From: Pigoraptor vietnamica | Taxonomy: Eukaryota; Opisthokonta; Filasterea | DNA length: 41,779 nucleotides | Direction: 5' to 3' | Assembly: GCA_943704525.1 (NCBI GenBank) | Contig: CALSCQ010002478.1 | Span: 1 to 41,779 of the forward strand | Part shown: positions 1 through 41,779 of the stretch, one piece after another | How positions within the stretch are numbered: the first letter of the stretch is position 1 | Layout: each line of letters starts with the position of its first letter | The notes under the pieces: model-generated | What the model saw: only the letters and a program-made list of their open reading frames with translations | Told to the model about the DNA's origin: nothing | Database searches by the model: none | Position numbers and translations under genes: made by a program

Positions 1-91
<91 letters not shown>

Positions 92-93
92 TG
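1..93. repeat. (TG)n microsatellite
   Basis: Uninterrupted TG dinucleotides run from the window edge to 84, followed by one phase slip and TG to 93. On the minus strand this is a (CA)n tract lying in the putative intron of the leftmost gene, just after a GTGGGT donor. Confidence 0.97.
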
Positions 94-120
94 CAGAGTT
101 CTCAAAAATACCAAACCCAC

Positions 121-534
121 CTCCTTGAGCCGCTCCACAGCCTCCCGCGCCCGCAAGTCGCGGCCTGCGCCACCTTCCGCCAGCAGCAACAGCTCCTCCA
201 TTTGTGCGTCGTCAAAAATGCAATTTCGAAGGGCCTTTTGCCTTGTCAGCCGGCTAACGGATCATTTTGGCGGGAACGTGTCACGTGCCATCAGAGAGCC
301 CAATGCACAAAAATACAAAGTGCGACGCCGCGTAGCGTCCATACTTCAGTCGAGCATGGAAATAGTCCGCTGCGCGCGTACGGTGAGTGTGTGTGCGGGC
401 TCTTGTTGCGTCTGCTGGGGCAATCCGGCGCTGGTCACGCACGTGCGCGCGTGTTTCGGCCCTCTGATGACCGACCAACTCGAGTGCCGTTGGTGTGGAC
501 AGATACGGGGCCAAGAGTCAACGCGGTTTCGCAT
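121..534 (-). CDS. 5' exons of an unrecognised minus-strand gene, partial
   Basis: Two exons fit in phase. Exon 1 is 534-443 (from ATG to a GTGCGT donor) and exon 2 is 253-121 (after a TTAG acceptor, ending at a GTGGGT donor whose intron runs into the (CA)n tract and off the window). Exon 2 encodes a charged helical stretch including DDAQMEELLLLAEGG and AREAVERLKE, which looks like real coding sequence. Exon 1 is Arg/His-rich and weaker; translation could instead start at the Met at 201. A minus-strand TATA-like TATTTAAAAGG at 561-551 lies 17 bases upstream of the first ATG, which is close for a TATA box. I do not recognise the family, and most of the protein would lie outside the window. Confidence 0.35.
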
Positions 535-550
535 GCGACCGCTTCACTGT

Positions 551-561
551 CCTTTTAAATA
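551..561 (-). promoter_or_regulatory. TATA-like box of the leftmost gene
   Basis: Minus-strand TATTTAAAAGG lies in the short divergent gap between the leftmost minus gene and REV7, whose start codon is at 603. The assignment rests on position and sequence only. Confidence 0.3.
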
Positions 562-602
562 GCTGACCTGTTGCTCTGCGCAGCGTGGCGTCACGCAACG
601 CC

Positions 603-1434
603 ATGGCGCACGCGCACGAACAAGCCGGCCTCTCTCTCCGCGCCGTCGCCGGAATGTTTGCGGACTGTCTTGAGGCAGCGGTTCACACGATACTGTGTGT
701 GCGACAGGTCTACCCGCACGAAATCTTTGAGCGGCGCAAGAAGGTTGGTCCTCGAAAATAACATCGAAATCGTATACAGTGTTGGAAAAGGGAAAGGTTT
801 TTCGTTGTAGGGTTTGTTCTCGTCTAATCTTCGATGAATTCCTTCCATTGCACAGTACGGCGTTCTTGTCTGGCGATCGCGCCACCCGGGCGTGTCGGAG
901 TACATTGCGGATGCCGTCGCAGATATTCGCGCACTGGCTGAGCACGGCCTCGCAACTCGTGTCTGTGTCGCGATTGTACTGCCGTCTGAGAGCCTCGTCG
1001 TTGAACGTTTCGTGTTTGACCTTGCGTATGTTCTCTCTGAGATGGCAGAGATGAACCCAGAGGACGCTGCCGTGTGTTCTGCGGAGGAGGCGGAGGCAGC
1101 CTTTCGCTCGGTGTTGGCGCGCGTGGCCGTCTGCGACGAGGCGGCACCTGCAGACGGGCGCGAATTTCGTCTCCTGGTGCATGCTGCCACAACTCCACCG
1201 GCTGCTCCTGGCGCAGCGGAGTTGAACCGCGCTGCTTCGGGTGCGTTCAGTGCATTTTGCGGGGCCGCGCGCACCCTTGACCAGGCCGTGCGCTTGCCAT
1301 GGATGGATCTCCCTGTGACCGGCCCGACTGGCGATGCAAGTGAAGGGGCTGAAACACGCGCCCCGGCCGTTGTCGTTCCCTTGCGCACAGCCCATGCGGG
1401 GCCTCTTCGCGTGTCCCTGCGCCGCGAGATGTGA
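603..1434 (+). CDS. MAD2L2: REV7/MAD2L2, HORMA-domain protein
   Basis: Two exons, 603-743 and 856-1434, with a phase-0 intron (GTTGGT donor, CACAG acceptor), give 239 aa; human MAD2L2 has 211. The start has a good context (CCATGG). The N-terminus aligns with human REV7 through CLEAAVHTILCVRQVYP and then IFERRKK, which crosses the splice into YGVLVWRSRHPGVSEYI. Further on are VVERFVFDL, the region around RVAVCDEA and FRLLVH, and the safety-belt end with LPWMDLP and VVPLRTA, in human order. REV7 joins REV3 in DNA polymerase zeta for translesion synthesis and acts in shieldin by closing its HORMA safety belt around partner peptides. Those roles are family knowledge. A longer loop before the safety belt accounts for the extra length. 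Confidence 0.9.
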
Positions 1435-1862
1435 AATAAGACTGTTCTCTGAGAAAAACCTGAGGAAAAAAAAAATGGGGAAAAAACAGCACGTGATGTC
1501 ACGAGGGGGTTTATTAATAGAACGCGGGCGCTCCATCCAAAAAAATTTTTGAAGTCAGCCGCAAAGCCACACAGCCACACAACCCCTCGAACCGCGCTTC
1601 TGCTGCTTGCTTCGTGTCTCTGTCTCCTCCCTTCTCTCTTCGGCACCGGCAGGCGTTCTCCGCGCTCCATTCAGCTCTCCGCTCTCATCGCGTCGTCTCT
1701 TTTTGCGACGACTTTCGGCTCTGTGTGCTCCCAACTGCCTTGCCGCCAACATGGCGCTGCTTGTGGCGTACGCGTGAGAAGATCGCACGGAAGCTGCATA
1801 GTGCTTTTGCTTCGTCGAAATTGCATCGGTACTGAAGCCTTGTCGTCGGTTGCACCGAGAAA
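1435..1862. other. gap between REV7 and the adenylyl cyclase
   Basis: This 428-base gap lies between two genes on the same strand, the only tandem pair in the window. It begins with GAAATAAG just after the REV7 stop and an A-rich stretch (1455-1490), probably the 3' end of REV7. It holds a CACGTG E-box near 1490 and a pyrimidine-rich stretch at 1600-1650, probably cyclase 5' leader. No convincing gene was seen on either strand. Confidence 0.5.
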
Positions 1863-4800
1863 ATGGAAGCGTCCGAGGTGCGTGGACGGACGGAATGTTA
1901 TGTGTGTCGTGCGATTGGGCTCACTTCAGATTTGAAATTTATAGCAGGCAGAGGTCGCTGCGGCGGCGCTGAACCCCCCCGCGAACGACCCTCCCGTGCC
2001 CAAGGTGCGCACACTTTGTCTGCGCCGTCATGTGCGCATTTGTTCAAGCAAGCCTACTCACTGGCGCAGGCTGCCGTTGAGATGGAGCTTGCCCCGCGGC
2101 AGAGCCTCACGGTCGAGTCGGCGGTGCAGCGCAAGCACAGCGAACCACAGGGCTCTCCCATTCGCCTATCTGTGTCCACCACAAATCTTCCCGTCATTGC
2201 GGTGGCGGGAGACGCCGTCAGTGCCGATGCGCCGCCGTTGAAGCGGCAGTCGTCGCTGCCCGACCTGTCGTACCCAACCCTCGCCCACATGGGGTCCCTC
2301 GCGGACGTCGGGCTCGGACTCATGCCGCCGGATCGGTCCAAGTCAACGTCCATGTCGTGCATCGTGCCCGGCGAGGCCGGTGGGTGCTGCGTCGGCTTTG
2401 CTGTTCGGTGCGGCGTGGACTCATTCCCGCTTTGTTTGCGCAGCCTATCGAGAGCGCGCGTCGTCGCGCCTTCGGGGCCTTCTGCGAGATCCCTGCATAC
2501 TTCTGGACGTGTTGTTGACGACAGATGCGCCCGGCACCCACAAGCTGACGATCGGCATTGTCGAGGCTAAGGACCTGCGCGCGCACATGATGACGCCGCT
2601 CGAGGATCCGTACGTTGAGCTGAACTTGCACCTGAACAGCCACAGCCAGAAGGGCTCGCGCACGCGCGGAGGCATCGTGCCGCGGCAGAGCAGCAGCCCT
2701 TTTGTGCAGTATGCGCCGCCCCGCGATGCGGCGGCGCGCCAGCATCAACCTTCCACCACTCCCGTGCCGCGCGAGGGGTCTATTCCGATCGTCACCGTCA
2801 ACGGAACCCCGGCGTCCGAGACAGTGACTGAGAATGGCGCAACGGCCGCGGAACCGCTGTCGTCGGAGAAGTCGCGCATGTCCATTCCCCTGAAGGAGGG
2901 AGATGGGCCTTCACGGCCCCGCTCCAACTCGTATGCCGAGGCAATGTCGCCGCGAGCGCGCGGGTCAGCCATCGACGCTGTCCGTCGCGGGACGGCGTCA
3001 TCGTCGAGCGGCGTTGGGACGAGCGACACAGCCAGCGAGGGCGACACGCGGCCCGAGATCGTGTGGAAGGAGACTGTGGAGCTGTCGTGGTCGGACGCTG
3101 AGATTGCGAACGTGCCGCACTCTGTCACCGGCGCCATCTCACATGCGGTGTCCGACCGCTTTGCCGGTCTCTCGCGCCAGCACCCCTACCTCCAGGTGGG
3201 TACAAGTGTGCCTGATTGCTTTCCATGTGCAAGCCGCGGTTTCACTGACGTGGTCGCTGCGTTCGTTGCCGCGCAGTTGAGCCTCTTCAACGGCGACGGC
3301 GAATTCTTTGGCGACGTGGTCATTCGCCTGAAGGAGCTTGAGACCGGCGTGCGCGTGGTGCAGTGGCATACGTTGCGTCGCCGGAAGACGTCGAGCGGGT
3401 TTTCGCGCCTCGTGAGTGGAGCGGGGAAGAAGACAAACCGGCTGGGCTTCCACGACGGACACACAGGGCACATGCTCGTGAACGAGGACCCCCGCGCCGA
3501 GCGTGGTCGGTGCACCAAAGTCATTTCGCTGCGGACGGCGGTGACCATCATGGTGGCCGTGCAACTCGCTGTGGCCGTGACGATAGCGGTCGCCGTGACG
3601 TACACTGCGGCGTTCAACCAGGTCGTCAACGTCGGCAAGCAGCTCATGGCGAACATTGGCGAGGCGATCTCGCAGGAGATCGAGTCTGTGTTCATCCCAC
3701 CGCTCGTCTCGGTCATAGACGCCACGTCGCCGCTCATGTTACTGCAGACAAATGGTACGCTCGATTCCTCCACCGCCTTCCCCACGATCGAGCACGTGTT
3801 TGGGTACGCGTTCTTCACCTCGAGCGCCTTCAGCGTCATGACGCAGGTGGGTATGAGAGGGGCCCGTGTTGCTGTTGCTTCGCCGTTGCCTCATTTTGGC
3901 CTCGTGTGGCAGATGTACGTCGGGACTCCCCAGGGGACCTTCGTCAGCGTCGGCGTCGTGCCCAACAACGGTCCGCAGTATGTCTCCTCCGGTGAGTGCT
4001 CGTGGACCCGTTCTGACACACAGACTAAAATGGCTGACAGTGGAACCCCGCCAGTGACCCCTCTGAATACGACCCTGCGGAACATCTACGGTTTGAACTA
4101 CGCGTGCCCACTGCTCGACCCGCGCTGCCGCCTGGCGAATCTCACCAACGTCCTTGTCGCCAACGACACGTACAATGTGCTGGTGTGTAGTTCAACGCGA
4201 GTACCTCGCTGCTTTTGTTGTCGCTGCTGAAATGCACTACTATGTACAGTCGCGCCCGTGGTATCGTGCGGGGGCTTTGGCAGCGGCGAACAACAAGACA
4301 ACTGCCTTCTTCACGGAGCCGTATCAGTTTGCGTTTGACAACCAGCTGGGCATCACGGCCGTCAACCCATACCTCGACCCCATCACGGGCTCGCTTGTGG
4401 GCGTAGTGGGCGTCGACACGGTCCTCCAGGAGATCAAGTGGGTATCTGTGCATCCCGTATCTGCAGGGCGTTGCGCGTGTGCTTAATTTCTCGCTTGCGC
4501 TGCGGCTGTCGCGTCCCGCAGTGACTTTATGGCAAGCATCAACTATCTCGGCAATGGCTATGCGTATATTGTCGAGGTGAACTCGGGCTATCTGCTGGCA
4601 AACTCGATCAACGCCCCGCTCACGTACCCGAACGGCGAGCGGGTGTTTGCACAGCTGAGCCCCAATCCGCTCATCTCCTTTACCGCGAACTCCGTGAAGG
4701 ACAGGGCAAGTGTCTTGTTTTGAAGTTGATCTACCCCATCGTGTGTGTTCGCTGGCTCGCTGGACGTACGCCTTGTGCTGCCAGCGATAACACGGACGAC

Positions 4801-6409
4801 CCGCAGGTGTGCGTGAACATAAACCTGACGTGGATTACGTGCGACAAGTCGAACCAGACGCTCGCCCTAAAGGACAACTTCATCAACATCCGGTGGCTCA
4901 AGTACCCGTACTACGTGCCGCTCGTCGTCATCGTGGTCATTCCGACGTCGGACTTTACCAGCGACCTCGAGCAGGCGCTGAAGATCGTCGGCGGCGTGAG
5001 CGCGGGCATCTTTGTCTTTTCCATTCTCACGGCGATCCTCATCGTCAACCTCATCACGCGCCAGCTCACACGGACCACGAAGCGGCTGAGCGAGTTTGCC
5101 CGCCTCAATTTCAGCGGAGGCGTCGGCGAAAGGGACCTCAACTCGGCGCTGAAGGAAGTCAGCCGCGTCAGCTACGCCCTGCTGCACATGCGCGCGTCGC
5201 TCAGGTGCGTTTGCGTGGATGCTTCGTCACACTGATCACTCACCGCGGCCGCGCCTTCACGTACTCGCTCCCTCTGGTCTCACGCATACCGGGTTGCTTG
5301 TGCAGGTCGTTTTCCAAGTACGTGCCCTACGAGGTCGTGCAGTTTCTCGCGGACATGAACCTGGAGGCCACGCTCGGCGGCGACCGACGCGTCATCTCGA
5401 TCTTCTTCTCCGACATCAAGGACTTCACGTCCATCTCGGAAATGCTCGACCTCGAAGTTCTCATCGACCTCATTGGTGCGCCGCTCCGCCAGCCCTTGTT
5501 ACCGCCGTAGATTGCAACCACAGATTGCTGTTACGGCATGGTGCTATCCGTTGCTGACATGCGCACGCGCGACAGGCGAGTACCTCGAGGAGATGAGCCA
5601 GATCATCGCGCGCCACAGCGGTCTCGTGGACAAGTACATTGGCGATGCCATCATGGCCCTCTGGAATGTGCCCACGGAGCTCGTCGACCATCCCCTCTAC
5701 GCGTGTGCCGCCGCCCTCGAGTGCCACGCCCGTCTGGAGGAGCTGCAGACCGGTGCGTGCGACGCTCTTGTTTGGTCTCCGTGCCATTGCTGAGTTGCTC
5801 TTGCTTGACTGCAGAGTGGGGCCGGCGCGGACTCCCCGAAATCCGCGCGCGAATTGGCATTCACACTGGCGAGGCCATCGTGGGCAACTTCGGCGCCAAG
5901 AAGCGCCTCAACTACACGGCAATCGGCGACTCGGTCAACCTCGCTTCGGTCGGTGGCTCTGCCTGTTCAACTCTTCAGTTTCTCCCGCCTGTGGTCGCTT
6001 CACTGACACCCGTCCCTCTCCGCAGCGCCTCGAGGGCCTCAACAAGCCGTATGGCACGGAGCTCATGGTGTCGGACGAAACTTACGCGCACATTTCGCAC
6101 AAGTACTTGTGCCGGCCGCTGGACGTGGTCGCTGTGAAGGGCAAGTCGACGCCATCGACCGTGTACGAGCTCATAGGCTCGCTCGACGGCGCGACGCCCG
6201 CGCAGGTAGACGCGGCACGTGACTTTGACCGGGCATTCAAGGCGATGCTTGCGCGCGACTTCAAGGGTGCCCGCGAGGCTTTCGAAGGGTACCTTGCGAC
6301 GCACGTGGGCGACATTCCCGCAACCATGCACCGCGATGCGTGCGCCGAGTACGAGCAGCACCCGCCGGGCGACGAATGGAGAGGCGTGCGCGTGATGCAC
6401 GAGAAGTAG
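1863..6409 (+). CDS. C2-dCache-class III adenylyl cyclase receptor
   Basis: Thirteen exons keep frame: 1863-1877, 2070-2379, 2444-3195, 3277-3846, 3913-3991, 4055-4182, 4250-4437, 4522-4705, 4807-5204, 5306-5475, 5576-5752, 5815-5948, 6026-6409 (1162 aa). A C2 domain (about 130-390, with [14 protein letters not shown] and EDPYVELNL) is split by a Ser/Pro-rich insert. Then come TM1 (443-470), an extracytoplasmic Cache region with SRPWYRAG at 619, TM2 (806-826), a HAMP-like linker and the cyclase domain. Metal-binding D911 (FFSDIKDFT) and D955 (IGDAI), K951 at the adenine-selecting site (VDKYIGD), T1025 (LNYTAIGD), N1032 and R1036 are all present, so it should make cAMP as a homodimer. Ligand sensing by Cache and lipid or calcium binding by C2 are inferred. 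Intron 8 is GC-AG. The five-residue first exon is tentative; a start at 2082 would keep frame. Confidence 0.88.
4706..4806 (+). other. GC-AG intron in the adenylyl cyclase
   Basis: The exon ends AGG and the intron begins GCAAGTG, the classic GC-donor consensus; it ends CCCGCAG at 4806. Phase 0 on both sides joins the Cache region (SVKDR) to VCVNINLTW. No GT donor near 4706 gives an acceptable phase. Confidence 0.75.
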
Positions 6410-6589
6410 ACTAACGTATAAGGAGCGGTGTGCGCGTTCACTAAAGTCTGTGCTCCTCACTGCTGTCAGGCAGCGTTTTTGTTTCTTTATGTTCTGAGCG
6501 CCTCACTGCTACTTGGGTGTAGTTAGAGCATTTCGCTCACAAAGGTTTGTATGGAAAGCACTATTCAAATAGAATCTGTTCTTAGGGTC
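6410..6589. other. convergent gap after the cyclase
   Basis: This would be the 3' region between the cyclase (+) and the putative small minus gene. It contains AT-richer sequence and a T-run near 6475. No gene was seen. Confidence 0.4.
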
Positions 6590-7150
6590 TGTATTTTCAC
6601 AACGTCTTGCCGCCGCCTGCAAGCACCTGCAACAGAACAGAAGAATGTCAGCGCTGTTTCAACACGTCAGAGCGAATGCGTGGGCGAGAGTGGCTCAGAC
6701 ATCCTAGGAAGGCATAATTGCGGCTGGCATCGAGAGCAAGTCTCTACAGTGGAAACTGCGAATGATAGGCAATATTCATCAACACCACCAATGTGTGTGC
6801 GTCCGACAAAGAAAACAAAAACTCACCCATCGAAGTCGTCATCCATGCCGAGCACCTCGCGTACCTGCAGCATAAACCAATGGAACGCGTGAGGACACAG
6901 TGGCACGACCAACACGAAAGCAAAGTGTATGGAGGCGCGGAAAAAGTGTCAGGGTGTACTGGCAAGTAATCGTTACTCTTGATTGTAACGAGGGGTATCA
7001 GCATGGTCGATAAGCTGGGGAAAAAAGTTGGTCATCGTCCACAGTGCCGCAGCCGTGCAATGGTGTGTGCGCATGGGGCCTCGAACAAAAACTCACCGTG
7101 CATTCCTCTACTGCAGTCAGGGGTAGAGCTGAATGTCTTTTATAGCAGAC
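6590..7150 (-). other. short spliced minus-strand unit, coding status unclear
   Basis: Several minus-strand splice motifs line up. GTGAGTTTTTG donors occur at plus 7098 and 6828. Acceptors are TTTTTTCCCCAG before 7017, TTTATGCTGCAG before 6870 and TTCTGTTGCAG before 6627. A TATAAAAG box lies at 7144-7137. The clearest exon is 6869-6832, reading VREVLGMDDDFDG; other possible exons read LIDHADTPRYNQ or MLIPLVTIKSNDYLP, with a last exon ending near 6590. No single frame could be carried through all exons with confidence, so this may be a very small protein (about 45 aa), a larger one with exons I missed, or a non-coding RNA. I do not recognise a family. Confidence 0.3.
7137..7144 (-). promoter_or_regulatory. 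TATA box of the short minus-strand unit
   Basis: Minus-strand TATAAAAG lies about 40 bases upstream of the first donor-like site at 7098. This is the only near-perfect TATA box I found in a plausible promoter position. Confidence 0.4.
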
Positions 7151-7164
7151 ACGGGAGCTGCATG

Positions 7165-7216
7165 GGTGTGTGCGTGCGTGTGTGTGTGTGTGCGTGTGTG
7201 TGTGCGTGAGTGAGTG
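7165..7216. repeat. imperfect TG/CG microsatellite
   Basis: GTGTGTGCGTGCGTG-type repeat with interruptions, ending in GTGAGTGAGTG. It lies in the divergent promoter between the short minus unit and the NTF2-like gene. Confidence 0.85.
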
Positions 7217-7466
7217 TGCCATGTGGTTCCCGCGTGTGTGGCACCCCGGATGCAAGCACGTGTGGTGATATGTCCAGACAACATTGTCCAGACATGGTGC
7301 GTCTGACGTCACTCCATCATCCTTTTCAGTTCTCGCACTCCCGCACAACGCAAAGTCAGCATTCATCCGCGATTGGCTGCCAGATGCACAAAATCAGCGT
7401 GTACTGCACTATAGAGCGTGCGTGAGATGTGCCCCGTGCGGCCTGCACGGTGCGCCGTGCAGTGCC
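7217..7466 (+). promoter_or_regulatory. upstream region of the NTF2-like gene with CRE and direct repeat
   Basis: TGTCCAGACA occurs twice in direct orientation, at 7271-7280 and 7285-7294, four bases apart. A perfect palindromic CRE, TGACGTCA, lies at 7304-7311. The frame of the gene is open upstream of 7467 but the sequence there does not look coding. Confidence 0.4.
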
Positions 7467-8561
7467 ATGGTCCATATTGTTGAGCTCGACGATGACGTTG
7501 CGGCGCACCTGCCGGCAGACCTCGACAGCCGCCGCCATGCCGTTGTCGAGGAAGCCGACGAGGCGCGCGGATCCCCATCCCCGTCCCGTAGGCGCCCCGC
7601 GCGTATGCAGCGCGCTACGCCGCCGGAGCCCACGGTTGAGGATGTCACGGGCCACGACGGCTTTGATGGGGCGGGTGCTGCGCCCGTCTATGGCCATGTC
7701 GTCCAACCGTTAGGTGCCACGCTCGCACGTAAGCATGCGCACGAGAGAGATGACTTCCGTGACGGCGACTACATGCGCCTGCGCAAATCGCCGCGGATGG
7801 CGGCCTCGCAGCCCTTGGCGTCGGTGGGCGGCCTGTTCGGACCGGCCGTGATGAACCTCGGCGCCGCTTTCGACGCGTGCGTGCACAATATTCTCGGTCA
7901 CGTGTGGGGCCTCGCGGGGCCAGACGCCGGTCTATTCGGAGCCGGCGACGTCTTGCCGGCATCGATGCGTCCGCCGGGCCCTTCCTCCATTGCAACCACC
8001 CCTCCCGAGTCCCCCTCGCCGCCGCCGAGCATGCAAGGCGACTTTGATGCGTCGGAGGCCGTCGCACCGGACATGCCGATGGCCATCAGCGCATCACCCT
8101 CGCCGTTCGCTGAGCCTGCGCCGACGCCTTCCGCGGCAGAGCCCTCACGGGATCGGAGCGCGGAATGGCTTGGGTACGCAAACACACTTGCGGCGCAGTT
8201 TGCTGCCGTCTACCTGCAAGCCCTCCAGCAACCGGACGCATCCGCCGTGTGCGCGCTGCTGCACCCGGAGGCGCTTGTCTCCGTCGGTGGCGCGCACTGG
8301 GTGGGTGCGGCAGATGGCGGCGTGGCCCTCCACGCGCACTTTGCTGGCGCACTGCCCGAGTTCGCGACCATCGACGCGCAACCCCTCGGCAACGACCGCG
8401 TGCTCGTGCTTGCCACGGGGTTTGCGTCCGTGGTGCCGGCTGTCGGTGCGGTCCCCGTGCGCTTCCCATTTTCGCAGCAGTTTGTGCTTGCGCCAGTCAA
8501 TGTTAACGGGGGGACGTCCTATGTAGTAACGAATTCGTCGTTGCTTGCGGCGCCCTCATAG
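7467..8561 (+). CDS. NTF2-like domain protein with disordered N-terminus
   Basis: A single exon of 364 aa, taken to start at the ATG in GCCATGG. An in-frame upstream start at 7284 exists, but its 61 extra residues look non-coding. Residues 1-235 are low in structure and rich in Pro, Ser, Ala and acidic residues. Residues about 237-364 match the NTF2/SnoaL-like fold: an N-terminal helix (AAQFAAVYLQAL), a mid-domain GGAHWVGAADGG, the strand FATIDAQPLGNDRVLVLATG, and the ending FSQQFVLAP...YVVTNSSLL, which resembles the NTF2 domains of nuclear transport factor 2 and G3BP. There is no RRM. A role as a protein-binding or scaffold module is inferred only. It converges on the OSCA gene with 84 bases between stops. 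Confidence 0.7.
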   Translation: MVHIVELDDDVAAHLPADLDSRRHAVVEEADEARGSPSPSRRRPARMQRATPPEPTVEDVTGHDGFDGAGAAPVYGHVVQPLGATLARKHAHERDDFRDGDYMRLRKSPRMAASQPLASVGGLFGPAVMNLGAAFDACVHNILGHVWGLAGPDAGLFGAGDVLPASMRPPGPSSIATTPPESPSPPPSMQGDFDASEAVAPDMPMAISASPSPFAEPAPTPSAAEPSRDRSAEWLGYANTLAAQFAAVYLQALQQPDASAVCALLHPEALVSVGGAHWVGAADGGVALHAHFAGALPEFATIDAQPLGNDRVLVLATGFASVVPAVGAVPVRFPFSQQFVLAPVNVNGGTSYVVTNSSLLAAPS

Positions 8562-8645
8562 CGGCTGTACATAGGTGGCGCGCGTTCGCGTTTGGCGTCG
8601 GCGGATTAAACTGTCTACTGTTACAGTAGGGGGTGTTCATTTGTG

Positions 8646-11377
8646 CTATCGTCGTATGAGGCCCACCCCGTCTCCCTCACGTTCGTCGGCGTCGCTCGCA
8701 TCGCTATCGTCCCCCAGCTGGAACGCTGTACGCGTATGTGCGTTCTCCGCCAGCGACTTGGCCACCGCCTGCAGGTCGCGCTCGACAAGTGGGTCCGCGC
8801 CCCTCGGCGACGGCGCCGCCTGGACCCCCGCGCCCGGCACGCCCTGTTCCTCGTCGACCGCCGCCACGGCCTCCCCCTCGCCCACACCCTCTCCTTCCCC
8901 CTCATCAACATCGACGTCCCCGCGGAACATCAGGCCGCCGCTCATCAGCGTGAGTTCGTTGGTGCTCGGGGACGGCGTGAGAGTGCGGCTGCCGGGCATG
9001 CTGAGCGGGTCTTCGTCCTCCATTGCGAGAAGCTCCTCCGCCGCCGTGTCGAGAAGGAGGTCGGGGATGTACGCGCCCTCGGCCTGCGGGACGAGGTTGA
9101 AGACGCGCTTGACCTTGCGATCGATGCCAAAGCGGCTGTGGAAGATGCCGCGCCGCTTTAACACGGCGACGATGCACACGCCGAGGAAGCAGAGGAGGCT
9201 GAGTCCCGCGTGCGCGCTGTGCCAGCCCTGCTTGAGCACAAAGTACCCCGTGATGTACGCCGAGTAGACGCCCGTGCAGGCGATGACGAAGTTGCCCGCG
9301 ACGGTGACGAGCGTGCCGTCCGTGTGGAACGTGGCGGGCTTGCCTAGGACGAGGTTGTACTTGTCGACGAGCATCTTGTTGAAGCAGTAGCACAGGCCGA
9401 AAAGGAGAATGATCGGGCACGTCGAGCTGAAGACGAGTATCACGCAGAACATCGTGAGGACGAGCGGGTACTGCATGCCGTAATCGAACGTATCGTACGA
9501 AACGCGCCGCGCGTTTTTCATCTCCTTCTCCGTCACGGCGCGGAATTTGAGCCACTGGTAGCACAGCCAGTCCCACAGCCGCAAAAGCTCCACGCCCGTG
9601 CCCAGGAAACCGGCCGTTATCGTCAGCGTCACGAAGAACGCGCCGTCGTCGGGCAAAAACACGCACTCCAGCTTGTCCAGCACGGACATGTCGTCGCGGC
9701 TGCTGATCTGCATTGCGTGACACAAACGGCGATGCATGTTGAGCCGCAACAGTTGTGAAAGACGCACATGCACCAGGGCACGGGTCGAGTAACAGGGCTC
9801 ACCTGGATGATCGCGTCGACGCTTGTGAGCGCGATGGAGGGGAGGATGAGCACGCTCGTGAGCGTGAACGCGAAGCTCTTCACAGCGCACGAAAAGGCAA
9901 ACGACGACTTGGTGTGGAAGGCCTCGAACCATGCCGTGTACCCGACAATCCACGGCAGCGCGACACCGAGGAGCAGCAGCAGGACGGTGGGCAGGTACGA
10001 CGTCAGAATCGGATTGTTCGATGTGCTCTTCGACACGCCGTCCAACACGTCGCTCGAGCGAAGCCCCTGCAGCGCCGTCACGATGGATAGCGGCGTCGTA
10101 TAAAATAGCAGCAGCACGATGAGACCGCCGTTCACGATGAGGAAGCGAAGGCGCCGCTCCCACGGGCCCACGGTGAGGTTCGTCCACTCGACGTCCCGCG
10201 GGTGCGCCGCGTACTGCAGCTGCCACGAGTCCGTGCGCAGCGCCGACGTCTGGTGCGACCGCAGGGGGTGCAAGCTAAGAAAGTCGTCCAGTACCCTCCT
10301 CGCCCCCTCCTTGTCCGCAAACGACACAAACGCCATGCCGATGTTGGGACCCGAGAGCACGCTGCGCCGCTTCTTCGTCAGTTCGATCGCGCACGCTTCC
10401 GTCTGCGCCTTCCAGTAGTTCTCGGCGTCCACTTTCGAGCCCCCGAAGCACAGCACGCCCCCCACGCGCGTCGTGGGCCGAATGCCTTTCTTCTTGCGAA
10501 TGGCCTTCGCGCGCGAAAAGTTCGTCTTGGCGATTTCGAGCTTCTTGGCAAGACGCAAAACGTCGCGCACATCACGAGCGAGCTCCACCGCGATGACGCG
10601 GCTGTCCGGATAGACGCCGTGGAAGTGATCCGCGATACGATCGCCGCTCTTGAGCCAAGTCGGCACGTTGGTGATGAGCAACGAGCGATCGCTCGCCTTC
10701 CGCACGTTACTCTGCGACCGCGCCACGAACAGGCGGTGGCGCTGCAGAAAGTACAACACCAGACCGACGTTGACGTAGAGAAAAACGACGTGCACCCACA
10801 GTCGCGCAGAGCTGCGACGGTGCGAGAAAACATTAGAGATGGCAAGAGCATTTCGCGTTGCAGGGCGCGCCACGGTGGCCACTTACTCGTGTGGAATGTT
10901 CGATATTGTCGTGCGGCTGAAGCCCGGGTAGTTCTCGCTGGCCGTGTAGTTGACGGGGAGGACAATCGTCATGTTAAGCAGCATCATGCAGAAGACGGCC
11001 TTGAGCATGTTACGCAGCAGGTTCAGGTACTGCGCGGCGTCAATGCCACAGCGCACGGACACCTCGTGGTCGGGCATGCGCAGCAGCGGAAGGATCCACG
11101 AGAACTTGCCGGAGAGATCCGCCGTCGTCGGCTCGAACAGGCGCTCCTCCTCGGCATCCAGCCGCGTGAGGTCCTCGAGGCTCGTCACGCTCCGACGCAA
11201 CGCGAGCACGTTCGAATTCTTCTGCGGCAAGTTCACAAAGCCGCTGTGTCGCTGTCGCCAGAAGAGACAGAAGAAGAGAAAAAGCCCCACGAACACGGGC
11301 ACGTTGATGGCGAGGTTGTTCGGGATCCCGCCAGACTGCAGGGTCGCCTGCGTCACATTCGCCGAGTGACACTTCAT
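8646..11377 (-). CDS. OSCA/TMEM63-family mechanosensitive channel (CSC1-like)
   Basis: Three exons, 11377-10887, 10811-9803 and 9707-8646 (GTAAGT and GTGAGC donors), give 853 aa. The family architecture is complete: an N-terminal membrane segment (residues about 18-40), the DAAQYLNLLRNMLKAVF segment with LPVNYT, and a helix at WVHVVFLYVNVGLVLYF. An RRM-like cytosolic domain follows, with RSLLITNVP, IGMAFVSFAD and DVEWTNLTVGPWERR. Then come the 7TM region (about 400-760) and an acidic Ser/Gly-rich tail that is probably disordered. Members are calcium-permeable, stretch- or hyperosmolality-gated cation channels of plasma membrane or endomembranes; that is family knowledge. The gene diverges from the TPR gene. 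Ortholog level (plant OSCA, fungal Csc1 or animal TMEM63) cannot be decided by eye. Confidence 0.9.
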
Positions 11378-12005
11378 CTTCGCAGCTCAACCCCACGCGC
11401 GGAATTCCGCGCGCCCACAATCGTCTCTCGGTTACGGTAATTCTAGGAGCGCCATCGAAACAGTGGCGTCATGCGATGGGACCATTCGTCAACGCCGAGC
11501 ACACGGCGGCAGGAAGCGCACGAAACCGTAGAAATGAAGGGGCGCGAATGCTTTCCGTGCAGCAAGAAAGCGGCCACGGTGTCGAAAATAGTGTGCCTCT
11601 GTTGTTTCGCGAGAAGATTTGACGGCGCGTGTGTACCGCACAGTGAAAGCCACAAAGAGAATGCCAATGCCCCTATTTTTTGAAATATTGACCGAGAACT
11701 CGGCAAATTCGGATTGGCGAGAGCTCGGCACTGTTCTGATTGGGCGCGGCCGGGTGTGTCAGCTGTTCAATTCCCAGGGGAGGGCGACATGCACGAGGCG
11801 GACCCACAAATTTCAGAGCAACGCGCGTCATCGTTAGTGACCGGGCTACTTCAGCGTACTCACCCGACGACCAGGTGCCTGCCACAGACTTCTGCGCAAC
11901 GTCACGGCACAGTCCAACGGCTGACTGAGTCCGGCCTGACCGACCGCCGTGCCCGTGCCGGACCGAGAACTGAGTAACTGGCCGCGGGCCACGCCAAACG
12001 GAAGA
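11378..12005. promoter_or_regulatory. divergent promoter of the OSCA and TPR genes
   Basis: This 628-base gap separates two outward-facing genes. It contains two inverted CCAAT boxes (ATTGG at 11713-11717 and 11739-11743), the second next to a GC-rich GGGCGCGGCC. The palindromic CCGAGAACTCGGCA lies at 11692-11705, with a related GAGAGCTCGGCA close by at 11720. Open frames in the gap do not resemble any protein I know. Confidence 0.5.
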
Positions 12006-13660
12006 ATGCGGTGCTCACTGCACTCCGTCGCAGTGGCGCTTGTCTCGCTGGCTGCTGTAGCAGTCATCTTCGCGGGGTTGGCCGCGGCGCGCGAGCGGAA
12101 GTATTCGACGATCGCACCGCACATGTTGGAGCAAATTATGCGGACCAAATACCAACTGCCGGCGTCGCTCGCGCACGTGCGTGACGAGATTGCGCAGCGC
12201 GTCGAGAAGTCGCACCGTTTCCGCTCCGGCGAGCCCTTTGAGGAGCTCTTCGCCGAGTTTGCTGAGAAGACGCAGGAGACGCGCAACGCCCTCCCCGCCC
12301 CGCAGTGGACCGCGATTTGCACGGTGGCGGCGCAGCAGTTTGAGGAGAAGGGTAACGTCGACAGGGCCATCGAGTTCTACCGACGCGCCACGGAAACCGA
12401 CGAGACGTTTCTCTACCCACGCAACCGCCTTGCGCTCCTGTATTTGAGGGAAGGGCAGGCGGCGCAGGCGGCGGACATTCTCGAAGTCACTGTGCGGCGC
12501 GCCAACAACGAGCAGTACGAGGATGCTTCGGACGCCTACGTCGCCCTGTCTGTGCTGTCGATGCTCGCCGACGAGAAGGAGGAGGCGAGGGAGATGCTGC
12601 AGAGGGCGCTGCAGTACGACTACGAGAATGTTCCCGCGTGGATGCGCCTGGGGCACCTCCACCTCAAGTCGGGCGAGGCGAATGCGGCGATTGCGGCCTT
12701 TGAGAACGCCATCCGCATGAACAGCTCGCACGCCCTCGGCTACCATAGCCTTGCTCAGGTGCGTATCATCCTGGTCGGCACTCTTCACCATCGTGGGGTC
12801 GGATTGAAATATCCTGTTACACAGTCTGTGCTGTCTCACGCGGCCGGTCTGATGAGTGCCGTTTGCAGGCGTTGCTTGTGCGCGCGAAGAATCCCGAGAA
12901 AGCCGGCCCACTGCCCGACGCCGCGACCCACGAAGGGCAGTCTTCCATCGGCTCCGAGCCGGGCTCATCTGATGCCATCACGGGAGAGGAAAGCCCGCCG
13001 CGCGACGCAGAGCCGGCATCGGCGGCCACGCGGCTCCCCGACCCCGACGAAGACACGAACCAGGCTGAGGACCTCCTGCGCACGGCCATCAAGCTGGATC
13101 CCGATTTCCACATTGCCTCGATACAGCTGGCGCGCTTGCTTGCCCGCGACCGCTCACGCCGCGAGGAGGCCGTTGCCGTGCTGAAGCGCGCGATCGCCAC
13201 CAGCTCGCCCATCCCGCGCCTTCACATTGTGCTGGCGGAGATCTTGATCGAAATGGGACGGTCGCTCGAGGGCATCCACCATCTGGAGGCCGTGCTTGCG
13301 CTCGACCCGCGCTTTATCGAGGCAAGTCCGCGCTGGCCGATGTAACTGTCTGTCGCAACGGGCGCAGTGCTAACAGATACTACCTAACTTGTACAGGCAC
13401 ACCTCCTGATGACGACGACGTACGCCAACATCGCGCAATATGACAAGGCCATTGAGAGCCTCGACAAGAGCCTCGAATACGTCGAGTTTGTGCAGCCCAA
13501 GCACAAGTGGGTCGACTGCGCGCCTCTTTGCGCCTGCCAGTGCTTTTTGTGAGTCTAACTTTGTTGGTGCGACAGAGAAAAGTTCAAGGAGAACGCAGCC
13601 AAGATGCGCGCCGAGTACATTGAAAAGCGCAACGCCGAGATCAACAGGCTCGTCGACTAG
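12006..13660 (+). CDS. membrane-anchored TPR-repeat protein
   Basis: Four exons, 12006-12758, 12869-13321, 13397-13506 and 13576-13660, give 466 aa in continuous phase; intron 2 is GC-AG. Residues about 7-27 form a hydrophobic segment (VAVALVSLAAVAVIFAGLAA) followed by RERK, which fits a signal anchor. TPR units follow, for example GNVDRAIEFYRRATETDE, EEAREMLQRALQYDYENV and GEANAAIAAFENAIRMNSS, and another set after an acidic Ser/Pro-rich linker (about 265-310): EDLLRTAIKLDPDFHIAS, LEGIHHLEAVLALDPRF and YDKAIESLDKSLEYVEF. The C-terminus is Lys/Glu-rich. TPRs bind partner proteins; no specific family is recognised, so the partner and compartment (ER or mitochondrial surface) are unknown. Confidence 0.82.
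13322..13396 (+). other. GC-AG intron in the TPR gene
   Basis: The exon ends ATCGAG and the intron starts GCAAGTCC, ending TTGTACAG at 13396. The phase-0 junction reads LDPRFIE then AHLLMTTTY, a proper TPR helix pair. Reading through would stop after a few codons. Confidence 0.78.
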
Positions 13661-13900
13661 AGTCCTACCGCACTCGCGAGCGTAAGCGTCACGTAGAGTG
13701 ACCACTATCTAATACAATGTCATGTAAACTATGTACAGTACGCAAGGAAGATGTCGAATGTAGTGCAGAGTGGTTTACTTGGTTGCGATACGCAGCCGCC
13801 GGCACGGGCAAAGTCATTTTGCGGCGCAAACGATAACAATCAACACATAACACACACGCAAAGCGAATTTGCAAATGGCAACGCGAGAGACGCGCGTCGC
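13661..13900. other. convergent gap between TPR and dynein genes
   Basis: 240 bases hold the 3' ends of both genes. Nothing gene-like and no tRNA fold was noticed. Confidence 0.5.
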
Positions 13901-16900
13901 TCAAATGCTGAGGAGAAGTGCGACGCCAGCCATGATCCACTTGGACGCCTTCTCCTTCGTCTTGAGGTTGAAGCTCCAGACGTACGTCGGACCACGCTGG
14001 CGCGTGCGGTACACGGGGCACTCGTACACGCCCTTCGTGTCCTTCTTGTCGACCGTGATGGCCTTGATGAACATGACCGGCGTCGTCGGCGTGAGCTCCT
14101 TGAGGCGCGACTCCTGGATCATGCCCGTCTGCACGTCCCAGCGCGCGCCCTCCATGAAGAGGCCGTAGATGTACGCGCCGTCGCGGGGCGGCGAGTTGAT
14201 GTCCTCCTTGTTCTTCTTCGTGACCTCGCAGTGCAGCGTCATCTTGTCGAGCGGCCACTCGTTCTTGCGCGCCGTCGTCTGCATAATCGCCGTGAGGAAC
14301 GACTGCGGGTTGAAGAGGCCCGACAGCCAGACGCAGTTCGGCAGGTTGAAGTCGCTGACCCACGACTCGAGCTCCTTGATGCGCAGGAGGAGGTCCGAGA
14401 ACCACTGCGCGAGGCCATACGTGCTCGGGAAGGCAAGCTTGGCCCACTCGTCGGGCACCTTGTCGAGGTAGAGCGCGTTCATGAGCGTCTCCATCGTCTC
14501 GGAAATCGTGAGGTCGCCCTTGAGACCGAGGTCGAGCTCGAGCAGCGAACGGCGCAGCTCGCGCGTGAGAATGTTCATGCGCTCGCACTCCTGCAGCGCG
14601 ACGACGACGTACGGCGTCTTCTCCTCCGAGCGCGCCTGGAGCTCCGTCATGTTGAACTCGTCGGGGAGCTTCTCCATAATCTCGTCGAGGCACTGCTTGA
14701 CCTTCTCTTCCTTCGACGACCCGCTGCCGTCGCCGCCCTGCGTGTCCTGCGGCATCATCTCGAGAATCGTCTGGAAGAGGTTGTTCGCGCGCATCGTGAG
14801 GAAGCCGATTTCCGCGTTCGGGTGGAGGCCGTAGAGGTAGGGGCTCTCCGGCGGCAGCATCTCGTCGATGTACGTGTGGTACCCGCGGTAGTCGTTATTC
14901 CCGGGGACCGAGAAGCCCGGCGCAAACTCAAGGTCGCCGTCGAGCTGCTCCGGCTTCATGTACTCCTCGAGGTACGTGCGGCAGAGGCGGCGGTCCCAGT
15001 CGTCCGTGATGTGGCCGCCGTACATGATCTGGCCGAAGAGGTAGCGCAGGTCCGTCCACGGCACCTGCGGGTTCGCCTCGAGGTAGTTGAAGAGAACGTT
15101 GACCGAGATGGTCAAGTCGCCGACGTTGAAGGGGTACGGCCGGTTCCAGCCCTGCGGCCCGAACTTGCGGCGCTCAATGACGACGGCGTGGAAGTAGCAA
15201 AGCGAGAAGAGGATCGACTTGAACTCGGCCTCCTTCGCGCACGACTCGAGCGTCTCCTGGTTGAAGTTGTCGAGGGCGCGGTGCAGGTTCGCCTTCATGC
15301 CCGTCGGCGGCTCGTTCGTGATCTTGATCGACGACTGCAGGATGCCCTGGGGGATGACGTGCGCCGACGGAATCGACGCGGGCTCGGCCGAGAGGAACAC
15401 GCGGTAATCGGGGTGGACGCCCTCGTACGCCTGGTCGAGGCGCTTCTCGAGCTGCGGCAGCCACTTGGCGACGAGGTGAATGTTCTGGAGGATGACCCAG
15501 TGGCCCTCGCGCATCGCAACGTCCAGCTTCTGCTCGGCGACGACCTCCTGGCCCTGACCGAGCGACACGTTGTGGAACTTGCCGCTGTCCATCGTGAAAC
15601 CGAGGAGCTTGCCGAGGACTTCGACGTCCTTGAGCGGGTCCACACCGGGCGAGAGGATGAAGAAGATGGGCGTGCACGGGTCGCTCTCCTCGAACGACTT
15701 CTGGAACTCGACGTGGCTGCTGTCCGTGTACTTGGACCCGAGCTTCTCCTCGACGTAGTCCGCGACGGCGTACGTCATGCGGTCGGGGCGAAGGGCGCGG
15801 AGCATGCACAGCTTCTGCAGCGCCGTCTTGTTCTTCCACTCCTGCGGGAACTTCTCCTTCTCGGGGACCTCCGACTCGCAGAACTTCTTCCAGCGCTTCG
15901 CCGAGCCCTCAATGTCCTTGTCGAGCCCGCGGAACGCCTCCATCTGCGACAGCGACTTGATCGAGCCCCAGTTGGCGTTCGAGAGGAAGTCGACCGGGCT
16001 GACGACGTTGAGCACGGCGGGGCAGCGAAGGAGGAAGTCAAACTCGTCCGGCACAATCTCGCCCTTGAGCTGGAGGATCGAGAAGGCCATCTGCGCCGTG
16101 AAGATGAGCTTGTCGCGCTCGAAAAGACCGCGGGTCGTGTACACGAACACCGAGTACGTGATCGAGTCGATGAGGTGCTCGACGCGCTCCTTGAGGTCGT
16201 CGCTCTGCTGCGCCTTGTCGATGGCCTTGTGGAACACCGTCGTGAACGCCTTGAGCGAGAACTGGTACATCAGGTTGATCTTGTACAGGTCGTTCAGGAT
16301 AAAGTAGAGAAGCGACGACCGCGCGGCGACGGGGCGGTAGTTCTCGCGCGCCTCGTTGATGTTCAACTCGGTGTTCTTCGCCTCCGCGACCTTCACCTCA
16401 ATCTCCGCGGCCGTGCGCTTGGTCGTCTCGAGGTTCTCGACGAGCGCCGTGTCGCCGAGGAAGTTGCCCTCGGCGGCCGAGAGGCGCGCAAGCAGCGCGT
16501 CTTCGAGCTCCTTCAGTTTGATCTTGTAGTCGTTCTGCTGCTTCGTGAGCTCGGCCTTCGTCTTCTCGAGGTCGGGGCGCTCGCGGCTGACGACGTCGGC
16601 GAGGAGCTGGTCCTCGAGGCCGTCGCGCGTGACCGTGAAGTTGATCAGCGTCGTCTGCGCCTGCATCTCGGGCTTGTAGTGCGGGTTCGCGAGCTTCGTG
16701 TGCAGGATCAGCCGGAAGTTGGGCGAGTACTCGACCTCCTTGTCGCCGATCTTGATGTACTTGCCCTTCTTGATCGTGTTGCGGCCGAGCAGCGCGTCGA
16801 GCACGGGGTCGAGCGTCTCCCCAATGTTCTCGAGGAGCACGCAGTCGCCGCCCGACACGGCCTTCTCGATAATGTCGAGGTAGCCGCGCTGGCCGACGCG

Positions 16901-19900
16901 CACCACGCGCAGCGCGGCGCCTTCGCGCGTCTTGATCCAGTTGATGCCCTGGAGCTGGGGGTCGATCATCAGCGGCCAGCGCTCGGCGTTCGTCAGGATC
17001 GTCGCGTTCTCGATCGACACGCGGTCGTTCGGGAGGCCCTCGTTGTTCCACGAGGCGATCTTGGCGTCGTCCGTCAGCAGCGACAGCGGGTCGAGGCCCT
17101 CTGTGATCGGGATGCGGACCTCCTGCTCCAGCATGTACGGCAGCCACTTCTCGTTCATGAGCTCGAGGCGGTACTGCTTGCTGAAGCACCCGACGTACGA
17201 GACAAACGCCGAGATGAGCAGGACGTCGCCCGGCAGCGTCTTCTCCTGCTGCTTGAACATCTCCACGGACTCGGCCCAGCGGACCTTCTCCGACGCGAGG
17301 CCGTTGATGAGGCGGTTGGCGAGCGCGAGCGTGAGCTGCGTCTTCTTCGCCTCCTCCTCGCAGCGCAGCTTCTCGCTCGTCGCGTGCTCGAACGCGGCCT
17401 TGAGCTCGCTGAGGTTGTCGTCGAGCTCCTTGATCTTGCCCTTGATCTCGGCGAGCTTGGCCTGCGACACGGCGAGCTCCTCATTCGCGGACGAGAGCGC
17501 CTGGCGCTTGGGCTCGACGTCGCAGTACACCTCGTAGAACTGCGGTCGCAAAATACACGTTAGCTCACTTGCACACACACACACACGCGCGACCAAACTC
17601 GCACACGTCCAAGGCAACGCACCTTGACAATGTTGATGACCCAAGAGCAGAGGCCGGCAGCGGCGAGCGACTTGGAGCGGATGAGGTCGGGAACGAACAT
17701 TTCGTCGGCGAGGTACGGGCGCAGCGCCTCTAGGTTCGACGAGTCAATGTGTTCCTTGTCGAAGTTGAGCAGCGCGTCGAGGAACTGGTCGACCTTGGCC
17801 ATCATCGCCTTGCCGGCCTTCCACGAGCGGTCCTTGGGAATCTTCCCCGCGGGCGCCATGAGCACCATCACCGCCGCAGTGACGTTCTTCACGGCCTCGG
17901 GCGGCTGGCCGAACGACTTGAGCTCGGTGAGGTTCGCCTTGTTCAGCGTGTTGAGCGCCTCCTGTGCGGCGGCGAGCGCGGGCTCGGCCCTCGCGAGGTC
18001 CGCCTCGCAGCTCATCTGCTTCTCCTTCACCTCGGCCGTCTTAGCGCCGACCTTCACCTCCTCCTCGTCGGCGATCGCCTTCTCGCGGTTGACCTTCTCC
18101 GTGTCCTCGGCGACCTTCTGGATGAGCTTGTCGGCCTCCTCGTTCTTCTCCTTGAGCTCGACCTCCTGCGCGGCGAGCTTCTGCTTGAGGTCGTCGACCT
18201 GCGCCGCCGTGCTCTTGAGCTTCGTGAGACCGTTCTCGAGGCGGTCCATCTTCATGATGAGCTCGGCGTTCTTCTTGTCGAGGAGCGTCTTGTACAGCTT
18301 GATCTGCTCGAGGAACGACTTGGGCGTCGTGTAGTTGTAGCGGCGCTCGTTCGCGAGGTACTTCTTGCTCATCTCGTTCACCGACCGGTGCACAAACGCC
18401 ATGAAGTTGCTGACCGAGCCCTTGATCGCCGCGGGCACGAGCTCCGTCTCCTCGAGGAAGCGCGCCGACACCGAGTTGAGCGCCTCCTCGGGCCACTCGT
18501 GGAACCAGTCGATGTTCGTGCAGTTGACGATCGCGGGGAACTTGCGGCAGCGGACGCGAAGGATCGTGCCGACGGGCGAGAAGCACAGCACGACCTTGAG
18601 GTTGCGGCGCACCTTCGAGATGAAGAACTTCCAGCAGTTGTCGCGCGTGTCGACGAGCCCGGCGCCCTTGACCTCGTTGCGCATGCTGCTGATAATGTTC
18701 TCGACCTCGTCGTCGGGGAACAGCTCGGGGATCTCGCCGCTCGCGAGGAGGTCGTTGATGAGCACGAGGAAGCGCTCGTCGGCGACCTGCGAGTCCGTCA
18801 TCATGAAGACCATCCCGACGTTCTTGATGCCGGCCTTCGTGTACAGACCCGCGAGGTCCGTCTTGAGATCGGGAATGCCGTAGCCCTTGCGCAGCGTAAT
18901 CTGGAACACCTCCAGGCCGCTGATGAACGCGGCGAGGCGCGCGAGCGACTGCTTGCCGGAGCCGCCGACACCGACGAGAAGCGCGTTGCCGCGCGGGTTC
19001 TCGAGAATGCGGTTGATGCGGCAGACGTGGTGCATGGCGTCCTCGAACAACACGAGGTTCATCGCGGCGTTGACTTCGTTGTAGTTGTCGAGCGCCTCCT
19101 CGAGAATCTTCTTGAGGCGCGCCCAGCCCTCGACGGCCTGGTACTTGGGCTCGCCGACGCCCGTCGCAAAGTGGCAGTAGATGCACGGCTGCTCCTTCAG
19201 ACGCTCCATGTCGAGATCGTCGAAGTACTTCTTGACGATGTCGGCCTGGAGCTGCGCAAACGCCTCCTGGTCCTTCGTCACGATGAGCTTGTCGCCGTAC
19301 ACGCGCGAGGCCTCGTGCAGCCACAGGCGGACGAGCTCCGTCGGCGTCTTGAAGTTCGCAGCCGTCGAGAAGAGCATGCCCTGGAAGATGTTCGACAGGT
19401 CGCGCAGGTTGAACGTGTAGTGGAACTTGACGGCCGTCGGGAGGAACACGCTCGACACCTTGTGGTGCAGCGCGAGCGCCGCCGTGACGAGCTTGTCAGC
19501 CATCTTCGTGACCTGCGGGACGAAGCCCTGCATGTGGCCCGCGAGGATGCTCGAGTAGATCTGCTGCAGCGCCTCCATGCCGGGGAAGCTAACCGCAAAC
19601 ACGGCAAAGTGGCGCTGGAGGCGCGGGTTGATCGTGAAGCTGCCGGCGGTCGGGTTCATGCACGCGACGTACTGGCAGTTGTGGATCTCCTTGAGCGAGA
19701 GCTTCGCGCGGTCGTACCAATGGCTGTAGTCGAGGTGCTGGCGCATGAGCGTGTGCGGCTGCACCGTCCCGTACGCGTCGACCTCGGGCATGTTCAGGTC
19801 GTCGATGAAGTAGATGAGGCGCTTCGAGCCGGGCGGGCCGTAGTTGCGGCCGGCCTTCTTCTCGAGGGGCTTCTCGAGCACGCCCTGGAGCATCGCCGAC

Positions 19901-22900
19901 GTCGTGTAGTGGTTGAACGGGATGTTGACGACCATCGTGTCGTCGTCGAGGTCGCCCATCTTGTTCTGCACGAGCACAGTCTTGCCGCAGCCGGCGTTGC
20001 CGACGAGCAGCACGGGGCGGCGGCGGTCCGTGAGGAGATCGATGAAGAAGCGCAGGCGCGTCGTCTCGGCCGTTGCGACGAGGACCGACTGCAGCGGCAT
20101 CTCGGGGTCGTGCTCGTACTTGGCGACGCGCTCGGCCCACGGGACAAACTTCTTCGTCTCGTGGTCGATGCAGTAGTCGAACACGGTGCCCGCCGACGGG
20201 TACTTGATTGTGCGGAACTCGGCCTGCCACCACTTGCTGAACTCGACGCGGTAGTCGACGAGCTGGTCCTGGAACATCGCGCCGCCAAACGCCCACACCG
20301 CCGCAAAGACGAAGTAGATCTCGTACCACTCCTTGTCGCAGCCCGGCGGCACGTTCTCCTCCGTGAGGAGGCCCTCGAGCAGGTAGCAGAGCGTCTGGAT
20401 CATCGAAATGTCCGTCATCGGCGTGATCTTCTTGAAGCCCGTGCGCAGCTTCTCGAGGCACGACGGCAGGTACTTGTCGAAGAGGATCGTGAGGTTCGCC
20501 TTCTCCGACTGCACCTCGCGCTTGTCGATCCACGTCTGGACAAAAGGGTTCCAGCCGAGGTCCGTCGGGTTGAGGTACAGAATGCCGGCGCGCGACACCG
20601 TGGCGGGCGTGGCGCACTTGAGGTGGCCAATCTCAAAGACGAGGCGCATCGACGCGACGAGCGGAATGCGTTCGTTCGACGCGAGCGTGAGCACCTTGTT
20701 GTCGTCCATCACAGTGTTGAGCGACTCGATCCACATCGGGTCAATGTCGCCGTCGAGGAGGATCCACTTCGGGTTGTCGCCCGACATGCTCGCCATCTCG
20801 CGCATGATCGTCGAGAAGAGGCCGTCCTTCCACTCGCGCGTCGCGGGGTTGATGTAGCCGAACAGCTCGTCGTTCGTCACGGCCTTCGGATCGAGGTCGT
20901 GCACGACGGCCTTGCGGCCCATGTTCGTGTACGTCTTCGCGAGCGTCTTCCACACCTGCGTCTTGCCCGTGCCGGCGCTGCCGAGGACGAACACGCAGTG
21001 GCGCACCGCGAGGAGCTCGTCAAGCTGCACGACCTTGAGCACAAAGTTGTCTTCGGGCTGCAGCTTGAGCTCCGAGACCGTGTTGCGGATCTGGTCCTCG
21101 AACGAGAGGTCGCGCTTGCGCGGCACCTCGACCTTGGGGAAGAGATCGCCGATCAGGCCCATGAAGACGGGCACGTCGTCCGACACAATCTTCGGCAAGT
21201 TGAAGTCGCGGAGCGCGCGCATGAGCACGTTCTCCTCGGGGAGGTCGGGCTCCGAGCGCTTGAGCGTGCCGGCGACGACGAGCACGGACTTGATGGCGCG
21301 GAGACCCCAATCGTAGTGGTCCTGCTTCGAGAGCAGCTCCTTGTTGAGCCCGTAGAGCGTGACGAACTTGCGCGCGAGCGTCTTGGCCTCGATGAAGCCC
21401 TCCGCCATGAGCATAATTTCGCAGATAAGCTCAAAATCGGGGACGACCATCGCGCACGGGCGGAAGAGCGCCTTGATGTTCTCGGGCAGCTCCGTGCGGC
21501 CCGCGTAGCCGGGGTTCATCGTGATGAAGATGCCGACGGTCGACTCGAGCGAAATCTCCTCGCCCTGGAAGATGAAGCGCTTCTTCTTCGCGCGGAGGCC
21601 GTCCGTGATCGACTTGACCTGCACGGCGACGACGGAAAGCACCTCGATCGAGATGCGGTTGAACTCGTCGAAGCACCCCCACGCGCCCGTCTGCGCGAGG
21701 CCCTTGTAGATGTCTCCGCAAGACTTGTAGTCCATCTGCTCAGAGCAGTTGAACACGTACACCATCATGCCGAGCGCGCGGCCGAGATCCTTCGTCGTCT
21801 CCGTCTTGCCCGTACCGGCGGGGCCCGCGGGCGCGCCGCCCATCACGAGGTGGAGCGATTGCGTGAGCGTAATGTAGCAGCGATCCGTGAGCGGCGTGAT
21901 GACGAGGCGCGGCGTGTTGCCGAGGTACTCGTACCAGTAGCGGAACTGCGCGTCGCAAATGTTCGCGAAGCAGTCGCGCTGCTCGTCGTCCCAACGGTGG
22001 CGCAGCTGGCTCTGCCACGAAAACGCCTGCGCAGACTCGGCCTTCTCCTGGATGAGCTTCATCACAATGTCGCGCGCGTGCACGTCGATCGTGCAGATCG
22101 TCATGATCTTCTGGCGGTCGTTGCGCGAGAGCTCGCCCTGGATCATAGTGATCAGCGTCGTGAGCTGCGAGACCTGCTTCTTGTAGTACTCCTTCAGCGC
22201 GTTCTCGTAGCCCTCCTCGAGGCGCTCAAAGCCGATGTTGACCTCGGTCGTCCACCAGATCTGCGTGCCCGCGAGCGCAATCTGGCCGGCGTAGTCGAAG
22301 ATCCACTGCTCACGCGGCTTCTCCTCGTACGTGACGACGGCCTCCGTGAGAATGTTGCGCAGCGTCGCGCGCATCGTCTGCATCAGCGAGCTGAGCCAGC
22401 GCTCGACCTGCCCGGAGCAGTCGCACGGCTCGGTAAACTCGACGTACTCCTTCTCCTTCGAGTACATACCGAGCGCGCGCTTCGTGACCTTGCCGCTCGC
22501 GTCCGTCTCGAACTTGAGCTGCGCCATGTTGTCGAACAGCTTGCTGAGGTGCTTCGCGACCTCCTCGGGCTGGTTGCCCTTCGACAGAATGTCGAGCAGG
22601 TCGGTCGACGACACGAAGTAGAAGCGAGGGAAGGCGAGGCGCTTCGTCTCGAGGTACTCGGCGAGCGCCTTCTCGCAGAGGGCGAGGCGCGTCTGCATGC
22701 CCTCGAGCATCTCAAAGAGGCCGGGCTTGCAGCACGCCTCGACGACGTTCGGCGTCTTCTCGGCGCTGCCCATGAGCTCCTTCCAGTCTGAATCGATGCC
22801 GTCGAAGCGCTTCGAATCCTCGGGCAGCTGGTTGCGGATGTCCTCGCTCCCGATGAAGATCGACTCGAGGTGCGACCACGTGCGCTGGACCTCGAACCAG

Positions 22901-25900
22901 ATCGTGATGACCGAGTCGACCGTCGACAGCGTGCGCTGCCACCGCGAGACCTGCTCGAGGAAGTGCGCGACATACTTGGACGTCATGAGGTTCTGCAGGA
23001 CGACCTGGTTGTCCTCGAGCGTCTCGACGAGCTCCTCCGACGACCGGATGAGCGACACGCTCGTGCGCGGGTGCTTCTCGTACTCAAACTCCATCCCGGA
23101 CCACGTCTTGTCGAGCTCAGAGAGGATCTTCTCCATGCTGAGTTCCTTCGTCGCGCGGTCGACGATCGAGCGCACCTCGTCCTCAAAGTTGTGCAGGTTG
23201 AGCGCGAGGAGGTCGTTCAGGCGCGTCTCGTCCGACATGCAGAACTTGACCTTCGTCGCGTGCATCAGCTGCTGCCAGTGACGCTCGCGGATGGCCGGGT
23301 TCTGCAGCTCGCCGACGGCGCGCAGCGACGTGATCATGTTCTTGACCGTCGAGTCCAGCCCGATGAAGGCGTCCCACGCGCGCACCTCCTTGTCAAGCGC
23401 GCGAATGTCCTTCACAAACTTCTTCGACTCGAGCTCCATCGCCTCGACGTTGATCGCGCGCCAGAGCGTCGTCCGCCAGTCGTCAAACAGGTACGTGACG
23501 AGGCCGATCATGTCCCAGAGCACCTTGAGGAGCGAAATCTCCTTGCGGCACGTGCGGAGCTGCTTGTACTCGGGCAGCGCGACCTCAAACAGCGACGCAG
23601 ACTGCTCGAGCTGCCGGAGCTCCTCCTCCATCGCCGTCGTCTGGCGGTGGGCGCGGTCGAGCGCGCGGTACGCCTGAGGCAGCGGGATGTCCGACTTGAA
23701 CGGCGCCGTGCGCAGAAAGTGCTCGCGGAAGTCGAAGTTGCGCAGCTCAAACTGGTCGCACTTCTTCTTGAGCGCGGCGACCTCGCTCGCCTGGAGGGGC
23801 GCCACCTCGTGCTTGATCGACGTCGCCGTCTTCTTGAGGTTCGCCCAATGGTCCGGCAGCTCCGCGAGCAGATTGTGCACCTCCTCGTTCATGTCGACGT
23901 CGTACGTCTTGAGGAGCGCGACCGTCTGCTTGAGGGGCTCGAAGATCTCGTCCGTGTTGGCGGTGCGCTCGCGGACGGCGAGCAGCAGACCCATGACGTC
24001 GACGAGGCCCTTGTAGTCGCCCTCGGCGATCGGGTGCGAGAGGCCCGCCGTGACGTCCTTGATGAACTTGGACAGGTCCGAGAGCGTCGTCGTCACGTGG
24101 TCCATCTGGTGGTGGATGAACATGTAGCTCCACTTCTTGACAATGTTCGACAGCGTCGCCTTGAAGGGCTTCGCGTCCACGCGGAACCACCCGTCAAACG
24201 CCGCCACGCCGTTCATCGCCTGGATCTTCGTGTAGATCTTCTCGTACGTGTCGATCTGGCGCTTGTACTGCTCGAGCGTCGGGGGCGTCGGCTTGAGGCC
24301 CTCCTCGCCCGCCGCCTCAATCTCCTCCGGCGTGGGCACCTTGCCGTAGCGCAGGAACTGCGCGAGGAACTCCTGGCGGTCGTCCGTCCACAGGTAGCCG
24401 TACACGTCAAACGAGTTGCGGTACTCGATGCACGCGTTCATCACGCCGTTGACGTTGTCGAGGAGCTCCGACTTCATGTCCGTGAGGTCGACCATCTCGT
24501 CCATGTCGCGCGCGTAGTCGGGCAGGCTCGAGTGGCTGGCGAGGCGGGGCACGAGCGTCGCCGCGCGATAAATGTCGCGCAGGATCGTCTCGATGATCGC
24601 CATTACCGACCCGTCGTGGTCGTCGTCCATCGACGGCGTGAACACGAGGTGCGGCGGGATCAGCTCGAAGCGCGCCTCCATCAGCGCGGGGAGCTCATTC
24701 GCCTTGAGGTACTCGGCGTCCATGTTCTGCAGCAGGTACAGCAGCGAGCAGTGGATCGTCTTGAAAAAGCCCTCGACCACGAGATCGTCGACGTAGTCGG
24801 CGTACGCGCGCCACTCCTGCGACCCCTCCGTCGCCTCGAGCGAGCCGCACGACTCGCGCAGCAGCGCGTGGATGCGCTGGCCGCCGGCGCGGATCTCGTC
24901 GTAGCGTACGGCGAGCTTCGCCTCCTTCTCGGCAATGTTGAGGAGGCCCTTCTTGCCCGCGCGTTCGATGAGCGGCGCCTTGTACCAGTTGGCCATGATG
25001 ACGTCGATCTCCTCGACGTTGCTCTTCGCCTTCTGCAGGCGCTGCGCGAGCTCTTCCACGGCGCCCTTCGTCGTCGCAATGTACTCCTGGATGCCCTCCG
25101 AGTTCCAGTTGAGCTCCGAGAGGCCGCGCTTCAGCTGCTCGTCGATCGCCTTGAGGCGGCGCTCGATAAGAGGCGCCTCCACGTCGATGACCGTCTCGCG
25201 GATGCGGTTGTACTGCTTCACCATCAGGTCGAGGTTGCCGACGTACTGCCGGAACGTCTCCGACTTGGCAAAGATCGCCGCGGCCGACTGCGGAATGTTC
25301 TCCTTGCCGAGCGACTCGAGGTACTTGACCTCGCGGAGGAGCGCGACGAGCTGCGAGTCGAAGTTGACCGTGAGGAGGCCGTTCGAGCCCTCGCGCGAGA
25401 GCAGCGGGCGCTCGAGGTTCTTCTGGCTCTCGACGCCGACCGTCTCGGACCACGCGTTGTAGAGCATGTCGTCAAACTGGTTCAGGCACGCCGTCATCTC
25501 GTTGAACTTCTCAAAGACCGCCTCCGCCTCCGCCGACACGAGCACGTCCGACTTGAGCTCCTTGAGGCGGCGCATGGGCCCCTCGATGCGCGCGCGCAGC
25601 TCGTGCGACCACGACAGCGACCCGGCGACCGTCGGCTGGTTCTTGTGCACGGGCGGCGACGCCTTCTGCGCGTTGAAGATGGCCTTGACGTCGTCCAGCT
25701 CCCCGCTGAACATCGAGAGCAGGCGCGTGTACTTCTGCTCAATGTCCGCGCGGATGACCTGGCGGTCGAGGAGGCCCGCAAAACTGTCAAACAGCTTGAA
25801 GACCGACTCGACGACCGAGCAGTCGTCAAAGCCCTGCGAGATGACGCTCGCGAGGCGGCGATCGAGGTCGCGGATCTTGAGCGAGAAGACGTCGAAGTCG

Positions 25901-27569
25901 TCCTCAAAGTCGGGGATGTTCGGGTCGAGCGGGTCGTACGTGCGCGTGCCGAACGCCTGCCAGTTGCCCTCAAACTCCTTGAAGATCTGCTGCAGCTGGT
26001 TGCTGAGCTGCTTGCCCTTCACGCCGCCAATCTCGACCTTCTCGAGCTTGATGAACTCGAGGCCCGTCGCGAAGAAGTCGAGCACCTTGCGGATGCGCGC
26101 CTGGAACTTCTCGAGGCGCACAAACACCATCTTGTCCTCAAACACCCACGGGCGCACCGTCCCCTCGGCGGGGGCGCCATTCGAAGCGCTCGCGGCGGCC
26201 GCGGCGGCCTCCTTCGACTTCTCGTTGATGCGCGCCTTGTAGTCGTGGTACACGGCGTAAAACTCGTCGAAGATCTCGAGCGTCGTCTCGACGCGGTCCT
26301 TGGCGTCGTCGGGCTCGAGCTTGAAGATGTTCTCGGGCTCGAGGTACGACCGCGCGTGCTCGATAATCTCGTTGCAGACCTCCTGGAGGAGGACGATGAG
26401 GCGCGTCGGCGTGTTGTAGTACTTCGAGTGCTGCCAGATGAGGCTGAGCGTGTGCATGAGGGGCCCGAACAGCGCGGCCATCTCCTTAAAGTCCTCCGTC
26501 TCGTTCATGCGCTCGAGAATCGGCCGCAGGGGCTTGAGGTGGATGTTGATGTCCTTGGCCTCCATCAGCGCCGCGACGACCTCCTCAAAGATGCGCTTGA
26601 ACGCGGGGTAGTAGCTGCTCTTGCTCTTCTCCAGCACCATCGCCATCTTCATGATCTTGTCGTTGCGGAGCTGGTCGTAGATGCACTGCAGGTTGCCCGC
26701 CTTCGCCGCCCAGAAGTCAAGCTCGACGAGCGGGCCAGGGTTGAGGCCCTCGAGCAGCGGCGCCGCAGAGTTGCTCTTCAGCACGTCGCGAATCTGGTGC
26801 GTCCAGTCGATGATGGCCGACTCGATCGCGTGCACAAGGTTCTTGTCGATGTTCGTGTCCGACTCGGTGCCCACGGGAAGGGGAAGGAGCGTCTTGCCCT
26901 GAAATGGACAACGGCTCCAAGTCAGAACCAGAAATGGCAACAGCGCTACTGCACAGACAGGCACGGAGTGCGTGCGCACACGCACCTTGACCTGTCCCGC
27001 GACAACGTAGACCGAGCTCTTGAGGCGGTGGATGTGGCGGAGCACGTCCTGCGCGACCACCGCGGGCCACTTCGTGTGGTTGCGCTGGTTCATGAGCATG
27101 GGGAGATAGACGTCGTCGACGACGGCCGAGAGGTGCTCGAGTGGCGTGTACGAGAGGTCGCCGTAGATGAGGTCCTTCTTGATGGTCGCGGGCTTGAGCG
27201 GCTCCTGCTGGTCGAGGCGCCGCTTGACAAAGTAGACCGACTTCTTCTTCAGCGACGACGGCGGGTCGAACGACGGGACAATGTCGTCGCGCGCGTTTTG
27301 CGAAAAGAGGATGAAGCCATGGTCCGACTTCTCGAGAAAATTCAAAATCATTTGCCTGCAGCGCGCGGTGACGATTAACATAGGGAGACATCGCGACCAC
27401 AGGCGTAAGAGCGCAAACAGCACGAAACCCACTTGTTCTCCTCGACGGAGAGCATCTTCTTCCACTTGTCATCCTTAAGCTTTGTCGATTTGAGATAGTA
27501 ACGCTCGAGGAAGGACACGCGCGCGTCCTCCCACTCGCCCTCGCGGGCGGGCTCGGCACCCTCCGCCAT
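13901..27569 (-). CDS. axonemal outer-arm dynein heavy chain, beta type
   Basis: Four exons, 27569-27433, 27355-26986, 26898-17623 and 17539-13901, give 4473 aa, about the length of human DNAH9/11/17. AAA1-AAA4 P-loops are GPAGTGKT (1861), GSAGTGKT (2142), GNAGCGKT (2469) and GVGGSGKQ (2812), with [10 protein letters not shown] after AAA1. The stalk first helix is about 3010-3160, the microtubule-binding domain about 3160-3261, and intron 3 falls exactly at [16 protein letters not shown] before the returning helix. AAA5, AAA6 and the C-terminal domain are complete. The AAA1 region ([36 protein letters not shown]) resembles the DNAH9/11/17 and ODA4 group, so it should be an ATP-driven motor of outer dynein arms. 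The start at 27569 has the context ACGATGGCG; an in-frame ATG at 27581 is possible. No break was seen. Confidence 0.95.
17572..17586. repeat. short (CA)n tract in dynein intron 3
   Basis: CACACACACACACAC lies inside the 83-base intron 17540-17622. Confidence 0.9.
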
Positions 27570-27830
27570 CGTGTGCGGCACGGGGTGGGGCGCCGGATAC
27601 AGAGACCGACGAAGTGTCTCTCTTCTCTACTCTTTCTTCGTTCGTCGAAAATCGTGAATGTGCGCTGCACCCGGGGGATTCGATCACGGGGCAACAAGAG
27701 TGCCGTGCCAAGTGGCAGACAAAAAGAGGCGCACAGACAAAAATGTGAGCGGTACAGTAAAGAGTGTGTGAGCCGAGTGGATACTCTTATGGAGGACGAC
27801 CAGAGACCCCATGACGCACGCACATGCAAC

Positions 27831-27860
27831 ACGCGCGCACACACACGCACACACACACAG
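27831..27860. repeat. (CA)n microsatellite
   Basis: Imperfect CA repeat (CGCGCACACACACGCACACA type), about 260-290 bases upstream of the dynein start. Confidence 0.9.
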
Positions 27861-27922
27861 CACCGCCCACTGTGCACACACGATCCCGCCGTTCGAAACC
27901 AGAGCGACGGATTGTGTGGTGT

Positions 27923-27936
27923 GTTGCCATGTCAAC
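27923..27936. promoter_or_regulatory. RFX-type X-box
   Basis: GTTGCCATGTCAAC differs at one base from the ideal palindrome GTTGCCATGGCAAC and at one base from the general consensus GTHNYYATRRNAAC. RFX factors control ciliary genes in animals. This site lies 354 bases upstream of the dynein start codon and about 600 upstream of CARMIL. Confidence 0.6.
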
Positions 27937-27971
27937 CCATCTGGGAATTTTAGGATCATCCGGGGTAAACT

Positions 27972-28006
27972 CCGGATCAATTCTGAGTAAACAAAGAATT
28001 GTCCGG
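27972..28006. repeat. inverted repeat in the dynein-CARMIL promoter
   Basis: Left arm CCGGATCAATTC (27972-27983), 12-base spacer, right arm GAATTGTCCGG (27996-28006). The arms are complementary except for one unpaired T. A second overlapping inverted pair, ATCCGG/CCGGAT, starts at 27958. Confidence 0.75.
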
Positions 28007-28538
28007 GAAGTTAATTTGAAAAATGGCTTTCGAAAATATGGAAAAATCCCAAAAACTGGCAGATCAATTCCTCGAGTCGAGTTCGGACCTTGCGGGGTAC
28101 CTTTCTTGGAAAAGCGACTCGAGTGTATTGGCGCCGCAGACGCTCTGTGTGTGCGTGCGTTGAGTGCTTTGCGCAAGCGCATGTAAGCAAAGCAACACCC
28201 TTGTCGGTTGCGTTGCGGTCTCCGTTGTTTACATCTGTCGGCGTTTGTGCTTCGACGGGGTTCCGTTCCTGAGCAGACGACCGAGCAGTGGCGCGTCTCG
28301 CGAGTCAGCTGGGTTGCCTCTGCCACTGACACCACAGCGCGTGTGCCAGCGACTGCGAGCGGACGCATCCGCAGTTCGCAACCATGGTGGGATTTCGTGG
28401 ACTTTGGCTGGTGGCTTCTGTACTAGTCACCTGAAGCTCTGCGCGTGAATTGTGTGCTGCGTGGGTGCTCACCCCTGTCTGTGCGTCTGTGCCTTGCGTG
28501 TGCAGAGTGCGCCGTCAGTCAGCTCTCTCGGCCCCGAG

Positions 28539-31500
28539 ATGGTCGGTATCCGCACATCCAATATTCCTGTCTTCGTATGTGCGTGGTATTCATGCAAGAT
28601 GTGTGAGGGTCACGGTCGCTGTTAGTCTCCTTTACTCGATCTTGTGTGTGTGGATCCACTGCAACAGACACGATCAAGAAGACCGCTGGACCCGACATTT
28701 TCTTCGACGCGGTTGTGAAGCTCTTTGTGAAGGGCCGCGGCGAGGACAAGGCTGTGGTGCGTGCGCCTGTGCGTCCAAAAGAGTGGATGTGCAAACACGG
28801 CAATGGAGGCGCTCATCCACTCGCGCATCGCAGGTGATAACGGCCACGCGCATTCTCGTCTTCTCCATCGGCAAGCCGTGCAAGGTGAGTTTATGGGTCG
28901 CTTCGTAACTGCTATTGCGTCGTAGCAATTACAGTGTCGGGGTATCTCACGCGTGAATGCGCAGCTTGAGCTCTCGGTGCACCTCCTGGACATCTACCTT
29001 GTGCAGAGCCTCGCCGAAGATGAGGTGAGGGCCAGCGCCGGCCTTGCTGCGTCCCTCGCGTGCCTGTGTGGCTGTGGCTCCGCTGAAGGCCATTTTTGCT
29101 GCAATCGTGTGACGCGCATTCGGGGTAGAGGCACGTCGGCTGATACCGCCGTGCGCTGTGCCATGTCAGGTGTGCTACAAATGCCGCGGTGACCGCACCG
29201 TCTTCTTCAAGACGACGCCGGAGACTGTGGTGAATGCGATTGCATGCACTCGCGCGGCCATGAAGATCAGTTTCCCCCTTGCCGTCGACCTCGTGCTCAA
29301 GTACGACTTCCAGCCTGCGTCGAGGTACGTGGCACTCCCTTCACTCACTCATTGGCGACGCGGTGCGTATTGGCGTGTCTGTCACAGCATATGCATCAAA
29401 CAAACTTATCAGACTGTGTGTGTTTATGGACGGCTGGTCTCATGCGCGTGGCGTCTGCTCCTCTCCCTTCTCTAGGGGTGATATCGTGATGATGCACGAC
29501 GTGGTCATTGGTATATCGCCGGCGCCGTGCGGCAGCTACTCGCGGAGCTATGTGGGCTACTGCGACCTTATCGGCGTGCCCGTCAACCACGAGATTGTGT
29601 GGGACATCGACAACATTTACGCACAGAACAACACGAAGGAGTTTTCGCTCAATGATGTCGGAAGCCTCGAGGGAAAGTGGGTGCTGCGGAGAAGACGCAA
29701 TATGCATGCATGTGTGCGTGCAGCGCACTTCGTTGCTTACCGTTCGTGTGCACAGGGAAGCGATTCCGGTCATCCAGGCGCTCACTTTCAACCCGTGGTT
29801 CACGAAGCTCTCCGTTCGCGACACCCGCGTCGGCAGCGATGCGCTGACGGCCATTGTCGACCTCGCAAAGCGGTCGCGCACGCTGGAGGAAATTGTGGGT
29901 CGGACGCCTCAGGACTGGCGTGACGTGATAGTGTTGTGTGACGTGACGGTATCGCCTTTGTTGGAGGTGTTACGTGGAGCAGACGACAGCGGCCTAATGG
30001 TCTATGCCTTGTTCTTCCAGATTATTTCGTCGGTCAACGTTAACGCGGGGTTCGTGCAAGCGCTCACGGACAGCCTCACGTCCAACGTGGGACTTAATCT
30101 CCAGACGATCGATCTGTCGGGCAATCTCATCGAAGACAAGGGTGGGCAATTGGCTATGGCAACGTAGAGGATGCGCACCGCGAAGCCTGAGTAGACGGAC
30201 CCTTATTTACTTGCGTCCCCTTGTGCTGCGTGCAGGCATCATGGCACTGTCGGGCGCTCTGCAGTCGACGACTGGGAACCTGTCGACGATCAATGTGTCG
30301 CACACGGGGTGCGGCCCGAAGGGCGCCGTTGCGCTGTCGTTGGCCCTCCGGAAGAACGTCAACCTGCTCTCGACGCTCAACAGGCTGAACCTCAGCGACA
30401 ATCCGATTCTCCAGGAGGGACTCACGGCCATACTGGGTGCGTGCGGTGACGGTTGTCACGTGCCCTTTGGTCTTTGTGGTGGACGTTTCTTCGCGTTCGT
30501 GTTATTCCTTCGCTCACCCTGCATTTCCACACAGATTTCCTTGCCATGCCGAACGCGATCACGCACCTCAACCTCTCGAACACCGGAGGCATCATTGAGA
30601 ATGTGTTCGCGGCACTCCAGCGCGGCTGCGGCCTGAATCTGTCGGGGCTCGACCTGTCCAACAACAAGTTTACGCTGAAGAAGGGCAAGGAATTCACCGT
30701 CCCGCTCTCCTTCGTGGGTACCGTCCGCTGTGACTATGGAAGGGGTATCAAACGCCGTGTGTGTGTGCGTGCCCCACGCTGATCCACTGTCGGAATGGGA
30801 ACGCAGGACCAATTTTTTCAGACGGCCGGGTGCCTCAAGGAGCTGAACCTGGCGAACACCAAGATACCCGACTCTGCGATCAAGTCGCTGTTCAACGCCC
30901 TCTTTGCCAATCCCATGCTCCACGAACTCGACCTGCGCCTCGAGGGGAACGACCTTGGCCTGATGGTGCGCACTCGAACCCGCATTTGTTCCCTTGTGTC
31001 GTCCTGCGCCTGCCTGTATCTGTGCTCACGTGTTGGATGCGCAATACTCCAGGGAGCGCGTATTATTGGCTCGATGATGCCCAAGATTCAGTGCGTCTCG
31101 CGCCTCGACATTAGCGACAACGACTTCACCGACGAGGCCGTGTTCTACATTGTGCGTGAGATTGCTTTCCTTGTGGGCCTCGAGGTGACCGCCTGCTAAC
31201 GGCCTCTGATTTGCGCAGGTGGGCGGTCTTGCTTTGAACACGACGCTCAAGCACCTGTCCATCGCAAAGAACTTCAAGACAAAGTCGAAGGAGCGCGCAA
31301 AGGCCATCAAGGGTGCGTCGCGTGCTGCGCTAGTGTTGGCGTGTGCGTGCGTCGATGTTGAACGCCACTCACGCTGTCCCCGTAACATGTGCAGCTCTCA
31401 ACGACATGCTCGCTTCGCCGGACATTGCGCTCCAGTCGCTTTCTCTCGGCGACTGCAAGCTCAAGACGGACATCGTGCCCGTCCTCGACGTGATTGGCGC

Positions 31501-34500
31501 GAACGAGACGCTGACGTACCTTGACGTCACTGGAAACGGCTTTGGGGATAAGGGTGCCGGTGCACTCGCCAAGGCCCTCCAGCTGAACCGCACGCTGCTC
31601 GAGCTCCACTGGGACGACAACCAGACGTCGATCGCCGGGTTCCAGGAAATTGCCTACGCCATGTCGCGGTGAGTGGACTGGTGCCTTTGTGGTGATCTGC
31701 GGCTGCATGTGGCCAGTGTATTTGGGGGGCGTGGGAGCATCGTTTCTGTGTTTGTGCAAGTTGGTGACGGCGCTTCGTCCACGCTCGCGAGCAGCAACCC
31801 GAGCATCAAGCGCATGGCGACGCCCATCCAGGACGTTGCGGCGGTACTCAAGACGCACAGCAGCCCGATGATGAAGGCGCTGATGAAGATTGAGGCCGCC
31901 CTCCAGCGCAACAACAGCTCGGCGTACAAGACGACCACGGAGGACACGAGCACAGCAGTCGGGCCCCAGATGCTCCAGGTGGGCCGCGTGGGCGGAGAGG
32001 GGAGAAGAGGACGCGCTGTTTGCGGACTATTTCGCCGTTTACTCGCCACTCGCATCAGTTTTAACGTATGAGCACGCAACTGCTCGTTACGCAGAACAAT
32101 GCGCAGGTGGAGAACATCGACCGCCTCATCATCCAGGCGCGGCAGACAATCTCGCGCATGAAGGAGCTGAACTCGCCCGATGCTGCCGGCGCCATTGAGC
32201 TTGCCGTGACGTCGCTGGCAATGGCGGAGCAGTCGCGCAAGGCGCTTGCCGACCTTCCGTTCCTCGTCGACGAGATTGCGCAGCAGCAGGCGAAGGCTAT
32301 TGGCGATGAGATGACGGCGACGTGCGGCAAACTGGAGCGCTCTCTCGACGGCGCGTTTGAGGAGGCCATCACGCGCATGTTCGCCCGGCTGCCCGGCGGC
32401 ACAGGCCAGGTCGGCGCTGGCGGGTCGCAGGACACGGCCCTCATCGATCCCAAGGCGGTGTACAATCTCACGCTGAACCTCCGCGGCGGGAAGGTGTCGC
32501 GCGCGTACCTTGAGCAACTGCTTCTCAAGAACGCCGGCAGGGACGTGTCGAATAAGGCGCGTGAGACGTGCCTCGCGGCGGGATCCGCCATTTCGAACGT
32601 GGCGTTTGAGGCGACGAAGGATTTTATCGAGCGGCAGATTGACTCTTGCAACCAGATACTCAACGCTGTGCGCGAGTCGTCGGTCACCCGGCGCCTCTCG
32701 CAGAGCCAGATGAGCGTGCCGGGGCTCGAGCGTCGTCCGAGCCTGCAGGTGGAAGAGGCCTCGACGCCGTCCCCCGTCGGCCCTCCTCGCAGCGACAAGA
32801 TTGCCGAGGTGCTCGAGCCGATCGTGGAGACACCCAAGCCGCGCGCGGAGAGCAACGCCGAGGCGGCCACTGCCGGCGCAACGCTCGCCGTGAAGGCGGA
32901 AGTGCTGCCGAAGGAGTCGCCGGCGGCAAAGAAGAAGCGCGAGGCGCGGCGGTCGATGCTCCTGATGGACGACGAGGCGCCGGCGGAAGGCAGCGAGGCT
33001 GCGGGTGAGAAGGCCGAGGACAAGCCGCGCGCGTCGGACGCGGCGGAGGTGCCTAAGGAAGCACCGAAAGAGGAAACGAAGGCGTCCCCAAAGCCCGCGC
33101 CGAAGGAGGAGCCGAAGGCCGCGCCGAAGGAAGAGCCGAAGGCCGCGCCGAAGGAAGAGCCGAAGCCCGCGCCGAAGGAAGAGCCGAAGGCCGCGCCGAA
33201 GGAAGAGCCGAAGCCCGCACCGAAGGAAGAGCCGAAGGCCGCGCCGAAGGAAGAGCCGAAGCCCGCACCGAAGGAAGAGCCGAAGGCCGCGCCGAAGGAA
33301 GAGCCGAAGCCCGCACCGAAAGAAACGCTTGCGGCAGAGCCCACGAAGGAGCGCGCGACGAGCACGAGCGAGACGAAGGAGCGTGCCAGCAGCGAGGTGA
33401 AGGCGTTCAAGCAGGAGCGTGTCGAGGCGGAGGTGGATCTGAACGCGATCAGCGGCACTGGAACGCTCTCGGCGGCGACGAAGGAACGCCCGAAGGGCAC
33501 GAACCGGCGCCCGCCCACGCGCCGTCCGCGTCCGACGCAGGTGGACGACGAAGACGACGGAGAGGATGCGCCTGCGCCATCAGCGGCTGCGCACGCGGCT
33601 GTCGCGAGTGCGCCTGCGGCTGCTGCGGCGACGGCGGCGGCTACGACTGCGGCTGCGGCTGCCGCGGACGATGCGGACAAGAAGAAGGGCGGGCTGTTTG
33701 GCGGGAAGAAGGAGGACGACAAGAAGGACAAGGAGAAGGAGGAGAAGGAGCGGAAGGAGCGCGAGAAGAAGGAGGAGAAGGAGCGGAAGGAGCGTGAAGA
33801 GAAGGAGCGCAAGGAAAGGGAGAAGAAGGAGAAGGAGGAGAGGGAGAAGAAGGAGAAGGAGGAGAAGGAGCGGAAGAAGAAGGAGGAGGAGGAGCGAAAG
33901 GAGAGGGAAAAGCGCGAGAAGAAGGAGAAGGAGGAGCGCGAGAAGAGGGAGAAGGAGGCCGCAAAGAAGAAGTCGGACCCGGCCGCCGTCGCCGCGCCAG
34001 CGCCCGCCCCTGCCCCGGCAGCCGCCCCTGCGCCCGCGCCAGCTGCTGCACAGCCAGCCCCTGCCGCCGCCGCCGCCGCCGCCGCACCGGCGCCCGAAGA
34101 GAAGAAGGTTGAGGAGAAGAAGGAAGAGCCGAAGAAGGAGGAAGAGAAGGAGGAAGCCGCGCCGGCCAAGCCCGAGGGCGAGGAACCCGCCGCCGACGCG
34201 CCCCCTGCGGAAGAGGCGCCGAAGCTGATCAAGCCGAAGCCGATTATGGGCTTTGGGATGATGGGGGGCATGGGCAAGTCGATTGCCGAGATGGCCGCCG
34301 CGAAGAAGCTCCAGAAGCAGCAGTCGAACGCGGAGATTGACCCCTCGGTCGCCAACGCCGCCGCCGCAGCGGAGGAGGCCGCGTCCCCCACGACGCCCAA
34401 GAAGATACCGGTCGTGCTGCCGAAGCCCAAGCCCCGTGCGTCGGAGGACGCCGTGTCGACGCCCGGCGCGGACGAGGGCGCGGGTGGTGCCGCTGCGGAG

Positions 34501-35046
34501 GAGAAGAAGCCGCCGTCGCGCCCCTCGCGACCGCTGCCGGGTGGCCCCGCCGGCGAGATGAACGCGCCGCAGCTCGAGGCGCAGAAGGCGGTCGCCGAAA
34601 TGCTGGCGGCGAAGCGGAAGAAGGCGGAGGAGGAGGCGGCCGCGAGCGCCGCCGCACCCGCAGAGGCCAGCGACGATAAGAAGGAGGACGGCGAGAACAA
34701 GCCCACGCGGCCTGCGCGTAAGGTTAGTTGTGGCGTGGCATCGTCAATTTGTAGTTTGCGTGTCAAGTGGCCTGGTGCGACAACTCACACGCCTCTCGCG
34801 CAGCTGCCGGTGCCTCTGCCGAAGAAGGATGACGTACCCGTCCCCGCGCCCGAGGAGAGCGGGAATCAGTCGCCGCAACCCGCTGCGGTACCCAAGCGCC
34901 CTCCGCGGAAGGACCTTCCCCAGGTGCGCTGCTGCTTTGTACTACACATTTCCCTTGTGCCCGTTGCAGTGGGTGCCGTGGCTGACCCCAAATCTCGTTT
35001 GCCCATTGAGCAGCCCAAGCAGCTGAACGATGATGACGCGCTGTAA
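28539..35046 (+). CDS. CARMIL: CARMIL, capping-protein regulator with LRR domain
   Basis: Eighteen exons give 1608 aa in unbroken phase: 28539-28578, 28668-28756, 28834-28884, 28965-29024, 29170-29324, 29476-29676, 29756-29894, 30021-30141, 30236-30436, 30535-30713, 30807-30965, 31053-31151, 31219-31312, 31395-31668, 31795-31978, 32095-34722, 34804-34923, 35014-35046. A CARMIL-type PH domain (to about 130) leads to a linker with CDLIGVPVNHEIVWDIDNIY and the leucine-rich array (about 195-680), then the helical dimerisation region. The capping-protein interaction motif is at 1140-1156 (LSAATKERPKGTNRRPP). Next are PKEEPKAA repeats, a Lys/Glu-rich helix, Pro/Ala tracts, two WH2-like segments and an SH3-ligand-like PKRPPRKDLP. 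CARMIL uncaps or restrains capping protein at actin barbed ends near membranes. The exon 16 start could be 32107 instead. Confidence 0.93.
33100..33315 (+). repeat. nine 24-base tandem repeats inside CARMIL
   Basis: Nine units encode PKEEPKAA or PKEEPKPA (residues 1018-1089). From the third unit the PA and AA forms alternate, giving a 48-base higher-order period. Unit-to-unit DNA identity is very high, which suggests recent expansion. Confidence 0.93.
33706..33972 (+). repeat. purine-rich tract encoding a Lys/Glu/Arg helix
   Basis: Almost all bases on this strand are purines, with AAG, GAG and GAA codons. The peptide (KEKEEKERKEREKKEEKERK type) has the i to i+4 charge pattern of single alpha-helices. 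It is part of CARMIL exon 16. Confidence 0.85.
33979..34098 (+). repeat. Pro/Ala low-complexity segment in CARMIL
   Basis: GCC/CCG-rich sequence coding for AAPAPAPAPAAAPAP and an alanine run. It follows the charged helix directly and probably forms a flexible, profilin- or SH3-binding stretch. Confidence 0.7.
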
Positions 35047-35142
35047 GGCTGTCGACGTGTCGCAAGGGCGTCCCGTCGGTTTCAGTTCCATCAAAGCATT
35101 TTGGCTTTAGTAGTGTTTTCGTTTATTTGCGTTGGCGTCGTC

Positions 35143-36712
35143 TCATCGTTGCTTGTCGTTGAAGCCACTCACATTGCGCAACTGCATAAAATAGCACATT
35201 AGGTCACTGTGGACGATAGGAACGGGGATTGTCGACCGAAGTGGCGGAAGGCCAAACTAAAAGCACGGACATAAACAGCTTAAGCAGCAGAAACTCACCG
35301 TCGTCAACAGCGCCGACGCACCATACACTGCCATGGTCGCACCACGGAACAACTGCATTGCAACGCGCGTGAGGGTTAGCTTTCACCTACACGACAAACT
35401 CTGCGCGCGAGTAGTGGACGCACCTCTTCCTTCACAACTGCGACGGCGCGCGCGTCGTCCAACCGAGAGCGCAGGAATCGCCACGTGTCTTGGTATTCCG
35501 GAGAAGTGTCTTGCACCATCACAAGCTCTGAGAAAGGGAGAAAACGAATAAGCAGAGTGCGCATGAAACGGTTTGGCAGAAGGGCACTTCGCATGGCTTC
35601 TTACCCGTCGCATTATAAATGGCCGCCAACGCAGCGCGCTTCGTGTACCACGAGAACTGCGGAACAGCGCGGACGTGCACAACCACTTAGCCCATGAATG
35701 CCACAAACAAACGAATCGACGCCAGCACTTACGTCGGTCGCCCGGTCGCCGGCGTGGAACCACACGTCGTCCACGAGGCGCATGAGGTGCTGCGCCGAGT
35801 GCGCAAAGTGGGCGGGGTGTGCCATCAATGCCATTGCCTGCGGCCACTGGCGCACATAGGGAAGCTGCATCGACAGCCGCAGCCGCAGCGCCTCGTGCAG
35901 GCGCTCGTGCGTGTCATCGCTGCGAGTGGAGAAACACAGGAGGTCAACGTCACTCTTCACCGACTTGCAGCGTATGTTTAAGTGCGTTATAGCAAAGAAT
36001 ATGACCGCAGCGACGCTCCACGCGCGCGCACTGCGTGAACGCTGGTTAGCCCAGTCCCGGATAGGTCCACGCGGTGATACGCTAAAGCCGAACAGCAGCA
36101 CGTCACGGCAACATCAAGTCCCAACAGCAAGCACACCTCCCAAAGCCGACTTCGCGCATGTGCGTCACAAGCCGCACGTTGGACGATACTACAAAGTGAT
36201 CGACCAAGTCGATGGGACCGCGGAAGAGGATGCCGTGCGACACGCGCCCAAGGCCCATTCGCACGGCCGCTGTCGTGGCAAGGCGAGTGTCAGCACTTCA
36301 CTACGATGCGCACTGCGAGAGCGAATCGTCAGAAGCACGCCTCACCTTCTGTGATGGCGTCGCTGCTCCAGCCATAGTGTGGCACAAGCTCAAGTGCCGT
36401 GTCAAGCAGTTGCAGGCGGATCGCCGTCTCCCTGCGAACGGCCGCGTGAACCTCTCCAATAGACTCACATCCGACACACTAACTGCACGCAAACATGCAC
36501 TCTCCCAGGCGCGTAAAAGACACACGCACAGTTCGAGCAAGTCGTGTGCTTGCGACTCACTCGTTGGACAGTGGCTGACGGTGCACGCCCTCCCCGCACA
36601 GCTCGGATAGGGGCGACGTCCCCAGTCCACGGACTGAGACATGAGGAGACACTCGCGCGGCGCACCATGCACGAGGCAGAAGGCGCGCTTGCGAGCGCAA
36701 AAGTGCCGCCAT
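35143..36712 (-). CDS. COQ9: COQ9, ubiquinone biosynthesis lipid-binding protein
   Basis: Eight exons, 36712-36561, 36431-36346, 36269-36137, 35919-35733, 35656-35605, 35527-35424, 35352-35299 and 35181-35143, give 268 aa with matching phases. The first 40 residues (MAALLRSQARLLPRAWCAAR...) are Arg-rich without acidic residues early on, a mitochondrial presequence. The body aligns with human COQ9: LDTALELVPHYGWSSDAI, then LRLRLSMQLPYVRQWPQA, MRLVDDVWFHAGDRATD, FSWYTKRAALAAIYNATE, LVMVQDTSPEYQDTWRFL, and the ending LRNVSGFNDKQR. COQ9 presents aromatic ubiquinone precursors to COQ7 at the mitochondrial inner membrane (family knowledge). It converges on CARMIL with 96 bases between stops and diverges from SELENOF over 223 bases. 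Confidence 0.93.
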
Positions 36713-36935
36713 GGCTTGTGCAGGAGGCGAGGACAAGGTCAGCGTCTGACGACCAACAGCTGTTTCATTCACACTTTCGGCCCATTGGGGTAACAGCGGC
36801 GTAAAATTTATCTGACGGTCGGAAATTGTGGGTTGCCCACACGGCAATGACTGTTTGAAAAACAAGTTCGCCACCCTGCACTTTACTCCTTTTCCCATCC
36901 GCCGCGTCACCCTTGTGCCGACGGCGTGTGAGAGA
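36713..36935. promoter_or_regulatory. divergent promoter of COQ9 and SELENOF
   Basis: A 223-base gap between outward-facing starts. An inverted CCAAT box (ATTGG) lies at about 36783-36787. Nothing else stands out. Confidence 0.4.
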
Positions 36936-37797
36936 ATGGGTCGCTCGCAGGGCTTCCTGGCCGTGTGGGCGGTCGCGCTGGTGGCGGCGGCGGTGGCGCC
37001 GGTCGCCGTTGACGCGCACGTGACGACGCAGCACCTCGACGCACGCAGCTGCCACGCTCTCGGGTTCGACGAGCACCTTCTCTGCTCGAGCTGCGACAAG
37101 ATGAAAGGCCTCGGGCTGCCGGAGAGCGCGGAGGCCGACTGCCGCGCGTGCTGCTTTGAGGACCGCGAGGAGGATGGGCCCAAGAACAAGTTTGCAAAGG
37201 CGCGCCTCGAAGTGTGCTCCTGAAAATTGGGGTCCTTCCGCGACCTCGCCGGTGGGTGCGCCTTTGTGGCGGTTGAAGGAGCGCGCGCTGGTGTGTCTGC
37301 CATTCATAATGGATGCTGCAAGCGTGTGTCGCGCGTGTGCGTTTGTTTTTTGCCAAACGGTCGTTTGCTGCTGCAGATTTCGTGCGAGGGCCGGAAGCGA
37401 CCCAGTTCCGTAACCTTGAGATCGCGGTATGTTGCGCGCACGCCGACCTTGTTTCCCACCGTTTTGAGCCCTCCCTTTGCTTATTGTCCCTTTACGCAAG
37501 TGTTGATGACGGCAAAATCCCCTACTGCCCCCAGTACAAGGGTGGCGCCATGCCGACCCTGCACCTTCTCGACGCCATGGGCAACGTCGCCGAGTCCGTT
37601 CGGTGGGTCAGCGGAAGGGAGTGCTCTAAGGGCGCTGCGGGTGTCGACGCAGGCGGCTCTGTTTCAGGTCGAATCTTGAACTGTACTACTGACGAGGCCG
37701 TGTCATACTTGCTCACGTGACCCCTCTTTGTCGCAGGATTGAGACGTGGTCCCAGAGCTCCATCAAGGAGTTTCTGCGCGAGAAGGTCGCCGAATAG
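36936..37797 (+). CDS. SELENOF: SELENOF (Sep15) selenoprotein, TGA read as selenocysteine
   Basis: Four exons, 36936-37251, 37377-37426, 37535-37602 and 37737-37797, give 164 codons; human SELENOF has 165 residues. Residues 1-27 are a signal peptide ending in VAVDA. A Cys-rich UGGT-binding region follows, with CHALGF, LLCSSC and DCRACC. Codon 96 is TGA (37221-37223) in LEVCS-U-KLG, matching human LEVCG-U-KLG where Sec is also residue 96. Behind the TGA, coding continues as SFRDLA/DFVRG, FRNLEIA/YKGGAMPTLHLLDAMGNVAE and IETWSQSSIKEFLREKVAE, so the TGA is not a stop. The protein is an ER thioredoxin-like oxidoreductase thought to aid glycoprotein folding quality control. The redox motif is C-S-U rather than C-G-U. 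Recoding is supported by the SECIS at 38028-38072. Confidence 0.93.
37221..37223 (+). other. SELENOF: selenocysteine codon (UGA)
   Basis: The in-frame TGA is followed by conserved SELENOF sequence in the same frame through the exon 1 donor and beyond. A gene finder with the standard code would truncate the protein here at 95 residues. Confidence 0.92.
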
Positions 37798-37861
37798 ACT
37801 GACTCTCGACTGAGGCGCTTGGCTTGCTCTCGCATCTGAACTGCATGCTAGCGCCGCACCA

Positions 37862-37882
37862 CCCCTGCGTCAAACGCAGGGG
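37862..37882 (+). other. perfect 9-bp hairpin in SELENOF 3'UTR
   Basis: CCCCTGCGT, loop CAA, then ACGCAGGGG. It lacks the 5' UGA of a SECIS quartet. Its function is unknown; it might aid 3' end formation or RNA stability. Confidence 0.6.
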
Positions 37883-38027
37883 AGAAATTGTCGGATGTCG
37901 TCACGGCGAAAGGCCGCGGGTTGAACGGCGGCGATGCTTGCGCGCTCTCCCGTGTCGGGCGTGCGATTCTCAGGCGGCGTCTGCGGGAGGGGTGCAGTGG
38001 CTTCGCGGCCGCCGTACCCTCCCATTG

Positions 38028-38072
38028 TGACCGCGCTGTGCGAAACCCCTCAGACGGGCGCGCAGTGCGTGA
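38028..38072 (+). promoter_or_regulatory. SECIS element (form 2)
   Basis: A 5' GUGA core (UGA at 38028-38030) and 3' UGA (38070-38072) flank an 11-bp helix, 38032-38042 (CGCGCTGTGCG) with 38059-38069 (CGCGCAGTGCG), all pairs Watson-Crick or GU. The loop starts with AAA (38043-38045), 12 bases after the UGA, as SECIS elements require. CCC/GGG within the loop can form the extra mini-stem of form 2. It lies 230 bases after the SELENOF stop on the same strand. Confidence 0.87.
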
Positions 38073-38247
38073 GATTGCAGAGTGCTGCGGGGAAAAACGA
38101 CGCTTTGGCGCGGCTGCGCGTGCTCGCAGTTGCTTCCAAGTAAATTTCTGCGTGCCTCCCTTCGTGAAGACTGGTGCAGCATCGGAGTGCTTGCGCGCCC
38201 CGGCCTATAGCTCCTCCACGCGCCAAGAGAACAAGCACATGCCCCGT

Positions 38248-38817
38248 TCATTGTTGCGGCCCCTCGAAACGTTGCAGTCGCAACCGTCGCACTTCTTCTG
38301 GGTCCGGTCTGAGCCGCTCGCGCTCAAGGCGCTCTCGCTCGGCGTTTGCTTCGGCCTTTCTCCGCTGCTCCGCCTTCTTCGTGTCGATAGCTGCCTGCTC
38401 GGCCCGCTTTTCCTCGGCGCGTCGTTCATCCTCCTCCATGCGCCGCCGAATGGGTGCGCTGCGGATATCCTCCGCTTGTCGCGCCCTGGCCTGCTCAGTC
38501 CCTTGCGCGCCGCCCAGAGTGCTAGATCCGCCAACGTACGACGGACCGGACGACCGCTTCGCAGCCCTATACTGCTCGTGCGCCCGACTTTCCGCGGTTG
38601 CCTTCTGTAGCATCTGGGATCTTTTTTGGGGGTTCGGCGCAATCATCGTGAAGCCGGCATGGGTAACGGGCCCCGCCGGTTGCCGATTCGACGACGGTTG
38701 TGGCGCGACACTCGCATCCTCGCGCATTGCGTCAGTGCCGTCGTCGCGAACGGCCGTGTTGTCCCGCGGTCGCTGCACACGCTGGCGAGCAGGACGCACC
38801 GTAAAACTTCGCGACAT
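38248..38817 (-). CDS. EPSTI1-like coiled-coil protein
   Basis: A single exon of 189 aa. After an Arg-rich disordered start, residues about 57-105 read FTMIAPNPQKRSQ...ESRAHEQYRAAKR...GGSSTLGG. This resembles the conserved part of human EPSTI1 as I recall it (YTLIAPNINRRNE...EKWKEQNRA...RRLGGSQSE). Residues 108-175 are a Lys/Arg/Glu-rich coiled coil, and the end RRLRLQRFEG recalls DRLQG of EPSTI1. EPSTI1 is an animal protein tied to interferon response and epithelial-stromal contact; its ancestral role is unknown. The match is from memory over a short block, so a generic coiled-coil protein remains possible. It converges on SELENOF and diverges from ACSBG. Confidence 0.55.
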   Translation of the reverse strand: MSRSFTVRPARQRVQRPRDNTAVRDDGTDAMREDASVAPQPSSNRQPAGPVTHAGFTMIAPNPQKRSQMLQKATAESRAHEQYRAAKRSSGPSYVGGSSTLGGAQGTEQARARQAEDIRSAPIRRRMEEDERRAEEKRAEQAAIDTKKAEQRRKAEANAERERLERERLRPDPEEVRRLRLQRFEGPQQ

Positions 38818-39158
38818 GGCTACGCAGTGGCGCTTAAGTGTGTTGTCTCACGTTAACCTCCGTGTGTGTCGTCGGCTAACCGATTTTTTGATTGAGAGGT
38901 AACGGTCTCTATCTTCGTCACACGTGCGTCATTTCATGCAGTTGCAAGAGCCGAGAACTCGGCAGAAATTTGTTCCAAACTAAAAATAGCCCTTCCGAGA
39001 AAACCTACCCAACAACAGCGCATTCAAACGCGAAAAAAAGAAGCCGTTTACAATTCCTGTGCAAAACGTACGCAACACACACGTCGCCACGCACAGCAGG
39101 AGCAACGCACGTGACGGCCAGTGGTATGTGCATGCGTGCACGGGTTTAATTGGTAGCC
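38818..39158. promoter_or_regulatory. divergent promoter of EPSTI1-like and ACSBG genes
   Basis: A 341-base, AT-richer gap. It contains CCGAGAACTCGGCA at 38951-38964, identical to the palindrome at 11692-11705 in the OSCA/TPR promoter. No gene is visible. Confidence 0.45.
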
Positions 39159-41779
39159 ATGGAGGGGAAGGGGAAGTTTTGGGAGACGGACCTTACGAAG
39201 GCCCTCGAGCCGCGATTGGGCAAGTCGGGAAACGCCGCGCGCGCGCCCGTCACCGTCATCGACGTCTTCAACAGCACGTGCGCGAAATACGGCGACCAGG
39301 TGACTCGGCCGCGCGTCTGTGTGTCTCCCACGGGAATTGTGGCCCCGTGCATGAGAGGGGCCGTCGTTGCGGCAGTTGCTCACGCCCACTCTGTGTACTG
39401 CGATGCAGCCTGCGCTCCACGTGGAGAGGGGCGGCAAGTGGATTAATTGGACATGGAAGCAGTACCAGTCGGACGCGCTGAAGTGCGCCAAGGCCTTTGT
39501 CAAGCTGGGCCTGGGTCCCCGCCGGTGTGTCGGCATCCTCGGGTTCAACTCGCCGGGTGCGTGCAGTCTCCGACGTTTGTCTCTGTGATTGCATGATCTG
39601 CCCTTTGCTTGCGAGGGCCGGGGCTGTTAGGAGGCGCTTCCTTCTGCATTTCCTCCCGGACTTGTTCTGACGGTCGCACTGTCGTTCGTCTGTCGCAGAG
39701 TGGCTTATTGCCAACATGGCCGCTATCTACGCCGAGGGCGTGCCGTTTGGCATTTACACGACGAACGCTGCGGACGCGTGCCACTTTGTTCTTGAGCACT
39801 CGAAGGCGCAGGTGGGTGCGCCGGGATCAACACGGCTGTTGGAAGCGAAATTTCTTCTCTCGATTCCCATTTGATAGTGCGAGGATGGGTATTCAACCAA
39901 TGATTACCTATTGAACTGAGGTCACTCGAGTGCCATGCCTTGAGCACTGATCGAGGGGAGTGTGTTTTTGCGCGCAGATTTGCGTTGTGGAGAACGCGGC
40001 GCAGCTGGCCAAGATCCTCGAGATCAAGGACAAGCTGCCTGAGCTCAAGGCGGTGGTGCAGTATTCCGAGAGGCTCCCCGACAAGGCCCCGGACTACGTG
40101 CACTCGTGGGAGTCCTTCCTCAAGCTCGGTAAGCATGCGCGTGCACATTGTCATCGACAGTTGCATGTGCGACGCGCAATAGTCGAATTATGTCGCTCGC
40201 TGCGTGTGTTGGGGTGTGTCCTGTGCGCGTGGGGCTTCGCGTCGCTTAAGAGGCTTGTTTTATAGGCTTGCATGTAACTCACCGCTTGTGTCCGGACGCG
40301 GTCACCGCAGGCGAGAGCATTCCCGACGCCGACGTGCAGTCCAAGTGGAAGAGCATATTGCCCGGCCACTGCGCGACGATCATCTACACGTCCGGCACGA
40401 CGGGCAACCCGAAGGCCGTCATGCTGTCCCACGACGCCATGACGTGGACCGCCAGCATCGTCGCCGGCAAGTTCGGCGTCAACAACGAGGACCACATCAT
40501 CAGGTCTGTGTCACTGGCTGCGGCGTCCTCTAACACACTGACACGCCGACAAGGCTTACGTTGCTGGTTGATGCGCGCGATTGTCGTGCGGTGCAGAGTG
40601 CAGAGCGTGTGCCTATTGGGAGCTGTTTGAAATTGACGGAGGGGCATCCCGCGTCCCACCGTCAGCCCATGTGAGAGAAGATGGACGCCCGTGACTTGGA
40701 CTGACCCGGAGCTCTCCCTCCCCCGTCGCAGCTTCCTCCCCCTCAGCCACATTGCAGCGCAAATGGTGGACATCCACGCGCCGATGAATTTTGGCACGCG
40801 CGTGTACTTTGCGAAGCCCGACGCCCTCAAGGGGAGCCTGGGACAGACGCTGCGGGACGTGCGGCCAACATATCCGCCCTGCGTGCATCCTGTTTGATTT
40901 TTGTCTGTCTTGGTGCAGTTACTGGGGCCCGCTTGAGAGTGTCGTCCTTGACCGCGCTTGTCTTGCGTCGATGTCCACGCTGTTCCTCGGCGTTCCGCGC
41001 GTGTGGGAGAAGATTGCGGAGAAGATGCAGATGATGGCCTCGTCGCACTCTGGTTTCAAGAAGACGATCGGTGCGTGCACGGCTCGCTACTCTTGTCCCC
41101 CTCACTTTTTTTGGCACTGTTGGAGTCGATGATCGATCTCAGCGACATCTCAATTTGGAACTGTTGGAGTTGCATGCCGTATGTAGGCGCACTGGTTTTT
41201 CCCCCCCGTTTCGTTGTGAGCATTCGTTTGTGCGCAATCTCGAGCACATTGCGGCCCGCGCAGCTTCCTGGGCGAAGAAGAAGGGCCTCAAGGGCAACAT
41301 GGCCGTCCAGGAGGGCAAGAGCAAGCCCCACGGATGGTGGGTGAATGCTTCCGTTTGTGTCTGGACAGTCACGCACACACACACACACAGCATGGGACGC
41401 TGAATTTCCTCCGCAGTGCCGCTTTCAACATGGTGCGCTTGTCCTTGTGATGCTCACGCATGGTTTCGTATGCGGAACAGGTGGCTCGCCAACAAGCTCG
41501 TGTTTTCGAAAGTGAAGGAGGGCCTCGGCCTCGACCGCTGCCGCATGGCGTTCTCCGGCGCAGCGCCCATCCAGATGTCGACGCTGATGTACTTTCTCAG
41601 CCTCAACATCCCCATCTACGAGCTCTACGGGATGAGCGAGTCCACCGGTGCGTGGACGGATCACAAAGCAAGCACTCCACCTCTGTCTGGACGGATCATA
41701 CTCGCACCCTCCCTCTCCCTCCCAACATAGGGTTAGGATCACACGCGTCCTCCCCCCCCCCCCCCCCCCCCCCCCCCCC
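39159..41779 (+). CDS. ACSBG: bubblegum-type long-chain acyl-CoA synthetase, 3' end outside window
   Basis: Nine exons are visible: 39159-39299, 39409-39556, 39699-39811, 39978-40128, 40311-40503, 40732-40869, 40979-41070, 41264-41336, 41481-41647, giving 405 aa of a roughly 650-750 aa family. The exon 9 donor GTGCGT at 41648 opens an intron that runs off the window. The sequence follows human [28 protein letters not shown]-binding P-loop [10 protein letters not shown] (from residue 210), [42 protein letters not shown] and [11 protein letters not shown]. It activates long or very long fatty acids to acyl-CoA by way of acyl-AMP; the C-terminal lid is missing only because the window ends. Intron 6 is AT-AC (U12-type). 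The 41337-41480 intron boundary is the least certain. Confidence 0.9.
40870..40978 (+). other. U12-type AT-AC intron in ACSBG
   Basis: The intron starts ATATCC (40870-40875), ends CCAC at 40978, and holds GTCCTTGAC (40944-40952), one base from the U12 branch-site consensus TTCCTTRAC. Phase 2 fits, and the junction gives [17 protein letters not shown], the expected family sequence. No GT-AG alternative restores this. The branch A (40951) to 3' end distance of 27 bases is longer than usual. Confidence 0.8.
41371..41391. repeat. short (CA)n tract in an ACSBG intron
   Basis: CACGCACACACACACACA type repeat within intron 41337-41480. Confidence 0.85.
41648..41779 (+). other. truncated ACSBG intron ending in a poly-C run
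   Basis: After the GTGCGT donor come pyrimidine-rich sequence, a TAGGGTTAGG stretch (41728-41737) and a run of about 28 C at the end. AACATAG at 41724-41730 could be an acceptor, but the sequence after it does not look like the next ACSBG exon. Confidence 0.5.

Follow-up and report, generated by a model that had tools for sequence, protein, structure and literature searches.

The donor of the minor spliceosome is among the most conserved splice signals. Its textbook form is RTATCCTTT (PMC2846911), elsewhere called nearly invariant as ATATCCTT (PMC2831892). How this donor pairs with U11 and U6atac was explored by means of engineered suppressors (PMC4980772). For the human P120 minor intron, such suppressors associate a CC5/6GG donor with U11 GG6/7CC and U6atac GG14/15CC, where paired mutants place G14 and G15 of U6atac opposite C6 and C5 of the donor, respectively, and this human work implies that U6atac position 14 and donor +6 matter (PMC4980772). 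In humans, the genes with a minor intron include PTEN (PMC3728624). Minor introns are also already known in protists (PMC2846911; PMC9887622), e.g., in Acanthamoeba castellanii, where a C-rich stretch follows the donor (PMC2846911), and the last common eukaryotic ancestor had U12-type introns (PMC9887622); the presence of minor splicing in a protist is thus no surprise on its own. One survey, in which snRNAs were sought with Rfam models, makes no mention of Pigoraptor, Capsaspora, Holozoa or Filasterea in its main text (PMC10639083). In the literature searched, no paper naming both Pigoraptor and the minor spliceosome was found, and no report of minor splicing in Filasterea appeared among the matches listed, including papers naming both the minor spliceosome and Capsaspora.

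The introns described here, from the filasterean Pigoraptor vietnamica, resemble the U12-type introns of animals and plants in having AT-AC as well as GT-AG ends, RTATCC at +1 to +6, and a CCTTRAC branch site ahead of the acceptor, in a genome that encodes U12, U4atac and U6atac and where a PTEN intron sits at the place of the human PTEN minor intron. They differ from these systems in the GC replacing TT at +7/+8 genome-wide, in an altered U6atac box, and in a U11 that was not found with the Rfam model. As in A. castellanii, a lineage-specific sequence is found at the minor-intron donor of a protist, but there the stretch lies downstream of a consensus donor, whereas in Pigoraptor the consensus itself is altered at +7/+8. 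The best explanation, which we hold to be quite probable, is a U12-type intron removed by the minor spliceosome and using a lineage-specific RTATCCGC donor code, shared by dozens of introns and partly co-evolved with U6atac.

An AT-AC Intron in the ACSBG Gene

The window, i.e., the whole stretch of 41,779 nucleotides analysed (contig CALSCQ010002478.1), carries close to its end the 5' part of a gene named ACSBG, the product of which is a long-chain acyl-CoA ligase (Pfam PF00501 on the protein record P0001). P0001 was walked along the window exactly, i.e., with zero amino-acid differences allowed, and the features delineated are as follows:

39159..41648, + strand: ACSBG gene, 5' part (exact walk of P0001; Pfam PF00501 on P0001)
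39300-39408, 39557-39698, 39812-39977, 40129-40310, 40504-40731, 41071-41263 and 41337-41480, + strand: the seven GT-AG introns of ACSBG (P0001 walk)
40732..40869, + strand: upstream exon, with a 3' end encoding ...VRP followed by AC of a split Thr codon (P0001 walk)
40870..40978, + strand: AT-AC intron of 109 bases, phase 2 (letters, P0001 walk, protein record)
40870..40878, + strand: donor ATATCCGCC, with the U12 consensus kept at +1 to +6 and GC replacing TT at +7/+8 (letters)
40945..40952, + strand: branch site TCCTTGAC, with CCTTGAC at 40946-40952 and a putative branch A at 40951 (letters)
40975..40978, + strand: acceptor CCAC, the first YAC/YAG after the branch A, 27 nt away (letters)
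40979..41070, + strand: downstream exon, starting with G of the split Thr codon (P0001 walk)

An initial annotation, made from the sequence of the window, had proposed that an ATATCC donor, a CCTTGAC branch site and a CCAC end occur together at the only place where the ACSBG gene departs from the GT-AG rule. Re-reading of the letters, with ATATCC at 40870-40875 as the start of the donor, finds the three motifs and their coordinates all correct, and the exact walk agrees on the rule, seven of the eight complete introns in the window being GT-AG and the remaining one, at 40870-40978, AT-AC. Seven pairs of boundaries at this place yield an identical protein, among which only the pair 40870/40978, as AT-AC, has known splice termini; with a length of 109 bases, the intron could not be retained without a break in the frame.

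Over 405 residues, the joined product is 100% identical to EukProt record Opistho-1_new@78237 (P0001), the next-best protein match being from Capsaspora at 57%, and the residues across the junction, which the initial annotation had read as restored by splicing, are present in P0001. Opistho-1 is the earlier name of Pigoraptor vietnamica, whose genome annotation made use of the RNA-seq-based BRAKER1 and of PASA (PMC9492541); the clone name Opistho-1 also appears in PMC7147346. Whether derived from transcripts or from annotation, P0001 provides good but indirect support for splicing at 40869/40979. Errors of assembly or of the gene model could be suspected, considering that mixed cultures were the source of the genome assembly (PMC9492541) and that a run of C closes the window, but the match of P0001 across the junction and the recurrence of the same pattern on many contigs, as described below, make such an artefact very improbable.

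Two further observations concern the window. The contig closes at 41751-41779 with a run of C, where the assembly probably broke off within low-complexity sequence of the following ACSBG intron. On the reverse strand, an open frame of 3301 aa at 17560-27465 encodes dynein heavy chain domains and runs for almost 10 kb without an intron, in a window otherwise intron-rich.

A Donor Variant Shared Across the Genome

Compared with the textbook donor ATATCCTTT, the ACSBG donor reads ATATCCGCC. The consensus TT at +7/+8, a feature used by predictors rather than an invariant, is absent and GC stands instead, and because of this lack the intron is classed as a variant of the U12 type. The donor first proposed holds at +1 to +6, but the initial annotation was silent on the departure at +7/+8, on its genome-wide occurrence, and on the partly matched U6atac.

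A strict scan of the genome for TATCC followed at 30-90 bases by TTCCTTRAC, the positions after TATCC being left free, returned 20 matches vs. five for the reversed pattern; at +7/+8, GC was found in 13/20 and TT in 0/20, with G at +7 in 16/20. When TATCCGC was combined with the looser branch site CCTTRAC 30-90 bases further on, 61 places were retrieved vs. nine for the reversed pattern, spread over many contigs and including the ACSBG intron; about nine of the 61 may be chance matches. Any non-C base at +6 gave 28 places vs. 31 reversed, i.e., no enrichment, and donors with another base at this position, e.g., TATCGGC, which would suit C14 of U6atac, were thus discarded. From these counts (61 vs. 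9; 28 vs. 31; GC in 13/20), the rule that emerges is GC at +7/+8 with C kept at +6. A donor of the form RTATCCGC used throughout a genome was not met with in the literature searched, which covered a minority of subscription papers and where searching by donor letters was uninformative.

Intron-Like Behaviour of the Other Places

Counts of intron behaviour cover 47 of the 61 TATCCGC places. A purine stands at +1 in 42/47 (21 A and 21 G), though the search pattern did not require one. When the first YAC/YAG lying 8-35 bases downstream of the branch A is taken as the acceptor, a feature also absent from the search pattern, the 21 A-donors are followed by AC in 18 cases, AG in one and none in two, and the 21 G-donors by AG in 13, AC in six and none in two, so that donor and acceptor types are associated (Fisher p 1e-4). 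The six of 21 G-donor matches where a YAC precedes any YAG count against this reading. Among the 38 A- or G-donor matches having a YAC/YAG, the first one lies 8-32 nt from the branch A, and the 27 nt of the ACSBG intron fall towards the long end of this range. Over the joined flanks of the 42, a crude and uncontrolled coding score took positive values in 23 and negative values in 18, and could not be computed for one.

Removal of the ACSBG intron by the major spliceosome would be conceivable since major-type AT-AC introns exist, but these have G at +5 (PMC2831892), where the ACSBG intron has C, in addition to a U12-type branch site. With 60 other places sharing the same arrangement and A-donors pairing with AC ends, this explanation appears exceedingly improbable. 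The assignment to the minor spliceosome made in the initial annotation gains support from these dozens of places, which are alike in donor and branch site and have ends that match.

Among these places is one in PTEN, where a GTATCCGC...CAG intron interrupts codon 27 between its first and second bases, in a part where the alignment to PTEN chain 7jvx_A runs without gaps; in the sister species, the PTEN record (Opistho-2, P0121, 91%) is continuous across the junction. We take the human minor intron to be intron 1 of PTEN, at the same place. An AT-AC intron of the RTATCCGC kind is also found at L124 in a candidate gene that is presumably HSBP1-like, where, as a second check of an AT-AC junction, no homologue scored for the protein. 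Separately, at one locus (L018), two RTATCCGC places lie about 1.2 kb apart on the reverse strand (C1072:25619-25713 and 26830-26915) near the U4atac gene, and the flanks of one of them, by eye, presumably correspond to a cyclic-nucleotide phosphodiesterase.

Minor Spliceosome RNAs and the Search for U11

Three RNAs of the minor spliceosome exceed their Rfam cut-offs, each with one gene found, namely (i) U12, at 73.8 bits vs. 53, (ii) U6atac, at 81.4 bits vs. 33, and (iii) U4atac, at 64.0 bits vs. 53 (C1072:23302-23426); U11 is not among them. None of the three was found in 14 control genomes, a weak control as those named are bacteria. From the alignment, the branch-reading stretch of U12 is standard and unchanged. 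U12, U6atac and U4atac are preceded, at a distance of 66-71 bases, by a common element, TCCCAYAAG, and since the same element is carried upstream of U2, U1 and U5, the three look like real snRNA genes. This TCCCAYAAG (L079, L092, L083, L001, L002, L003) is a candidate PSE-like snRNA promoter element.

The Rfam U11 model, which belongs to the set used by the survey mentioned above (PMC10639083), matched nothing in the Pigoraptor vietnamica genome at E<=1e-3, and U11 was not found at E<=10 either, a level considered as noise because three bacterial control genomes also matched; this does not show that U11 is absent. Searching by the upstream element, GTCCCAYAAG occurs 78 times in the genome vs. 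49 for the reversed pattern. These 78 sites comprise 20 scanned with Rfam at the gathering score, 50 at E<=1, the three of U12, U4atac and U6atac, and five unfetched; this route reached U2, U1, U5 and a short RNA, and no U11 in the 70 of 78 scanned, one of which (L058) runs into N past the element. When the element was combined with GCGGR, 16 matches were obtained vs. seven reversed (seven folded, L073 subjected to an Rfam scan only, six fetched and scanned, two outside), and Rfam named U11 in 0 of the 14 scanned. A minor spliceosome, which the initial annotation had taken the intron to imply in its U11/U12 form, is present, the genome having U12, U4atac and U6atac genes, and U11 was searched for and not found; a genome lacking every minor spliceosome component, which had been named as telling against the intron, is not what is observed.

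The sole U11 candidate from the scan of loci, L110, was rejected as it resembles a short Pol III RNA. Of note, L067 1371-1444 (-) on contig C284 and L110 on contig C1110 are both short RNA-like stretches ending in T-runs, each behind an snRNA-type upstream element and a TATA-like box, and L110 resembles L067 by eye. L067 matches Rfam RF01656 (ceN72-3_ceN74-2) at 41.4 bits for a cut-off of 38, a family that belongs to the sbRNAs of nematodes, which are related to Y RNAs; a filasterean with Y-like RNAs would merit attention.

The Donor-Reading Box of U6atac

In the only U6atac copy found, no second one being detected in the genome with <=2 mismatches allowed, the donor-reading box is changed from AAGGA to GCCGA. 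Aligned with its family, it reads GUGUUGUAUGA-GCC-GAGAGAAGG vs. GUGUUGUAUGA-AAG-GAGAGAAGG, the neighbouring letters being unchanged. In the human register, the pairs A16-U4 and G15-C5 persist, the new donor is matched by C13-G7 and G12-C8, and C14 lies unpaired opposite C6. Hence, two of the three changed U6atac letters pair with exactly the two changed positions of the donor, a match of +7/+8 with U6atac 13/12 that suggests co-evolution. Shifting the pairing by one base, as weighed by hand, gives fewer good pairs and was dismissed. No work plainly on point regarding divergence or co-evolution of U6atac was present among the matches listed.

As in the P120 suppressors, donor and U6atac letters are altered in the same helix, with C at position 14 in both; unlike them, the Pigoraptor change is natural and involves +7/+8 with positions 13/12, and C14 faces an unaltered C+6.

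The Pigoraptor box forms 4/5 pairs with its own donor and 3/5 (one G-U) with the textbook donor, and the textbook box 3/5 with the Pigoraptor donor. The computed energies tell against a simple story. The Pigoraptor box reaches -2.5 and -3.5 kcal/mol on two of its own donors and -1.3 on the textbook donor, vs. -3.3 kcal/mol for the textbook box on Pigoraptor donors and -5.7 on the textbook donor. Taken together, the values on its own donors give the Pigoraptor box no advantage over the textbook box, and they fall far short of the textbook pair.

An uncompensated change, to which the lack of a C14/C+6 pair and the weak computed helix would both conform, has to be weighed. The donor shift would then be real but driven by GC-bias drift or by U11 alone, the U6atac box having lost constraint independently; with a single gene in a single lineage, two matches given two changes could be luck, at about 1 in 9. 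Against this stand the confinement of the U6atac change to the donor-reading box, with adjoining conserved letters intact, and the pairing of two of its three changed letters with the two changed donor positions, so that we regard an uncompensated change as rather unlikely and a U6atac partly co-evolved with its donors as the better account.

Proposed Mechanism and Meaning

For partly co-evolved donors and U6atac, the following order of events can be proposed by analogy with human work, with base pairing in Pigoraptor vietnamica deduced from the register above. U11 would first pair with UCCGC through a box such as the predicted GCGG, which would likely be the reason why C is kept at +5 and +6, and U12 would pair with CCTTGAC as usual. 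U6atac would then replace U11 through A16-U+4, G15-C+5, C13-G+7 and G12-C+8, leaving C14/C+6 unpaired, before catalysis would join the exon end AC to G. In the course of evolution, donors and U6atac would have shifted together at +7/+8. Put for the lineage as a whole, it is likely that the donor code was rewritten in this filasterean, about 50 or more U12-type introns having passed from RTATCCTT to RTATCCGC along with the U6atac box and a predicted U11 GCGG, with +6 left unpaired.

Minor splicing is thereby placed in Filasterea, close to animals. If the proposed code is true, surveys adapted to RTATCCTT and to the U11 model of Rfam may overlook introns of this kind, and such lineages may be listed as lacking part of the machinery. 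A natural joint change of donor and U6atac would, moreover, show that the minor donor code can move and, with its C14/C+6 mismatch, would test which pairs matter.
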